From NCBI RefSeq assembly GCF_900108095.1, contig NZ_FNWL01000001.1:62001-126000 (forward strand): 64,000 nucleotides of DNA, read 5' to 3'. Every line of letters begins with the position of its first letter. Within the stretch, counting starts at the first letter, position 1. This document shows positions 1-64,000 of this stretch, piece after piece. Under the pieces are notes generated by a model, which did no database searches, was not told the DNA's origin, and worked only from the letters and a program-made list of their open reading frames with translations. This DNA comes from Natronorubrum sediminis. GTDB lineage: Archaea > Halobacteriota > Halobacteria > Halobacteriales > Natrialbaceae. Position numbers and translations under genes: made by a program.

Positions 1-205
1 GCTCGAGTTCGGCATCTGTTACCGTTGCTGGTTCGGCGTCGGTGAGTACGGCGGCGAGTTCTCGCGCAAGCGCACGTTTCGAGATCCCAGTCGGTGACCG
101 ATCCCGGACAATTTGAAGGAGATGACGGCGCGTCTCGTTCGTGAGTACCCCGAAGACCACGTCTCGAGACCGCGTCGATCGTCCAGCGACGTCTGAATTA
201 CTCAT
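1..205 (-). CDS. Partial haloarchaeal winged-helix regulator (DUF7344-like)
   Basis: The visible 68 residues begin MSNSDVAGRSTRSRDVVFGV and contain the signature LTNETRRHLLQIV, followed by a helix rich in Ala/Arg and an Ala/Thr/Glu stretch. A segment of the form L-x-N-E-x-R-R-x-x-L is typical of the DUF7344 type of haloarchaeal winged-helix protein, which is thought to bind DNA. The gene reads leftward and its C-terminus lies outside the window. The ATG at 205 follows a TATA-like element embedded in a perfect palindrome (242-259), which suggests an autoregulated gene. Family assignment rests on one motif; DNA-binding function is inferred. Confidence 0.6.
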   Translation of the reverse strand, partial: MSNSDVAGRSTRSRDVVFGVLTNETRRHLLQIVRDRSPTGISKRALARELAAVLTDAEPATVTDAELE

Positions 206-241
206 CGATTACTCGTGGGCACCATACGTGCAAAAGGACTG

Positions 242-259
242 CTCCAAATTTATTTGGAG
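242..259 (-). promoter_or_regulatory. 18-bp perfect palindrome overlapping TATA element
   Basis: CTCCAAAT-tt-ATTTGGAG is an exact inverted repeat with 8-bp arms. On the minus strand its core supplies an AATAAATTT TATA-like element about 45 nt upstream of the ATG at 205. A bound dimer here would compete with TBP/TFB, so it is a candidate operator for the regulator gene it precedes. Confidence 0.5.
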
Positions 260-429
260 TCAACCTATGGTTACGACGTTCACTGGCACATTCGTTCACT
301 ATTCGACAACATTCTGGCGATCCACGAAAGAGTAGTGCCGGATACTCTCACATTCGGCAAACGGATTCTCCGAGGTAGATGGGGATAATCGATTGCAACG
401 TCCCGAGAAAGACCCGCGATATCGTCTGC

Positions 430-1479
430 TTACCAGGTTCCGTGGAACGTGTCGAAGGAGAGTTCGTCGAGTGGTTTGTTGCCGACGGCAATCTCGTACT
501 CGCCGGGGGTGAGCATCGGCTTGTGGAACTGCGGACCGTCGTCGGTCGTAATTCGCGGGCAACCGGTGTTGACGAAGGCGTCCATGTCGAAGTTTCGGAG
601 GCGATCAGGGGTCACTTCGTCCATCGTGATGAGGTAGGCGTCGTCGTTGTCGTCGAGAATCTGCTGGGCCTGTTCCCACCGCCCTTGGCCGATCTTGGTA
701 CAGAAGATGACGCCCCACTTCTTCGCGTCCATCGCCTTGTGGACCGACGCATAGCGCTGTTTCAAGAACTTCTCCGTGTCCGCGACGGTCACGACGTTGT
801 TCACCGGATCAGCGATGACGACGTGTTTCTCGGGGTGTTCCATCGCGAGTCCGAGCGGGTGGAACTTACCGCCGCCGACGTAGAGAACCTGATCCGCGGG
901 AACGTCCGCGCTCGCGTAGTTGCAGCCAAGCACCTGCCCTTCGTGAGTCAGTCGGTCGTCGCCACGACGGCTATGAACCTCGTAGCCTCGCTCCTCGAGG
1001 AAGTCGGTCATCTCCTCGTAGCGATTCATGTGTTGGGCCGTGGTGACGAGTCCGACGTCTTCGGTCTCCGCGGGGTCCTCGAGCGTCTCGAGGGCCTCCT
1101 CCATAATCGGCTGGACCTCGACGTTCGAGAACAGCGGGACGTAGATTACTTTGTCCGTGTTCTTCATCGGCGAGTGCCCGAAGTGAACGAACACGTCCGT
1201 TCGTTTCATCAGGAACGTATCGAGGTCGCAGGCGCCGTAACAGGGCTGCCCGGAGAGCATGAACGTCACGTCGTCGTCGGCCAACTGACGGAGATCGTCC
1301 GCGACGGCCGGGCCGCGACGTTTCAGCCCTTCCGGAAACTGCAGGCCAACTTTCTTCGCATCTCGCTCGTCGATGGCGTCGACGATTTGCTCGAGTTCGT
1401 AATCCCACTCCCGGTCGTGTTTGAGACGCATCCCAGTGTTTCGGAGGTCACCCTCGGTGTACTCCGACTCGTGACTCAT
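430..1479 (-). CDS. dph2: Dph2: 2-(3-amino-3-carboxypropyl)histidine synthase
   Basis: Predicted radical enzyme for the first step of diphthamide synthesis on translation elongation factor aEF-2: transfer of the 3-amino-3-carboxypropyl group of S-adenosylmethionine to a histidine. The 349-residue protein carries the family's dispersed cysteines for a 4Fe-4S cluster: C80/C84 in QPCYGACDLD, C186 in VLGCNYAS and C307 in NTGCPRI. LQFPEGLKRRGP near residues 47-58 is the usual N-terminal signature. The ATG at 1479 was chosen over an upstream in-frame start because a TATATA element at 1504-1509 lies 27 nt before it, which fits a leaderless transcript. Length is normal for archaeal Dph2. Confidence 0.95.
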   Translation of the reverse strand: MSHESEYTEGDLRNTGMRLKHDREWDYELEQIVDAIDERDAKKVGLQFPEGLKRRGPAVADDLRQLADDDVTFMLSGQPCYGACDLDTFLMKRTDVFVHFGHSPMKNTDKVIYVPLFSNVEVQPIMEEALETLEDPAETEDVGLVTTAQHMNRYEEMTDFLEERGYEVHSRRGDDRLTHEGQVLGCNYASADVPADQVLYVGGGKFHPLGLAMEHPEKHVVIADPVNNVVTVADTEKFLKQRYASVHKAMDAKKWGVIFCTKIGQGRWEQAQQILDDNDDAYLITMDEVTPDRLRNFDMDAFVNTGCPRITTDDGPQFHKPMLTPGEYEIAVGNKPLDELSFDTFHGTW

Positions 1480-1502
1480 TGTCCGGTGTAGCGTGCACGG
1501 AC

Positions 1503-1510
1503 GTATATAC
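1503..1510 (-). promoter_or_regulatory. TATA element of dph2
   Basis: TATATA centred near 1507 on the minus strand places transcription start at about 1480, directly at the dph2 ATG (leaderless). Confidence 0.6.
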
Positions 1511-1643
1511 TGCACGCTGTCGAAAATACAGCGGCGAGCGAGCCACACGGTGACGAAGACCAGTCGTTCGAGACGAATTGAGTGTCGGGTCAGATGGGAA
1601 CGTGACAGACGAAACGGGGATCAAATCACGGAAAAACTAGTTT

Positions 1644-1653
1644 GATATATAAC
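1644..1653 (+). promoter_or_regulatory. TATA element of the cdpA-like gene
   Basis: GATATATAAC lies about 55 nt upstream of the ATG at 1703. It predicts transcription start near 1676 and a short leader of about 27 nt. Confidence 0.5.
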
Positions 1654-1702
1654 TGGTAAGTCGACCCAACAGTCATAGTACTGGAGTATAAACGGGTTGC
1701 TA

Positions 1703-2614
1703 ATGCCAGCGGAACAGCCTGCAGATGGGTATCTCTTCGACCTTTATCGTCGATACATCGGTGAACCCGAGGAGCGAACCGACGTCTACGTCGGCTTCGG
1801 CCTCTTCTTCGGTGGAATCGGGATCGCGGTGACGGCCCTCGTACTCTTCCTGTGGGGGAGCACGCACGAGGTCCACACCTTAGACAGCGCGTACTACGAC
1901 TGGATTCAGTCGGCGTACGCACTCGGAATGCTTTCGCTTCCCGCGATGATGCTGGGGATCGTCGTCCTGTTGCCCGCCGAGCGCAAAGTGTTGTACACCT
2001 CGGTCGTGGGCGCGGTGATCACCATCGGTGCAGTCATCGGGTTCGTCTACGCCTACCCGATGCACTGGAACTTCGTTCGCGAGGTCGACTACACCATCGA
2101 GGTCGTCGCGACGTACGCGCTCGGGCTCTCTGGACTCATCGCCTCGACCGGCGCGGCGCTCGTCGCTCACTACCTCGACCTCGCGCGTCAGGCGGAGACG
2201 GTTCATATCGACGGCGAGGACGACGAAGAAGACGAACTCTCCGACGCCGACGTCCGGCGGGATATCGACGAGGCGATGGAAGATGTCGAACTCTCGTGGG
2301 GTGGCGTCCAGAAAACCGAGCACAAGCGACTGAACTTCTCGAGTGACGATTTCGAGGACGTCTCGGTCGATACGGACGTCGGAACGAAGACCGCACGCTC
2401 GAGTGGTGTCGACGCGCAGGTTGCAGGTCTGAAGGGACTGAAAGGCGGCGAAACGAAGACGACGACCTCGAGTTCGACGGTCGACGACCAGACGTCGAAG
2501 TTGAAGGAACTTCGCGAGCAAAAGCGCAACGAAGAACTGGCAACGGCCGAGAACGAGGGATCGGCGATCTCCGGACTACTCGATCGGCTTCGAGGCCTCC
2601 TTACCCGCAGGTAA
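1703..2614 (+). CDS. cdpA: CdpA-like membrane anchor of the division ring
   Basis: A 303-residue protein with four hydrophobic segments at roughly 28-51, 71-91, 96-118 and 133-157. These are followed by a 145-residue hydrophilic, mostly disordered cytoplasmic tail rich in Asp, Glu, Ser and Thr, ending in a short amphipathic helix (ISGLLDRLRGLLTRR). This is the architecture described for CdpA, the haloarchaeal protein that anchors the midcell ring containing SepF and FtsZ proteins; the match is by architecture, not by alignment. TTG two codons upstream is in frame, but ATG 1703 is the better start. It sits 96 bp ahead of an actin-like gene that has its own promoter. Confidence 0.65.
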   Translation: MPAEQPADGYLFDLYRRYIGEPEERTDVYVGFGLFFGGIGIAVTALVLFLWGSTHEVHTLDSAYYDWIQSAYALGMLSLPAMMLGIVVLLPAERKVLYTSVVGAVITIGAVIGFVYAYPMHWNFVREVDYTIEVVATYALGLSGLIASTGAALVAHYLDLARQAETVHIDGEDDEEDELSDADVRRDIDEAMEDVELSWGGVQKTEHKRLNFSSDDFEDVSVDTDVGTKTARSSGVDAQVAGLKGLKGGETKTTTSSSTVDDQTSKLKELREQKRNEELATAENEGSAISGLLDRLRGLLTRR

Positions 2615-2679
2615 TCATCTGATACTGGCGGTAATTGCCGCTTATAATTCACACGTTGAGATGTAAGAAATTCACATAG

Positions 2680-2688
2680 ATTTATATT
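2680..2688 (+). promoter_or_regulatory. TATA element of the actin-like gene
   Basis: ATTTATATTCC around 2679-2689 is centred about 27 nt before the ATG at 2711, predicting a leaderless mRNA separate from the upstream gene. Confidence 0.6.
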
Positions 2689-2710
2689 CCGTCGGCCGCC
2701 TTGCCCAACT

Positions 2711-3745
2711 ATGGCGAAAGGCCTAGACGTTGGGACGATGAACATCCTGTCAGCACAGCAGGATGGGAACGACACGGTTTTCGTGCAACAGCGCAACTCA
2801 TTCGTAGAGATCGAATACTCGGATATGGCCGAGCAAATGCTCTCGCGAAGTGAAGTACTCCACATTCGCAAAGACGACAAGGTGTACGTCGTTGGTGACG
2901 ACGCCCTTAACTTTGCGAACATTTTCAACAAGGAGACACGCCGCCCGATGAAACACGGGATTCTCTCGAACGACGAGAAGAGTGCGATTCCGATGATGAA
3001 GCTCATCATCGAACAGGTCGTCGGCGAGCCAGCCTATCCTGACGAGAAACTGTACTTCTCCTCGCCCGCAGATCCGATCGACTCGGATCTCTCGACGCTG
3101 TATCACCAGAAAACGATCGAGTCGTTCCTCAACGACATGGGATACGACTCCGAACCAATCAACGAAGGGATGTCCGTCATCTACTCCGAACTCGCGGACA
3201 ACAACTTCACCGGCCTCGGCATCTCCTTCGGTGCCGGGATGACGAACGTCTGTCTGGCGTACTACGCAGTGCCAGTCATGAAGTTCTCCGTCGCTCGTGG
3301 TGGCGACTGGGTCGACGAACAGGCCGCCCGCGCGACGGGCACGCCCGTCGACAAGGTCACCTCCATCAAGGAAGACGACTTCGAACTCGACTTCACGACC
3401 GACGTTGGTGGCGTCGAAGGTGCACTCTCGATTTACTACGAGAACCTGCTCGACTACGTCATCGAGAACATCGTCAAAGAAGTCGACGACGAAGACGTCG
3501 AAGAGGGACTGGACGTCCCCGTCGTCGTCACGGGCGGAACCTCGAGTCCGAGTGGCTTCGAGGACCTCTTCCGTGACCACCTCGAGGACGCGAACATTCC
3601 GTTCTCGATTCGGGACGTCTCCCACGCGAACGAACCCCTCTACAGCGTCGCCCGTGGTGGCCTCGTGGCCGCCCGTTCCGACGAAGACGTCGACCACGAC
3701 GGCGGAGACGACGACGCAGAAGAAGCAGAAGCGGCTGCCGAATAA
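2711..3745 (+). CDS. Actin-like cytoskeletal ATPase (salactin type)
   Basis: A 344-residue protein of the actin/Hsp70/sugar-kinase fold. Phosphate-binding loop 1 is at residues 5-14 ([10 protein letters not shown]), loop 2 at 168-179 ([12 protein letters not shown]), and an adenosine-binding segment at 271-283 ([13 protein letters not shown]). The tail from about 324 is Asp/Glu/Ala-rich and probably disordered. The N-terminus and spacing resemble salactin, the dynamic filament-forming actin of Halobacterium salinarum, so a role in filament assembly linked to shape or chromosome distribution is expected. The gene follows the CdpA-like gene and is closed by a T-rich run. ParM/MamK-like or MreB-like alternatives fit less well. 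Confidence 0.8.
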
Positions 3746-3757
3746 GGGTCGCTGCAG

Positions 3758-3766
3758 TTTTTCTTT
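3758..3766 (+). terminator. Oligo-T terminator after the actin-like gene
   Basis: TTTTTCTTT begins 13 nt after the stop codon, in otherwise GC-rich sequence. This is the usual archaeal intrinsic termination signal. Confidence 0.5.
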
Positions 3767-3883
3767 GGAGCAAAGTTCCTCGCAAGTGAATACTCTCGCG
3801 GTAGGTTACACCGTCGAACGACTACCAGTTGCACACCGTCAAACGACTGCCTAGACAGTCACGGGCGCGTCTCGACAGTTCGG

Positions 3884-4051
3884 TTACTGATCGTAAAATC
3901 GGTGGAACGCGTCTCGCCAGGACTCCGGTTCCTCTCCCTCGGGGATGTGATCGACCGGGACGTCCGCAAACTCACAGTGTGGACACGACACCGTCGAGAC
4001 GTCACCCAACGAGAGTTCCTCTAACGCCCCCTCACAGCGTGGACACTCCAT
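3884..4051 (-). CDS. 55-residue zinc-finger microprotein
   Basis: Translation gives MECPRCEGALEELSLGD, then SCPHCEF and an acidic/aromatic tail ending WRDAFHRFYDQ. Two CPxC pairs (C3/C6 and C23/C26) would hold one zinc ion in a ribbon, as in the many small CPxCG-type zinc proteins of haloarchaea. Such proteins often act as regulators or protein-binding adaptors, but no specific function can be assigned. The start is supported by a TTAAGGATA promoter element 27 nt upstream. It is convergent with the actin-like gene. Confidence 0.8.
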   Translation of the reverse strand: MECPRCEGALEELSLGDVSTVSCPHCEFADVPVDHIPEGEEPESWRDAFHRFYDQ

Positions 4052-4070
4052 ACCTGCACGTCACACGGAT

Positions 4071-4080
4071 TATCCTTAAC
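4071..4080 (-). promoter_or_regulatory. TATA element of the zinc microprotein gene
   Basis: Minus-strand GTTAAGGATA is centred near 4077, about 27 nt before the ATG at 4051. Confidence 0.5.
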
Positions 4081-4233
4081 TCTATTCGAACATACCAACT
4101 TCAATATGTTTCACGTTACTCGACAATCGGGTCGTCAGATGGGCTATCAGAAGACGTTCCGTCGACGGTCGAACATCTCCCTGCCGGTCCCAATTCCGAG
4201 GGGGCTATCACGCTCGAGTCCGAATCGATTCGC

Positions 4234-4878
4234 ATGTCCGGCCCGTCGCGCCGATCGCTCGCTCGAGCACTCGAGACGCTCGACGATTTTGCCGAGCCAT
4301 CCGTCGAACTCGAGCAGTACCTCACGCCCCCCGAGATTGCCGCCCACGTCTGTCATCAGGCCCAACTCTCCGGGGATCTCGAGGGGTGGGTCGTCGATTT
4401 AGGCACCGGAACGGGAATGTTCGCGATCGCGGCGTCGCTTTCGGGAGCCAAGCGCGTGGTCGGTATCGACGTCGATCCCGACGCGCTCGCCGTTGCACGG
4501 TCGAACGCAGCCAGAATCGAAGCCGCGGGAGAATCGGGGTTCCTCGAGTGGGTTCGTGCTGACGCCACGCAACCACCCGTGTCGGAACCTGTGGGCGATG
4601 CTACGGTCACGGTCTTCTCGAATCCACCGTTCGGCGCACAACGGGGAAATCGCCACGCAGATCGGGCGTTTCTCGAGACGGCTCGGTCGATCGCCGACGT
4701 CTCGTATACGATCCACAACGAGGGGAGTCAGTCGTTCGTCGAGTCGTTCGCGGCGGACGAGGGCGGCGACGTCACGCACGCGTTTCGCGCGGAGTTCCCG
4801 ATCGAACAGCGATTCGAGTTTCATACCGAAGGCGAGCGAACGCTCGAGGCGGAAGTGTTCCGGATCGAGTGGGCGTGA
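4234..4878 (+). CDS. METTL5-type RNA adenine-N6 methyltransferase
   Basis: A 214-residue class I methyltransferase. Motif I is DLGTGTGMFAIAA at 55-67, the SAM-ribose acidic residue is in GIDVDPDALAVAR, and the catalytic NPPF is at 130-133. LEQYLTPPEIAAH at 27-39 is the N-terminal helix signature of this family. The eukaryotic member modifies one adenine of small-subunit rRNA, and archaeal homologues are presumed to act on 16S rRNA. The frame is open further upstream, but only the ATG at 4234 begins at the expected conserved N-terminus. The protein has no fused RNA-binding domain. Confidence 0.85.
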   Translation: MSGPSRRSLARALETLDDFAEPSVELEQYLTPPEIAAHVCHQAQLSGDLEGWVVDLGTGTGMFAIAASLSGAKRVVGIDVDPDALAVARSNAARIEAAGESGFLEWVRADATQPPVSEPVGDATVTVFSNPPFGAQRGNRHADRAFLETARSIADVSYTIHNEGSQSFVESFAADEGGDVTHAFRAEFPIEQRFEFHTEGERTLEAEVFRIEWA

Positions 4879-4973
4879 GCCGGAACGACCCCACGGGCAG
4901 GGTTGTCCCGCGAACAGGGTTGGTCCCACGAGGAGGGACGACAGGCGACCAGTGACTGGCGGTGACGCGGGCG

Positions 4974-6218
4974 TCACTCGAGGTGCTCGAGTCGAGCGTA
5001 ACGAGCGCCACGCCAGCCGGTGACGAGGGCGACGACCGTTCCGAGGGCAATCGAGAGAGTGAGTCCGAGGAGGTACACCTCAGGTGGGGTTCGCAGTAAT
5101 TCGTCGAAGCCGACGATTGACGCCGAGAGGTGGTTGAGTCCCGCGGCGAACAGGGGAGTCAACGCGAGCCCGAACACGCCACCGACGAGGCTGATGAGGA
5201 ACCCCTGGACGGCGATGGTTCCAGCGAGTACCCACCGAGAGAGGCCGATTGCTCGCAGTGCAGCGAGTTCGTCGCGTTGCTGGTAGGCAACCAGCGCGAA
5301 GAGATTAACCGTCAAGACGATTCCGCCGACGAGCGCGAGGCCGACCAGCGTCGTGCCGCTCGCGATGACGAGCGGTCGCTCTTCGATCATTGCCCCGACC
5401 TGCTCGTCGTTGGCTCGAACGTCGTACTCCGGATAGTCGTCGTCCAGTTCGGCTGCGACGGCGTTTGGATCCTCACCGTCGGCGACGCTCGCGGTGATGA
5501 ACGTCGCTCGATCGGTTCCGGCCGTTCCGCCGAGGGCCTGGAGATCACCCAACGGAATCGCTTCGGTGTCCGACCCGAGGAATTGCGAATAGTACTCGGC
5601 GATTCCGACGACGGTGAACTCGTAGTTCGGTGCCGACTCTCGAGCCGTCCCGACGTAGACCGTCTCACCGACCGATACGTCGTGTTCCTCGGCAGTATCG
5701 GGATCGAGGACGATCTCTTCGACGTCCGGGTCGGTTGGCCGTTCGTCGGCAACCCCATCACCGTCGGACGCGTTCGTGTCGGTTTCGAACCCTTCCCCCT
5801 CCTCGAAGCCAAACCCGTCGTGGGTCTCGTGGACGCCGACGGCCGACGTTCGCTCGAGGTCGTCCGGTGACGTTCCGATGTAGACGTCGTGCATCGCGAG
5901 CGGTGCGGCGGAGCTGACGTCCTCACGCTCGCTTACCTCTGCAGACACGGTGTGTGCGCCGACGATCGGGTTTTCGGTGCCGCTGGCTGACGGGTCGATC
6001 GGATCGCTCGAGATCCAGATGTCCCGACTGGAGCTGTCGAGGCCGTCCTCTCCCGTTTCGACGACGCCGACGCCGAGGCTGGCGAGAAGCGTCACCGACA
6101 GGACCGCGAGCGCGACGGCGAATACGGTGAGGACAGTTCGTCCGGGCGAGCGCCGAAGCTGCGAGACGGCTAGCCCGACCACCGCCCGCAGTCGTCTGCC
6201 GGCCCGACGGAGCCTCAC
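4974..6218 (-). CDS. ABC transporter permease, FtsX/MacB type (second subunit)
   Basis: A 414-residue protein with the FtsX-like layout: one N-terminal membrane segment (about 28-52), a large extracytoplasmic domain rich in Asp/Glu (about 55-275), then three C-terminal membrane segments at about 285-308, 335-360 and 378-400. It overlaps the upstream permease by 4 bp (ATGA), so the two are translationally coupled and probably form a heterodimer driven by the ATPase at 7476-8243. Such systems export lipoproteins or small molecules or transmit mechanical signals. The substrate is unknown. Confidence 0.85.
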   Translation of the reverse strand: MRLRRAGRRLRAVVGLAVSQLRRSPGRTVLTVFAVALAVLSVTLLASLGVGVVETGEDGLDSSSRDIWISSDPIDPSASGTENPIVGAHTVSAEVSEREDVSSAAPLAMHDVYIGTSPDDLERTSAVGVHETHDGFGFEEGEGFETDTNASDGDGVADERPTDPDVEEIVLDPDTAEEHDVSVGETVYVGTARESAPNYEFTVVGIAEYYSQFLGSDTEAIPLGDLQALGGTAGTDRATFITASVADGEDPNAVAAELDDDYPEYDVRANDEQVGAMIEERPLVIASGTTLVGLALVGGIVLTVNLFALVAYQQRDELAALRAIGLSRWVLAGTIAVQGFLISLVGGVFGLALTPLFAAGLNHLSASIVGFDELLRTPPEVYLLGLTLSIALGTVVALVTGWRGARYARLEHLE

Positions 6219-7486
6219 CGTCCCACCTCCTCGAGGACGGAGGTGCGCGCGGCGACTGCGAGCGGGTAGGGAATCGCGACGAGCCCTGAGACGAGGGCGA
6301 CGCCGAGTGCGTAGGGAACGAGTATTGGGTGAACGATGGCGACGGCACTGGGGGCAATCGTCGCGGTGGCGATTGTGTTGACGAGCGCGATGCCACCGAT
6401 GCCGAGGACGATGCCGACGAGTGCACCGACGATCGTCGTCAGCATTGTCGAGACAGCGACGATCGAGAGGCGACTCCGCGTGGGGTAGCCAACGGCCTCG
6501 AGAACGGCGAGCGTCCGCCTCTCTTCGGTGACGGTCATCCCGGCGGTCGTGGCGACGAAGGAGGCACAGATTGCGATCCCGATGACGAACGTGAGCACGC
6601 TCGTCGCGAACGCGAGTCCGTCGCTGAACAGTGCAGACGGGTCGGTTCCGTCGTGGGTTTCGACCGCCGCGTCGGGATACTCGTCGTCAGCAGCGGACGC
6701 CGCTGCATCGTCGTCGCCCCACACCAGGACCTGATCTGCCAGTTGGTCGTCGTCGGCACCCGAGAGCGTCTGCAACTGCTCGAGGTCGACGAGTGCGACC
6801 GGCGTTTCGTCGTCGGTCGATTGGACGTCAGTCGCCGTCATCGAAGGGGCTGGAACGTCCGCTGGGACGTGAGAGGGGCCAACGGTAATGTCGTCGTCGG
6901 GCGCTGCATCCAGTCGGTCTGCAGCCGGTTCGGAGAGGACGATGGTGTCATCCTGTGAGACGGCGTCCGATTCGTTGTCGCCACCGTCGTCACCCCCCGC
7001 TAACTGGGCCGTCGAGAGTCCGCCGACGGTTCGATGTTCGTCGTCTGCATCGACACCGACGAGAAGGACCGTCTCGGATTCGCCGTCACTCGGGGACTCG
7101 AGTTCGACCGGTTCGATGAGGACGGGTGAGGCGTGATCGACACCGTCGGATTCGCGAATCGTCTCCGCCCGATCGTTCGTCTCACCGAGGCGAGGCCCCT
7201 CGACGCCGTCGACGGCCGACAGCGTGCCGCTCTCCTCGGGGACGATCTGTACGTCGGCATCGGCGTCGTCGACAGCGCCGCCATCGGCGAGTCCGAGTGC
7301 GACGCCGGTCACGACGACGAGCAGGGCGATCGTGAGGGCGACGGCACAGACGGTCGCGAGGACCCGACTCGACTTGGTTCGGACGGTCCGCTTCCACAGC
7401 CGAGTGACCGAGACGCCGAGGATTCCACGCCACCGCGAGCGCCGCGTGCCGTCTTCGTTCGACTCGAAGGCGTCGTCAGCTGCCAT
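6215..7486 (-). CDS. ABC transporter permease, FtsX/MacB type (first subunit)
   Basis: A 423-residue protein of the same family as its downstream neighbour: N-terminal membrane segment (about 40-65), acidic extracytoplasmic domain, and three C-terminal membrane segments forming the FtsX domain (AFATSVLTFVIGIAICASF begins the first). The ATG at 7486 overlaps the ATPase gene by 11 bp. An in-frame ATG at 7504 would overlap by 29 bp, and the sequence between them contains a GGGTGG that could act as a ribosome-binding site for the later start. The two permeases have diverged in the extracytoplasmic domain, which argues for a heteromeric transporter. Confidence 0.85.
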   Translation of the reverse strand: MAADDAFESNEDGTRRSRWRGILGVSVTRLWKRTVRTKSSRVLATVCAVALTIALLVVVTGVALGLADGGAVDDADADVQIVPEESGTLSAVDGVEGPRLGETNDRAETIRESDGVDHASPVLIEPVELESPSDGESETVLLVGVDADDEHRTVGGLSTAQLAGGDDGGDNESDAVSQDDTIVLSEPAADRLDAAPDDDITVGPSHVPADVPAPSMTATDVQSTDDETPVALVDLEQLQTLSGADDDQLADQVLVWGDDDAAASAADDEYPDAAVETHDGTDPSALFSDGLAFATSVLTFVIGIAICASFVATTAGMTVTEERRTLAVLEAVGYPTRSRLSIVAVSTMLTTIVGALVGIVLGIGGIALVNTIATATIAPSAVAIVHPILVPYALGVALVSGLVAIPYPLAVAARTSVLEEVGR

Positions 7487-8243
7487 CGGAAACCACCCGT
7501 CCATCGCGTAGGGTGATTACGCGGTCGGCGACGGCGAGCGTCGGTTCGTCGTGGGAGGCGACCAGTACTGCCCGATCACGGCCGATATCCGTCAGCAACT
7601 CGAGGACGTCTGCGCCAGTTTCGGTATCGAGTTCGCCCGTCGGCTCGTCGGCGACGATGACGTCCGGGTCGGTCACGAGCGCTCGCGCGATCGCGACGCG
7701 CTGGCGTTCGCCGCCGCTGAGTTCTCCCGGTAGATGGGTGATCCGTTCGGCGAGCCCGACGCGCTCGAGCAACGTTTCGGCCCGCTCGCGACGGACGGTT
7801 CTCGGCAGTCCCGCCTGGACGAGTGGCAACGCGACGTTCGCACGCGCAGAGAGGGAGGGGAGCAGGTGAAATCGCTGAAACACGATGCCGACGTGCTCGC
7901 GTCGAAGCCGGGTTCGCTGCCGACTGGAACGACCCTCGAGTGGCGTTCCGAGCAACTCGATGGTTCCAGAAGAGGGGACTAATAGCCCCGAAACGGCGTG
8001 TAGGATCGTCGACTTTCCGCTGCCGCTTGGCCCCTCGAAGCCGACGATTTCGCCGGCGCGGACGTCGAACGACACGTCCTCGAGCGCGGTTACGGTCCGA
8101 TCAGGCCCCGAAGCTCCGCGAGCCCCACTCGAGCCGTACTCGTGGGTGACGCCCGCGAGACGAACGGCAGTCGGTAGCTCGGCCTCGTCGGTACGCGGTC
8201 GGTCGGTCGAGTGCGCGTCCTGTTGCAGCGTGTGCTTGCTCAT
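7476..8243 (-). CDS. ABC transporter ATPase, LolD/MacB family
   Basis: A 255-residue nucleotide-binding protein with Walker A GPSGSGKST (71-79), signature LSGGERQRVAIARAL, Walker B VIVADEPTGELD and the H-loop SHD. The phrase DEPTGELD after Walker B is characteristic of the LolD/MacB/FtsE subgroup, which pairs with FtsX-like permeases, as here. About 50 residues before the first beta strand form a nonconserved, Ser/Gly-rich N-terminus. It is the first gene of a three-gene operon with the two permeases downstream. Confidence 0.95.
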   Translation of the reverse strand: MSKHTLQQDAHSTDRPRTDEAELPTAVRLAGVTHEYGSSGARGASGPDRTVTALEDVSFDVRAGEIVGFEGPSGSGKSTILHAVSGLLVPSSGTIELLGTPLEGRSSRQRTRLRREHVGIVFQRFHLLPSLSARANVALPLVQAGLPRTVRRERAETLLERVGLAERITHLPGELSGGERQRVAIARALVTDPDVIVADEPTGELDTETGADVLELLTDIGRDRAVLVASHDEPTLAVADRVITLRDGRVVSDGS

Positions 8244-8524
8244 CGATCCAGAGTCAACTCACGCAGAAGACCGACGCAGTCGGCTATTGTTTCCCGCCGA
8301 CTTCTCACAGCCACGTTGCCGTTAACGATCGTTCCAATTGCGACGACTGTCGGTTTCACGGCTACTGTAATCGATTCACGACCATCTCGAGAGCAAACGC
8401 GTTCGATTCGATACCGATGAATATCGGCGAAAGAAATGTGTCTGTACCTGTGAGTGTGTTCGAAGATGAAATATTTCGATTATATGACCCTCAATCAAAC
8501 CTTCACGTAGGTGACTCGAGCCCC
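8244..8524. other. Intergenic region upstream of the ABC operon
   Basis: No gene is supported here. The stretch 8455-8500 is markedly AT-rich, containing the perfect palindrome GAAATATTTC (8468-8477) next to ATTATATGA. On the minus strand this could be a promoter with an operator for the ABC operon, although it would give a leader of about 200 nt. Confidence 0.35.
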
Positions 8525-10372
8525 CTACTCGTACGTCTCTTCGCTCGCCACAGCAACCTCTGTCCCGTCGGCGATTGCATAGATCGTCTCGGCCGCATCG
8601 TCGTCTGTATCGCTCTCGCGTTCGAACGTGAGCGTGCCGGCCGTCGTCGATTCGTTGCCGTCCGGAATTGGCGTCGTTTCGACATCGCCTGTTTCGGTCG
8701 ATTCGACGACGAATTCGAACGTCCCGTCCGTCGACGCGAGCGTCACGTTCTGGCCCTCGAGTTGGACGTCTGCTCGCGATTCGTTCGACTCGTGAGCCAT
8801 CTGGGGATCCTCGCCGTCCGCCCAGAGTTCGACCTGATAGACGGAATCGTTACCGACCGGTTCCCAGCCGGTGCGTTCGACGTGGACGGTTTCTCGCCAC
8901 CCGACGCTGCCGACGTCGACCGAATCGGAGCCGGAGAATTCGAGGTTCTGTGCGGGAATCGCTTCGGACCAGAGTTGTCGCTCCTCGCTCGCGACGATGA
9001 CGCCACTCGACTCGAGGGAAATGGCGTCCTGAAGCGGACCGATGGCGAACGGAGTCGTCATTTCGTTTTCGACGTCCTCGGCGTACTGCACCGTGTAGTC
9101 CTCAATTTCGACGGCCGAGTCGGATTCCGGTGTGGCATCCTCGAGGACGAAGAGATTGACCGGAACGGCCATACCCGCGAGGATCGCCAGCACGACGACG
9201 ACGAGGACGGTTCCCGTCTGTCGCTGCCCGAGTGTCGCGAACCGACTTCGGCCGCTCGAGCTCGGCCCGCCGGCGATCGTTTCGATTCGCTCGAGTCGGC
9301 CGGTCGGCGATGGGGCACGTTCGCCAGACCGGCGGGCGAGTTCGAGCGATCGCTCGAGGGGGCCGTTCGAGCGATTTCGGTCGGTGGGACTACTTCGCGA
9401 CCTGAGCCGTCCCGGCACGATCGGTTTCTCGGAGCCGGCGATGGCGACGGTGATCACGAGCGCGAGGACGAAAACGAGGAACACACCGGGCCCTCTGAAG
9501 AGGTAGTAGACGTTCTCGCCGCCGAACCAGTAGATCTGCCAGAGTCCCTGTGCGAACGCGAAGAGGAGGACGCCGAGCCAGACCCAGCGGGCGTTAGGCT
9601 GTCGGCTTCGAAGGCGTAGGAGCCCGATACCGAGAACGAGTCCGAGGAAGAACCCGAGTGCATGGCCCTGTATCGCGATTCCGGCCCACGAGGGTGCCGA
9701 CGGCGGACTGGGCTGGGCGACGAAGACGCCGATCGGCGATTGGAGCGCCTGGTAGGTGGTCACGAGCGCCCCCTGAACGCCGAGGATGCCGACGAGCGAG
9801 ACGATCGGATAGTGCACGATCGCGAACGCGGCGAAGGCGAAGACGACTCCCGAAAAGCCGATCACCGGTCCGAGCGCGAAGAGACTCGTCACGAGCGTGA
9901 GACCGACGACGACGAGCGGGAAGACAACCACCGCCCGGATCCAGGGGGTGGTCGGCCACCACGAGAACCGCTCCGTCGCTCGTTCGTTCGGGTAGTGACC
10001 CCACGCGTACTCCGCTATCGGGGCGAGCACCATCGCACCAGCGAGGTTCCCCATGAGATGACTCGCGGACGCGTGTGAAAACGAGGACGTGAGCATCCCC
10101 AGGGGGTAGAAGTACGAATACGCACGGTAGGGAATCGTCACCGGATCGTTGATCGACGAGATGCTGTCTTGGACGAACAAGTAGACGCCACAGACGAGTC
10201 CGATGACGATCAGCGACCCCCACGGAACACCCATCACGAGCCTCGAGCGGGCACTATCTACCCACCCCTCCTCGGAATCGTGCAACCGATCGACGATTAC
10301 CACCGACGCGAGGATGGTCCCCACCGTGAGTACGGAGAGGATGATCGCGAAGAGCGTTCCGATCGACAACAT
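8525..10372 (-). CDS. Rhomboid-family intramembrane protease with C-terminal extracytoplasmic domain
   Basis: A 615-residue protein. The rhomboid core shows the loop/TM2 motif H105-x-x-x-N109 (SHLMGNL), the catalytic serine in GFSG (S174) and the catalytic histidine at H237 (QGHALGFFLG, a variant of the usual AHxxG). An extra N-terminal TM helix precedes the core. After the core come two further TM segments, an Arg/Ser-rich loop, another TM (about residues 377-402) and a soluble Asp/Glu-rich domain of about 210 residues. Such fusions are common in haloarchaea, and substrates are unknown. ATG 10372 was chosen over TTG 10378 because a CTATACA element lies 25 nt upstream. Confidence 0.85.
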   Translation of the reverse strand: MLSIGTLFAIILSVLTVGTILASVVIVDRLHDSEEGWVDSARSRLVMGVPWGSLIVIGLVCGVYLFVQDSISSINDPVTIPYRAYSYFYPLGMLTSSFSHASASHLMGNLAGAMVLAPIAEYAWGHYPNERATERFSWWPTTPWIRAVVVFPLVVVGLTLVTSLFALGPVIGFSGVVFAFAAFAIVHYPIVSLVGILGVQGALVTTYQALQSPIGVFVAQPSPPSAPSWAGIAIQGHALGFFLGLVLGIGLLRLRSRQPNARWVWLGVLLFAFAQGLWQIYWFGGENVYYLFRGPGVFLVFVLALVITVAIAGSEKPIVPGRLRSRSSPTDRNRSNGPLERSLELARRSGERAPSPTGRLERIETIAGGPSSSGRSRFATLGQRQTGTVLVVVVLAILAGMAVPVNLFVLEDATPESDSAVEIEDYTVQYAEDVENEMTTPFAIGPLQDAISLESSGVIVASEERQLWSEAIPAQNLEFSGSDSVDVGSVGWRETVHVERTGWEPVGNDSVYQVELWADGEDPQMAHESNESRADVQLEGQNVTLASTDGTFEFVVESTETGDVETTPIPDGNESTTAGTLTFERESDTDDDAAETIYAIADGTEVAVASEETYE

Positions 10373-10393
10373 ACCCAACGGTTCGGGGCCTGC

Positions 10394-10400
10394 TGTATAG
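10394..10400 (-). promoter_or_regulatory. TATA element of the rhomboid gene
   Basis: Minus-strand CTATACA lies about 25 nt before the ATG at 10372, consistent with a leaderless mRNA. Confidence 0.45.
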
Positions 10401-10491
10401 TGATTTACATTCCGGGAATGCCGACTCGAGCGGCCTCGAGCCTCGAGGGTGAACAGAAAGGTACAAGCGGCTGACGGCCGGAACGGAGACT

Positions 10492-10776
10492 ATGGAACTG
10501 CGGGTCACCGAGAGTAGCGAGAACGAACTCTCGATCGAAATCGCCGGCGAGGATCACACCTTCATGAACGTGCTCAAGGGAACGCTGCTCGAACACGACG
10601 ACGTCACCGCCGCAACGTACGACGTCAACCCCGAACAGTCGGGTGGGCAGACAGAGCCAATTCTCACGCTCAAGACCGTCTCCGGAGCCGACCCGATCGA
10701 CACGCTCGAGGACGCTGCGGGCGACGTTCGCGACAAAGCGATCTCCTTCCGCGAAACGTTCGAAGCGGCCGCGTAA
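10492..10776 (+). CDS. rpoL: DNA-directed RNA polymerase subunit L (Rpo11)
   Basis: A 94-residue protein matching the small alpha-like archaeal subunit that pairs with subunit D to nucleate RNA polymerase assembly. Recognisable features are the core [19 protein letters not shown] (residues 20-38), which is the alpha-motif helix with the HT(F/L)xNxL signature, and the beta-strand segment [13 protein letters not shown]. Length is normal. It stands alone between divergent and convergent neighbours. Confidence 0.95.
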
Positions 10777-10808
10777 TTTCGTCTCGTTCTCGAGGTCCGG
10801 CGTCGCTG

Positions 10809-10813
10809 TTTTT
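10809..10813 (+). terminator. Oligo-T terminator after rpoL
   Basis: A five-T run lies 33 nt beyond the rpoL stop in GC-rich sequence and upstream of a convergent gene. Confidence 0.35.
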
Positions 10814-10840
10814 GTCGGTGATTCCGGAACGAATCCGTCG

Positions 10841-11650
10841 TTAGCACGCCGCGTACGTGACGTAAAGTTGTCCGTCGACGGCGTGGAGGTCCATCCCCTC
10901 GATGTCGTACTCGTCGCCGGTAATTTCCTCGGAGCCGCTCGTCTCGAACGCCGCGGTGACGGCGCTCGCGAGTTCGTCTTCGTCGTCGTACTCGTCGACG
11001 GATACCATTTCGATACCCGGCCAGACGGGAATCTCTCCGCTACAATCGGCACCAAAATCGGCTGGCTCGACCGAGTCTGGGCTCACGTCGTCGTACTCGC
11101 TCGCGACCTCCGCCCGATTTATGTACTCTGCGTATGCAGCCATATCGCCGTCGTACGTCCGCGTCGACTCTCGCTCCGCATCGAGTTGCTCGTGAATTAT
11201 TTCCTCACTTGCCTCGAGGTCGATGCCGGCCGCCGTCGCTCCGTCGCCGGGGGCGTCGGGCGGTGATGGCGTTCCCACACCGGGGATGATCGACGGCGAG
11301 ATGATCCCCGTCGCGAACAAGACGACGATGAGCCCGAAGACGGCGATAATCGGCGCGTAGGGTTTCGCAACCTCGAGCCAGCTTGGAACCTCGAGGTCGC
11401 TACCGACGTCGTCGTAGGTCTGTTCGACTTTCTCGAGGTCGTGGTCGCCACAGCGAGAACAGGGTGGGTTGTTCTTCATGTGCTGGCGGCCGCAGTTCGA
11501 ACAGACCCACATGTACTGCGTGCCGGTGTCCACGGTTTCGAACTCCTGTTGGCGAACGACGGCCTTCTCGAACTCGTTGTGGCCACAGCTATCACACGGA
11601 GGGTCGTCGGATTCGTGTGGTTTGCCACACCACGTACACCGCCACTTCAC
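10841..11650 (-). CDS. Double zinc-ribbon membrane protein
   Basis: A 269-residue protein that starts with two similar zinc ribbons: C5/C8-C19/C22 and C50/C53-C64/C67, both of the form C-x2-C-x10-C-x2-C with a conserved PPC(D/S)xCG second half. One membrane helix (about 98-117) separates these from a 150-residue extracytoplasmic acidic domain with three cysteines. Part of that domain (SEEIIHEQLDAERESTR) faintly recalls CAP/SCP domains. The cytoplasmic ribbons suggest nucleic-acid or protein binding at the membrane. It follows hisF by 39 bp on the same strand and may be cotranscribed. Function unknown. Confidence 0.75.
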   Translation of the reverse strand: MKWRCTWCGKPHESDDPPCDSCGHNEFEKAVVRQQEFETVDTGTQYMWVCSNCGRQHMKNNPPCSRCGDHDLEKVEQTYDDVGSDLEVPSWLEVAKPYAPIIAVFGLIVVLFATGIISPSIIPGVGTPSPPDAPGDGATAAGIDLEASEEIIHEQLDAERESTRTYDGDMAAYAEYINRAEVASEYDDVSPDSVEPADFGADCSGEIPVWPGIEMVSVDEYDDEDELASAVTAAFETSGSEEITGDEYDIEGMDLHAVDGQLYVTYAAC

Positions 11651-11689
11651 GAGTCGGAAACTCGAGTGATAGAAGAAAAGCGTAGCGAA

Positions 11690-12502
11690 TCAGTTGCGGA
11701 CGGGAACGTCTCGTTCGTCCAGATGCGCTTTGACCTCGCCGATCGAGTACTCGTCGAAGTGGAAGATAGAAGCTGCGAGACCGGCATCTGCGTCGGCTTC
11801 GGTGAACACCTCGTGCATGTGTTCCGGTCCGCCACAACCCGAGGAGGCGATGACTGGCGTGTCGACTGCATCGCAGACGGCCGACGTTAAGGGGACGTCG
11901 TAGCCGTCTTTAGTTCCGTCCTTGTCGATCGAGTTGACGAACAATTCGCCCGCGCCGCGGGATTCGGCCTCCTGTGCCCACTCGATGACGTCGATCCCGG
12001 TTCCTTCGCGGCCACCCTTTTTCGTGCACTCGAACCAGCAGGATTCGCCGTCCACGTCGACGTAGTGTTCACCCTGTTCGTCGAAGCGGCGTCTCGCGTC
12101 GACGCTGATGACGATACACTGGCTTCCGAACGCGCGCGCTCCCTCGTTGATCAGTTCGGGTCGCTCGAGTGCACCGGTCGTGATCGAGACTTTGTCCGCG
12201 CCGGCGCGAAGCGTTTCTTTGATGTCTTCGGTAGTACGGATGCCGCCGCCTACCGTCAAGGGGATGAACACTTCGTCGGCGACGCGTTCGACGACGTCGA
12301 GCATGGTCTCGCGCCCTTCCGCGGAGGCCGTAATATCGAGGAAGACGAACTCGTCCGCGCCGGATTCGTTGTACGCTTTCGCCATCTCGACCGGGTCGCC
12401 GGTGTACTCGAGGTCCTCGAAGTGAACGCCGGTGTACACCGCCGGGTTCCCGTCTTCGTCCAGATCGACGTCGATACACGGGATGATTCGCTTGGTCAGC
12501 AT
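11690..12502 (-). CDS. hisF: Imidazole glycerol phosphate synthase subunit HisF
   Basis: The cyclase subunit of the fifth step of histidine synthesis; it uses ammonia from HisH to convert PRFAR to IGP and AICAR. The 270-residue (beta/alpha)8 barrel retains the catalytic aspartates D11 (RIIPCIDVD) and D135 (VISVDARR), the phosphate-binding loop TVGGGIRT at 83-90 and the C-terminal [11 protein letters not shown] hydrophilic insertion around residues 138-155 ([16 protein letters not shown]) is normal for haloarchaea. No other his gene is in the window, so the pathway is dispersed. Confidence 0.97.
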
Positions 12503-12625
12503 GTAGGTACTATCCGAGGGTTAGCACCCGGTGTAGTAAAGTGACCTGCATCGATGCGTCTTCGCTGCGGGCGATACCCCTCTCCACCGATCGCGACAGA
12601 AGGGGCGACCTCTCGGATCGCGTGT

Positions 12626-12632
12626 CTTTAAG
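12626..12632 (+). promoter_or_regulatory. TATA element of the 62-residue membrane protein gene
   Basis: CTTTAAG is centred 27-28 nt before the ATG at 12657. It is the main support for that small gene being real and leaderless. Confidence 0.6.
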
Positions 12633-12656
12633 ACGACTACCGGCCAACACGCTGGT

Positions 12657-12845
12657 ATGGCAAACGAATCAGACGCCGATGTCGAGGACGACTCGGGCGC
12701 TGACGTCGGTCACGACCTCGAGGCCGAACGGACGACTGCACCGATGAGCGAGTTTTCGGCACGCGAAGCCGGAATCGGATTCGCGATCTTGCTCGTCGGC
12801 GTCGCGCTCGCGTTCGGGATTCCACTCGTCGCTGTGGCTCCGTAG
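12657..12845 (+). CDS. Small single-pass membrane protein (62 aa)
   Basis: An acidic N-terminal half (MANESDADVEDDSGADVG) leads to one membrane helix at about 39-59 (IGFAILLVGVALAFGIPLVA). The promoter element at 12626 and the typical haloarchaeal acidic-then-hydrophobic layout support it as a gene. No function is recognised. It lies divergently from hisF and convergently with the CopG-like gene. Confidence 0.7.
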   Translation: MANESDADVEDDSGADVGHDLEAERTTAPMSEFSAREAGIGFAILLVGVALAFGIPLVAVAP

Positions 12846-12872
12846 CGACAAGAACGCGCGGGAAAGAGTCAG

Positions 12873-13094
12873 TTAGAAGACGTATTCGTCGTCGTGGCCC
12901 ATCATGCCGTCGTCTTCGAGGCCGCCCGGGCCACCCTCATCTTCGTCCATTGGTCCACTAGTCTTGTAGGCCTTGATACCGGTCGACAGCAGATCCTCGA
13001 TCGCCTCTTCGCGATTGACGAACTCGCCGCGTTCGACCATCTGGGCGATCTGCATCTCGAGGTGTTCCGGTATGGTGATCTCTACTTTCGGCAT
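12873..13094 (-). CDS. CopG-like ribbon-helix-helix protein
   Basis: A 73-residue protein. Residues 1-45 (MPKVEITIPEHLEMQIAQM onward) form a beta strand followed by two helices, as in ribbon-helix-helix DNA-binding dimers. The remaining residues are a Gly/Asp/Met-rich acidic tail ending DDEYVF. The start is supported by a TATTTA element exactly 27 nt upstream. It is expected to be a transcriptional regulator; target unknown. The long acidic tail is unusual for bacterial CopG proteins but ordinary in haloarchaea. Confidence 0.8.
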   Translation of the reverse strand: MPKVEITIPEHLEMQIAQMVERGEFVNREEAIEDLLSTGIKAYKTSGPMDEDEGGPGGLEDDGMMGHDDEYVF

Positions 13095-13118
13095 CTGATT
13101 CGGGTTTCGGTGAGGGGG

Positions 13119-13124
13119 TATTTA
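13119..13124 (-). promoter_or_regulatory. TATA element of the CopG-like gene
   Basis: Minus-strand TAAATA is centred 27 nt upstream of the ATG at 13094, leaving no leader. Confidence 0.6.
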
Positions 13125-13330
13125 GGTTTGACGGGGAGTCTATCGTGCTTGGAATCGGACTGAAATATTGTGAACGGAGATGGACTCGAGTCACTCGACT
13201 CGTCGCCAGTAGGTGGTTCGTCGAAGACCGACACGAAAAGTGCTGTGTCGGTGACAGGCCGGGCACGTTCGATATCACCGATGGGACTTCACCGAAAAAC
13301 GGGGGCGTTCGAGGATGAGTCAGCGGACCG

Positions 13331-13630
13331 TTATTTGTTGCCCATCATCGAGTCGAACGCGTTCTTGATCGTCGCACCGGGCTGGGTGACCGTCTCGAGT
13401 TGCTGGCGCATCTTGCGCTGGTTGAAGTAACTCGCGAACGCAAGGATGGTCGGCGGCCAGAGTCCGACGAATATGCCACGTTGTCGGTCGCCGCGGAGGA
13501 AGAAGTAGTACCACGACAGCCCGACCGATGCGACCGCCGCAAGAAGCGCCGGGCCCATGGCTTGTCTGGTCACTTCTTCTGCCTGCTGTCCGGACATCTC
13601 CTGTTCCGTCATCTGCTGTTTGCTCGCCAT
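13331..13630 (-). CDS. Conserved haloarchaeal small membrane protein (99 aa)
   Basis: Begins MASKQQMTEQEMSGQQ, then has two hydrophobic segments at about 27-44 (ALLAAVASVGLSWYYFFL) and 52-66 (GIFVGLWPPTILAFA), and a basic/polar C-terminus containing NQRKMRQQLETV. No catalytic motif is visible. The ATG at 13630 is supported by a CTTAGTACAG promoter-like element about 28 nt upstream. Function unknown. Confidence 0.75.
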   Translation of the reverse strand: MASKQQMTEQEMSGQQAEEVTRQAMGPALLAAVASVGLSWYYFFLRGDRQRGIFVGLWPPTILAFASYFNQRKMRQQLETVTQPGATIKNAFDSMMGNK

Positions 13631-13898
13631 ACGATGTGAGGGTGGTCGAGACTGTACTAAGGGATGGCGAGGGTTTCGCCCGGAATCCTTTCCATAGGAC
13701 CTCACTGAAACCGTTTCAGACCGTTTCATTTCGTCCTTCGTCGTGGTAAGTCCAGATTGTCACGCGAAACTCGCCACTCTAGAGAACGCGATATCATCGA
13801 GTTCCTCGAGGGATCGATCTCTCGAGTCGCGATCGGCGACGCGAGTCGAGTTGACACTCGAGCGTCACACCTACGTCCCTCGGTCCGGACGTATACGT

Positions 13899-14501
13899 AT
13901 GAACACGGACATCTCCGACGTGACCGATCTTTACCAGGAGTTCGGCGACGATCGACTCCCGCCCGGACAGCGGGAAACGACGGCGTTTCCGGTTCTCTCG
14001 AAGGGGAGCACTCCCGACTGGGACCCCGATACGTGGGAGTTCACTGTCACGGGTGCCGTCGAGAACGAACTGACGCTCTCGTGGGACGAGTTCCGAGCGT
14101 TACCGAGTGAGACCCAGTGTCAAGACTTTCACTGCGTGACTGGCTGGAGCAAGTTCGACTGCGAGTTCACGGGCGTTACATTCCCCGAACTCGCCCAGAG
14201 AGCAGGCGTCGACGACGATGCAGTCCACGTCATGTTTTCCGCACTCGACGGCTACACGACCGACCTTCCACTCGAGGACTGTCTCCGCGAGGAAGTGCTC
14301 TTCGCGTGGGCGTACGACGGTGAGTCGCTTCCCGGCGACCACGGCGGGCCGCTACGGGTCCTCACCCCGCACAAGTACGCCTACAAGGGGGCGAAGTGGG
14401 TCGACGGTGTCGAGTTTTTGACCGAACCCGAACTCGGGTACTGGGAGAAACGCGGCTATTCGGAGACTGCAGATCCGTGGCAAGAAGAACGCTACAGCTA
14501 A
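13899..14501 (+). CDS. Single-domain molybdopterin oxidoreductase (sulfite-oxidase/MsrP fold)
   Basis: A 200-residue protein of the sulfite oxidase catalytic-domain fold. The molybdenum-ligand cysteine is C79 in CQDFHCVTGWS. The cofactor-binding stretch LPGDHGGPLRVLTPHKYAYKG (split here as LPGDHGGPLR and PHKYAYKGAKW) is intact. There is no signal peptide, heme domain or dimerisation domain, so it is likely cytoplasmic, like other short YedY/MsrP-related archaeal proteins. The electron partner and substrate are unknown. The frame is open upstream to 13743, but the ATG at 13899 matches the usual length. Confidence 0.85.
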   Translation: MNTDISDVTDLYQEFGDDRLPPGQRETTAFPVLSKGSTPDWDPDTWEFTVTGAVENELTLSWDEFRALPSETQCQDFHCVTGWSKFDCEFTGVTFPELAQRAGVDDDAVHVMFSALDGYTTDLPLEDCLREEVLFAWAYDGESLPGDHGGPLRVLTPHKYAYKGAKWVDGVEFLTEPELGYWEKRGYSETADPWQEERYS

Positions 14502-14607
14502 TTTAACGCGCGTTTTCCGTCGTGTCGTTTCGCTGTCGAACGTATACTCTCCCCATCAGTACCCGGTATAGTTAGGCTGAAGGCACGGCAGTTCCGAACT
14601 GTGTTCG

Positions 14608-15948
14608 ATGGATCATTCGTCGGGCGACCGTCGACTGGCGGGGGTCGAGCCAGCCGACGGCCCGCCCTCTTTCGTCAGCCACAGCCGCGAACTCGAGGAC
14701 GTCTCCTTCGGCGCGATCGTCGATACGGACGCCGAGTCGCGGATCCTGTGGTCGACGCCCGATGGTGTGGAGATCGTCGGCCGGGGTGTCGGTGCTCGAT
14801 TCAGCGCCCGCGGCCCGGACCGATTCGATCAGATTCGAACTCGCACACAACGTACGTTCGACGCGCTCGAGCACACGGGCCCAACGATCGCCCGTCCCCG
14901 TGCGTTCGGCGGGTTTGCATTTCACGAGGAACACGTGCCGGAAACACTGTGGAACGGGTTCGACGCGGCGTCGTTCGTCATCCCCGAAACGCTCGTCGTT
15001 CGCAGCGACGAAGGAACCTGGCTGACGACGCTCGGCGAGGATTCGGCACGCGCACAGGAACGACTCGAGTCCTGGAGTCAGCGACTCGCCGAGTTACCGT
15101 CGATGAAGCCGACGGCGGCGAGCCCCGGTATCGCGTCGACCGAGCGCCCAACCTCGAGAGCGGACTGGGCGACACAGGTCGAAACCGCCCTCGAGCGAAT
15201 CGATCGGGGCTCGCTCAGAAAGGTCGTCCTCGCACAGTCGCTCTCGGTCGATCTCGAGAATCCGATCGACGTTCCGGGGACGCTCGAGCGACTCCGTCGC
15301 GAGTACCCGAACTGTTATCGGTTCCTGGGGGGCTACGAGGGAGGCGGGACCTTCTTCGGTGCCCCACCTGAACGGCTCGTCTCCAAACGCGGCAATCAGG
15401 TCGAAACCGAAGCGTTGGCTGGATCGGTACAGCGAGGCGACTCGCCCGAAGCGGACCGAGCGTTCGCGGACCGAATGGCAGAGAGCGAAAAAGTCCAGCA
15501 CGAACACGAACTCGTCGTCGACGCGATTCGAAGCCAACTCACACCGCTCACGCGAACGCTCGCAGTCGAGGAGCAGACGATCAGACGACTCGCGAACATT
15601 CAACACCTTCAGACGCCGATAACTGGCGTTCTCGAGGACGACCGACACGTTCTCGATCTCGTCGAAGCGCTCCACCCGACTCCCGCCGTGGGCGGTGTCC
15701 CGCCGGGATCGGCCTTCGAAACCATTCGAGACGCCGAAACGTTCGACCGGGGCTGGTACGCCGCCCCGATCGGTTGGTTCGACGGTGCTGGCGACGGCGA
15801 GTTCGCCGTCGGCATTCGCTCGGGACTCGCTCGCGAGGACACGGTCACGCTCTTCGCGGGCAACGGGATCGTCGCCGACAGCGACCCGACGGACGAGTGG
15901 GAGGAAGTACAGCTCAAGTTCCGACCGATCCTCGACGAACTCAGGTGA
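14608..15948 (+). CDS. menF: Isochorismate synthase MenF
   Basis: Converts chorismate to isochorismate, the first committed step of menaquinone synthesis. The 446-residue chorismate-binding enzyme has the C-terminal motifs ETEALAGSVQRG, EHELVVDAIRSQL, LQTPITGVL, HPTPAVGGVP and RGWYAAPIGWF, with the magnesium-binding glutamates in the first and second. The N-terminal 170 residues are less conserved, as usual. It is followed by menD after 4 bp, so the two form an operon. Confidence 0.95.
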   Translation: MDHSSGDRRLAGVEPADGPPSFVSHSRELEDVSFGAIVDTDAESRILWSTPDGVEIVGRGVGARFSARGPDRFDQIRTRTQRTFDALEHTGPTIARPRAFGGFAFHEEHVPETLWNGFDAASFVIPETLVVRSDEGTWLTTLGEDSARAQERLESWSQRLAELPSMKPTAASPGIASTERPTSRADWATQVETALERIDRGSLRKVVLAQSLSVDLENPIDVPGTLERLRREYPNCYRFLGGYEGGGTFFGAPPERLVSKRGNQVETEALAGSVQRGDSPEADRAFADRMAESEKVQHEHELVVDAIRSQLTPLTRTLAVEEQTIRRLANIQHLQTPITGVLEDDRHVLDLVEALHPTPAVGGVPPGSAFETIRDAETFDRGWYAAPIGWFDGAGDGEFAVGIRSGLAREDTVTLFAGNGIVADSDPTDEWEEVQLKFRPILDELR

Positions 15949-15952
15949 TCAG

Positions 15953-17752
15953 ATGGACGCACCCAATCGCTCGACGCTGTGGGGCCGGATTCTGATCGAC
16001 GAACTCGCGAAGGGGGGACTCGAGGCCGCCTGTGTCGCCCCCGGCAGCCGTTCGACGCCGTTGACCGTCGCCGCGGCTGCACATCCCGATATCGACGTCT
16101 ATTCGCACCTCGACGAACGATCGGCGAGCTTCTTCGCGCTCGGGCGTGCGAGACGAACCGGCGAGGCGACCGCGCTGATCTGCACCTCCGGGACGGCAGC
16201 GGCGAACTTCCACCCGGCAGTTATGGAAGCCGATCAGGCGCGAGTGCCGATGCTCGTCCTGACGGCTGACCGACCACGAGAACTGCGCGACAGCGGCGCG
16301 AACCAGACCGTCGATCAACCGTCACTCTACGGCGACGCGGTTCGGTGGGACGCCGAATTACCGAATCCCGAACCCGACGAACGCAAAGTCAGAAGCCTTC
16401 GGACCACCGTTGCGCGGGCGCTCGCAGAGACCGGCGGCGTCGATCCCGGTCCAGTTCACCTGAACTGCCCGTTTCGCAAGCCACTCGAGCCAATCGACGT
16501 ACCTGGCGACATTCCGGAGTCGTTTGCGGATACCCTGGCCGGCCGAGGCAGACCCGGGGCGTTCGTCGAGACGGCTGCAGGGACCCGTTCGCTCAAGGAC
16601 GAACAGTCCCAATCGCTGGCAACGGCTCTCGAGACAGCAGAGCGACCGGTGATCGTCGCTGGACCGGCCGACCCCGTTTCACTCTCGACTCTCGACCCTG
16701 CGCACGTCGTTTCGGTTGCCGAAAGTGTCGGCGCACCGATTCTCGCGGACCCGCTCTCCGACGTTCGATTCGGCAATCATGTCGACGACGGGTCCTCTAA
16801 GAAGTACGTCTGCGGTGGCTACGACGGCTACATCGACGCGATGGCGGCTCCCGACGTCGTCGTCCGTTTTGGTGCGTCGCCGACCTCGAAACCGCTTCGT
16901 CACTTCCTTCGCGACAGTGAGGCGCGACAGTTCCTCGTCGACCCCGCTGGAGCGTGGCGCGAAGCCACGTTCACCGCGACGGACCTGCTCGCAGCCTCGC
17001 CCGGAGCCGTCTTTTCGAACCTCCTCGAGCGGATCGACCCCGAAACGAACGCCGATACCGACTGGATCGAACAGTTTCGGGACGCTGAACGCGAACACTG
17101 GCGACTCCTCGAGGAAGCGAGGACGGACGAGGCGCTCGAAGCCGAGCCCTTCGAGGGGAGCGTCCTCGCCACGGTGTTTCAACGCGCGCCAGACCCGGCA
17201 ACTGTCTTCGTCTCGAACAGCATGCCGATTCGTGATGCGGACCGGTTTGCACGCCCGCGAAGCGCCGAATTCACGGTATTGGCAAACCGCGGCGCGAGCG
17301 GCATCGACGGGATCACGAGCACGGCACTCGGTGCTGGCAGCGCGGGCGACGAACCACTGGTCCTCGTTACCGGCGACCTCGCGTTTTACCACGATTCGAA
17401 CGGCTTGCTCGCCGTCGAGCGCTGTGACGTCGATGCCACCATCGTCGTGCTCGACAACGACGGCGGCGGAATCTTCCACAAACTCCCGATTGAAGACTTC
17501 GAGCCGCCGTTTACGGCGCAGTTCAAGACGCCCCACGGCCTCGAGTTCGATTCGCTCGCCGAATTCTACGGCCTCGAGTTCGACCGCGTCAGTCCCGTCG
17601 ACTTCGCTGACGCGTACGCGGATTCGCTCGAGCGCGAGGGAACGCAGGTTCTCTCGGTCGAATTCGACTCGGAGACGAATCACCGAACTCGCGAGTCTCT
17701 CGAGCAGCGGGTGAGAGACGCCGTCGGAGGCGTCGGCACCGACTCGGTGTAG
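15953..17752 (+). CDS. menD: SEPHCHC synthase MenD
   Basis: Thiamine-diphosphate enzyme that adds 2-oxoglutarate-derived succinic semialdehyde to isochorismate. The 599-residue protein has the N-terminal GSRSTPLTVA, the activating glutamate in SHLDERSASFFALG and the cofactor segment GDLAFYHDSNGLL through DNDGGGIFH near the C-terminus. Length matches the family. The frame is open upstream into menF, but the ATG at 15953 immediately after the menF stop is the natural start. Confidence 0.96.
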   Translation: MDAPNRSTLWGRILIDELAKGGLEAACVAPGSRSTPLTVAAAAHPDIDVYSHLDERSASFFALGRARRTGEATALICTSGTAAANFHPAVMEADQARVPMLVLTADRPRELRDSGANQTVDQPSLYGDAVRWDAELPNPEPDERKVRSLRTTVARALAETGGVDPGPVHLNCPFRKPLEPIDVPGDIPESFADTLAGRGRPGAFVETAAGTRSLKDEQSQSLATALETAERPVIVAGPADPVSLSTLDPAHVVSVAESVGAPILADPLSDVRFGNHVDDGSSKKYVCGGYDGYIDAMAAPDVVVRFGASPTSKPLRHFLRDSEARQFLVDPAGAWREATFTATDLLAASPGAVFSNLLERIDPETNADTDWIEQFRDAEREHWRLLEEARTDEALEAEPFEGSVLATVFQRAPDPATVFVSNSMPIRDADRFARPRSAEFTVLANRGASGIDGITSTALGAGSAGDEPLVLVTGDLAFYHDSNGLLAVERCDVDATIVVLDNDGGGIFHKLPIEDFEPPFTAQFKTPHGLEFDSLAEFYGLEFDRVSPVDFADAYADSLEREGTQVLSVEFDSETNHRTRESLEQRVRDAVGGVGTDSV

Positions 17753-17756
17753 CGGT

Positions 17757-18668
17757 TCACGGCCGTAACGCCCACCAAAAGGCCAGCGCGTAGCCAAACG
17801 GAATCCAGACGGAACCGAGTGCGATGAGGCCGGTCACCGAGATTACAGAAACGCCCGGCAGCTGGAGGAGTCCGAACGGAAACAGGAGGGTCCAACTGCC
17901 GAACAACACGGTCGCGAGTCGCGGCCTCGTGAGCAAATATGCCACGAGAATACCCGTACATACCGCGAGCACCGCGTTCACAGCGAGTGGAAACATCGAG
18001 GTCACGCTCGAGGCGACGAACAGCGGATACAAAAGCCAACAGCCAGCCATCGTCAACGCCGTCGCGCGGTCGATCGGACGACCCTCCCACTCGAGGGTGG
18101 CCTCGCCATCCCAGTCGTGAACGGTGTACCGGAACCCGCCTGCAGAACGCTCCGTGGCCTCGTTCTCCGGCGGGGGCCGGCCGGCGGCTCCGACTTCGGT
18201 GGCGTCTCGTGTGAATTGCCCACGGCGTTTCGTTCGCCGTCGCGCGCGCTGGCTTCCGGCCTTCCTCTGGCTCGTCGTTCCAGAGCCGTGTGTCGACCCG
18301 GTTCGTGACCGAGTTCCGTCGGACGCCCCTCGCGTGCCTCGAGCACCGTTCGATTTGGTCGTCTTCTCGGTTGAATCGGTCGTCTTCGGTTGTCTCGACG
18401 TCCTCGAGTCTCCTGTCTCGCTCGAGTCACTCGAGTAGCGCCCAAGGCGCTCGTAGGCGTCGTGTCCGAGTCGGTCGTACCGAGCGCGTTCGTCCCCGTC
18501 GGTGAGCACGGATCGTGCCCTCGAAACGCGGGAAAACTGTGTCGCGGCGTCGGGTGCGTCGTTGTGGTCAGGGTGGGTCTCGAGGACGCGCTTGCGATAC
18601 GCCGCGGTGATTTCAGCCCGCGTCGCGTCCGACTCGACCTCGAGGACCTCATAGTACGTTTCACCCAT
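17757..18668 (-). CDS. DnaJ-domain protein fused to a membrane domain
   Basis: The 303-residue protein opens with a J domain (residues about 4-68) carrying the HPD motif (VLETHPDHND) that stimulates DnaK ATPase. A linker of about 115 residues is unusually rich in Ser, Thr, Arg and Gly and basic for a halophile. The C-terminal 110 residues hold four hydrophobic segments with little loop sequence. No zinc-finger or client-binding domain is present, so it probably recruits DnaK to a membrane site rather than acting as a general chaperone. It converges on menD, with 4 bp between stop codons. Confidence 0.85.
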   Translation of the reverse strand: MGETYYEVLEVESDATRAEITAAYRKRVLETHPDHNDAPDAATQFSRVSRARSVLTDGDERARYDRLGHDAYERLGRYSSDSSETGDSRTSRQPKTTDSTEKTTKSNGARGTRGASDGTRSRTGSTHGSGTTSQRKAGSQRARRRTKRRGQFTRDATEVGAAGRPPPENEATERSAGGFRYTVHDWDGEATLEWEGRPIDRATALTMAGCWLLYPLFVASSVTSMFPLAVNAVLAVCTGILVAYLLTRPRLATVLFGSWTLLFPFGLLQLPGVSVISVTGLIALGSVWIPFGYALAFWWALRP

Positions 18669-19233
18669 CGACTGAGAAATAGTTGGAAATCGCGGATGAA
18701 AGTCATTCCGGCTGTCACGTCCGAGCGACTTCGTTCGAGTTTCGGTGGTCGATTCAGGGGAACGATGGTGGCGAACGAGGCCGAAACAAGACGGATGAAT
18801 TGTATTACGATATATCAAATCAAGTCAGTCTCCGCATCCCGATAGTCGGACAGAAGTGAGGGAGAGACAGATGAAACGGGTCTTTTCGACGGATTCGGTT
18901 GTCGAAGGAGTTGCTCGAGGGAGAGATGGTGAGAGTCGTCTAGTCTGGCGTCACGGTGTCACGAATCCGAGGGTGGCGTCGACGGCTGGCGGTTCGTGAC
19001 AGGCCGGGCGAAGAGTGGGTACGGGGAGCGCACGGTGGAGACACCTCGTCTCGAGGGCGTCGGTCGTCACGAGGGTGAGACGTTCGGCGTTACACCGGAC
19101 GCATCTCGGTCGGTCGACAGCGGACCACCTCGAGGGGTCGACAGCGCCCCCTCGAGGAGCGACAGTCGCTGCGTTCTACTGGAGAAACCCACGTTTCGAT
19201 TGACGCAAGCGTTCGAGAACAGCGCTAGCCTCG
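18669..19233. other. Intergenic region, no gene supported
   Basis: This 565-bp stretch lies between two leftward genes. It contains an AT-rich island (18795-18825, with GATATATCAAA), which could be a promoter for either strand, and a 42-codon ORF from 18871 that has no recognisable features. Codon use in other open frames here looks like noncoding shadow. Confidence 0.4.
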
Positions 19234-20379
19234 TTAGCGTTCGCGTCGATACAACGCGACGAGCAGGACTAACAACGCGACTTCGGTGGTCTTGCTCGCG
19301 AGTTCGTGCACATCGTCGAGGAGGTGCGCAACGACCGTTTCGAGGACTCCCCGATCGTGGTGGCCGTGGGCTTCGATATGTGGCCAGAACGCGCCGTGTT
19401 CTAACACGGTGTGCCACGTGACGTAGCCGACGAGGTACGCGAGGACGAGTCCGATGCCGAGCGCGTAGAGGTGGCGATTCGGGATGTCGACGAGATCGGT
19501 CGCGACGAGCACGATCCCGGCGAAGATGGCCAGCCCCGAGAGGGTGAACAGGAGCGGGCGTGGATCGTAGAGCGTCCCGAGTTGAACGTACTCGAGCAGG
19601 CGGGGGAGACCGAGCGTCGGGTGAAAGAGGTGCAATCCGGCGACAGCGACGGCGACGCCTCCCGTGAGTGCCCGAAGACGGGTGGAAAACGCGTGTGAAA
19701 ACTCGTCCAGCGTTGGCTGCCAGTAGAGCAAGCCGACGGCGAGGACGAAGAGGACGGTCGCGATCTCGTGGGTGTAGTTGACCATGAAGACGAACGCGGA
19801 GGACGTTCCCGCTGCGCCCGCGATCAGCGGGGCCAACACCGGTGCGGCACAGCCGGGACAGGTCACGAGTCCGACGACGCCGGTGTAGATCGACGAGGAA
19901 ATGTTGAGCACGGCGGTGTAGAGGAGATACGACAGTGCCAGATAGCCGACTACTTGGTACGGAATGAGTCGAACGGAGACCCAACTGCCGGTGTAGTCGA
20001 CGATCGGTGACCAGCCAAGCGGTCGATCCCACTCGACGACGAGACCCGATGGGCCGGGCTCTGCGATCGAACGTATCGGCATCACCATCCCCGAGAGGTA
20101 CAAGATCACGAGGAAGTACGCGATCGCGACGCTCGCAGCGATGGCGACGTACTTGAACGAACGGGTGACCGGTCTCGTGTACCAGACTGCCAGCGCGGAG
20201 ATAGTTATCCAGATGAACGGAATGAAGTAGTAGTGGACGTTCGGCGTGTTCGCGTCGACGACGGCCGCGTACGTCAGACCGACGACGAGCTGTGCGGCCA
20301 GGAAGAGATTGATCCACGTAAGTGTCCGAAGGTAGCCGCTAACGTCGTCGAATCGTCCGAGGGATACGTCTTCACTCAT
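19234..20379 (-). CDS. Polytopic membrane protein with CPGC motif (unknown function)
   Basis: A 381-residue protein with nine or ten predicted membrane helices. The noteworthy feature is TCPGCAAPVLAPLIAG at about 173-188: two cysteines (C174, C177) at the edge of a helix, reminiscent of redox or metal sites. A histidine-rich loop near the C-terminus (HGAFWPHIEAHGHHD) could bind a metal. It resembles a haloarchaeal family known only by a DUF label (possibly DUF7546). The ATG at 20379 was chosen because upstream in-frame residues lack hydrophobicity or conservation. It lies between menD/DnaJ and menB, so a link to respiration is possible but unproven. Confidence 0.75.
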   Translation of the reverse strand: MSEDVSLGRFDDVSGYLRTLTWINLFLAAQLVVGLTYAAVVDANTPNVHYYFIPFIWITISALAVWYTRPVTRSFKYVAIAASVAIAYFLVILYLSGMVMPIRSIAEPGPSGLVVEWDRPLGWSPIVDYTGSWVSVRLIPYQVVGYLALSYLLYTAVLNISSSIYTGVVGLVTCPGCAAPVLAPLIAGAAGTSSAFVFMVNYTHEIATVLFVLAVGLLYWQPTLDEFSHAFSTRLRALTGGVAVAVAGLHLFHPTLGLPRLLEYVQLGTLYDPRPLLFTLSGLAIFAGIVLVATDLVDIPNRHLYALGIGLVLAYLVGYVTWHTVLEHGAFWPHIEAHGHHDRGVLETVVAHLLDDVHELASKTTEVALLVLLVALYRRER

Positions 20380-20544
20380 AGTTCTCGAGACGGAACCACT
20401 GTTGTCTCGAAGTGTGGTCTCACGGCCAATAACCGTATCCATCTCGTGCTCGAGTCGATCTTTTGGGAAAGTAATTCGTCCGTCGTAACCAGGAGACGGC
20501 GTTCGAGCTTTCGGTAGGTGTCGCCAGTACACCGCGAGGACGAA

Positions 20545-20552
20545 CCTATTTC
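20545..20552 (+). promoter_or_regulatory. TATA element of menB
   Basis: CCTATTTC is centred about 28 nt before the ATG at 20579, consistent with a leaderless menB mRNA. Confidence 0.5.
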
Positions 20553-20578
20553 ACCTGCCGGACGCGAAATGCGAGCCA

Positions 20579-21514
20579 ATGGTTTCGGAATGTTTCGACG
20601 ACACGCAGTGGGAACCGGTAGCGGAGTTCGACTTTCGCGATCTGACCTACCACCGGGCAGTCGATTCAGGCACGGTTCGAATCGCCTTCGATCGACCGGA
20701 CGTTCGGAACGCGTTCCGTCCGGGGACGGTCGACGAGCTGTACGACGCGCTGGATCACGCGAAGCGACAGACAGACGTCGGCTGTATCCTGCTGACCGGC
20801 AACGGCCCATCGTCGAAAGACGGCGGCTGGGCGTTTTGTTCCGGCGGCGATCAGACGGTCCGCGGCGACGACGGATACCAATACGGCGACGAGGAGAGCG
20901 AAGCGCGTAGTTCTTCGGAGAACGCGAACGGGCAGCGCCCGGGATCACGTGCGTCGGAACAGGGACGACTGCACATTCTCGAGGTCCAGCGACTCATCCG
21001 TCACATTCCGAAGATCGTTGTCTGTGTCGTCCCCGGCTGGGCCGTCGGCGGCGGCCACTCGCTACACGTCGTCTGTGACCTCACGCTCGCGAGCGAAGAG
21101 CACGCGAAGTTCCTCCAGACCGACCCCGACGTGGCGAGCTACGACGCCGGCTTCGGCTCGGCGTACCTCGCGAAACAGATCGGGCAGAAGAAGGCTCGAG
21201 AGGTGTTCTTCCTCGGGAAGACGTACAGCGCGGAAGAAGCCGCCGAGATGGGGATGGTCAACGAGGCCGTCCCGCACGACGAACTCGAGGACGTAGCTCT
21301 CGAGTGGGGCGAGCGGATCAACGCGAAAAGTCCGACGGCGATGCGGATGCTCAAGTACGGGTTCAACATGGCTGATGACGGACTGGTCGGCCAGCAGGTG
21401 TTCGCCGGCGAGGCGACGCGACTCGGCTACATGACCGACGAAGCGAAAGAGGGCAGAGACGCCTTCGTCGAGGGGCGCGAGCCCGATTTCGACGAGTATC
21501 CGTGGCATTACTGA
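20579..21514 (+). CDS. menB: 1,4-dihydroxy-2-naphthoyl-CoA synthase MenB
   Basis: Crotonase-fold enzyme that cyclises O-succinylbenzoyl-CoA. The 311-residue protein shows FDRPDVRNAFRPGTVDEL, the oxyanion-hole segments AFCSGGDQTVRG and GWAVGGGHSLH, and the catalytic region DVASYDAGFGSAYLAKQIGQ. The C-terminal FDEYPWHY is the typical MenB tail (consensus F-x-x-x-P). An Asp/Glu/Ser-rich insertion around residues 98-125 lengthens it slightly relative to bacterial enzymes. It is transcribed separately from the other men genes. Confidence 0.96.
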   Translation: MVSECFDDTQWEPVAEFDFRDLTYHRAVDSGTVRIAFDRPDVRNAFRPGTVDELYDALDHAKRQTDVGCILLTGNGPSSKDGGWAFCSGGDQTVRGDDGYQYGDEESEARSSSENANGQRPGSRASEQGRLHILEVQRLIRHIPKIVVCVVPGWAVGGGHSLHVVCDLTLASEEHAKFLQTDPDVASYDAGFGSAYLAKQIGQKKAREVFFLGKTYSAEEAAEMGMVNEAVPHDELEDVALEWGERINAKSPTAMRMLKYGFNMADDGLVGQQVFAGEATRLGYMTDEAKEGRDAFVEGREPDFDEYPWHY

Positions 21515-21564
21515 CTGCGAAAGGTTGCAGAATTCCCTCGGATATTCCGGTTGCAGTTGTCAGG

Positions 21565-21577
21565 AAGCGTAACGCTT
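21565..21577. promoter_or_regulatory. Perfect inverted repeat before the DyP-like gene
   Basis: AAGCGT-A-ACGCTT (6-bp arms, 1-bp spacer) ends 14 nt before the GTG start at 21591 and would overlap the transcription start if GATATTCC at 21541-21548 is the TATA element. It is a candidate operator for the downstream three-gene exported group. Confidence 0.4.
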
Positions 21578-21590
21578 TGGATGGATCGGC

Positions 21591-22871
21591 GTGAAAAATA
21601 CACCAGTGACACTCTCCGATCGGTCGGGACTGTCCCGTCGGGATTCCCTCCGCGCGCTCGTCGCCATCGGTGGAGCGACGGCCCTCAGCGCCTGTCTCTC
21701 CGAAACCGAGGATAGCGACGTTCCAAGCGGGACGGACGATCCGGGTTCTCTCCACCCCCGCCAGCACGCGTGGAACGGGTATCTCGATCGAGACGACGAC
21801 GGAAACGTCCGCCTTCCCGAACACCACGTCCTCGTCGCGCTATCGCTGCTCGAGGAGCCAAGCGATGACGCTCGAGACCGGGTCGAGTCGGCGTTACGGA
21901 CGCTCGAGCGCGCCTACGAGTGGAGCACCGACGGGCTGGTGTTCACGCTCGGTTACACGCCGGCGTACTTCGATCGCTTTGACGAGTCGCTGCCGGAGAC
22001 GGTTGACTTGCCCGACCCAGAGGCACTCACCGAGCGCGAGGAGCCGTCGACCGATACGGACGATGCGGTGATTCATCTCGCCAGCGACCGCTCGGAGGTC
22101 GTTCTCGAGGCCGAAGAAGGATTGTTCGGCGACCGATCGACCGTCAACGGCGTCGACGTCGAAACCGATCTCACCGACGTCTTCGAGCGACTCGAGGACG
22201 AGCGCCGCACCGGGTTCGTCGGAGCAGGCCTTCCGGCGGAGCACACCGACGTGTCGGGAGTTCCCGATGCCGTCCCCGAGGAGGCCCCGTTCTTCATGGG
22301 CTTTCGATCCGGATTCGATCGGAGTCAGGCCGACGAGGATCGGGTGACGATCGAGGAGGGGCCGTTCGCGGGCGCGACGACCCAGCACGTCGAATCGATG
22401 GACGTGCAACTCCGGACGTGGTTCGAACAGGAGAGCCACCGTCAGCGCGTGATGAAGACGTTCAGCCCCCAGCACGCGGACGAAGAGCTGGTTGGCGAAG
22501 TCGGCGAGAAACTGACCGACTCGAGCGAGCTAACCGACGAGCGGATCGACGCGACGGAGGACGACGCCCGAAGCGGTGTCGTCGGGCACGCGCAGAAGGC
22601 CGCTCGAGGGAGGATCGACGGAGAGCCACCGTTGCTCCGCCGCGATTTCAATACCGTCGACGGCGACACGCCGGGACTACACTTCCTCTCGCTCCAACGA
22701 GATATCGAGACGTTCGTCGACGTTCGAGAGGCAATGGAGGGCGAGGATCTGGCCGTTTCGAACGCGAACAACGGCATTCGGAGCTACCTGTTCGTTTCCC
22801 GACGGGGGAACTATCTGATTCCGCCGCGGTCGCTTCGCGCACTGCCGCCGCCCGATCCGGATGAGACGTGA
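21591..22871 (+). CDS. Exported DyP-type peroxidase-like lipoprotein
   Basis: A 426-residue protein beginning with a GTG codon. The Tat signal SRRDSLRALVAIGGATALSAC has its twin arginines at 16-17 and ends in a lipobox cysteine, C35. The body follows the dye-decolorizing-peroxidase fold: the probable proximal heme ligand H333 in VVGHAQKAARGR, then LLRRDFN and GLHFLSLQRDIETF. The distal GXXDG motif, whose aspartate is needed for peroxidase chemistry, is here GFRSG (237-241), so activity may be altered. Secreted DyP proteins such as EfeB accompany iron uptake, which agrees with the P19-like gene downstream. Confidence 0.75.
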   Translation: MKNTPVTLSDRSGLSRRDSLRALVAIGGATALSACLSETEDSDVPSGTDDPGSLHPRQHAWNGYLDRDDDGNVRLPEHHVLVALSLLEEPSDDARDRVESALRTLERAYEWSTDGLVFTLGYTPAYFDRFDESLPETVDLPDPEALTEREEPSTDTDDAVIHLASDRSEVVLEAEEGLFGDRSTVNGVDVETDLTDVFERLEDERRTGFVGAGLPAEHTDVSGVPDAVPEEAPFFMGFRSGFDRSQADEDRVTIEEGPFAGATTQHVESMDVQLRTWFEQESHRQRVMKTFSPQHADEELVGEVGEKLTDSSELTDERIDATEDDARSGVVGHAQKAARGRIDGEPPLLRRDFNTVDGDTPGLHFLSLQRDIETFVDVREAMEGEDLAVSNANNGIRSYLFVSRRGNYLIPPRSLRALPPPDPDET

Positions 22872-22953
22872 CAAGGATCGTTCGGCAAAACAGATATTTG
22901 CACTCGCGACAACCACGCTGAAAACCACGACTCGATCTATGCACGACCGAGCT

Positions 22954-24288
22954 ATGAACCGACGGGCGTTCACGCGACTGACCGGCGTTGGAGCCAGCGC
23001 GCTCGCGTTGGCGGGCTGTCTCGACGGCATCGCAAACGGAGACGATGAGGAGCAGGACGACTCGAACGAGACGGAAAACGGCGGTGACTCCGGCGGGGAC
23101 GGTGACGTCCCGGCATTTCCCGAAATCGACGACCCGCCGGACGTCGTCTATCGCCCCACACACCGCGAGTCGATGCGCGTTCTCGAGCCCGTAGTGGCTG
23201 GCGAGTACACCCTCGCACCGATGCTGTCGTATCCCCATCCCTTCTGGGTCGTCGCCGGCGGGACCGACAGCGAGGACGAAGACGAAGTCGAGCGCGAGGA
23301 CCCTGAGCAGATGGAGGGCGTCCACCTGATGGTGCTCTGTTGGGACGAGGAGACGGAGACGATTCTCCCGGTCGACGAGGGCGTCGAAATCGCCGTCTCG
23401 CGCGACGGTGACCCGGTCGGCTCGCCGCGCTCGGCGTGGACGATGATCTCCCAGGAGATGGGTTTTCACTTCGGCGACAACGTCCCACTCGAGGGCGATG
23501 GAACGTACACCGTCGACGTCGAGTTGCCGTCGCTCTCGGTTCGGAAAACGGGCGACCTCGAGGATCGGTTTACCGACCGAGAACAGGCAACGTTCGAGTT
23601 CGACTACGACCAGTCGTTTCGGGACGCTGTCTTCGACGTGACGTACTTCGACGAAGACGAGTGGGGCGAACCCGGCGCGCTCGAGCCGATGCACGGCGAG
23701 GACGCGGGTGAGCACGCCGGAGACCACGACGACGATGACGGTGAACACGACTACACCGAGCACGCTGACGACAATGGCGGCCACGCTGACGACGGTGATC
23801 ACGCAGACGACGGTCACGAAGACCACGACCACCACGAGGACATTCCCTACTCCGCACTTCCGCCCGCCAGCGAGTATCCAGGGACGGCGCTCGAGCCGGT
23901 CGAAGAACCGGAGGATGGCGACCTTCCGCGCAGCGGCGACGCAGCGTTCGTTGCAACGCTCGTGGACTCGAGTTCGCAACTCGCGATCGACGAGGAGACG
24001 ACGCTCCTCGTCTCGCCGCGAACGCCGTACAACCGGGTGCCGCTGGCGGACATGTCGATGCGCGCCACTCTCGAGCGTGAGGACGAGTCACGTTCGGAGG
24101 CCGACCTCGAGCAGACGATCGACGGGGAACACGGCCTGCACTACGCCGGTTCGCTCGCGGACGCGGCCGCCGGTGATAGGGTGACCGTCGAGGTCGACGC
24201 ACCCCCGCAGGTCGCTCGCCACCAGGGGTACGAGACGGCGTTTCTCGAAATGTCGCCGATCGAGTTTGACATTCCCGAGGACCAATGA
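22954..24288 (+). CDS. P19/Tp34-like metal-binding lipoprotein with His/Asp-rich loop
   Basis: A 444-residue protein with a Tat-type signal (NRRAFTRLTGVGASALALAGC) and lipobox cysteine C22. Residues about 60-220 resemble the periplasmic Fe2+/Cu-binding P19/Tp34 fold, with the met/his segment MISQEMGFHFGDNV and the following TYTVDVELP strand. Residues about 246-300 form an extraordinary His/Asp/Glu-rich loop, a likely metal sponge. A second beta-rich domain follows. An in-frame ATG at 22939 is an alternative start. P19 proteins deliver iron to Ftr1 or FetM-type permeases, but no such permease is in the window. Confidence 0.75.
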   Translation: MNRRAFTRLTGVGASALALAGCLDGIANGDDEEQDDSNETENGGDSGGDGDVPAFPEIDDPPDVVYRPTHRESMRVLEPVVAGEYTLAPMLSYPHPFWVVAGGTDSEDEDEVEREDPEQMEGVHLMVLCWDEETETILPVDEGVEIAVSRDGDPVGSPRSAWTMISQEMGFHFGDNVPLEGDGTYTVDVELPSLSVRKTGDLEDRFTDREQATFEFDYDQSFRDAVFDVTYFDEDEWGEPGALEPMHGEDAGEHAGDHDDDDGEHDYTEHADDNGGHADDGDHADDGHEDHDHHEDIPYSALPPASEYPGTALEPVEEPEDGDLPRSGDAAFVATLVDSSSQLAIDEETTLLVSPRTPYNRVPLADMSMRATLEREDESRSEADLEQTIDGEHGLHYAGSLADAAAGDRVTVEVDAPPQVARHQGYETAFLEMSPIEFDIPEDQ

Positions 24289-24938
24289 GAACGACGCTTC
24301 CTCGCCGACGGCTCTCGGCCGTTGTCGTCGTCGCGCTCGCGTGTGCGATCGTCGCCGGGCTAGTCGTTCCGGCTACCGTCGCCGGCGGCGACAACGCGAC
24401 GACGATGTACTTCGACCCCCACGAGTCGGAGGCCGACGCCGGAGAGACGATCACCGTCGACCTCGTCGCGAGCACCCACGGCGACTACGTCGGCGACGGT
24501 ATCGACGAACTGTCCGTCGACCTCCAGTACGATTCGGACCTGCTCACCGTGACGGAGGTCGAACACGGGCCGATGCTCGCGGAGGGGGCCGACGACGCCG
24601 AGGTCAACGGGACCGCCGATTTCGACGAGGACGGAACCGTGTCGATCGAGCAGGAACGCGAGCCCTCGGGCGACGGCGCGGTTGCCACCGAAACGGTGGC
24701 GACGATCACTGTGGAAGTTGCTGAGGATGCACCATCGACTGAGACCGATCTCGAGATCACCGATTCCGAGGCGATGCTGATCAGCGAGTACCCGCAGGCG
24801 TCGATCGAACGCGACGGCTCGATCGAAATCGATGGCGACTCGAGTGACGGTGCGGCTGACTCGATTCCGGTGGGTACCCCGTTGGCCGCACTGGTCGCGA
24901 TCGGCGGGACGCTCCTGTTCTTCTTCCTCCGTCGGTAA
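24285..24938 (+). CDS. Cohesin-like surface protein with C-terminal anchor
   Basis: A 217-residue protein overlapping the preceding gene by 4 bp. It has an N-terminal Sec-type signal (RRLSAVVVVALACAIVAGLV), one beta-sandwich domain resembling a cohesin fold (DAGETITVDLVAS, ELSVDLQYDSDLLTV, TVATITVEVAED), an acidic linker and a C-terminal membrane helix followed by FFFLRR. It is probably displayed on the cell surface, anchored by its C-terminus. Translational coupling suggests it forms a complex with the P19-like and DyP-like proteins. Confidence 0.75.
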   Translation: MRTTLPRRRLSAVVVVALACAIVAGLVVPATVAGGDNATTMYFDPHESEADAGETITVDLVASTHGDYVGDGIDELSVDLQYDSDLLTVTEVEHGPMLAEGADDAEVNGTADFDEDGTVSIEQEREPSGDGAVATETVATITVEVAEDAPSTETDLEITDSEAMLISEYPQASIERDGSIEIDGDSSDGAADSIPVGTPLAALVAIGGTLLFFFLRR

Positions 24939-25102
24939 TCGGTTTGACGCGAAGACTGCGTTGCACCCGGTTCCGGAAGTGATTTTACTTCGATTGTGGA
25001 CGCGTTCGATAACTCACGATGGACGAGTCGCGACTGTCGTCTCGAGTCAGTGGTCGACTGCAATGCCAACGTTCACACTCCCGCGAGTACCACTCTGGTG
25101 CA

Positions 25103-26044
25103 ATGAGCACGGCGGAGGTCGATATTTCACGGACGAAGGCGTGGGTGATGGCTGCGCGTCCACAGACCTTGCCCGCGGCCGCGGCACCGATTCTCGTCGC
25201 GACGGGGCTGGCGGTCCACGAGGGCGTGTTCGCGCTGGGGCCAGCAGTGATGGCGTTCGTCGGGGCAGCACTGATCCAGATTGGGACCAACTTTGCGAAC
25301 GACTACTACGACGCGATGAAGGGTGCCGACACCGACGACAGGGAGGGGTTCACGCGGGTCACGCAGGCGGGAATCATCTCGCCCGAACAGGTCAAACTGG
25401 CGACGATCCTGACGTTCGCGCTCGCGATCGTCACCGGCACCTATCTCGTCTACATCGGTGGTGTTCCCATTCTCGTCATCGGACTGGTGAGCGTCTTCTG
25501 TGGCTGGGCGTACACGGGAGGGCCGTACCCACTCGGCTATCACGGACTCGGCGATCTGTTCGTCTTCGTCTTCTTCGGCGTCGTCGCCGTGATGGGGACG
25601 TTCTACGTGCAGGCGGCGGCGACGCTCGCGGACCCGCTCGCGACGACGGTTCCTGAGGGAACGGTCACGCGAGAAGCGTTCCTCGCGAGTCTCCCCGTCG
25701 CCGGACTCTCGACCGCGATTCTCGTCGTGAACAACGTCCGCGACCTCGAGACGGACGCGGAAACCGGCAAGCGAACGCTCGCCGTCAGGCTCGGCTACCA
25801 GTGGAGTCGTCTCGAGTACGTCGCCATGCTCGCGCTGGCGTACGTCACGCCGGTGTGGTTCTGGCTCGGCGAAGGCTACGGAATCGCCGTCTTGTTGCCC
25901 CTGCTTACGCTGCCCTACGCGGCCGTGTTGACCCGAACGATCTACACCCGAACCGACGGAGAGGCGCTGAATCCGGCGCTCGAGGGGACCGGAAAACTGC
26001 TCGCGCTGTACTCGCTGTTGTTCGCACTCGGGGTGGTCGTGTGA
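25103..26044 (+). CDS. menA: DHNA octaprenyltransferase MenA
   Basis: UbiA-superfamily membrane prenyltransferase that attaches the polyprenyl tail to 1,4-dihydroxy-2-naphthoate. The 313-residue protein has eight or nine helices and the two aspartate-rich motifs: [11 protein letters not shown] at about 62-72 and [20 protein letters not shown] at about 212-231. ATG 25103 ([20 protein letters not shown]) precedes the usual RPQTLPAA start of the fold; the frame is open to 25019 but that extension is not conserved-looking. It overlaps menC by 4 bp. Confidence 0.95.
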
Positions 26045-27147
26045 GTGGATCCTGTAACGACGACCGCGACCGCAACCGCGAACTCGAACTCGAGTATCAG
26101 TCGTTCTCGCTTCCACTCGCCGCCCCGCTCGAAACCGGCGACGGGACAATCGAGTCGCGAGACGGATTTCTGGTCAGAATCGAGGACGCAAACGACGACG
26201 GAGACCCAGCCCCGGTCGGCTACGGCGAAGCGACGCCACTCGCAGGCTGGACGGAATCGATCGAGGACTGTCGGGACGCCCTCGAGCGGGCCGAGTCTGC
26301 CATTCAGGTCGGTCCAGAGACCGCACTCGAGGCCGTCAGCGATCAGGTCGCCGCTCGACACGCGATAACGCTCGCGCTCGCGGATCTGCAGGCGACCAGC
26401 CAGTCGACGCCGCTGTACCAGTATCTCGGCAACGGCCCGCTGGTCGGACGGGTTCCGGTCAACGCGACCATCGGGTCCGGGTCCCCGGCCGAAACCGCAC
26501 AGGAGGCACGAGCGGCCGTCGAGCGCGGCTTCACGTGTTGTAAACTGAAGGTCGGACGACTCGCCCTCGAGACGGATCTCGAGCGAATCGCTCGCACCCG
26601 CGAGGCCGTCGGTCCGGACGTCGAAATCCGGGTCGACGCCAACGGTGCCTGGACCGCAGCGGAAGCAACGCGAGCACTCGAAACGTTGGCCGAGTACGAC
26701 GTTTCGCTCCTCGAGCAGCCCCTACCGGCCGGATCGTTGGACGGACACACCGACCTCAGACGAAGCGTCGGCGAGGATGACGTCGCGATCGGGCTGGACG
26801 AAGGGTTGCTCGAGCACGGGGTCGACGCAATCTGTGACGCCGGTGCAGCGGATGTGGTCGTCCTGAAGCCGATGGCACTCGGCGGGATCGACGTTGCTCG
26901 CAAGATCGCGGCGTGGGTACGGATGCTCGACATCGAACCGATCGTGACGACGACGATCGACGGCGTGGTCGCCCGGACGGGGGCGCTTCACGTCGCCGCG
27001 TCGATTCCAGACGTTCCGGCCTGTGGATTGGCAACTGCGGACCTGCTCGCGGACGATCTGGGCAACGATCCGGTCTTACTCGAGAACGGGTCGGCCGTCG
27101 TCCCGCAGGCCAAAGGGCTCGGCGTCGAGGGGGTGTGGGACGCGTGA
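26041..27147 (+). CDS. menC: o-Succinylbenzoate synthase MenC
   Basis: Enolase-superfamily dehydratase. The 368-residue protein carries the catalytic KxK lysines in CCKLKVGRL, metal ligands in EIRVDANGAW (Asp) and LLEQPLP (Glu) with a third in IGLDEGL, and the second catalytic lysine in VVLKPMALGG. It begins with GTG at 26041 within the menA stop (4-bp overlap) and ends with a 4-bp overlap onto menE, so the three are translationally coupled. Confidence 0.95.
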   Translation: MSGSCNDDRDRNRELELEYQSFSLPLAAPLETGDGTIESRDGFLVRIEDANDDGDPAPVGYGEATPLAGWTESIEDCRDALERAESAIQVGPETALEAVSDQVAARHAITLALADLQATSQSTPLYQYLGNGPLVGRVPVNATIGSGSPAETAQEARAAVERGFTCCKLKVGRLALETDLERIARTREAVGPDVEIRVDANGAWTAAEATRALETLAEYDVSLLEQPLPAGSLDGHTDLRRSVGEDDVAIGLDEGLLEHGVDAICDAGAADVVVLKPMALGGIDVARKIAAWVRMLDIEPIVTTTIDGVVARTGALHVAASIPDVPACGLATADLLADDLGNDPVLLENGSAVVPQAKGLGVEGVWDA

Positions 27148-28835
27148 TCGGAGACCCACTCGCAGACGCACCTCGAGATCTCCTCGCGATGCGAACGAAG
27201 ACGACGCCGGAACGGACGGCGCTGCTCGACGACGAAACGGGACGTCAGTGGTCGTACAGCGAACTCGACGCGCTCGTCGATCGAGTGGCCGAAACCCTCG
27301 AGCGAACGCTCGCGGCCGTCGACGATACCCGGGCACGACCGAGACTCGGAACGCTCGTCGACACGCGACCGGCGTTCGTGACGCTCGTCTTCGCTGCGAT
27401 ACGAGCGGGAATCACCATCGTCCCGCTGAACGTCCGCGAGACGACCGACGAACTGGCCTGGAAAGCCGAACGGACCGCTGTCACGGCCATCGTCTGTGAA
27501 CGCGAGACCGAATCGGCGGCGCTCGAGGTCGCCGAGACGGTCGATACGGGGAGTTCGTCGACACCCGTCCTCTCGGTCGACGGGCCGAGGGCGAATCGAA
27601 CCGGACGGATTCGAGCGACGCTCGAGGATGTGGGTTCCTCATCGAAGACCGACTCGCGCTCGACGACGCCGGAACGTTCGAACGATGGCCCAGCGGCGTC
27701 GAACGAAACAGCTCCGCTCGAGCACGACGAGACGTTCCTCATCATGTTCACTTCGGGCACGTCCGGCGAGCCGAAGGGCGTTCGCCTGACGCTCGGCAAC
27801 CTGATCGCGAGTGCGACTGCCTCCGCATTCCGTCTGGGAGTCGACCCGTCCGACCGGTGGCTGTGTTGTCTGCCGATGTACCACATGGGCGGATTGGCAC
27901 CCGTTATCCGATCGACGCTGTACGGGACGATGGTCGTGATCCAGCGGACGTTCGATCGCCACGAAACCGCACGCGTGCTCGATGAGTACGGGATCACCGG
28001 TGTGTCGATCGTGCCGACGATGTGTAAGCGACTGCTCGACGCTGGATGGGAGCCCGCGGAGACGCTTCGATTCGTCTTGCTCGGCGGTGCACCGGCCTCG
28101 AGCGAGTTACTCGAGCGGTGTCTCGCGGCCGACGTCCCGGTGTACCCGACGTACGGCATGACCGAAACGGCCTCCCAAATCGCGACGGCGACGCCACAGG
28201 ACCTCGCCAATCACACAGGAACGGCGGGAACGCCGCTGCTCGTCACCGACGTGACCGTCGTCGACGAGGACGGCGACCCCCTCGACCACGGTGAAACGGG
28301 CGAGTTCGTCGTCAGTGGGCCGACAGTGACACCGGGATACCTCGAGACGGCGCACACGAACGCCGCGTTCGACGAGTACGGCCTCCACACGGGGGACATC
28401 GGATACAAGGACGGTGGGGGTCGGCTGTGGGTGCTCAACCGACGGAGCGACCGAATCGTCACCGGCGGCGAAAACGTCGATCCGGGCGAAGTGATCGCCG
28501 CGATTCGATCGCACCCCGACGTCGACACTGCGGTCGTACTCGGCCTCGAGGATCCGGAGTGGGGCGAACGCGTCGCAGCGCTCGTGGTTCCCGACGAATC
28601 CAGCGATTCGGGTGCAGCCAGCGACGGCACAACTCGAGGTGCGCCGAGCGACGCCGCGTCGGTCGACCTCGAGTCCGTGCTCGCACGCTGTGGGGACTCC
28701 CTCGCCGGATTCAAACAGCCGAAGACGATTGCCGTCACGGACTCGCTTCCCCGAACGGCGTCGGGAACCGTCGACCGCGAGCGCGCTCGAGCACTCATTC
28801 TCGAGCACGGGATCGACGTCTCCGAACTCTCCTGA
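27144..28835 (+). CDS. menE: o-Succinylbenzoate-CoA ligase MenE
   Basis: ANL-superfamily adenylating enzyme. The 563-residue protein has the P-loop-like MFTSGTSGEPKGVRLT, A5 region PTYGMTETASQIA, A7 GLHTGDIGY and A8 RRSDRIVTGGENVDPGE, with the A10 lysine probably in LPRTASGTVDRE (Thr-rich variant, no obvious lysine). Adenylation and thioesterification of OSB are inferred from the operon position after menC. Starts with GTG at 27144. A Ser/Thr-rich insertion lies at about 175-195. Confidence 0.93.
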   Translation: MIGDPLADAPRDLLAMRTKTTPERTALLDDETGRQWSYSELDALVDRVAETLERTLAAVDDTRARPRLGTLVDTRPAFVTLVFAAIRAGITIVPLNVRETTDELAWKAERTAVTAIVCERETESAALEVAETVDTGSSSTPVLSVDGPRANRTGRIRATLEDVGSSSKTDSRSTTPERSNDGPAASNETAPLEHDETFLIMFTSGTSGEPKGVRLTLGNLIASATASAFRLGVDPSDRWLCCLPMYHMGGLAPVIRSTLYGTMVVIQRTFDRHETARVLDEYGITGVSIVPTMCKRLLDAGWEPAETLRFVLLGGAPASSELLERCLAADVPVYPTYGMTETASQIATATPQDLANHTGTAGTPLLVTDVTVVDEDGDPLDHGETGEFVVSGPTVTPGYLETAHTNAAFDEYGLHTGDIGYKDGGGRLWVLNRRSDRIVTGGENVDPGEVIAAIRSHPDVDTAVVLGLEDPEWGERVAALVVPDESSDSGAASDGTTRGAPSDAASVDLESVLARCGDSLAGFKQPKTIAVTDSLPRTASGTVDRERARALILEHGIDVSELS

Positions 28836-28876
28836 GCGCAAGCGAAGTTAAGGCGATGGCGGCCCAACCAGCGGCC

Positions 28877-29674
28877 GTGTGTACACTGACACTCGCGTGG
28901 CAGGTATTCGACGACGCACCGGTCACGGTCGCGGCGAATCGTGACGAGGCCGTCGGCCGGCCGTCCGAACCGCCGGGACGCTACCGAGACGAGCCGGCGA
29001 TCGTCGCACCTCGAGACGTCGAAGCGGGCGGCACTTGGATTGGGTACAACGAGTTCGGCGTGTTCGCGGGCATTACGAACAAGTGGACCGACGCGGACCT
29101 CGCCGGCGAGCGATCTCGGGGACTGCTCGTTGCGGACGTTCTGTCGGCTGCATCTGCCGTTGAAGCAGCCGAGGTGCTCGAGGCCGCGACGGCCGACGCC
29201 GAGTACGACGGCTTCTATCTCGTCATTGCAGACGCGACGGACGCCTACTGCTACGAGTGGGACGGGACGCTCTCGCGACTCGAGTTCGATCCGGGCGTCC
29301 ACGTGGTCGTCAACGTCGCTATCGACGATCACGTCGACATTCCGCCCCATCGCGTCGACGCCGGCCGCCAGCAAGCCGACAGCGCTCGCGCGGTTCGCGA
29401 CGCCCTTTCGGACCCCACCGAAGAGACGGCCGCGGAGTGGCTCGAGCGCGCTGGAGGGGTCCTCGCGGATCACAACTACGGCGTCTGCCTCCACGAAAAC
29501 GGGTACGGAACGCGCTCGTCGTCGCTGATCGCGCTCGGATCGTCACCGACACGACACGCGTTCGCTCCAGGCCCGCCGTGTGAGACGGCGTACGAACCCG
29601 TCGACCTCGAGGCACCGGGTCTCGCTGAGACGCGCGCCATCAGTGACGATTGCAGCGTCGAAGGGCACATTTAA
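28877..29674 (+). CDS. NRDE-family protein (TANGO2-like)
   Basis: A 265-residue protein with the family signature VAANRDEAVGRPSEPPGR near the N-terminus and GGTWIGYNEFGVFAGITN following. The GTG at 28877 (MCTLTLAW) was preferred to an ATG at 28856 because the family almost always begins Met-Cys, and that cysteine is conserved. Human TANGO2 is linked to lipid and heme homeostasis and the prokaryotic function is unknown. It lies 41 bp after menE on the same strand and may be cotranscribed. Confidence 0.85.
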   Translation: MCTLTLAWQVFDDAPVTVAANRDEAVGRPSEPPGRYRDEPAIVAPRDVEAGGTWIGYNEFGVFAGITNKWTDADLAGERSRGLLVADVLSAASAVEAAEVLEAATADAEYDGFYLVIADATDAYCYEWDGTLSRLEFDPGVHVVVNVAIDDHVDIPPHRVDAGRQQADSARAVRDALSDPTEETAAEWLERAGGVLADHNYGVCLHENGYGTRSSSLIALGSSPTRHAFAPGPPCETAYEPVDLEAPGLAETRAISDDCSVEGHI

Positions 29675-29675
29675 G
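29670..29675 (+). promoter_or_regulatory. TATA element before the wHTH gene
   Basis: TTTAAG overlaps the end of the NRDE gene. Its centre is 27 nt before the ATG at 29700, so transcription should begin at that ATG rather than at the regulator's own start codon. Confidence 0.5.
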
Positions 29676-29699
29676 CGCCTCGACCAACCTCATACGTAC

Positions 29700-29750
29700 A
29701 TGGACGCACTCCCGTTCCGAGCGATGAGCACGGAGAGGTGGTCACCGTGA
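29700..29750 (+). CDS. Possible 16-codon leader peptide (leaderless uORF)
   Basis: Reads MDALPFRAMSTERWSP and stops with TGA inside the GTGA that begins the next gene. The promoter element at 29670 predicts transcription starting at this ATG. Translation of the leader would bring ribosomes to the next start. No homology is claimed; this is a structural inference. Confidence 0.3.
   Translation: MDALPFRAMSTERWSP
29732..29740 (+). promoter_or_regulatory. Shine-Dalgarno site deciding the wHTH start
   Basis: GGAGAGGTG, close to the archaeal consensus GGAGGTG, lies 6 nt before GTG 29747. It overlaps the alternative GTG at 29738, which therefore cannot use it. Confidence 0.6.
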
Positions 29751-30097
29751 GCGTTTCTGCGATCGAAGCCGAACTCTCCGAGGACGAGCGCGCCGGGCTC
29801 GAACTCGTCCGTCAGAGTGGTGGGATCCATCAGAGCGACTTCTGGAAGGAACTGGACGTCTCCTCGCGAAAGGGTAGTCGAATCGTCGAGTCGCTCGTCG
29901 AGAAAGAACTCGTCGATCGCGAAGACGCCGTCTACGACGGACACAACACCTACCACATCACGCCGACCGCTCGAGACCTCGACTTCACGCTGTTGATGGC
30001 CGGCGACATGCTCTCGCCGTATATCGGCGAAGAGGAAGTCGACCCGAACAGTGACGCGTTCTCGCAGTGGATCATGAACCTCGCCTACGAGGAGTAA
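29747..30097 (+). CDS. Winged-helix transcriptional regulator (116 aa)
   Basis: Begins MSVSAIEAELSEDERAGLEL and contains a helix-turn-helix (GGIHQSDFWKELDVSSRKGSR with recognition helix RIVESLVEKEL), then the wing EDAVYDGHNTYHITPT. The rest is an acidic C-terminal helix region. It resembles short MarR/IclR-type haloarchaeal regulators that are thought to act as dimers. No ligand domain is present. It converges with gatA. Targets unknown. Confidence 0.75.
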   Translation: MSVSAIEAELSEDERAGLELVRQSGGIHQSDFWKELDVSSRKGSRIVESLVEKELVDREDAVYDGHNTYHITPTARDLDFTLLMAGDMLSPYIGEEEVDPNSDAFSQWIMNLAYEE

Positions 30098-30219
30098 CCA
30101 CCTGCTGCTCTCGATTCTGACGCACTCCCATCGACGGATAGCCCTGCAGCTGGCGCTCTCGCTTCCTACCGACAGATCCCGACTCGTAGAAGTTGCTGCG
30201 AGACAGTCGATGGCGTTCG

Positions 30220-31494
30220 TTACTCGAGCGCGCTCGCCGCTCGAATCAGTCGTTCCTCGCCGAAGGCGGGGCCGACCAACTGGAGTCCGACGGGGAGGCC
30301 GTCGTCGTCGCTTTCGCCGGCTGGCACCGAAATCGCGGGCAGGTCGGCGAGGTTGACGGGAACGGTGTTCGCGTCGGCTAAGTACATCTGAAGCGGGTCG
30401 TCGAGGCTCTCGCCCTGCTCGAACGGCGTGACCGGCATCGTCGGCGAAGCCAGCACGTCGGCGTCAGAGAGCGCCTCGTCGAAGTCCTGTTTGACCCACG
30501 CTCGAGCGTCCTGTGCCTTCTTGTAGTACTTGTCGTGGTAGCCCGCCGAGAGGGCGTAGGTACCGAGGAGGATGCGGCGTTTGACCTCGTCGCCGAAGCC
30601 TTCCTTGCGAGTCTCGGCGAAGACGTCGTTCCAGTTGCCCTCGGCGTCCGCGGAGTGGCCGTAGCGGACGCCGTCGAACCGGGCGAGGTTCGAGGAGGCT
30701 TCCGACATCGCAATCACGTAGTAGGCCTCGACGGCGTGTTCGACCGACGGGAGCGAGACCTCGTGGTACTCGGCTCCTTGCGCTTCGAGGTCGGCAATCG
30801 CGTCCCAGAAGGCCTCGACGACGCCGTCGTCGGCACCCTCGAGCAGTTCCGTCGGAACACCGATCGACAGACCGTCGACGTCGCCCGTTGCAGCGTCGGC
30901 GTACCTCGAGTCGTCGCCGGCATCGCGGGTCGTCGCATCTCGCTCGTCGCTTCCGGCGATGACGTCGAGCAGGGAGGCGGCGTCTTCGACGGTGTTCGCG
31001 AACGGGCCGATCTGTTCCAAACTATTGCCGTAGGAGACGAGTCCGTACCGGGAGACCAGCCCGTACGTCGGTTTGATGCCGACGACGCCACAGAAGGCGG
31101 CGGGACAGCGAATCGAGCCGCCGGTGTCCGACCCGAGTGCGAGGTCGGCCTCACCAGCGGCGACGGCTGCGGCCGAACCACCGGAGGAACCACCGGGAAC
31201 GCGTCCCGGTGCGGCCGGATTGTCCGTCGACCCGAACGCGGACGTTTCCGTCGTCGATCCCATTCCGAACTCGTCCATGTTCGCCTTCCCGATGATGGTC
31301 GCGCCGGCGTCCGTCACGCGTTCGACGACCGTCGCGTCGTACGGCGGGACGTACTCCTCGAGCATCGTCGACCCGCAGGTCGTTCGGACGCCCTCGGTCG
31401 AGATGTTGTCCTTGACGGCAACGGTCTGGCCGGCGAGTGGGCCGTCGTCTGTGCCATGGATCGTCTCTTTCGTGATGAAAATGTGTTCGGACAT
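30220..31494 (-). CDS. gatA: Glutamyl-tRNA(Gln) amidotransferase subunit A
   Basis: Amidase-signature subunit that frees ammonia from glutamine for conversion of Glu-tRNA(Gln) or Asp-tRNA(Asn). The 424-residue protein has the Ser-cisSer-Lys triad: K28 in VAVKDN, the cis-serine in VPGGSSGGSAAAVAAG and the nucleophile in LGSDTGGSIRCPAAF. It is shorter than bacterial GatA, as in other haloarchaea. It follows gatC by 2 bp; gatB is not in the window. Confidence 0.96.
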   Translation of the reverse strand: MSEHIFITKETIHGTDDGPLAGQTVAVKDNISTEGVRTTCGSTMLEEYVPPYDATVVERVTDAGATIIGKANMDEFGMGSTTETSAFGSTDNPAAPGRVPGGSSGGSAAAVAAGEADLALGSDTGGSIRCPAAFCGVVGIKPTYGLVSRYGLVSYGNSLEQIGPFANTVEDAASLLDVIAGSDERDATTRDAGDDSRYADAATGDVDGLSIGVPTELLEGADDGVVEAFWDAIADLEAQGAEYHEVSLPSVEHAVEAYYVIAMSEASSNLARFDGVRYGHSADAEGNWNDVFAETRKEGFGDEVKRRILLGTYALSAGYHDKYYKKAQDARAWVKQDFDEALSDADVLASPTMPVTPFEQGESLDDPLQMYLADANTVPVNLADLPAISVPAGESDDDGLPVGLQLVGPAFGEERLIRAASALE

Positions 31495-31496
31495 GA

Positions 31497-31772
31497 TCAG
31501 GAGACGTTCGGTCCTTTGAAGTAGCCGTCTTCGGTCTCTGTTGCGTTCTCGAGTGCCGCCTCGTGATCGAGTGATTCGCGTTCCTCGTCGGGTCGCATCA
31601 CGTTCGTCAGGTCGGCCTCTCGGTCGACCTCGGGCACCGTATCCAGCGTCTCGAAGTACTCGAGGATGTCACCGAACTGTTGGGTGAACTGGTCGACCTC
31701 GTCGTCGTCGAGGTCGACGCGAGCCAGTTCGCCAACGTGGCGGACTTCCTCGGGACTGACGGCGTCGCTCAT
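31497..31772 (-). CDS. gatC: Glutamyl-tRNA(Gln) amidotransferase subunit C
   Basis: A 91-residue subunit that clamps GatA to GatB. The family signature VRHVGELARVDLDDDEVDQF lies at about residues 10-29, and the extended C-terminal strap contains NVMRPDEERESL. The ATG at 31772 is preferred to an earlier in-frame start with a basic extension. It is the first gene of a gatC-gatA operon. Confidence 0.95.
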   Translation of the reverse strand: MSDAVSPEEVRHVGELARVDLDDDEVDQFTQQFGDILEYFETLDTVPEVDREADLTNVMRPDEERESLDHEAALENATETEDGYFKGPNVS

Positions 31773-31836
31773 GCTTGCTCGCACTAGCCAGCGGGGAGTA
31801 AGCGTTTCGATACGCACACACTCGAGTCTCGCCTCG

Positions 31837-31863
31837 TATCACTCGAGGAGTGTATCACTCGAG
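31837..31863. repeat. Two direct copies of TATCACTCGAG
   Basis: Identical 11-bp units at 31837-31847 and 31853-31863 lie 65-91 bp upstream of gatC. The 16-bp spacing is not a multiple of a helical turn, so a paired operator is only a weak possibility. Confidence 0.3.
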
Positions 31864-31953
31864 CCCGACTGATCGTCTGTAGAACGCGTGTTCTCTAGGA
31901 ATACTCGCTATCACCACCTTGCACTCGCCAGTTCATCTCACCGTACTATCGAA

Positions 31954-31963
31954 GAATTTAAGT
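31954..31963 (+). promoter_or_regulatory. TATA element of tfb
   Basis: AATTTAAGTG, about 75 nt before the ATG at 32034, would give a leader of about 49 nt. Unlike most genes here, tfb would therefore not be leaderless. Confidence 0.45.
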
Positions 31964-32033
31964 GATGCGGATTCGTTGGGTTTCCCTACGATAGCACGTT
32001 TTCCAGTGAGCGTCGTGAAAATGTGACAATACA

Positions 32034-33011
32034 ATGACTGACTCCACTATTCGAACGCGGAGCGGTGAGCGACGCCAGCACGAGTCGACGGACTCCGAGG
32101 AACAGTCCTCGACGCGAGAGCGCTGCCCGGAGTGTGACGGCCGACTCGTCTCCGACGCCGAACACGCCGAGACCGTCTGTCGCGACTGTGGCCTCGTCGT
32201 CGACGAAGGTGAAATTGACCGCGGCCCCGAGTGGCGCGCGTTCGACGCCGCCGAGAAGGACGAGAAGTCCCGCGTCGGTGCGCCGACGACGAACATGATG
32301 CACGACCAGGGCCTCTCGACCAACATCGGCTGGCAGGACAAAGACGCCTACGGCCGTTCGCTCTCGAGTCGCCAGCGCCAGAAGATGCAGCGCCTGCGCA
32401 CCTGGAACGAGCGCTTCCGGACTCGCGACAGTAAGGAGCGCAACCTCAAGCAGGCGCTGGGCGAAATCGACCGCATGGCGAGCGCACTCGGCCTCCCGAA
32501 GAACGTCCGCGAGACGGCCAGCGTCATCTACCGTCGCGCGCTCGACGAGGACTTACTCCCTGGCCGCTCGATCGAGGGCGTCGCCACCGCCTCGCTGTAC
32601 GCGGCAGCGCGACAGGCGGGGACCCCGCGTAGTCTCGACGAAATTTCGGCCGTCAGCCGCGTCGAGAAAGACGAGGTCGCCCGAACGTATCGCTACGTCG
32701 CCAGAGAACTCGGCCTCGAGATCGAACCAGCGGACCCCGAACACTACGTCCCCCGATTTGCGAGCGACCTCGAGCTCTCTGACGAGACTGAACGACGCGC
32801 TCGCGGGCTCCTGTCGACGGCGAAAGAGCAGGGAATCCACAGCGGCAAGTCGCCTGTCGGCCTCGCGGCCGCAGCCGTCTACGCCGCGGCACTCTTGACG
32901 AACGAGAAGGTTACGCAAAACGACGTCAGCGAAGTCGCGAGCATCTCAGAAGTAACCATCCGCAACCGGTATCACGAGTTACTCGAGGCCGAAGAGGCGA
33001 CGCCGGCGTAA
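32034..33011 (+). CDS. tfb: Transcription initiation factor IIB (TFB)
   Basis: A 325-residue general transcription factor. The N-terminal zinc ribbon uses C31/C34 and C49/C52 (RCPECDGR, CRDCGLV). The B-reader/linker contains the invariant GPEWRAF and the stretch IGWQDKDAYGR. Two cyclin folds follow (about 120-210 and 220-310), the second with VGLAAAAVYAAALLT and ISEVTIRNRYHEL. Haloarchaea carry several TFB paralogues with different promoter preferences, and which one this is cannot be told without alignment. Confidence 0.97.
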   Translation: MTDSTIRTRSGERRQHESTDSEEQSSTRERCPECDGRLVSDAEHAETVCRDCGLVVDEGEIDRGPEWRAFDAAEKDEKSRVGAPTTNMMHDQGLSTNIGWQDKDAYGRSLSSRQRQKMQRLRTWNERFRTRDSKERNLKQALGEIDRMASALGLPKNVRETASVIYRRALDEDLLPGRSIEGVATASLYAAARQAGTPRSLDEISAVSRVEKDEVARTYRYVARELGLEIEPADPEHYVPRFASDLELSDETERRARGLLSTAKEQGIHSGKSPVGLAAAAVYAAALLTNEKVTQNDVSEVASISEVTIRNRYHELLEAEEATPA

Positions 33012-33139
33012 TCGAGTGGCGGCTCCCGGGGGCGCTCGCGTTTCAAGATCACATTTCCCGCTGTTAGTACGACTTTTATCCGTCTCGTCGCTCGTATAGT
33101 CACTCCATAGTGAATATCATCGGTCCAAATAACTCTGCT

Positions 33140-33265
33140 ATGAGCTGTGACAACTGTTCGGCGACAGCAGTCGCGTACACGCTTCGGACGCACGTGACGG
33201 ACTCCCCCGGTGAGCAAATCGACCTCCACTTTTGCTCGAGCGAGTGTCTTCGCGTCTGGACGTAA
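33140..33265 (+). CDS. 41-residue zinc-finger microprotein
   Basis: Translates as MSCDNCSATAVAYTLRT, a short polar turn, then LHFCSSECLRVWT. C3/C6 and C32/C36 form a C-x2-C...C-x3-C zinc site like the treble-clef/TRASH-type microproteins common in haloarchaea. A CTTTTATC promoter element at about 33072-33079 supports transcription with a short leader. It is too short for automated calling in many pipelines. Function unknown; possibly a metal- or redox-responsive adaptor. Confidence 0.75.
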   Translation: MSCDNCSATAVAYTLRTHVTDSPGEQIDLHFCSSECLRVWT

Positions 33266-33309
33266 CGACCCCACGGAGCTATCACGCGCTTTGGTGTTAG
33301 AGTCGCGCT

Positions 33310-34224
33310 ATGGTGACGAATTCGTCTCTCCGTTCCGAGACGGGAACGGCCCTCCGGTCGTCCATCGACGCGGAATCGACCGTCCGAACGGTCAACGACG
33401 TCCAGTTGCACGTGGTCGTGGCTGGCGAAGAGACGGGCCCACTCGTCGTCTTACTGCACGGCTTTCCGGAGTACTGGTACGGGTGGCGCCACCAACTCGA
33501 GGCCTTCGTCGAAGCGGGATTTCGCGTTCTCGTTCCCGATCAGCGCGGGTACAACCTGAGCGAGAAACCCGACGGCGTGCGTCCGTATCGACTCGAGGAA
33601 TGTACTCGAGACGTCCGCGCGTTGATCGAAAACGAGGGTCGCGACAGCGCGTTCGTCGTCGGCCACGACTGGGGCGGCGTCGTCGCGTGGAATCTCGCCC
33701 AGCGGTTTCCATCGGCGGTCGATCGACTCGCGATCGTCAACGCGCCCCACCCGACGGTGTTCAGAGAGCACCTGCGCTCGAACCCGGAACAGCTTCGACG
33801 AAGCTGGTACGCCGGCTGGTTCCAACTCCCGACCCTCCCGGAACTCGTTTGTCGCGCGAGAGACTTCACGATCCTCGAGCGAGCGCTCACGTCCATGGCG
33901 CCAACTGGAACGTTCACGGACGACGAACTCGAAAGCTATCGGTCGGCCTGGAGACGACCCGGCGCGCTCACGTCGATGCTGAACTGGTATCGGGCGGCGC
34001 TACGGTATCCCCCTGGTCTGGATCGAGAACCGGTTTCGCCACCGACGCTCGTCGTCTGGGGAACTGACGACGTCGCGCTGACGACTGCACTGGCGATCGA
34101 CGCGGACCTCCGGTGTGAGACGAGTCGCCTCGAGTTGTGGCCGGAGACGAGTCACTGGGTACAACACGAACGCCCGGAGCGCTTGAACACGCATCTTCTC
34201 GAGTGGTTCGATGATGACCGGTGA
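33310..34224 (+). CDS. Alpha/beta hydrolase, epoxide-hydrolase type
   Basis: A 304-residue protein. The oxyanion-hole motif HGFPEYWYGWRHQ is at 50-62. The nucleophile elbow is GHDWGG with aspartate D120 rather than serine, which marks epoxide hydrolases and haloalkane dehalogenases. The acid is D253 or D254 in WGTDDVAL and the base is H282 in SHWVQHERPE. HGxP favours epoxide hydrolase over dehalogenase; lid tyrosines are plausible at Y167 and Y227. There is no signal peptide. The natural substrate is unknown. Confidence 0.88.
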   Translation: MVTNSSLRSETGTALRSSIDAESTVRTVNDVQLHVVVAGEETGPLVVLLHGFPEYWYGWRHQLEAFVEAGFRVLVPDQRGYNLSEKPDGVRPYRLEECTRDVRALIENEGRDSAFVVGHDWGGVVAWNLAQRFPSAVDRLAIVNAPHPTVFREHLRSNPEQLRRSWYAGWFQLPTLPELVCRARDFTILERALTSMAPTGTFTDDELESYRSAWRRPGALTSMLNWYRAALRYPPGLDREPVSPPTLVVWGTDDVALTTALAIDADLRCETSRLELWPETSHWVQHERPERLNTHLLEWFDDDR

Positions 34225-34321
34225 GCCCGTTCGCCATCTTGTCGTCGGCCGTTCCCAACGGGTGGGAATAGCCAGTGTCTATTCGGACGGAGCGAGGCTA
34301 CGATCGAGAAGAGACGCTCGC

Positions 34322-34996
34322 ATGGCTCAGGCGATACTCACGATTACGATGCCAGAACGCAACTGGATAGGCCAGCTCTCGACGGCGTATCCGGAGGCGA
34401 CCTTTCAGGTGCTTGCGGCACTCGGCGACGCCGAGAGTGGGTTCGCGCTCGTCCGGATAACCGAGTCGAACCGTTCTCAGGTACTCGAGGACGTGCGTGA
34501 GCATCCACAGATTACGGCGTTTACCCTCCTCCAGCGTCGAGACAACGAGGCGACCGTTCACGTCGAGACGGCTGAGTCACTCGCCCCCTTCTCCTCGGGA
34601 GGGTCGGAACTCCCCCTCGAGTTCCCGCTCGAGATCGTCGACGGTGAAACGACGATCGAGGTGACCGGAACGCGAGACCATCTCGCTGGACTCGCCGAGC
34701 AACTCGAGTACTCGCCGGTCGACTATCGAATCGACGAGGTCCACGAGCGCCTCCACGAGAGCCAACTCCTCTCCGAGCGCCAACTCGAGATCGTCGTCAC
34801 CGCCGTCGAAGAGGGATACTACGATACGCCACGCCGGAGTTCCTTGACGGAGCTCGCAGCCCATCTGGGTATCGCGAAGTCGACGTGTAGCGAAACGCTC
34901 CACCGGGCAGAAGGCTCGATCATCAAACGGTTCGTCGACGACGTTTCACAGAGTGATGCCGATGATGAACTGGAAGAACACTTCGCCACCCGCTGA
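34322..34996 (+). CDS. Bat/DmsR-type HTH-10 transcriptional activator
   Basis: A 224-residue protein with a haloarchaea-specific N-terminal sensor-like domain and a C-terminal HTH-10 domain (SERQLEIVVTAVEEGYYDTP, then LTELAAHLGIAKSTCSETLH). That tail is diagnostic of the bacterio-opsin activator family, which includes DmsR, the activator of the dms operon in Halobacterium. No GAF or PAS domain precedes it. Its position directly before the Fe-S/NrfD operon makes that operon a likely target. ATG 34322 (MAQAILTITMPERNW) is the conserved-looking start. Confidence 0.88.
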   Translation: MAQAILTITMPERNWIGQLSTAYPEATFQVLAALGDAESGFALVRITESNRSQVLEDVREHPQITAFTLLQRRDNEATVHVETAESLAPFSSGGSELPLEFPLEIVDGETTIEVTGTRDHLAGLAEQLEYSPVDYRIDEVHERLHESQLLSERQLEIVVTAVEEGYYDTPRRSSLTELAAHLGIAKSTCSETLHRAEGSIIKRFVDDVSQSDADDELEEHFATR

Positions 34997-35374
34997 ATCG
35001 GCGAGCAACCGCGTGGGTCCGTTCGAATCACGTCCACCTCACGAGTAGTTTTGAGAGTTGACACAGATTACCACGCTGGACGATAAGAAACTCCGACGCA
35101 GTTGTCGGGCGATAGACGGGGCGTCTCGTTCTTCCCATGGTCCATGATATGATGGAACATGTGCTGGCCAATTCAGGGAAAACGGCCTACCCTACTAATA
35201 AATGCACGAACATATTCGCGTCCATTCTCACCCGATGGAAATCGAGTCTATATTTGAACCTGATCTAGTTGTGAGTCCGGTAGTAGAGGATCCACAGATG
35301 ACCGTATTCAACTACGTGTCGGCGTGTTATTACTTCGCAACGAGCGGATTCTCGTCCAGAGGTGTGCTACCGAA
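34997..35374. other. Intergenic regulatory region before the Fe-S/NrfD operon
   Basis: This 378-bp stretch is AT-richer than its surroundings. It contains CTAATAAATG (about 35193), TCTATATTTGAA (35247-35258) and TGTTATTAC (35324-35332), any of which could be TATA elements. It also holds a short interrupted repeat, CCATGATATGATGG. Multiple promoter-like elements fit a regulated operon next to its activator gene. Confidence 0.4.
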
Positions 35375-35378
35375 ATGA
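35298..35378 (+). CDS. Possible 26-codon leader ORF coupled to the Fe-S subunit
   Basis: An ATG-initiated frame reading MTVFNYVSACYYFATSGF through VLPK ends with TGA overlapping the ATG at 35375 (ATGA). No ribosome-binding site is evident and composition is neutral, so it may be chance. It is listed because the same arrangement recurs at 29700 and 61055. Confidence 0.2.
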   Translation: MTVFNYVSACYYFATSGFSSRGVLPK

Positions 35379-37186
35379 GCACGGACGACGAATCTTTCCA
35401 CCCGCTCGGACAAGAGTGGGAGACTGAGCTCGAAGGAATGCTCGACGATACCGAGTACGACTCCGATCTCGGTATGCAAATGGCCCAGGACGCAATGCGC
35501 GTCACCAAGGGCGAACTGTCTGAAGCCGAATTCCACGAAATGTATCACGACGACGTGATGGACGAATTCGGCGTCGACGACCGCCCGACTGAGGAAGCCT
35601 ACGAGGCTGCTCAGGAAGAAGGGAAGGGCGGAGTAGCCCGAATGCTCTCTGCTTTCGACGACGACGGCGAGGAGGGTCGCCGCGACGTCATGAAGAAGAT
35701 GGGCGTCGGTGCCGCTGCCGTCGGCCTCGGTGCGTGGGGCACCGTCGACGACAGCGAACCCAGCCTAGGTATCTCCCAGGAAGGCGACGACGCCGGCGGA
35801 GATGGCGACGACGTCCAGATGGGAATGACCATCGACCTCGAGCAGTGTGACGGCTGTCTCTCTTGTATGTCTGCCTGTGCCGAGGAGAACAACCTCGATC
35901 AGGGTGTCAACTGGATGTACGTCCTCGAGTACGACGAACCAGAGGGCACCCCAGACACGAGCAACAACCTGCTCGTCCGTCCGTGTCAACACTGCACCGA
36001 CGCACCCTGTGAGAAGGTCTGTCCGACCACGGCACGACACACCCGTGACTCCGACGGCCTCGTGCTGACGGACTACGACGTCTGTATCGGCTGTCGATAC
36101 TGTCAGGTCGCGTGTCCCTACGGCGTCAACTACTTCCAGTGGAACGAACCCGACATCTCGACGGACGAAATCGCCGAGGACCACGAGGACATGGATTCCG
36201 ATCACATGACCTCCGAGGATCGGTGGGTCGACAGTCGTGCTCCACGCGGAACGATGAGCAAGTGTACGATGTGCCCAACCCGCCAGGACGGCGGTATGGG
36301 CGACGAGATGGTTGGCACCACAGCCTGTGAGGAAACCTGTCCGCAGGACGCCATCCACTTCGGCAATATGAACGACGAGACGAGCGACCCACAAATCTAC
36401 GCCGACAACCCGAGTCGCGGTCGGACGCTCACGGACTTCGCTCCGGACGAAGCCGACGTCGAGGAGGAACTCGAGGAACTCGAAGACGCCCTCGACGGCG
36501 AAGACGAGGACCTCGACGCGGTTCTCGACGCCTACGACTTCCAGGGTCTCGGTGCCGTAGAAGACGACGAGGAAGGCCTCGCACTCTTGCTCGCACTCGA
36601 GATCACCGCCGAGGACGAACTCGGTGGCGGCGAGGACTACCTCGCACAGAACGAGGAGTTCGTCGCCGCTGCGCTCGAGATCATTGCCGACCACGGACTG
36701 GATCTCGAGAGCCAAGAGGTCCTCTCGGAACTCGACCTCGCAGATGCACCTGAAGAAGACGACGAGGAAGACGACGAAAACGGTGCAGACGAGGACGAAG
36801 ACGAAGCCGACGAGGAAGACGAGGACGAAGACGAAGCCGACGAGGAAGACGAGGACGAAGACGAAGCCGACGAGGAAGAAGAGGACGAAGCGGAAGACGA
36901 GTTCGATGGCCCAGACGAAGGCGCTGCACAGAGCCTCATCGAACAGTACGCTGGCACCCCTGCCTCGAGCTTCCGCTTGCTCGAGGACATGGGGACCAAC
37001 CCGAACATCATCTACCTGGGTAACGAACCCGGACCGAACGCCGAACAGAGTGAGGATCCCGAGGAGCAATCCGACTATGGGAACGTCTCTTACCAGCGAG
37101 CAGACGGCGACCGCGTCGATCTGGTCGACAACCGCAAGGAAATCCTCGACGACGAGACGGTCGGTGACGCTGGGGTGTCCCTATGA
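35375..37186 (+). CDS. Four-cluster Fe-S electron-transfer subunit (DmsB/PsrB type) with acidic insertion
   Basis: A 603-residue protein. Sixteen cysteines form four 4Fe-4S sites: C158/161/164/168, C204/207/212/216, C237/240/243/247 and C297/300/318/322. A 100-residue acidic N-terminal domain precedes a Tat-like segment GRRDVMKKMGVGAAAVGLGA (101-120), so the signal is internal. A roughly 175-residue Asp/Glu-rich insertion (about 345-518, including tandem 10-residue repeats) splits the usual C-terminal region, which resumes at LIEQYAGTPASSFRLLEDMG. It overlaps the NrfD gene by 4 bp. The partner catalytic subunit is not encoded here. Confidence 0.9.
   Translation: MSTDDESFHPLGQEWETELEGMLDDTEYDSDLGMQMAQDAMRVTKGELSEAEFHEMYHDDVMDEFGVDDRPTEEAYEAAQEEGKGGVARMLSAFDDDGEEGRRDVMKKMGVGAAAVGLGAWGTVDDSEPSLGISQEGDDAGGDGDDVQMGMTIDLEQCDGCLSCMSACAEENNLDQGVNWMYVLEYDEPEGTPDTSNNLLVRPCQHCTDAPCEKVCPTTARHTRDSDGLVLTDYDVCIGCRYCQVACPYGVNYFQWNEPDISTDEIAEDHEDMDSDHMTSEDRWVDSRAPRGTMSKCTMCPTRQDGGMGDEMVGTTACEETCPQDAIHFGNMNDETSDPQIYADNPSRGRTLTDFAPDEADVEEELEELEDALDGEDEDLDAVLDAYDFQGLGAVEDDEEGLALLLALEITAEDELGGGEDYLAQNEEFVAAALEIIADHGLDLESQEVLSELDLADAPEEDDEEDDENGADEDEDEADEEDEDEDEADEEDEDEDEADEEEEDEAEDEFDGPDEGAAQSLIEQYAGTPASSFRLLEDMGTNPNIIYLGNEPGPNAEQSEDPEEQSDYGNVSYQRADGDRVDLVDNRKEILDDETVGDAGVSL
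36791..36890 (+). repeat. 30-bp tandem repeat, three units plus partial
   Basis: Units at 36791-36820, 36821-36850 and 36851-36880 are identical except for one base in the last, followed by a 10-bp partial copy. Each unit encodes ten acidic residues (EDEDEADEED) within the Fe-S subunit. Near-identity at the DNA level indicates recent slippage expansion, so unit number probably varies between strains. Confidence 0.95.
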
Positions 37187-38550
37187 GCACGAAGACGCCA
37201 TCCGAAGCGGACATCCTCCGCCCGATCGACAACTTCTCGAAGAAGTTCTTCATCCTCTTCGGTGTCTGTGCCCTGGCACTCGGTGCGTTTCTCGTCGCCT
37301 GGGTCTACCAGCTCTACGTCGGGATGTCGGTTACCGGCCTCTCCGACTGGGGGACCGGCGGCGGTGCGACCTGGGGACTGTACATCGGCGCGTTCATCTG
37401 GTGGGTCGGGATCGCTCACGGCGGGATCATCCTCTCCGCTGCGGTCCGACTGCTCGGCATGGATCGATACATGCCGGTCGCCCGCCTCGCCGAATTGCTG
37501 ACCATCGCCGGCCTCTCCGCGGCTGGCTTCTACATTCTGGTCCACATGGGACGCCCGGACCGCATGGTCACGAGCGTCCTCGGACACTACCACATCACGG
37601 TCAACAACTCGCCGCTGGTGTGGGACGTGACCGTCATCACGGCCTACTTCGTGTTGACGGCGACCTACCTCGCACTGACGCTTCGCTACGACATCACGCG
37701 GCTGCGTGACGATCTTCCAGGCTATCTCTCGCCGGTCTACAACGTCCTGACCCTCGGCTACACCGAGGACGAAGACGAGGTCGTCGAGCGGATGGTTTGG
37801 TGGCTCGCACTCGCGATCATCATCATGGCACCACTGCTGCTCCACGGCGGTGTGATTCCGTGGCTGTTCGCAGTGTTGCCCGGCATGCCAGCCTGGTTCG
37901 GTGCCGTCCAGGGACCACAGTTCCTGACGATCGCACTGACCTCGGCGATCAGCGGCGTGATCATCGTCGCGTACGCGTTCCGACGCGCGTACGATTGGAA
38001 CCACATCATGACCGACGACGTCTTCCGCGGACTGCTCCTCTGGCTGGGCTTCTTCTGCCTGCTGTTCGTCTGGCTCCAGCTCCAACAGAACGTCACCGGT
38101 CTCTTCGCCGCACCAGTGAGCACGGAAGTCGCCCAAGAGGCGACGATCGGTCACTGGATGTACATCGGATCGATGGCGCTCGTCTTCGGGACGCTCGTCT
38201 TCATCTTCGCACAGGCGATCCGTCCGTCGCTGTTCACGAAGGCTCGAGCGATCGTCGCCTCCGTTGCCGTGCTCATGGGCACGCTCGGTGAGAAGCTAAT
38301 CTTCGTCGTCGAAGGCTTCCTGCACCCGGAGTTCGAGATCTACGCGAACACGCCCGGAGAGTACTTCCCGAGTGTGATCGAGTGGCTCTCGCTGCTTGGC
38401 ACGATCGGGATGGTCACGCTGATCTTCCTCGTCGTCTCGAAGGTCGTCCCCGTCGTCGAACTCCACGCCGTCGAACACCTGCGTGGCGATCACGGACACG
38501 GCCACGAGGAAGCAGACGAATCCGCAACTGAACCAGAGGTGAAAGCATGA
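37183..38550 (+). CDS. NrfD/PsrC-type quinone-reactive membrane subunit
   Basis: A 455-residue protein with about nine or ten membrane helices. NrfD-family proteins exchange electrons between the quinone pool and an Fe-S partner; this one starts within the Fe-S gene's stop (ATGA), so the two surely form a complex. Helix one is FILFGVCALALGAFLVAWV, and IGAFIWWVGIAHGGIILSA is a typical family segment. The C-terminus is hydrophilic and His/Glu-rich (HLRGDHGHGHEEADES). There is no heme-ligand pattern. Menaquinone, made by the men genes upstream, is the probable substrate. Confidence 0.92.
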   Translation: MSTKTPSEADILRPIDNFSKKFFILFGVCALALGAFLVAWVYQLYVGMSVTGLSDWGTGGGATWGLYIGAFIWWVGIAHGGIILSAAVRLLGMDRYMPVARLAELLTIAGLSAAGFYILVHMGRPDRMVTSVLGHYHITVNNSPLVWDVTVITAYFVLTATYLALTLRYDITRLRDDLPGYLSPVYNVLTLGYTEDEDEVVERMVWWLALAIIIMAPLLLHGGVIPWLFAVLPGMPAWFGAVQGPQFLTIALTSAISGVIIVAYAFRRAYDWNHIMTDDVFRGLLLWLGFFCLLFVWLQLQQNVTGLFAAPVSTEVAQEATIGHWMYIGSMALVFGTLVFIFAQAIRPSLFTKARAIVASVAVLMGTLGEKLIFVVEGFLHPEFEIYANTPGEYFPSVIEWLSLLGTIGMVTLIFLVVSKVVPVVELHAVEHLRGDHGHGHEEADESATEPEVKA

Positions 38551-38885
38551 GCGCACTCGCAGCCACACTCGCAGAACCGCTCTACCACGGCTACAGTGGT
38601 ACCGAAGGAGTAACCGGATTCCCGAACATCGGGACCTACCTGATCTTCGGCGTCGTGTTGGTACCCATCTACGTGATGGTCATTTCGTGGTTCGTCAGCG
38701 AACCTCGAGACACGAAGACGGGCCTGCTCGGTGTGTCTTACCTCATCGGCATCGCCGCACAGATGTGGATCGGGATGTTCATCCTGACCGTGATCATCGG
38801 GGTCTTGTTCTTCGGCGGCCTCCCGGAACCGCTTGGCTCCCACGGCCCGACCGACTCCATCCCGATCTTCGGGTTCCTGTTCTAA
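38547..38885 (+). CDS. Small membrane protein of the NrfD operon, copy 1
   Basis: A 112-residue protein overlapping the NrfD gene by 4 bp. It opens with a short amphipathic stretch (LYHGYSGTEGVTGFPNIGTY), then two membrane helices (IFGVVLVPIYVMVISWFV and AQMWIGMFILTVIIGVLFF) separated by EPRDTKTGLLGV. It closely resembles the protein at 39026-39310, so the two arose by duplication. It is probably an accessory subunit of the Fe-S/NrfD complex. No function is known. Confidence 0.85.
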   Translation: MSALAATLAEPLYHGYSGTEGVTGFPNIGTYLIFGVVLVPIYVMVISWFVSEPRDTKTGLLGVSYLIGIAAQMWIGMFILTVIIGVLFFGGLPEPLGSHGPTDSIPIFGFLF

Positions 38886-38919
38886 CCGGACAGGCCGACC
38901 TGCTGATCGGTTCTCACCG

Positions 38920-38924
38920 TTTTT
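38920..38924 (+). terminator. Oligo-T run between the paralogous small genes
   Basis: Five T residues in CACCGTTTTTGTTC, 35 nt after the stop at 38885. If it functions, copy 2 at 39026 would need its own promoter. Confidence 0.3.
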
Positions 38925-39025
38925 GTTCTCGTTCAGTCGGCGCTGCCTCGCGAGCCGCGGCCCACCCATGACATCCATGCACACCCAGGGGAAACCACGA
39001 CCCGACCGGGGCGCAAACCCAGATT

Positions 39026-39310
39026 ATGACGCTGGTTGACACGCTCGCGACGATACTCTATCACGGCTACGAAGGGACGGAGGGATGGACCGGATTTCCA
39101 AACGAGGGAACGTACATCATTTTCGGTGTCGTCTTACTGCCGATTTACGTCATGATCATCGCCTGGTTCACGGGTACCCCTCGAGACACGAAAGTCGGGT
39201 TGCTCGGCGTCACGTATCTCGTCGGCATCGCAACGAGTATGTGGGTCTCGATGCTCGTCATGACGGTACTCATCGGGATCATCTTCTACGGTGGTGTGCC
39301 GAGTATCTGA
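39026..39310 (+). CDS. Small membrane protein, copy 2 (paralogue of 38547-38885)
   Basis: A 94-residue protein that keeps the same block order as copy 1: LYHGYEGTEGWTGFPNEGTY, helix IFGVVLLPIYVMIIAWF, TPRDTKVGLLGVTYLVGI and helix SMLVMTVLIGIIFYGG. It lacks the final 18-residue polar tail of copy 1. The 140-bp gap upstream holds a T run, so it may be transcribed separately. Retention of two copies suggests a heterodimer or alternative subunits. Confidence 0.85.
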   Translation: MTLVDTLATILYHGYEGTEGWTGFPNEGTYIIFGVVLLPIYVMIIAWFTGTPRDTKVGLLGVTYLVGIATSMWVSMLVMTVLIGIIFYGGVPSI

Positions 39311-39392
39311 GGCGACGAACGATCGACGTTTCACGCACCCGTCGAGCGGTTTGCCGGGAACCCTCGAACCATCACACGTATCCCATTCCGAC

Positions 39393-39399
39393 CCCTTAT
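39393..39399 (+). promoter_or_regulatory. TATA element of the Mrp gene
   Basis: CCCTTATG is centred 28 nt before the ATG at 39425, consistent with a leaderless transcript. Confidence 0.45.
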
Positions 39400-39424
39400 G
39401 CACTGATAACGAACCTAACGCACT

Positions 39425-40516
39425 ATGAGTATTACAGAACACGAACTTCAGATCGAACTCGAGGGGATCGAAGACCCGGACCTCGGCGGGGATATCGTCT
39501 CGCACGGATTGGTCAACGACGTCCAAATCGAGGACGAAACCGCCCGGATCGAGTTGGCGATGAACGCGCCGTATGCCCCCTCCGAGATGGAACTCGGCAA
39601 TCGAATTCGAGAGGTGTGTGACGAGGCCGGACTCGAGGCCGACCTGCGTGCACACGTCGGCGAGGAACACGGGTTCGACGATCAAGTGCTGCCACGAGTT
39701 CGGAACGTTATCGCCGTCGCCTCGGGGAAGGGTGGCGTCGGCAAGACGACGGTCGCCGCGAACATCGCTGCCGGACTCGAGAAACGGGGGGCGATGGTCG
39801 GGTTGCTCGACGCGGACATTCACGGCCCGAACATTCCGAAGATTCTGCCGCCCGAGAGCGATCCCGGCGTGACGCCGAGTGAGGACATCGTCCCGCCACG
39901 ATCGGACGGCGTCCGAGTCATCAGTATGGGGATGATGATGGAAGACGAAGACGATCCGGCGATCCTCCGCGGGCCGATGGTCAACAAGTTCATGCTGAAG
40001 TTCCTGGAGGGCGTCGAGTGGGGCCGTCTCGATTATCTTATCGTCGACTTGCCGCCGGGAACGGGCGACGCGACGTTGAATCTCCTTCAGTCGATGCCGG
40101 TGACGGGTGCAGTCGTCGTGACGACGCCACAGGAGATGGCCCTCGAGGACACCCGGAAAGGGATTCAGATGTTCAAGAAACACGACACGCCCGTGTTGGG
40201 CATCGTCGAGAATATGAGTTCGTTCATCTGCCCGTCGTGTGACGACCAGCACGGACTCTTCGGTACCGACGGCGCACAGACGATCGTCGACAAGTACGAC
40301 GTGCCGTTGCTCGGCCAGATTCCGATCCACCCGGACTTCGGTGCCGATGGAAGCCAGGGTGCGCTCGTGAAAGACGAGGAGAGTCAGGTTCAGGAGACGG
40401 TCGAAAACCTCGTTGCCGACGTCGCAGATCAAATCGGCGCGACGAATCGCCAGACGGTTGCCGACAACGTCGAAGGGGGGCCGACGAATCAGCTCCCGAC
40501 CGAAACGAAAGACTGA
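39425..40516 (+). CDS. Mrp/NBP35 family Fe-S cluster carrier ATPase
   Basis: A 363-residue protein. It has an N-terminal MIP18/DUF59 domain (about 1-85), then the deviant Walker A SGKGGVGKTTVAANIA (about 99), the DLPPGTGDATLNL loop and the CPSC cluster-binding motif near residue 270 (SSFICPSCDDQHG). Mrp/NBP35 proteins assemble and transfer 4Fe-4S clusters to target apoproteins. Being placed next to a four-cluster oxidoreductase is suggestive but may be chance. Length is normal. Confidence 0.93.
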   Translation: MSITEHELQIELEGIEDPDLGGDIVSHGLVNDVQIEDETARIELAMNAPYAPSEMELGNRIREVCDEAGLEADLRAHVGEEHGFDDQVLPRVRNVIAVASGKGGVGKTTVAANIAAGLEKRGAMVGLLDADIHGPNIPKILPPESDPGVTPSEDIVPPRSDGVRVISMGMMMEDEDDPAILRGPMVNKFMLKFLEGVEWGRLDYLIVDLPPGTGDATLNLLQSMPVTGAVVVTTPQEMALEDTRKGIQMFKKHDTPVLGIVENMSSFICPSCDDQHGLFGTDGAQTIVDKYDVPLLGQIPIHPDFGADGSQGALVKDEESQVQETVENLVADVADQIGATNRQTVADNVEGGPTNQLPTETKD

Positions 40517-40574
40517 GTGGCTGACTTACACCCCACAGTAGGACGCGTGCGCCGTCGAATTACCCGGTTGAGTT

Positions 40575-40832
40575 CTACTCGGTTGATGGTTCTTCGTCGA
40601 CTTCCCACTCGAGCGTGACCGTTACTTCTTCACGCGGTCCACCGAGCATCGGCGAGCGCTCTTCGACTTCGATCTTGTACTCGAGTTCCGGTGCCGGTGT
40701 GAGCGACAGCGTCTTGTTTCCGACGCGAACGTTGGCCGTGCCATCACGTCGGAGTTCTCGAGCGAGTTCCTGAACGAGGTCGGCCGCTCGTTCCCGTGAG
40801 ACATCCTCCGTCGTGTTGGTTTTCTCTGCCAT
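40575..40832 (-). CDS. Amphi-Trp domain protein
   Basis: An 85-residue protein reading MAEKTNTTEDVSRERAADLV, VRVGNKTLSLTPAPELEYKI and VTLEWEVDEE: an amphipathic helix, a three-stranded sheet and the terminal tryptophan motif LEW that names the domain. Function unknown. The ATG at 40832 is fixed by the promoter element at 40855-40862. Confidence 0.88.
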   Translation of the reverse strand: MAEKTNTTEDVSRERAADLVQELARELRRDGTANVRVGNKTLSLTPAPELEYKIEVEERSPMLGGPREEVTVTLEWEVDEEPSTE

Positions 40833-40854
40833 GGCCAAACGGCCACCGAGTGAA

Positions 40855-40862
40855 CATAAATA
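40855..40862 (-). promoter_or_regulatory. TATA element of the amphi-Trp gene
   Basis: Minus-strand TATTTATG is centred exactly 27 nt before the ATG at 40832. Confidence 0.6.
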
Positions 40863-40992
40863 GATTGGCTGCGAATCGGCAGGCCGGGCGTCGATCGTCA
40901 TCGCCGTCGAAGCGAGGTATCAGGACCCAAGAGACTGATCGCCGTCGAACGGAGCGGGGCATTCGAACCGTGTCCGGCGACCCGAAATCGTG

Positions 40993-42177
40993 CTATGCAC
41001 TCGGCGGATCGGGTTCGTTCTCGAGCAGCGACCGAATGTACGTCCCGACGTGGTCATCCATGCGGCGTTTGTAGCCGGCTTGTCTGGCGAGTCGGTCGAG
41101 TTCTCGAGCGACGAGACTGCCGTATTGGACGGCCTTTTTCTCACGGTCGACGACGTCTGCGGGGAGGTGCGATCTGGAGACGCGACGGAGGGCCCGTTTC
41201 CGTTCGGTTTCGTCCGCGAGTAGTTCGTCCGGAAGCCGAAGGGCGGCGTCGACCACGGTGTCGTGTAACAGGGGGGCGACGGGGTCGAGTCCGGTCGCTT
41301 CGATGGCGTGAACGTCTCGTGGAAGCTGTGCCGGCAACGTCTCGATTCCCTCGCGGACGGCACCCCGAACCGTGTTCGCCTCGACGCGGTGATCGAGACG
41401 GACGACTTTCTCGTAGCCGCCGAACAGTTCGTCGGCACCCTGGCCGACTGCGAGGGCGTCGAAGCCGTCGGCGGCGACACGCTCGCCAACGAGGTACAAC
41501 GGCAGGGCGATCTGAACGTCCATCGCGTTCGTCCGTCCCGTCGCTCGAGCGACCTCGGGGACGGCGCGCTCGAGGTCTGTAGGCTCGAGTTCGACGACGG
41601 TGAGCTCCCGCCCCATCGCTCGTGCAGCGCTTCGGGCGGCCTCGACGTCGTGACTGTCGGGAAAGCCGACGACGTACAGCGGCGCATCGAGCACGGCGGC
41701 GACGAGCGCCGAATCGACACCACCGGAAAACGCGACGGCGATGTCTCTGTCGTCGGTGTCGACGGCGTCAGCCGCGGTTTCGATCGCCGTCTCGAGTCGT
41801 GTGAGTGCTCTCGAGTGATTCGATTCGGGTGTCGGCTCAGGGAGGTCGAAGTACTGCTCTGGAGTCGCGTCCGGGTCGTCGAGTGCGAGCGTCGATCCCG
41901 CCGGAAGAAGCGTCGGATTTTCGAGTGCTGTGGGTTCGAACGCCCATTTTGTCGAGGTCTCTGCTGAGGGCTCTGCCGTGGGCATCGAGTTTGTACGGGC
42001 GGATGCAGACTCGACGTACAACGGCTCGCGTCCAAGCACGTCTCGAACGACTATCCCGTCGAGTTCACCGGCGAAGCCGGTCGTTCCGGGGAGGGCGTCA
42101 TCGCTCGAGAGTGCCGCCCGAACCGTCTCTCTGGTGGCACCACGGAACGTCTCGGTGTCGCTTGCGCAGTCGCTCAT
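40993..42177 (-). CDS. Asparagine-synthetase-like ATP pyrophosphatase lacking the glutaminase nucleophile
   Basis: A 394-residue protein. The PP-loop AVAFSGGVDSALVAAVL and downstream GQGADELFGGYEKVV show the synthetase (AsnB C-terminal) domain that adenylates a carboxylate. The N-terminal part keeps a fragment of the GATase II fold (LDGIVVRDVLGREPLYVE) but has no Cys2, so glutamine cannot be the nitrogen donor by the usual route. It begins inside the stop of the PHP gene (4-bp overlap). The product may be an amide bond other than asparagine. Function is inferred only to the chemistry. Confidence 0.8.
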   Translation of the reverse strand: MSDCASDTETFRGATRETVRAALSSDDALPGTTGFAGELDGIVVRDVLGREPLYVESASARTNSMPTAEPSAETSTKWAFEPTALENPTLLPAGSTLALDDPDATPEQYFDLPEPTPESNHSRALTRLETAIETAADAVDTDDRDIAVAFSGGVDSALVAAVLDAPLYVVGFPDSHDVEAARSAARAMGRELTVVELEPTDLERAVPEVARATGRTNAMDVQIALPLYLVGERVAADGFDALAVGQGADELFGGYEKVVRLDHRVEANTVRGAVREGIETLPAQLPRDVHAIEATGLDPVAPLLHDTVVDAALRLPDELLADETERKRALRRVSRSHLPADVVDREKKAVQYGSLVARELDRLARQAGYKRRMDDHVGTYIRSLLENEPDPPSA

Positions 42178-42860
42178 TGGAACAATCCTAACACCGAATT
42201 TCGAACGCGTCGGGTCACGCCGCCGGCGGCCTGTCGAAAGCTGATATGCCACGGCGTTCGTTTGCCTTCGACGGTCGTTTTACCCTCACGGATCGCCTCG
42301 AGTATCGCGTCGGCGGAGCGTTCATCGGCGTCGACGCGGGTGATGGCCTGGCCGACCATTTCGCTGATGTGGGCGTCACTGCCCGCTGTCATCGGCATGT
42401 CTCGCGTGTTCGCGAAGCGTTCGGCCTGCCGATTCGCTCGGCCGGTGAGCAATCGAGAGTTGTAGACCTCGATCGCATCGCCCTTGGCGAGTTGATCGCG
42501 CGTGACGCGAGCGATCACACCGTGGCGAGACTCCTGGAATGGGTGGGGAATAACGGCGAGTCCATCCTGTTCCCAGATGGCCTCGAGCGTGGTTTCGTAG
42601 GAGAGGCCGGGAGGGACGGCTTCCTCGAGCCCGAAGCCGAGGATGTGGCCCGCTTTGCTCGAGATTTCCATGGCGGGAATGCCGACCAGGCCGTACTCGG
42701 GGGCCCGTTCGGCCGCGTCGAGGCTAGCGTCGATTTCGTCGTGGTCGGTCACTGCGATCGCGTCGAGACCCACGGCTTCGGCCTGTTCTAAGATCAGTTC
42801 GACCGAGTCTCGGCCGTCGTACGACAGCGACGAGTGAGCGTGGAGTTCAACCGACAGCAC
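42174..42860 (-). CDS. PHP-domain metal-dependent phosphoesterase
   Basis: A 228-residue protein beginning at GTG 42860 (VLSVELHAHSSLSYDGRDS). The HxH pair H7/H9, TDHDEID, the E of IPAMEISS, the HPFQ histidine and GSDAH supply the metal ligands of a PHP (polymerase and histidinol phosphatase) active site. There is no polymerase context; such standalone domains hydrolyse nucleotides or sugar phosphates. No in-frame ATG lies near the conserved N-terminus, hence GTG. It is translationally coupled to the asparagine-synthetase-like gene. Confidence 0.88.
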   Translation of the reverse strand: MLSVELHAHSSLSYDGRDSVELILEQAEAVGLDAIAVTDHDEIDASLDAAERAPEYGLVGIPAMEISSKAGHILGFGLEEAVPPGLSYETTLEAIWEQDGLAVIPHPFQESRHGVIARVTRDQLAKGDAIEVYNSRLLTGRANRQAERFANTRDMPMTAGSDAHISEMVGQAITRVDADERSADAILEAIREGKTTVEGKRTPWHISFRQAAGGVTRRVRNSVLGLFQ

Positions 42861-43021
42861 GTGTATGTTGCACGATTCGGGCGGAGCGATCAAAAGCACC
42901 TCGGTACGCGAACGTTCACTCGCGCTACCGACAGGACGGTCGTCTCGACTGCATCACGAAGGAGTTGCGCCCGGGGACCGCCGTCGGGCCGATCGGTTTC
43001 GGCGGTGGACGAGTGACGCGA

Positions 43022-43468
43022 TTACTCGTCCGTCTCGAGTTCGACCAACTCGAGCGATCGGTCGAGATGGCAGACGTCGTGTGGTGCGTCGCCGTGAATT
43101 TCTTTGATCCGGTACTCCTCGTCGAACTCGAGGCCATCGGGTTCACAGAACTCGTGGGAGGGACACTCGACGTACGGACACGGTCCGGAGAGACTCGCCT
43201 TGCTGCCGGCGAATGCCCCCTTGGATGGGATGGTTGCGCGGACCGACGCGGGTTCGACTTCGACGGCGCGAACACCCCCGTCGTGCATCGCACACTCCAG
43301 AGTCTGTGCGTTCTCTCGGATGGCCGTGACGCGGTACTTCGTCTCCGGCTGGAGGTTCAAACACTGGCTTCGGTACGGACAGCCCGCACAGCCATCGGCT
43401 TCGCCGTGATAGACGAATTCGGTTCCCGGCTCGGCGAGGCGGGTTCCGAGGAGGGTAACGGTCGACAT
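43022..43468 (-). CDS. UPF0179 family protein
   Basis: A 148-residue archaeal protein with eight conserved cysteines, including CAGCPYRSQC, CPYVECPSHEFC and VCH. The pattern suggests zinc or Fe-S binding. The family has no assigned role. The promoter TCTTAACC at 43492-43498 lies 27 nt before the ATG, fixing the start. It is separated from the PHP gene by its own transcription signals. Confidence 0.92.
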   Translation of the reverse strand: MSTVTLLGTRLAEPGTEFVYHGEADGCAGCPYRSQCLNLQPETKYRVTAIRENAQTLECAMHDGGVRAVEVEPASVRATIPSKGAFAGSKASLSGPCPYVECPSHEFCEPDGLEFDEEYRIKEIHGDAPHDVCHLDRSLELVELETDE

Positions 43469-43491
43469 ACGTCGTCGTTAGTGGTGGTCGC

Positions 43492-43498
43492 GGTTAAG
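43492..43498 (-). promoter_or_regulatory. TATA element of the UPF0179 gene
   Basis: Minus-strand TCTTAAC is centred 27 nt before the ATG at 43468. Confidence 0.55.
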
Positions 43499-43573
43499 AC
43501 TCACGTCCCCTCGCCGCACGCGGCTGGGTCGATAACGGACTGTCTCGACGGTCGAATCCGCTCTGTGGGCGGA

Positions 43574-43996
43574 TTATTGTTCGCCGACGAGTTCGTCTAA
43601 CCGTTCGAAGTACGTCTCTCGAGGAACCTGATACAACTCGCGGTAGTCGACGTCTCCGTCGTCGAATTCCGTGGCGAGCGCAAGCGTGTACTCGAGGGCG
43701 TCGTTTCTGTTCGCGAACCGTTCCGTCGTCGCCGAGACGTCGGGCTCGAGGTAGAGGGTGACGTACCAATCGTCGTCGGCGTGATTAGCTGGGTTGGTTC
43801 CGGGGCGTCGGGTCCGTGCGCCGTGGGTGAGGTACAGCGTCGGGAGGCAGGCCGGCGGAAAGTCGTCGCCGTTGAATACGTCGGGTCGGTACGCAAGGAC
43901 GAGTCGGCCGTCGTCCCCGCGATTCCAGACGTTCCACTCGGAAGGGAGCGACGTGAGTGGCGTCTCCGAATCCTCCGCCGATGGCGAGTTCGTCAT
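43574..43996 (-). CDS. DUF5820 family protein
   Basis: A 140-residue hydrophilic protein reading SLPSEWNVWNRGDDGRLVLA, LPTLYLTHGARTRRPGTNPA and NADDDWYVTLYLE-like segments, with a Trp-rich N-terminal half. It matches a haloarchaea-specific family with no known function. An AATTTA element centred at about 44024 places transcription start at the ATG. Confidence 0.8.
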   Translation of the reverse strand: MTNSPSAEDSETPLTSLPSEWNVWNRGDDGRLVLAYRPDVFNGDDFPPACLPTLYLTHGARTRRPGTNPANHADDDWYVTLYLEPDVSATTERFANRNDALEYTLALATEFDDGDVDYRELYQVPRETYFERLDELVGEQ

Positions 43997-44604
43997 TAGT
44001 GGCCGTACGCGCGCCCCGCCTAAATTCTCGTCGTCGAGTCGTGAACACCTGTACTCGAGTCGTGAGCGCCGGCACCGACGACAGCGGCCGCGTCGAGCGC
44101 GCGCGACCGATTCCGGCAGTTGCAGGGAGATAACTTATTCGTCGAATTGGCAAACTGTCCGTATGGTGGCAGAAAATGCGGTATAATTCGACACTACCGA
44201 CAGGGAAATATATTCTGGTAAATACCTTTTGGGGCCAAAGCTAAGTACCTGGATTACTCACTCATTAAATACTATCGGTATCCGCTCACCGGACCGATCC
44301 ACTCTGCGCTCGTCCCCGACGCAGCGTCGTTCGAAGCAACACGTGCTTCGTGTACGATGTCGAGTGGTACAAGAAAACACATGACACGACACGGTAGCCC
44401 CTCGGTGCAGTGCTCCCCGCTCCCAGCCCACGTCGCTCGAGGAGCGAGTAGAGAACGGACGCGATGTGTTGTCGCCGGTGAGGCGACCGAGCGGACCCGG
44501 ACGAATCGGTTCCGTCGAAACCGATGGCAACCGCCACCGACTCCGAGCACTCGGCGCGAGGAGAGCCGATGCAGACGGGGGAGAGAACAACTGGCAATGA
44601 TACC
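43997..44604. other. Long promoter/leader region of the prkA operon
   Basis: This 608-bp stretch has no supported gene. It contains the leftward DUF5820 promoter and an AT-rich island (44150-44285) with three TATA-like elements: GTATAATTC (44181), GAAATATATTC (44205) and ATTAAATAC (44264). The last would leave a leader of about 310 nt before ATG 44605, unusually long for this genome, and in-frame ATGs at 44524 and 44569 could be used instead. Confidence 0.45.
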
Positions 44605-46677
44605 ATGACCGGCGATATCGAGACACTCGAGACGCTCAGCACGGATTACAAGGAATCGATGCCCGAAGACCTGCGGGAAACCAAGCCCTTCGATTGGTAC
44701 CTCGGGGAGTGTTACGACGATCCACAGATCACTCGGAACGCTCACCAGCGGGTCGCGGACATGTTCGACTACTACGGCACGACGTACGACGAGACCGAAG
44801 GTGTCGTCGAGTACCAACTCGCCAGCGAAGATCCACTGGGCGACGGTGAGAACACGTTCTACGGAAACGTCATCCACCACTCGATTCACGAGTTCGTGAA
44901 CAAGGTCAAATCGGGTGCCCGCCGATTGGGTCCCGAGCGTCGAATCAAGTTGCTGCTCGGCCCCGTCGGCTCCGGGAAGTCACACTTCGACAAGCAAGTC
45001 CGCAAGTACTTCGAAGATTACACCCTCCGCGAAGCGGGCCGAATGTACACATTCCGGTGGACGAACCTCTGTGACGTCATCGTCGATCAAGACCCCGCCG
45101 ACGACGTCGTCCGTTCGCCGATGAATCAGGACCCACTCGTCCTCTTGCCACTCGAGCAACGCCAGCGGGTGATCGACGATCTGAACGAACGACTCGACGC
45201 ACCCTACACGATCCAGAACGAGCAGGCGCTCGATCCGGAAAGCGAGTTCTACCTGGATAAACTGCTGGCATACTACGACGACGACCTCCAGCAGGTACTC
45301 GAGAATCACGTCGAGATCGTCCGTCTCGTCGCCGACGAGAACAAACGACAGGGCCTCGAGACGTTCGAGCCAAAGGACAAGAAGAACCAGGACGAGACGG
45401 AACTGACGGGCGACGTCAACTACTCGAAGATCGCCATCTACGGGGAAAGCGACCCGCGCGCGTTCGATTACTCGGGGGCGTTCTGTAACGCGAACCGGGG
45501 CATCTTCTCCGGCGAGGAGTTGCTGAAGCTTCAACGGGAGTTCCTCTACGACTTCCTGCACGCGACACAAGAGCAGACGATCAAACCGAAGAACAATCCT
45601 CGGATCGACATCGACCAGGTGATCGTCGGGCGAACGAACATGCCCGAGTACAAGGATAAGAAGGGCGACGAGAAGATGGAGGCGTTCAACGACCGCACCA
45701 AGCGGATCGACTTCCCCTACGTCCTCAGCTACGAGGACGAAGCCAGTATCTACGAGAAGATGCTGAACAACGCCGACGTCCCGGACATCAACGTCGAACC
45801 ACACACTCTCGAGATGGCGGGGCTCTTCGGCGTCCTCACGCGAGTCGAAGAGCCAGACACCGAGACGGTCGATCTGCTCTCGAAGGCGAAGGCCTACAAC
45901 GGGGAAATCGACGAAGGCGACGACATCGACAGCAAGAAGCTCCGCGAGGAAGCCGAACAGAAGGCCGAGATTGGCGAAGGGATGGTCGGCGTCTCGCCCC
46001 GGTTCATCGGGGACGAGATCGCCGAGGCGATCATGGACTCCAAACATCGCAGCCGGGGCTTCCTCTCGCCGCTGACGGTGTTCAACTTCTTCGAGGAGAA
46101 CTTAGAGCACCACGGCTCGATTCCCGAGGAGAACTTCGAGCAGTACTACCGCTACCTCGAGACGGTTCGCGAGGAGTACAAGGAGCGAGCCATCGAGGAC
46201 GTTCGCCACGCGCTGGCCTACGACATCGACGAGATCCAGCGCCAGGGCGAGAAGTACATGGACCACGTGATGGCCTACATCGACGACGACACCATCGAGG
46301 ACAGCCTCACGGGCCGCGAGCAAGAACCGGACGAAACCTTCCTCCGTAGCGTCGAGGAGAAACTCGACGTGCCAGAAGACCGGAAGGAAGACTTCCGTCA
46401 GGAGGTGTCGAATTGGGTCTCTCGTCGCGCACGCGAAGGAGAGGCATTTAACCCACAGGACAACGAGCGCCTGCGCCGCGCACTCGAGCGCAAACTCTGG
46501 GAGGACAAGAAACACAACATCAACTTCTCCGCGCTGGTGAGCGCCAACGAGTTCGACGACGACGAGCGTTCGGCGTGGATCGACGCGCTGATCGAACAGG
46601 GCTACTCCGAGGGCGGCGCGAAGGAAGTACTCGAGTTCGCCGGCGCGGAGGTCGCCAAAGCAGAGATGGAAGACTAA
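44605..46677 (+). CDS. prkA1: PrkA-family AAA+ protein, paralogue 1
   Basis: A 690-residue homologue of PrkA/YeaG. Residues 119-126 are the Walker A loop GPVGSGKS in the PrkA-type AAA domain. QVIVGRTNMPEYKDKK and the C-terminal PrkA domain from about 370 (with FNDRTKRIDFPYVLS) follow. PrkA was named a serine kinase but the sequence shows a AAA+ ATPase with a family-specific C-terminal part. It starts MTGDIETLETLSTDYKESMP; two earlier in-frame ATGs add a nonconserved Ser/Thr-rich tail. One base separates its stop from the next gene. Confidence 0.9.
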   Translation: MTGDIETLETLSTDYKESMPEDLRETKPFDWYLGECYDDPQITRNAHQRVADMFDYYGTTYDETEGVVEYQLASEDPLGDGENTFYGNVIHHSIHEFVNKVKSGARRLGPERRIKLLLGPVGSGKSHFDKQVRKYFEDYTLREAGRMYTFRWTNLCDVIVDQDPADDVVRSPMNQDPLVLLPLEQRQRVIDDLNERLDAPYTIQNEQALDPESEFYLDKLLAYYDDDLQQVLENHVEIVRLVADENKRQGLETFEPKDKKNQDETELTGDVNYSKIAIYGESDPRAFDYSGAFCNANRGIFSGEELLKLQREFLYDFLHATQEQTIKPKNNPRIDIDQVIVGRTNMPEYKDKKGDEKMEAFNDRTKRIDFPYVLSYEDEASIYEKMLNNADVPDINVEPHTLEMAGLFGVLTRVEEPDTETVDLLSKAKAYNGEIDEGDDIDSKKLREEAEQKAEIGEGMVGVSPRFIGDEIAEAIMDSKHRSRGFLSPLTVFNFFEENLEHHGSIPEENFEQYYRYLETVREEYKERAIEDVRHALAYDIDEIQRQGEKYMDHVMAYIDDDTIEDSLTGREQEPDETFLRSVEEKLDVPEDRKEDFRQEVSNWVSRRAREGEAFNPQDNERLRRALERKLWEDKKHNINFSALVSANEFDDDERSAWIDALIEQGYSEGGAKEVLEFAGAEVAKAEMED

Positions 46678-46678
46678 C

Positions 46679-48964
46679 ATGACCGGCAACGACTACGTCA
46701 CCGAGGCCGACCGCGCGTTAGAAGAGACCTACGAGGAGCCGATGGGTCTCGCGGCGTACGTCGATCGGATCTTCGAAAACCCGACGATCGCCTCTCACGC
46801 CTCGAAGTACCTGCTCGAGGCGATCGAAGCCGCGGGTACCCGTACCGTCGTCGAGGAGGGCGAGGAGAACGAACGCTACCGGTTCTTCGACGATCCGCAC
46901 AACGACGGTGAGCACGCCATCCTCGGGAACACCGAGGTGCTCAATCGGTTCGTCGACGACCTCCGATCCATCGCGGCTGGCCGAGCGAAAGACGAGAAGA
47001 TCATCTGGTTCGAGGGGCCGACCGCGACCGGCAAGTCCGAACTCAAACGCTGTCTGGTCAACGGCCTGCGGGAGTACTCGAAGACGCCAGAAGGTCGTCG
47101 GTACACGGTCGAGTGGAACGTCGTCTCGGGCGAGGCCGACGAGCGCGGCCTGAGCTACGGCGGCGACCCTTCGGCGGGGGACGAGCAGTACTGGTACGAG
47201 AGTCCCGTCCAGACACATCCGCTGTCGGTGTTTCCCGAGGAAATTCGAACCGGCCTCCTCGCCGACCTGAACGAACGAATCGAGGACCACGTTCCGATAC
47301 GCGTCGACACCGCCCTCGATCCGTTCTCTCGAGAGGCCTACGACTACCTCGAGGAACGGTACCGGCGAGCGGGTGAAGACGCCCTGTTCTCTGCGATCAC
47401 CGACGAGGATCACCTGCGAGTGAAGAACTACGTCGTCGACGTGGGTCAGGGCGTCGGCGTCCTTCACTCCGAAGACGAGGGGCTACCCAAGGAGCGACTC
47501 GTCGGCTCGTGGATGCACGGCATGGTCCAAGAGTTAGACTCCCGCGGGCGAAAGAATCCGCAGGCGTTCAGCTACGACGGCGTCCTTTCCCAGGGCAACG
47601 GCGTGCTCACGATCGTCGAGGACGCGGCCCAACACGCCGACTTGCTCCAGAAACTGCTGAACGTCCCCGACGAGCAGTCGGTCAAGCTAGACAAGGGAAT
47701 CGGGATGGACGTCGATACGCAGATGCTCATCATCTCGAACCCCGACCTCGAGGCCCAACTCAATCAACACGCGGATAGAAACGGAATGGACCCGCTCAAG
47801 GCGCTCAAACGCCGCCTCGACAAACACCAGTTTGGCTACCTGACGAACCTGAGTCTCGAGTGTGAACTCATCCACCGCGAGTTGACCAACGAAACCGAAA
47901 TCTGGGACGCTGAGGGCTACGACGAACTCGAGGAGCGGATTCGAGAGCCGGTGACGGTGACGCTCAAAGATCAGGACGGGCAGACGCGAATAGAGGAGTT
48001 CGCACCGCACGCGATCGAGGCGGCCGCACTGTACGCGGTCGCGACGCGACTCGACGAGGAGAACCTCCCCAACGGCCTGGACCTGGTCGACAAGGCGTTG
48101 ATCTACGATCAGGGGTACCTCCAGGAAGGCGATACCCGCCGGGAGAAAGAAGACTTCGACTTCGACGACGATAACCACGACGGCGAGCACGGAATCCCGG
48201 TCACGTACACGAGGGACACCCTCGCCGAACTCGTCCAGACCGAACGGGACCGCCACCATCCCGAATTCCCCGTCGAGAACGTCGTCATGCCTCGAGACGT
48301 GTTGAACACGATGGCCGAAGGGCTCTCCGACGCCCCCGTCTTCTCGACGGGCGAGCGTTCGGAGTTCGAAAATCGAATCGTGCCGGTGAAAAATTACATC
48401 TTCGACAGACAAGAGAGCGACGTCATCGAGGCCATCATGTACGACAAACGCGTCGACGAGGAGACCGTCGCCGAGTACGTCGAACAGGTCTACGCCTGGG
48501 AGACTGACGAACCCCTACAGAACGACCGCGGCGAACGCGTCGAGCCCGATCCGTTGAAGATGAAACTCTTCGAGATCGAACACCTCGGTCGGTTCTCGGA
48601 GGCAGAATACGAGGGGAACTTGCCTCGAGAGAGCGTTCGAAACTTCCGTCGCGAGAAGGTCATCACGTCGCTCAATCGGCACGCGTGGGAGCACCGCGAC
48701 GAGGACTTCGCCGTCGAGGACGTCGATCTCACGGCGATTCCGGTGATCAAGTCGGTCCTCGAAAGCCACGATTGGGAGGACGTGCGCCGAACCTTCGAGG
48801 ACTTCGATCCGCGACAGTGGGATGACCCACCGAGCGGGACGGAGACGGCAGCGATCAAAGCCCAAACGATCGAGACGATGGTCGACCAGTTCGCGTACTC
48901 CCCCGCGTCGGCCGAGTTGACCAGCAGACACGTTATGGGACAGGTGAGCTACCGATGGGACTGA
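46679..48964 (+). CDS. prkA2: PrkA-family AAA+ protein, paralogue 2
   Basis: A 761-residue paralogue of the preceding protein. Its Walker A is GPTATGKS (113-120), followed by the long acidic insertion with the AAA core ending near [14 protein letters not shown]. The C-terminal PrkA domain is retained ([13 protein letters not shown]). It differs from paralogue 1 in having a variant P-loop and additional acidic segments, so the pair probably works as a hetero-oligomer. It overlaps the yeaH gene by 10 bp. Its substrate and effect are unknown. Confidence 0.9.
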
Positions 48965-50280
48965 GAGACGACCTCGAGCGATTCCGTGAAGTGGGTGAAA
49001 AGCGCCGCGAAGATCTGGCCGACTTCATCCAGTACGGCGACCTCGCCGGCGGGAAGGAGTCGATCCAGATTCCGGTGAAAATCGTCTCCCTACCCGAATT
49101 CGAGTACGACCAATTCGACAAGGGCGGCATCGGTCAGGGAGACGGCGACACGCCCGACGTGGGACAGCCGGTCGGCCAGCCACAGCCACAACCGGGTGAC
49201 GACGACGGTGACGACGGCGAACCCGGCGAGGAAGGCAGCGAGCACGAGTACTACGAGATGGACCCCGAGGAGTTCGCCCAGGAACTCGACGAGGAGTTGG
49301 GTCTCGACTTAGATCCGAAGGGGAAGACGGTCGTCGAGGAGAAGGAAGGCCCCTTCACGGACATGACCCGAACGGGCCCCGACAGTACGCTCGACTTCGA
49401 GCGGATGTTCAAGGAGGGCCTCAAGCGAAAACTCGCGATGGACTTCGACGAGGAGTTCCTTCGGGAAGTCTGCAAGGTCGAGGGAATCACGCCTCGAGCG
49501 GTCTTCGAGTGGGCACGCGGCGAAAGCCTCCCCGTCTCGATGGCCTGGATCGAGGAGGCCTACAGCGAGGTTCCCGACGACGAGCGTGGAACGTGGGCCT
49601 CTATCGAAGAACTCGAGGCGAACGTCGAGCGCGAGAGCGTCCAGCAGAAGATTCGCCGTGAAGGGATCAAGCACGTCCCGTTCCGACGCGAGGACGAACG
49701 CTACCGCTACCCCGAGATCATCGAGGAGAAAGAGAAGAACGTCGTCGTGGTCAACATCCGCGACGTCTCGGGTTCGATGCGCGAGAAGAAACGCGAACTC
49801 GTCGAGCGAACGTTCACGCCGCTAGATTGGTACCTGCAGGGCAAGTACGACAACGCCGAGTTCGTCTACATCGCCCACGACGCGGAAGCCTGGGCCGTCG
49901 AGCGCGACGACTTCTTTGGCATCCGAAGCGGCGGCGGGACGAAAATCTCGAGCGCGTACGAACTCGCGAACGAGTTGCTCGAGGAGTACCCCTGGAGCGA
50001 CTGGAATCGCTACGTCTTCGCCGCGGGTGACTCCGAGAACTCGAGTAACGACACGGGGGAACGAGTTATTCCGTTGATGGAGGAAATCGACGCGAACCTC
50101 CACGCCTACGTCGAGACCCAACCTTCGGGCAACGCGATCAACGCGACCCACGCCGAGGAACTCGAGCGACACTTCGGCACCGATGCGGACGACGTGGCGG
50201 TAGCGTACGTCAACAGCAAAGACGACGTGACCGACGCGATTTACGAAATTCTCTCGACGGAGAGTGAGGGCGATGACTGA
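48955..50280 (+). CDS. yeaH: YeaH/YhbH family (UPF0229) protein with vWA domain
   Basis: A 441-residue protein. It has an N-terminal acidic, Gln/Pro/Gly-rich linker (about 60-95), the [16 protein letters not shown] segment typical of the family and, from about 262, a von Willebrand A domain with MIDAS-like [11 protein letters not shown]. In bacteria, yeaG(prkA)-yeaH genes are cotranscribed, and the YeaH-vWA is thought to be a partner of the AAA protein, as in other AAA/vWA pairs. It overlaps prkA2 by 10 bp. Confidence 0.92.
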
Positions 50281-50315
50281 GAGCGGACTAGCACGACACA
50301 ACCACAGTGGTGTCC

Positions 50316-52349
50316 ATGAGTAAGACAAACTCCAACGCGGATCGCTTCCGCAAACAGGCGATCGCGAGCGACCTCGAGGAACCGGTTTCGGAAGCCAGAA
50401 ACTTGGCCGAAAAACTCGGCCTCGAGCCGTATCCGGTCAAGTACTGGATCATCGATTACGACGAGATGAACGAACTCATCGCCTACGGGGGGTTCCAGAA
50501 CCGGTACCCACACTGGCGCTGGGGGATGCAGTACGACCGACAGCAAAAGCAAGGCCAGTACGGCGGCGGCAAGGCCTTCGAGATCGTCAACAACGACAAT
50601 CCAGCCCACGCGTTCCTCCAGGAGTCGAACACGATCGCGGACCAGAAGGCCGTCATCACCCACGTCGAAGCCCATTCCGATTTCTTCGCGAACAACGAGT
50701 GGTTCGGACTGTTCACCAGCGGCCGAACAGACGAACAGGTCAACGCTGCGGCGATGTTGGCCCGGCACGCGCGTGCCATCGACGAGTACATGGCCGACCC
50801 CGACATCGACCGCGCGGAAGTCGAAAAGTGGATCGACCACTGTCTCTCCCTCGAGGACAACATCGACCAACACCAGGTCTTCGTGCGTCGACTCGAGGTA
50901 GACGGACCGACGGATGACCTCGAGGACCTCGACGACGACCTCGCGGAGAAGGTGGCCGAACTCGACCTCTCCGAGGAGATCAAAGGCGAGGTGTTCGACA
51001 AGGAGTGGCTCGAAAAACTCGAGGCGGGCGAGGAGTCCGTGACGTTCCCCGAAGAGCCCCAAAAGGATATACTCGCGTTCGTTCGCGAACACGGGAAACA
51101 GTACGACGGCGAGGCGGGTCGCGCCCTCGAGATGACCGAGTGGCAACGCGACATCCTGGATATGATGCGCGCCGAGGCGTACTACTTCGCCGCCCAGAAG
51201 ATGACGAAGGTGATGAACGAGGGGTGGGCCGCTTACTGGGAGTCGACGATGATGACCGACGAGGGTTTTGCCGGCGACGACGAGTTCCTGAACTACGCCG
51301 ACCACATGGCCAAGGTGTTGGCTTCCGGCGGGCTCAATCCTTACAGCCTCGGCATGGAGCTCTGGGAGTACGTCGAGAACCGAACGAACCGACGCGAGGT
51401 GCTCGAGCACCTGCTTCGAATCGAGGGCGTCTCGTGGCGGAACCTGATGGACGTCGTCGACTTCGACGAGGTTCGGGACGCGCTCGAGCCACCAGCGCCA
51501 CTCGCGACGATCACGCCGGAGACGATCGAGGAACTCGCGGACGTTCCAGACGAATACGTCGACCACGACGCACTCGAGGCGGCACGGGCGGGTGAAATCG
51601 ACGTCGAGCGCTATCCCTGGAAGGTGCTCACCACCGAGGGGTTGGCCCGACGCCACTACTCGCTGCTCAAGCGCCAACATCGCGGCTTCCTGACTCGAGT
51701 CAGTCAGAACGATGTGGAGCAGATCGGTCGCTACCTCTTCGACGACGCTCGGTACGAGTCCGTCGAGGAGGCGCTCGCGGACGTCGACTTCTCGGCCGGC
51801 TGGAATCGGATGTACGACATTCGCGAGAGCCACAACGACGTGACGTTCCTCGACGAATTCCTCACGGAGGAGTTCATCACGGAGAACAACTACTTCACGT
51901 ACGAACACTCGAAGGCGACCGGGCAGTACCACGTCGCGAGCGACGCCGCCGAGGACGTCAAGAAGAAGCTCCTGTTGCAGTTCACCAACTTCGGCAAGCC
52001 GACGATCGCGGTCTACGACGGCAATTACAACAACGCGAACGAACTGCTCCTTGGCCACCAGTACAACGGCGTGATGCTCGATCTCGGGAAGGCTCGAGAA
52101 ACCCTCAAGCGGATCTTCGAACTGTGGGGTCGTCCGGTGAACGTACAGACGATCGTCAAGGAGGTCAACGAACACGACGTCGAAGTGGCGAAACGACGGA
52201 ACCGAGAGCCAGAGCCAGAAGAGCAAGGCAAGTTGCTTCGCTACGACGGCGAGGAGATAACCGTCGAGGACCTCCCCTGGGAGGAAGTCGATCATCTCGC
52301 TGCAGACGACGTCGACTACGATACGAAACCGGACGAGTGGCTCGCGTAG
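50316..52349 (+). CDS. SpoVR family protein
   Basis: A 677-residue protein matching SpoVR/YcgB: the N-terminal KYWIIDYDEMNELIAYGGFQ and RYPHWRWGM, VEAHSDFFANN, NEGWAAYWESTMM and LGMELWEYVENR. Bacterial spoVR genes accompany prkA and yeaH, as here, and are involved in spore cortex or stationary-phase physiology by unknown chemistry. The ATG at 50316 follows a short spacer after yeaH. It ends the operon. Confidence 0.94.
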   Translation: MSKTNSNADRFRKQAIASDLEEPVSEARNLAEKLGLEPYPVKYWIIDYDEMNELIAYGGFQNRYPHWRWGMQYDRQQKQGQYGGGKAFEIVNNDNPAHAFLQESNTIADQKAVITHVEAHSDFFANNEWFGLFTSGRTDEQVNAAAMLARHARAIDEYMADPDIDRAEVEKWIDHCLSLEDNIDQHQVFVRRLEVDGPTDDLEDLDDDLAEKVAELDLSEEIKGEVFDKEWLEKLEAGEESVTFPEEPQKDILAFVREHGKQYDGEAGRALEMTEWQRDILDMMRAEAYYFAAQKMTKVMNEGWAAYWESTMMTDEGFAGDDEFLNYADHMAKVLASGGLNPYSLGMELWEYVENRTNRREVLEHLLRIEGVSWRNLMDVVDFDEVRDALEPPAPLATITPETIEELADVPDEYVDHDALEAARAGEIDVERYPWKVLTTEGLARRHYSLLKRQHRGFLTRVSQNDVEQIGRYLFDDARYESVEEALADVDFSAGWNRMYDIRESHNDVTFLDEFLTEEFITENNYFTYEHSKATGQYHVASDAAEDVKKKLLLQFTNFGKPTIAVYDGNYNNANELLLGHQYNGVMLDLGKARETLKRIFELWGRPVNVQTIVKEVNEHDVEVAKRRNREPEPEEQGKLLRYDGEEITVEDLPWEEVDHLAADDVDYDTKPDEWLA

Positions 52350-52426
52350 TGGATGTTTTCGCCACCCTAGACGCGAAGTAAACACTCGGAACGCTTTTGA
52401 CCCTAATTACCAATACTGAGAACAGC

Positions 52427-53476
52427 ATGGATGGGGAAGGGGTTGGATCACTCGACCAGCGACAAGCCGCTGGCTCGCCGTTCGACGTGCCGGCCATTCT
52501 CGCACAGCTAGATAGACGCGATCCGGCCGAACAACGCGTCGCGGTCGAAACGATTCGAGAGACGATTGCGGACGAACCCCGCGCCTGCGTCCCGACGGTC
52601 CCGAAACTCAGAGCACTCCTCGAGCAAGACCCACTCGAGTACCACGAGACGGTCGCGTACTGTCTCGCCGAACTCGCAGCGGAGTTTCCAGCAGACGTCG
52701 CACCGTCCGTCGCGGAACTCGTTACCTTCGCCAGCGAGCATCCGACCCAGTCCGCGACGGGGGAGGTACTTCGCTGTCTCGAGGCGGTCGCACGCGAACA
52801 GCCAGCGACTGTCTCCGACTACGTGGCATCGATAGCCAAGGTGATCGACGAGCGACCCGGATACGACGAGTGGGGGCTCCGTCTCCTACAGCACGTTTCT
52901 CACTCGAACCCGGTTGCAACCACATCAGCGGTCCCGGTTCTCCTGGATGCCCTCGAAGCGGACTCAGAAGCGACCGGAACGCAGGTCCTTCCGGTATTCG
53001 GTCGACTCGCACGCGCGGGTCGATTATCATCAGCGTGTGAATCGGCCGAAATGGACTCGAGTTTCGAGTCGCTCCTCGAGGAGACAACCCAACTCCTCGA
53101 CCACGACGTGGATGCGCTCAGACGAAACGCGATCGGCTGTCTGGCTGACGTCGCCACCCACTCTCCGACTGCTGTCACGCCACCCTCACCCGCGCTCGTG
53201 GGTGCACTCGACTCGACTGACCCACAGACACGGGCGAACGCGGCCGTCGTCTTCGCTCGCGTCGCGATGGAGACGAACGTAATTCCCGAGAACGCACGCG
53301 AGCCACTGATCGGCGCACTCGCCACCGATCACGAGCGTGTCCGGGCGAACGCGTGTGTCGCACTCGGCTACGGTCGCGTCGAAACCGCGAGTGATCGACT
53401 CGAGACGTTGGCAGACGACGACCCGGAACCGAGTGTTCGCGAACGAGCCGAGTGGGCCCTCGAGCGACTCTCCTGA
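52427..53476 (+). CDS. HEAT-repeat protein
   Basis: A 349-residue protein made of about eight paired-helix HEAT-like repeats (for example DRRDPAEQRVAVETIRETIAD, VDALRRNAIGCLADVATHSP, DPQTRANAAVVFARVAM and DHERVRANACVALGYGR). Such alpha solenoids bind other proteins or tRNA. No enzymatic domain is present. The ATG at 52427 is favoured by a GCTTTTGAC element about 29 nt upstream. Its partner is unknown; it lies 77 bp after spoVR and may form part of that transcription unit. Confidence 0.82.
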   Translation: MDGEGVGSLDQRQAAGSPFDVPAILAQLDRRDPAEQRVAVETIRETIADEPRACVPTVPKLRALLEQDPLEYHETVAYCLAELAAEFPADVAPSVAELVTFASEHPTQSATGEVLRCLEAVAREQPATVSDYVASIAKVIDERPGYDEWGLRLLQHVSHSNPVATTSAVPVLLDALEADSEATGTQVLPVFGRLARAGRLSSACESAEMDSSFESLLEETTQLLDHDVDALRRNAIGCLADVATHSPTAVTPPSPALVGALDSTDPQTRANAAVVFARVAMETNVIPENAREPLIGALATDHERVRANACVALGYGRVETASDRLETLADDDPEPSVRERAEWALERLS

Positions 53477-53538
53477 AACGATCGTCGGTCGACGCCGTGA
53501 GCGAAACTGGATAGGGAGTCCGTCGCGTGGTCTCACGT

Positions 53539-53943
53539 ATGGGTATCGAGACGATCACTATCGAGACCGACGCTCGATTGACGACGGTCGACGTGACCGA
53601 TCAGATCGCGAGCGTCGTCCCAGACGACCTCGAGTCCGGGACGGTCACGGCGTTCGTCGCGCATACGACGGCTGGACTCCTCGTCCAGGAGAACGAACCG
53701 CGATTGCGAGAAGACATCGAAGACTTTCTGAGCGACCTCGTTCCCGACGAGGGCCACGCTCACGATCGACTCGACGGGAACGCAGATTCTCATCTGAGGG
53801 CGGCGATGATCGGGCCGGACGTAACGATTCCCGTCGAAAACGGCGAGCTCGTCCTCGGCACCTGGCAGTCAATCCTGTTCGTCGAGTGTGACGGCCCGCG
53901 GACGCGTTCGCTCACGGTCGCGGTAACGCCTCACTCGGAGTGA
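53539..53943 (+). CDS. YjbQ/UPF0047 family protein
   Basis: A 134-residue protein with VTAFVAHTTAGLLVQENEP (conserved His and Glu), DRLDGNADSHLRAAMIGPD and LGTWQSILFVECDGPRTR. The family is described as a secondary thiamine-phosphate synthase-like enzyme of uncertain physiological role. An in-frame GTG at 53527 adds four residues. The ATG at 53539 is 27-28 nt after a GGATAGG promoter-like element. Confidence 0.9.
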   Translation: MGIETITIETDARLTTVDVTDQIASVVPDDLESGTVTAFVAHTTAGLLVQENEPRLREDIEDFLSDLVPDEGHAHDRLDGNADSHLRAAMIGPDVTIPVENGELVLGTWQSILFVECDGPRTRSLTVAVTPHSE

Positions 53944-53993
53944 CAGCAGCGCTCTCACCTCACAAGCGATGGTTTCCCACACCGATGCCCGCC

Positions 53994-54653
53994 TCAAACG
54001 CGAATCGGGCGGTCTGCCGAGACGCAATCGACGCCGCGCAACTCGAGGAGTTTTGCCGTCGTCCGGCGCTCGAGCGACCACGCGTGGACCTCGAGGTCGA
54101 CCGCTTTCGCTCGCGGGACGATGTTGGTCGTGAGACACCGCCAGTAGTTCGCACCGATGACGTCACAGTCCAGTTCGATCGCGGTCGTGACGGGGGTTTC
54201 GAGGTGGCGACTGGCCAGCAAGCCCGTCGGCTGCTCGCGGTCGAGTTCGCGAATTGCTCGCAGCTCCGGTATCAAAAACGAGGTCGTCACGACGCGATTG
54301 TCGACCGATTCGATCGCTTCGAGGACGTCGGCCGCGATGTCGAGTTCTTTCATCTCGAGATTGACTTCGACGCGCGAGGGCAACGCCTCGAGGAGTTCCT
54401 CGAGCGTCGGCACGCGCTCGCCGGACTCGAGAACGGTCTGGGTCTTGAGTTCCTCGAGTGACTGGTCGGCGACCACACCGACGCCGCCGGTGACGCGATC
54501 GATCGTCTCGTCGTGGATGACGACGAGTTCTCCCGACCCACACCGACGAACGTCGAACTCGACTGCATCCGCGCACTCGGCCGCAGATTGAATCGCGGCG
54601 ATCGTATTTTCCGGAGCCGTCGCGGCAAATCCTCGATGTGCGATCAAACGCAT
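53994..54653 (-). CDS. Glycerophosphodiester phosphodiesterase
   Basis: A 219-residue TIM-barrel enzyme with H6-R7 in LIAHRGFAATAPENT, EFDVRRCGSGELVVIHDE and the C-terminal VHAWSLERRTTAKLLELRGV. It hydrolyses glycerophosphodiesters to glycerol-3-phosphate and an alcohol; in archaea the phospholipid backbone is glycerol-1-phosphate, so the natural substrate is uncertain. No signal peptide, so cytoplasmic. Convergent with yjbQ. Confidence 0.93.
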   Translation of the reverse strand: MRLIAHRGFAATAPENTIAAIQSAAECADAVEFDVRRCGSGELVVIHDETIDRVTGGVGVVADQSLEELKTQTVLESGERVPTLEELLEALPSRVEVNLEMKELDIAADVLEAIESVDNRVVTTSFLIPELRAIRELDREQPTGLLASRHLETPVTTAIELDCDVIGANYWRCLTTNIVPRAKAVDLEVHAWSLERRTTAKLLELRGVDCVSADRPIRV

Positions 54654-54951
54654 TCACTGGCACAACAACGGCGACCGATTTCAGTGTCTCGCCTCGTGAC
54701 AGTTCCCCCGCATTTCTGAGCACGGTCTCGAATCACGGTCGGTATCGGCAGGACCACTCAAATCCACGATCTCTCGCTCGAGACGAATCCAGGATTTCAG
54801 CTGTTTAGACGCTTGTACCAACCGGACTCGATTTCGACCCAAACGGTGTAGTAGCCACTCTTAAATGGGTGCCACATATAGTAGGGTTCAGTTACGGATC
54901 GAATGGTCTCTATTGGGTCAGGAAGGCGCGACATGGGGTGGGGGTGCACAT

Positions 54952-55401
54952 ATGACTAGTCGAACTGACGACGTAGTCGAAATCCTGCTCGTCGAAGACA
55001 ATCCGGGAGATGTTCGGCTGACGAAGGAGGCGCTGATCCAGCTTTCGATCGAGACAACGACGCACGTTGCGATCGACGGCGACGAGGCACTCCAGTTTCT
55101 CTCGAGACGAAATCGGTCAGACACGGAATCGCTTCCCGATCTCGTCCTGTTAGATCTCAATTTGCCTCGAATGGGTGGACTCGAGGTACTCGAGGCGTTG
55201 GCGGACGAGTCGCTACCCGCTCGCATTCCGGTTGTCGTCCTCACGAGTTCCGACACGACGGAAGACATCGTCGAAAGTTACGAACTCGCCGCGAACGCCT
55301 ACCTGACCAAACCAACGGATCCGGCCGAATACACCGAGATGGTCGAGGCGCTCGCCCACTTTTGGTTCGAACAGGCTGCACTCCCCCCGATGAGTCACTG
55401 A
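54952..55401 (+). CDS. Single-domain response regulator (Rcp1/CheY type)
   Basis: A 149-residue receiver domain. The acidic pocket is E15/D16, the phosphoacceptor is D68 in LLDLNLPRMGGLE, and the conserved Thr/Ser (VVLTSS) and Lys (YLTKPTDP) follow. Family members with LVEDNPGDVRLTKEAL beginnings pair with phytochrome or haloarchaeal histidine kinases. No output domain is present. The ATG at 54952 is preceded by GGGGTGGGGGTG, a possible ribosome-binding site. No kinase is in the window. Confidence 0.92.
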   Translation: MTSRTDDVVEILLVEDNPGDVRLTKEALIQLSIETTTHVAIDGDEALQFLSRRNRSDTESLPDLVLLDLNLPRMGGLEVLEALADESLPARIPVVVLTSSDTTEDIVESYELAANAYLTKPTDPAEYTEMVEALAHFWFEQAALPPMSH

Positions 55402-55470
55402 TCGGCGTGGGGCTTCGACGCGACTGGCGACCACCCGAGCAATCATTGTTGTGGTCGTGGAAGCGGGCGT

Positions 55471-56190
55471 ATGGCTCCGTCCGAGTTTTCAGTCGACTTC
55501 GACGAGCGGGTCGCGATCGTTACGGGTGCAAGCGGTGCACTCGGTAGTGCTGTCGTCGAGCGATTCGACGACGCGGGGGCGACCGTCTGTGCCGTCGATG
55601 TCGTCGCTCCCGACGATGAAGACAGTCACCTCGAGATCACCGACGACGTCCACTTCTACGAGGGCGATCTGACCGACGAAGCCGACGTCGAGCGCCTCGT
55701 CTCCGACATCGTCGACGATCACGGCCGGATCGACCACTTGCTCAACATCGCCGGCACCTGGCGCGGTGGCGATCCAATCGAGGACACCGACCTCGAGGAG
55801 TTCGAACTGCTCGTGAACGTCAACCTACAAACCGCGTTTTTGGCGTCGAAACACGCGCTCCCTCACCTCCAGGAGACCGAGGGATCGATCGTCAGCGTCA
55901 GTGCGCGTTCGTCACTCGAGGGTGGCGAAGGGGATGGTCCCTACCGGATTACGAAAGCCGGCATTCGGCTACTAACCGAAACCATCGCCGAGGAGAACAC
56001 GGGAACCGTTCGCGCGAACGCCGTGATGCCGAGTGTGATCGACACGCCGATGAACCGCGAGATGATGTCGGATTCGGATCACGACGAGTGGGTCGATCCG
56101 GCGGACATCGCCGACGTAATGGCGTTTCTCTGTAGCGACGGGGCGTCGGTGACGAGCGGTGGCGCGGTGCCCGTCTACGGCGAAGCGTAA
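55471..56190 (+). CDS. Short-chain dehydrogenase/reductase
   Basis: A 239-residue SDR with the NAD(P)-binding TGASGALGSAVVERF, a downstream NIAG loop (LLNIAGTWRGG), the catalytic serine in VSVSARSSLEGG and Y-x-x-x-K in GPYRITKAG. The C-terminal SSDGASVTSGGAVPVYG is typical of oxidoreductases acting on small alcohols. Substrate unknown. Confidence 0.92.
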   Translation: MAPSEFSVDFDERVAIVTGASGALGSAVVERFDDAGATVCAVDVVAPDDEDSHLEITDDVHFYEGDLTDEADVERLVSDIVDDHGRIDHLLNIAGTWRGGDPIEDTDLEEFELLVNVNLQTAFLASKHALPHLQETEGSIVSVSARSSLEGGEGDGPYRITKAGIRLLTETIAEENTGTVRANAVMPSVIDTPMNREMMSDSDHDEWVDPADIADVMAFLCSDGASVTSGGAVPVYGEA

Positions 56191-56269
56191 GCGAGCGATG
56201 GTGGCTGTGCGTTGCTCACTCAGAAACCCAGCTTCTCGTCTCGAAAAACCACAAAAGAAGGCTCGAACG

Positions 56270-57670
56270 CTACAGATTCGCGCTGATCCAGTCAGCGAAG
56301 TCCCCCGTCAGGAAGCCGACGTAGTCGACGATACCGAGCGCGAGGGTGATTGCCAGCACGACGACGAGCGGAATGCGAACCGCCCAGATCCACGCCGCAC
56401 CAGCGGATCCGATATCGTCGACGCCTTTCGATACTTCGTCCAAGGCAGCGTCCGGGATGACCCACCCGACGAAGATGACGAGTAACAGGGCTCCGAGGAC
56501 AAGCAAGACCGAATCAGCGAAGTAATCGAACAACTCGAGGAAGACGAGGTCGTACGTCACGGGAACTCCGAGTGCGAATACCGAGCCACCTGCGAGCAGT
56601 GCTGCAGGGCGACGCTCGAAGCCGTGTTCGTCCATCAGGTACGCGACGATGAACTCGAGGATACTGATCGCACTCGAGAGCGCCGCGACGGCGACGACGC
56701 CGAAGAAGAGCAACCCGAGCACGTCGGGGACCTCCGTCATCGCGTCCGCAACTGCTGTGAAGATTGCACCGATCGGCGACGCAAACAGGAGTTCACCATC
56801 TGGGTCAGGCGTTGCGGTAAGCAGAATCGGGAAGACGATCAGGCCGACCAACAGCGCGATTGCGGTATCGAACCCGATGATGATCCCGCCGTCCTTTGCG
56901 AGGTTTCGATCTTCACCGACGTAGGACGCGTAGACGATCATCACACCCATTCCGAGCGAGAGCGTGAAGAACGCCTGTCCGGCCGCGGCCGGCAGAAGCG
57001 TCGTCCAATTAGCGGCAATTTCGCTGAAATCGGGCGAGAGGTAGTACTCGTACCCATCGCTCGCACCGGGAAGGGTAGCAGCCCAGATTGCGAGTCCGAC
57101 GAGCAAGACGATAAGCGATGGGACCATAACCTTGACCGCGAGTTCGATCCCCTTCCTGACCCCGAGGGCAACGATGCCGATCGTTACCAACATAAAGAGC
57201 GTGTGGAACAGAATCGAATCGAGCCCCGTCGCGACGGAGTCGAACAGCAATTCGGCCGGTATCGTATCGTCTCCGGCTTCGCCTTCGTACTGACCGACTG
57301 CATCGTCGTAGCCGTCGGTCACACCGATGATGAAGTAGCGAACGAACCAGCCCGCAACGACGCTGTAGTACGAGAGGATGACGAACGCAGTGACGAAGAA
57401 CACGTATCCGACGTACTTCCACACCCCGCTGCCGAGTTCACGAAGTGCACCGACAGGATTGAGTTTGGTTCGTCGGCCGATGACGAACTCCACGAGAATC
57501 GCCGGAAATCCGATGAGGAAGATAAACAGCAGATAGACGAGGAGGAACGCCGCACCACCACCCTCACTCGTGACGAACGGGAATCGCCAAATGTTTCCTA
57601 ACCCCACCGCGCTCCCCACCGCGGCGAGAATGAAGCCTGTTCTTGTTGCCCATGTCTCTCGTTGAGCCAT
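56270..57670 (-). CDS. Sodium-dependent transporter (SNF/LeuT family)
   Basis: A 466-residue membrane protein with about eleven helices. The N-terminal GSAVGLGNIWRFPFVTSEGG and the unwound TM1 region, followed by the long hydrophobic stretches through the C-terminus, are diagnostic of the neurotransmitter:sodium symporter family. It imports amino acids or related solutes with Na+. The start at 57670 has its TATA element at 57692-57703, 27 nt upstream. Confidence 0.93.
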   Translation of the reverse strand: MAQRETWATRTGFILAAVGSAVGLGNIWRFPFVTSEGGGAAFLLVYLLFIFLIGFPAILVEFVIGRRTKLNPVGALRELGSGVWKYVGYVFFVTAFVILSYYSVVAGWFVRYFIIGVTDGYDDAVGQYEGEAGDDTIPAELLFDSVATGLDSILFHTLFMLVTIGIVALGVRKGIELAVKVMVPSLIVLLVGLAIWAATLPGASDGYEYYLSPDFSEIAANWTTLLPAAAGQAFFTLSLGMGVMIVYASYVGEDRNLAKDGGIIIGFDTAIALLVGLIVFPILLTATPDPDGELLFASPIGAIFTAVADAMTEVPDVLGLLFFGVVAVAALSSAISILEFIVAYLMDEHGFERRPAALLAGGSVFALGVPVTYDLVFLELFDYFADSVLLVLGALLLVIFVGWVIPDAALDEVSKGVDDIGSAGAAWIWAVRIPLVVVLAITLALGIVDYVGFLTGDFADWISANL

Positions 57671-57691
57671 GTCTTGCCCATTGAGAGGGGT

Positions 57692-57703
57692 GTTATATAT
57701 AAC
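57692..57703 (-). promoter_or_regulatory. Palindromic TATA element GTTATATATAAC
   Basis: A perfect 12-bp palindrome centred 27-28 nt before the SNF transporter start. Because it is symmetric, it could also support rightward transcription towards pccB. Confidence 0.6.
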
Positions 57704-57837
57704 TTTCTACGGTATTTTCCCTCGAGATAACGAGCGTCTATTTATAATTGCTGTCGGTCGTTCCACCATTTGCCACCTCGGTGGTTATTAATTGTGATGG
57801 AGTTGCGGAATCCTTTTCCAGTAGGTTCTCGCACGAG

Positions 57838-57845
57838 AATATATG
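57838..57845 (+). promoter_or_regulatory. TATA element of pccB
   Basis: AATATATG is centred 27 nt before GTG 57869. It fixes that unusual start codon and predicts a leaderless mRNA. Confidence 0.6.
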
Positions 57846-57868
57846 AACCACGCAGGGGTGCATCGACC

Positions 57869-59790
<1,922 letters not shown>

Positions 59791-59887
59791 CGCAGTGGCG
59801 ACTGGCGTTTCGAGCGATCGATTTTCACGGGATACTCTTCCTCGAGACGTGTCCGCGTGCTTGTGGACCTGACGCACAATGAGTGCG

Positions 59888-59893
59888 CTTAAG
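59888..59893 (+). promoter_or_regulatory. TATA element of the 62-residue membrane protein gene
   Basis: CTTAAG is centred 27 nt before the ATG at 59918, confirming that start over an earlier in-frame ATG. Confidence 0.5.
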
Positions 59894-59917
59894 AGACACC
59901 GTCCACAACCCCCGAAC

Positions 59918-60106
59918 ATGGCCACGCAAACCGAATCTTCGACGGACATGGGTGTAGGACTGGCATTTGCACTCAGCGCAGTTGCAGCGATTGGTGCGTT
60001 GTTGATGTTCACCGGCGCCCCGGACATGACCGCAGCCTGGGGATTCGCCGCAGCGATGCTCTTTAGCGCGCTGGCAGTCGTTGGCATTCACCTTTACTGG
60101 GACTAA
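59918..60106 (+). CDS. Two-helix small membrane protein (62 aa)
   Basis: MATQTESSTDMGVGLAFALS continues into two membrane helices separated by GAPDMTAAWG and ends HLYWD. It has the compact form of subunits of transporter or respiratory complexes, but no motif. The promoter element supports it as an independent gene. Function unknown. Confidence 0.7.
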   Translation: MATQTESSTDMGVGLAFALSAVAAIGALLMFTGAPDMTAAWGFAAAMLFSALAVVGIHLYWD

Positions 60107-60198
60107 TCGCCAGGCGAGACGTCGTTCAATACCGGCGTACGTTCCGAATCGGGCTACAAAAGTTAAGAGCGACGATGTCCTAAACCCTCCTACGGACG

Positions 60199-60423
60199 AT
60201 GACCGACTACTCCAACGAAGAGCAAGAAATCCTCTCGTACCTCCGGGAGAGTGCGACTCGAGGTGAACAGTACTTCCGGGCGAAGAATATCGCGGAAGCG
60301 ATTGGGCTGTCATCGAAGCAGGTCGGTTCCCGCCTCCCTCACCTCGCCGAAAAGGCAGACGAGGTCGACATCGAAAAGTGGGGTCGCGCTCGCTCGACGA
60401 CGTGGAGAGTAACGATTAGTTAA
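60199..60423 (+). CDS. Small winged-helix protein (DUF7123-like)
   Basis: A 74-residue protein with an HTH (FRAKNIAEAIGLSSKQVGSR) and a C-terminal wing WGRARSTTWRVTIS. The wording EKWGRARSTTWRV is typical of a haloarchaeal family of tiny wHTH regulators. A GTTAAGAG element near 60162-60169 gives a leader of only a few bases. Target unknown. Confidence 0.8.
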   Translation: MTDYSNEEQEILSYLRESATRGEQYFRAKNIAEAIGLSSKQVGSRLPHLAEKADEVDIEKWGRARSTTWRVTIS

Positions 60424-60482
60424 TCACCGGCCGGAACTGGGTCGTTGTGTCGGTGGAGTAACGTGACGTTCGGTCCACGGTC

Positions 60483-60490
60483 TTTTTACC
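60483..60490 (+). promoter_or_regulatory. TATA element of the SRPBCC gene
   Basis: TTTTTACC is centred 27 nt before the ATG at 60513, which selects that start over an in-frame ATG at 60492. Confidence 0.5.
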
Positions 60491-60512
60491 AGTGACTCCC
60501 GGAGTTAGGGCC

Positions 60513-60959
60513 ATGACAGTACGGGTCGATCGATCGTTCGAGGTTTCGGCGCCACCCGAACGTGTCTGGGCATTCATTGCTGACCCAGAGAATCGCGCAC
60601 AGGCGATCAGTGTCGTCCACGAGTACACCGCGAACGATCCTGCCGGCAAAGAAGTAACCTGGCACGTCGAATTACCGATTCCGTTCGTTCGGAAAACGAT
60701 CACCGTCGAAACCGAAGACGTGGCGCGTGACCCACCGACGTATGTCGAGTTCGTCGGCAGATCGAAGGTGATGGACGTCACCGGGACGCACGAAATCGTC
60801 GAAACAGCCGACGGCACCCGCCTAGAGAATTCGTTCGTCGTCGATGGCAAACTCCCTGGCGTGGAGACGTTCTTCGAACGAAATCTCGACGACGAACTCG
60901 AGAACTTGCGTGTCGCCCTCGCGGACGACCTCCGGGCGACCAACTCAGGGGGCGACTGA
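60513..60959 (+). CDS. SRPBCC (START/CoxG-like) domain protein
   Basis: A 148-residue ligand-binding fold: MTVRVDRSFEVSAPPERVWAF, PENRAQAISVVHEY and the C-terminal helix FFERNLDDELENLRVALAD. Members bind hydrophobic ligands or act as polyketide cyclases or CO-dehydrogenase accessory proteins; nothing here narrows the role. Confidence 0.85.
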   Translation: MTVRVDRSFEVSAPPERVWAFIADPENRAQAISVVHEYTANDPAGKEVTWHVELPIPFVRKTITVETEDVARDPPTYVEFVGRSKVMDVTGTHEIVETADGTRLENSFVVDGKLPGVETFFERNLDDELENLRVALADDLRATNSGGD

Positions 60960-61030
60960 CGACGCTCACTCGAGGATCGACAACACACGGGAATGACGGC
61001 ACTCGAGGACAGACACCATCGGATTCAGAC

Positions 61031-61091
61031 GACACCGACAATTGACACCACACGATGACACCGACAATTGACACCACACGATGACACCGAC
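61031..61091 (+). repeat. 26-bp tandem duplication across the nitrilase-family start codon
   Basis: Units at 61031-61056 and 61057-61082 are identical, followed by 9 matching bases. The second unit's end supplies ATG 61081, the start of the next gene. The first unit's end supplies an ATG at 61055 that opens a frame MTPTIDTTR whose TGA (61082-61084) overlaps ATG 61081. Confidence 0.9.
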
Positions 61092-61914
61092 TCCGACCAC
61101 ACCGTTTACACTCGCACTCGCACAGATCGACGTCGAACCGACCGCTGTCGACGCGAACGTCGAACGCGCACTCGAGGCCATCTCGCGTGGGGCCTCGCGC
61201 GGCGCGGACCTGGTTGCACTGCCGGAGCTGTTCAACGTCGGGTACTTCGCGTTCGACAGCTACTCGGACCTCGCGGAACCGATCGACGGCACGACGCTCG
61301 CTCGCATTCGAGAGGCAGCGGCCGAACACGGCGTCGCCGTGCTTGCGGGGAGTATCGTCGAAGACCTCGAGGCGACGGCGACCGTCGAGACGCCGGCAGA
61401 CGAGGGGTTTGCAAACACGGCGGTGCTGTTCGATTCGAACGGTGACCGTCAACTGATCTACCGGAAACACCACCTCTTTGGGTACGAGTCGGCCGAATCC
61501 GAACTACTCGTTCCGGGTGAGCGCATCGAGACGGCAACCGTTGGCGGGGTCACTATCGGAACGACGACCTGTTACGATCTCCGCTTTCCGGCCCTCTACC
61601 GACGACTCGTCGATGCCGGCGCAGAATTAGTGCTCGTCCCGAGCGCGTGGCCGTATCCGCGCCTCGAGCACTGGCAAACGCTTTCACGCGCTCGCGCGAT
61701 CGAGAATCAATGCTTCCTCGCGGCGATCAACGGCTCGGGCCACTTCGAAGACGCCGACGCGACCCTGCTCGGACGGTCGACCGTCTACGACCCGTGGGGG
61801 ACGACGCTGGCCTCGAGTGGTGACGAGCCTGCTCTGATCGTCGCGGATCTAGACCTCGAGCACGTCGGGCAGGTTCGATCGGAGTTTCCCGCACTTCAAG
61901 ACCGGCGACTGTAA
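61081..61914 (+). CDS. Carbon-nitrogen hydrolase (nitrilase superfamily)
   Basis: A 277-residue amidase-like protein with the catalytic Glu-Lys-Cys triad: E49 in ALPELFNVGY, K129 in YRKHHLFG and C164 in TTTCYDLRFPALYR. The SANS AWPYPRLEHWQ segment follows. It hydrolyses an amide or omega-amide; the short form resembles omega-amidase/Nit2 branch enzymes. Its 5' end lies in a 26-bp tandem duplication. Confidence 0.92.
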   Translation: MTPTPTTPFTLALAQIDVEPTAVDANVERALEAISRGASRGADLVALPELFNVGYFAFDSYSDLAEPIDGTTLARIREAAAEHGVAVLAGSIVEDLEATATVETPADEGFANTAVLFDSNGDRQLIYRKHHLFGYESAESELLVPGERIETATVGGVTIGTTTCYDLRFPALYRRLVDAGAELVLVPSAWPYPRLEHWQTLSRARAIENQCFLAAINGSGHFEDADATLLGRSTVYDPWGTTLASSGDEPALIVADLDLEHVGQVRSEFPALQDRRL

Positions 61915-62234
61915 CTGTACCGCGTTCGTCACTTCCAGAACGGCGACGTCGATCACTGAATTTTTATTTCAGGGACCCGATTGTTCGACCTGCCGGTTAC
62001 AGGCGCTTTTCACGTCACGACCGGCAGAGCGCGTCTCCGGCCCGACACACGCTCGAATCCCGGGACTCGAGCGTGTCTCGTCTCCGTCCCACCTCGACCC
62101 CACTCCTCTTTCGTTGCTGTCGAGTCGTTGACTATCCGCGTCAGACGGCCGATCTCGCAGAAATTGCGAAAAGTACCATCGGCCAGCCCGTTGCGAAAAA
62201 GTAAGGTAGTGGGTTCGCGTGGGTTTTGACAGGA
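61915..62234. other. Upstream region of pccA with direct repeats
   Basis: No gene seen in these 320 bp. Features: an interrupted inverted repeat CTGAA...TTCAG with a T-rich loop (61956-61972), which may terminate the nitrilase transcript; the direct repeats TTGCGAAAAGTA (62164-62175) and TTGCGAAAAAGTA (62191-62203); and AAGTAAGG, whose centre is about 30 nt before the ATG at 62235. Confidence 0.4.
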
Positions 62235-64000
62235 ATGTTCAGGAAGGTTCTCGTAGCAAATCGCGGGGAAATCGCAGTTCGAGTGATGCGAGCCTGTGAG
62301 GAGTTGAATATCGGGACCGTCGCGATCTACTCCGACGCCGATTCGGAGTCGGGACACGTCCGCTTCGCCGACGAAGCGTACAACGTCGGTCCGGCTCGAG
62401 CGGCCGATTCGTACCTCGATCACGAGGCGGTTATCGACGCCGCACGGCGAGCCGATGCCGATGCGATCCACCCCGGCTACGGCTTCCTCGCGGAGAACGC
62501 CGAATTCGCGAGCAAAGTCGAAGCTGCCGATGGTATTACCTGGATCGGTCCTGCGAGTGACGCAATGGAATCACTCGGTGAGAAGACCAAAGCGCGGACG
62601 ATTATGAACGAGGCAGACGTGCCGATCGTCCCCGGAACGACGGATCCCGTCACCGAACCCGAGGAGGTCACCGCCTTCGGCGAGGAACACGGCTATCCGA
62701 TCGCGATCAAAGCCGAAGGTGGCGGTGGCGGACGCGGGATGAAAGTCGTCTGGGACGAGAGCGAAGTCGAAGACCAACTCGAGAGCGCCCAGCGCGAGGG
62801 TGAGGCCTACTTCGACAACGACTCAGTCTACCTCGAGCGCTACCTCGAGAACCCTCGCCACATCGAAGTCCAGATCGTCGCCGACCACGACGGCAACGTT
62901 CGTCACCTCGGCGAGCGTGACTGTTCGCTCCAGCGCCGCCATCAGAAGGTTATCGAAGAAGGCCCCTCCGCAGCACTCTCCGACGAACTGCGCGAGAAGA
63001 TCGGCGAGGCCGCTCGCCGCGGGGTTTCTGCGGCGGAGTACACCAACGCCGGCACCGTCGAATTCCTCGTCGAGGAAGCGTCCGGACGCAGTCCCGACGA
63101 ACCGCTTGGCCCCGACGCAAACTTCTACTTCCTCGAGGTCAACACGCGAATTCAAGTCGAGCACACCGTCACCGAGGAAATCACCGGCATCGACATCGTC
63201 AAACGTCAGATCCGAATCGCCGCCGGCGAAGAAATCGATTTCGAACAAGACGAGGTCGAGATCGACGGTCACGCGATCGAGTTCCGGATCAACGCGGAGA
63301 ACGCGGCCGAGGACTTCGCTCCCGCGACCGGGGGCACGTTGGAGACGTACGATCCGCCGGGTGGAGTCGGCGTCCGGATGGACGACGCCCTCCGACAGGG
63401 CGACGACCTCGTCACGGACTACGACTCGATGATCGCGAAGCTAATCGTCTGGGGCGAAGACCGCGAGGAGTGTATCGACCGCTCACTGCGCGCGTTAGGT
63501 GAGTACGAAATCGATGGCATTCCAACGATCATCCCGTTCCACCGACTCATGCTCACCGACGAGGAGTTCGTCGAGAGCACGCACACGACGAAGTACCTCG
63601 ACGAAGAACTCGAGGAGAGTCGAATCGAGGAGGCCCAAGAGCAGTGGGGCGGAGACGTCGGCGATGGCTCGAGTGAGGACGAAGAGGCCGTCGAACGCGA
63701 GTTCACCGTCGAGGTCAACGGCAAGCGATTCGAAGTCGAACTCGCAGAGCACGGTGCCCCGGCGATTCCGGCCGGCGACGTCGACGTCGACGGTGGCCAC
63801 ACCGAACCGCCACAGCCAGCAGGCGGCTCGAGCGATAGTAGTGATCTCGAGGGCGACGGTGAAACCGTCGACGCAGAGATGCAGGGAACGATTCTCGACG
63901 TCGCCGTCGAAACGGGAGACGAAGTCGCCGCTGGCGACGTGCTCGTCGTTCTCGAGGCGATGAAGATGGAAAACGATATCGTGGCCTCGAAGGGCGGCAC
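62235..64000 (+). CDS. pccA: Acyl-CoA carboxylase biotin carboxylase/BCCP subunit (PccA-like), 3' incomplete
   Basis: At least 588 residues. The N-terminal biotin carboxylase begins [20 protein letters not shown] and has the ATP-grasp glycine loop [15 protein letters not shown] and [12 protein letters not shown]-like and [14 protein letters not shown] signatures. A long acidic linker (about 465-540) leads to the biotinyl domain with the biotin-accepting lysine K577 in EAMKMEN. The gene runs off the window, probably by only a few dozen bases. It pairs with pccB and pccX upstream, although a 2.8-kb block of unrelated genes separates them. Confidence 0.95.

Follow-up and report, generated by a model that had tools for sequence, protein, structure and literature searches.

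Alternative complex III (ACIII; ActABCDEF; PDB 6F0K, 6BTM, 6LOD and 8K9E) oxidizes menaquinol in organisms without cytochrome bc1, and in Roseiflexus its electron acceptor is the blue copper protein auracyanin (PMC8552683). The complex contains three 4Fe-4S clusters and one 3Fe-4S cluster, and is composed of ActB, in which a MopB-like domain is fused to an Fe-S part, the NrfD-type subunit ActC, a second NrfD-like subunit devoid of quinol site (ActF), the pentaheme ActA, the monoheme ActE and the small two-helix ActD. The quinol pocket of ActC has been described in PMC5928083. Four-cluster Fe-S and NrfD subunits are also common to DmsABC and PsrABC (the CISM family), where they accompany a catalytic MopB subunit. 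Further Fe-S/NrfD pairs are known in QrcCD, DsrOP and NrfCD, with a multiheme or Mo-type partner within the complex; in QrcC, Y113, located between cluster cysteine ligands, is essential (PMC13059093). Forty-two archaeal sequences called DmsC have been placed in the ActC/ActF/DsrP group, and no orphan complex was described among them (PMC8076601).

About one third of haloarchaea, especially the Natrialbales, lack complex III, and the path followed by their electrons was still considered unresolved in 2021 (PMC8305020). None of the genes of Natronomonas pharaonis could be attributed to this complex (2010, PMC2881530). In the analysis of Natrialba magadii (2012), halocyanins were predicted to be carriers to the terminal oxidases, and the transfer from quinone to halocyanin was left unresolved where bc1 is missing (PMC3403918). 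For related Natrialbaceae, quinol-type oxidases and a lack of complex III were inferred, and homologues of ACIII were stated to be absent (PMC6176080). A search of the freely readable literature revealed no prior proposal of NrfD acting with halocyanin or of a haloarchaeal ACIII. Here we analyze an operon which probably encodes a heme-free functional replacement of complex III, as a candidate menaquinol:halocyanin oxidoreductase.

Gene organization and conservation of the module

The window, i.e. the whole stretch of 64,000 nucleotides analyzed (G000:C1:62001-126000), belongs to a haloarchaeal genome of 3.78 Mb. Its source is Natronorubrum, a member of the Natrialbaceae; the NrfD encoded here shares 90% identity with the Natronorubrum texcoconense protein. 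All the features of the module are on the + strand. A gene coding for an HTH_10 (bat-type) regulator (PF04967, 34211..34996) precedes the operon and is followed by the gene of the four-cluster Fe-S subunit (35375..37186, 603 aa, Fer4 families and PF16947) and by that of the NrfD/ActC-like membrane subunit, the candidate quinol-binding protein (37183..38550, 455 aa, about 10 transmembrane helices, PF03916). Next come the conserved copy of a small two-helix membrane protein gene (38547..38885), a second small membrane protein gene, which is an optional tandem duplicate (39026..39310), and an Mrp/ApbC-type Fe-S carrier gene (39425..40516, PF10609 and PF01883). The latter is the conserved end of the cluster; the first-pass annotation of this DNA had correctly grouped the Fe-S, NrfD and small genes and left the mrp/apbC gene uncounted. 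As it had reported, neither a molybdopterin nor a heme gene is encoded within the operon. The module start, which it had placed at 35298, had to be moved: the Fe-S open reading frame (35324..37186) begins at a GTG codon, and conservation among orthologues favors the ATG at 35375 as the probable true start. The residues of the Fe-S subunit are numbered from this ATG.

The gene order was compared over 68 related loci containing an adjacent Fe-S/NrfD pair, a check which the first-pass annotation had proposed, and the arrangement was found to be kept. In the window, the NrfD gene shares 4 bp with the Fe-S gene at one end and 4 bp with the first small gene at the other, and each of these overlaps is exactly 4 bp long in 50 of the 68 loci. 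The translational coupling proposed for the Fe-S/NrfD pair is thus conserved and not a chance feature. Furthermore, the mrp gene is found 3' of the module in 61/68 loci, and the regulator gene, already recognized as a neighboring bat-type activator, lies 5' of it on the same strand in 42/68. Menaquinone genes had also been said to be nearby; a single possible case was identified, a UbiA-family gene (25019-26044) about 9 kb 5' of the operon, but it is outside the conserved cluster. Elsewhere in the window (44524-52349, + strand), PrkA kinase-type, DUF444 and SpoVR-type genes form another conserved-looking cluster.

The NrfD subunit is related to ActC

In searches of the PDB, including one by profile with E values up to 10, only ActC chains matched the NrfD subunit, over its full length, and nothing else meaningful was obtained. 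The AlphaFold2 model of NrfD (pTM 0.80) could be superimposed on ActC with Z scores of 36.8-38.2 over about 420 residues, on ActF with a Z score of 28 over 352 residues, and on PsrC with a Z score of 18 over 240 residues, the last being a partial match only. In length, fold and most of the quinol-site residues, NrfD corresponds to ActC. ActC W82, H139 and D169 are aligned with the identical residues W64, H121 and D148 of NrfD, which are invariant in 38 homologues, and the pocket residues I86, F89 and L166 are aligned with identical residues as well, whereas D253 is not kept. The inner proton half-channel of ActC is mostly kept (H97, D191, R196, D197, E122, R119, S103, T125 and Y176), little of the outer one is, and in NrfD a Lys stands at the position of the proposed gatekeeper R395. 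The present NrfD proteins may be among the 42 archaeal DmsC sequences of PMC8076601.

The His/Glu-rich C-terminus of NrfD, pointed out in the first-pass annotation, varies among homologues and was rejected as a functional hallmark.

A second NrfD, 76% identical to the first, stands alone in the same genome (L096 8890-10239; G000:C2:1088889-1090220), and so does a second Ferredoxin_N Fe-S protein (L095 8051-9670; G000:C2, near 611436), whose gene is surrounded by ABC-transporter genes that give no respiratory clue. Both solitary copies are found in most of the Natrialbaceae sampled, and together they might make up another complex of like kind. No counterpart of ActF is encoded in the operon and, unlike ActF, the clade of the solitary NrfD paralogue keeps the quinol-site residues.

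The Fe-S subunit carries its own export signal

Three regions succeed one another in the Fe-S subunit. The N-terminal domain of about 100 residues, noticed in the first-pass annotation, corresponds to Ferredoxin_N (PF16947, 35399..35593, E value 1.1e-33). It is followed by the internal twin-arginine (Tat) segment and its hydrophobic stretch, RRDVMKKMGVGAAAVGLGAWG (35678..35740), and then by the cluster cysteines (35846..36340). Both the Tat segment and the four-cluster character had been predicted, and they are borne out by the A2 alignment of 30 orthologues: R102, R103, M106, K107 and K108 of the RRxxMKK motif are invariant, and so are 16 cysteines arranged in four groups of four (158/161/164/168, 204/207/212/216, 237/240/243/247 and 297/300/318/322). 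These cysteines would accommodate four 4Fe-4S clusters, in contrast to the cluster content of ACIII. Y242, located between two cluster ligands (C240-R-Y242-C243), is invariant in the same alignment and recalls Y113 of QrcC.

The protein matches Fe-S subunits of the ArrB type and, in ActB, the Fe-S part; it is similar to the C-terminal portion of ActB, but the MopB-like domain of the latter is absent: the only Pfam families detected are Ferredoxin_N and Fer4. The predicted model was poor (pTM 0.51). In its organization, this orphan protein looks like a Ferredoxin_N domain and a Tat signal fused onto an Fe-S subunit, and such a fusion would meet the need for export without a MopB carrier. The possession of its own Tat signal distinguishes it from the Fe-S subunits of DmsABC and PsrABC.

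The acidic insertion reported in the C-terminal region is real (36425..36952, A2 alignment) but not universal. It is strongly variable and is missing in Natronosalvus (L156), Salinarchaeum (L187) and a Natrialbaceae MAG (L178), and it was accordingly discarded as a functional hallmark. Like the His/Glu-rich tail of NrfD, it is a variable, lineage-specific decoration. CoxB, the CuA subunit of the window genome, also ends in a long acidic tail that strongly resembles this insert (L194 10248-11276). In another genome (G059), Ferredoxin_N is found as a free open reading frame of 77 aa 5' of a MopB gene (L210 6591-6824), which makes it a mobile domain rather than part of a ferredoxin proper.

One small membrane protein is conserved

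A small membrane protein with two hydrophobic stretches (A3 alignment) was found in all 66 of the 66 genomes containing NrfD. The two small proteins of the window are paralogous, as had been proposed, with 66% identity. Two copies are present only in some Natrialbaceae and many loci have a single one; the idea that both are obligatory was abandoned. The conserved part of the module is one small protein, and the second is an optional duplicate. The conserved protein might be a counterpart of ActD, the small two-helix subunit of ACIII; haloarchaeal MopB-linked relatives of the module also have a small membrane protein.

Taken as a whole, the module would work like ACIII but is no member of it, because the heme subunits ActA and ActE and the MopB-like domain were looked for and are absent from the operon. 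It is a minimal, heme-free, ActBC-like candidate.

Terminal oxidases and halocyanins as possible electron partners

CuA oxidases draw their electrons from a one-electron carrier. Among the 194 haloarchaeal genomes surveyed, in which petB-type cytochrome b was scored by PF00033, 51 contain the module and lack petB, and a COX2 gene was found in 50 of these 51 carriers. All 30 COX2 loci examined carried the CuA ligand motif; they are a non-random, best-scoring set, of which 29 came from carriers and one from G010. In the genome of the window, the sole COX2 carries this motif (ECFELCGDQHSDM), and one COX1 has no recognizable adjoining COX2. The same genome contains four PF00127 copper-protein genes and no PF13442 cytochrome c, one of which is present in only 4 of 61 genomes of the family. 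In two petB-less genomes, a COX2 gene is located about 7-10 kb from the module, without being contiguous with it (L078 1624-11131 in G020, and G037:C1:2400726-2411835).

A halocyanin-type gene is situated directly 5' of the Fe-S gene in G117, G180, G047, G104, Natronosalvus and Salinarchaeum (a partial open reading frame in the latter), and in G129 it adjoins the Fe-S gene in divergent orientation. In the NrfD tree, these loci are distributed over three distinct regions. Since a genome of several thousand genes contains only a few halocyanin-type genes, it is very unlikely that such adjacency arose by chance in three lineages (a rough estimate gives a probability of the order of 1e-6). No halocyanin gene adjoins the module in the window genome.

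The oxidases could instead be quinol oxidases, in which case complex III would be unneeded and the module would serve, for instance, in anaerobic or extracellular electron disposal. Such a view is in line with the inference of PMC6176080, with the window-genome COX1 devoid of a COX2 alongside, and with G129, which keeps the module and has neither COX1 nor COX2. However, the CuA ligands found in every COX2 locus examined, including the only one of the window genome, argue against quinol oxidases as a general rule, and a dispensable complex III would fit poorly with a module that is near-universal in petB-less genomes. We regard this explanation as unlikely.

The module and cytochrome b tend to exclude each other

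Of the 194 genomes, 137 contain the petB-type cytochrome b and 57 lack it, and the window genome is one with no PF00033 match. The module was found in 51/57 genomes without petB versus 15/137 genomes with it (Fisher p 2e-26, kinship being ignored). Twelve of the 15 genomes possessing both form a separate side clade; once this clade is removed, 51 petB-less carriers stand against 3 petB-positive ones, the p value again ignoring kinship. The six genomes deprived of both petB and the module can be accounted for: G001, G007 and G093 are without COX1 or COX2, and the cytochrome b of G002, G010 and G039 is of another, longer type. With 15 genomes containing both, the relation is not a strict switch. 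This link of the module to the missing complex III is new with respect to the first-pass annotation.

Since a single family accounts for 44 of the 51 petB-less carriers, and in view of the 15 genomes with both, the exclusion could reflect mostly shared descent, the module being an unrelated trait of the Natrialbaceae and a few other groups, accidentally linked to petB loss. Nevertheless, the same pattern recurs in the genus that holds Natronomonas (g33, inside which L192 groups), in g52 and in G129, a member of a third family. Within the family of the window, the three genomes without a close NrfD (G046, G137 and G175) all have petB, and the adjacency of halocyanin genes is evidence of an independent kind. 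An accidental link is therefore judged distinctly improbable.

The exclusion also bears on the direction of the reaction. The module could work in reverse, as a quinone reductase that reduces the menaquinone pool with electrons supplied by an external donor, as the homologous pair QrcCD does (PMC13059093), and some remote relatives adjoin proteins that might be such donors. In L208 (9405-13425, G120), a remote module (about 43% identity) of order FeS-NrfD-small is preceded, on its upstream side, by the gene of an exported lipoprotein of the 2Fe-2S type (PF00111), conceivably a further electron partner. In L209 (9330-13606, G046) and L206 (9166-13787, G045), remote Fe-S/NrfD modules are placed beside ethylbenzene-dehydrogenase (EB_dh)-type proteins, possibly a heme partner replacing halocyanin. 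Against this, halocyanins are predicted to feed terminal oxidases (PMC3403918), and the mutual exclusion with cytochrome b suggests that quinol is oxidized; the reverse reaction is considered highly improbable.

A molybdopterin partner is not required

In relatives at 32-45% identity (L205, L207 and L210), the pair is linked to MopB. The gene order is MopB-FeS-NrfD-small in L207 and L205, and Ferredoxin_N (the separate 77-aa frame)-MopB-FeS-NrfD-NarJ-type chaperone in L210. The window genome encodes two PF00384 proteins, and next to the gene of one of them lie an Fe-S gene of its own and a sequence matching PF03916 (L097). When the 194 genomes were searched, no PF00384 protein was found in five petB-less carriers of the module (G020, G032, G043, G101 and G180), and a Mo-type catalytic partner is therefore not required. 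In spite of these MopB-linked relatives and of the two PF00384 proteins, a catalytic subunit encoded elsewhere, which the first-pass annotation had entertained and which would complete a DMSO- or polysulfide-reductase-like enzyme, is thus refuted as a general rule and scarcely credible otherwise, given also the Fe-S gene that already accompanies one of the two MopB genes and the Tat signal borne by the orphan Fe-S protein itself.

Proposed function

Oxidation of menaquinol in the manner of ACIII, with an external acceptor, had been one suggestion of the first-pass annotation, and it is now strongly supported by the homology with ActC, the exclusion of cytochrome b, the CuA oxidases and the halocyanin neighbors. 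In such a mechanism, menaquinol would bind to the ActC-like NrfD near H121 and D148, close to the outer face of the membrane. Electrons would enter the nearest cluster and run along the Tat-exported Fe-S subunit on the outer face, up to a membrane-anchored halocyanin which, judging from the genomic associations, would feed the CuA-type terminal oxidases. Protons would be released outside, perhaps with additional pumping. The small two-helix protein may be a structural or coupling subunit and, from its family, Mrp/ApbC probably helps to build or supply the Fe-S clusters. The acceptor would be a blue copper protein, like the auracyanin of Roseiflexus. The task would be that of cytochrome bc1/b6f (PetABD in haloarchaea), i.e. 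transfer from quinol to a one-electron carrier, but the module has no sequence relation to it and would operate with neither heme nor, presumably, a Q-cycle.

On the whole, it is fairly likely that the Fe-S/NrfD core by itself transfers electrons from menaquinol to a blue copper protein, that it has taken the place of cytochrome bc1 in several haloarchaeal lineages and that an ActB/ActC-like pair can function as a minimal unit. For the third or so of haloarchaea that lack bc1, including Natronomonas pharaonis and Natrialba magadii, the module provides a near-universal candidate for the step from menaquinone to halocyanin, and one amenable to knockout and assay. If the proposal is true, these organisms would have a complex III without heme, and an ActB/ActC-like pair would be able to act alone.
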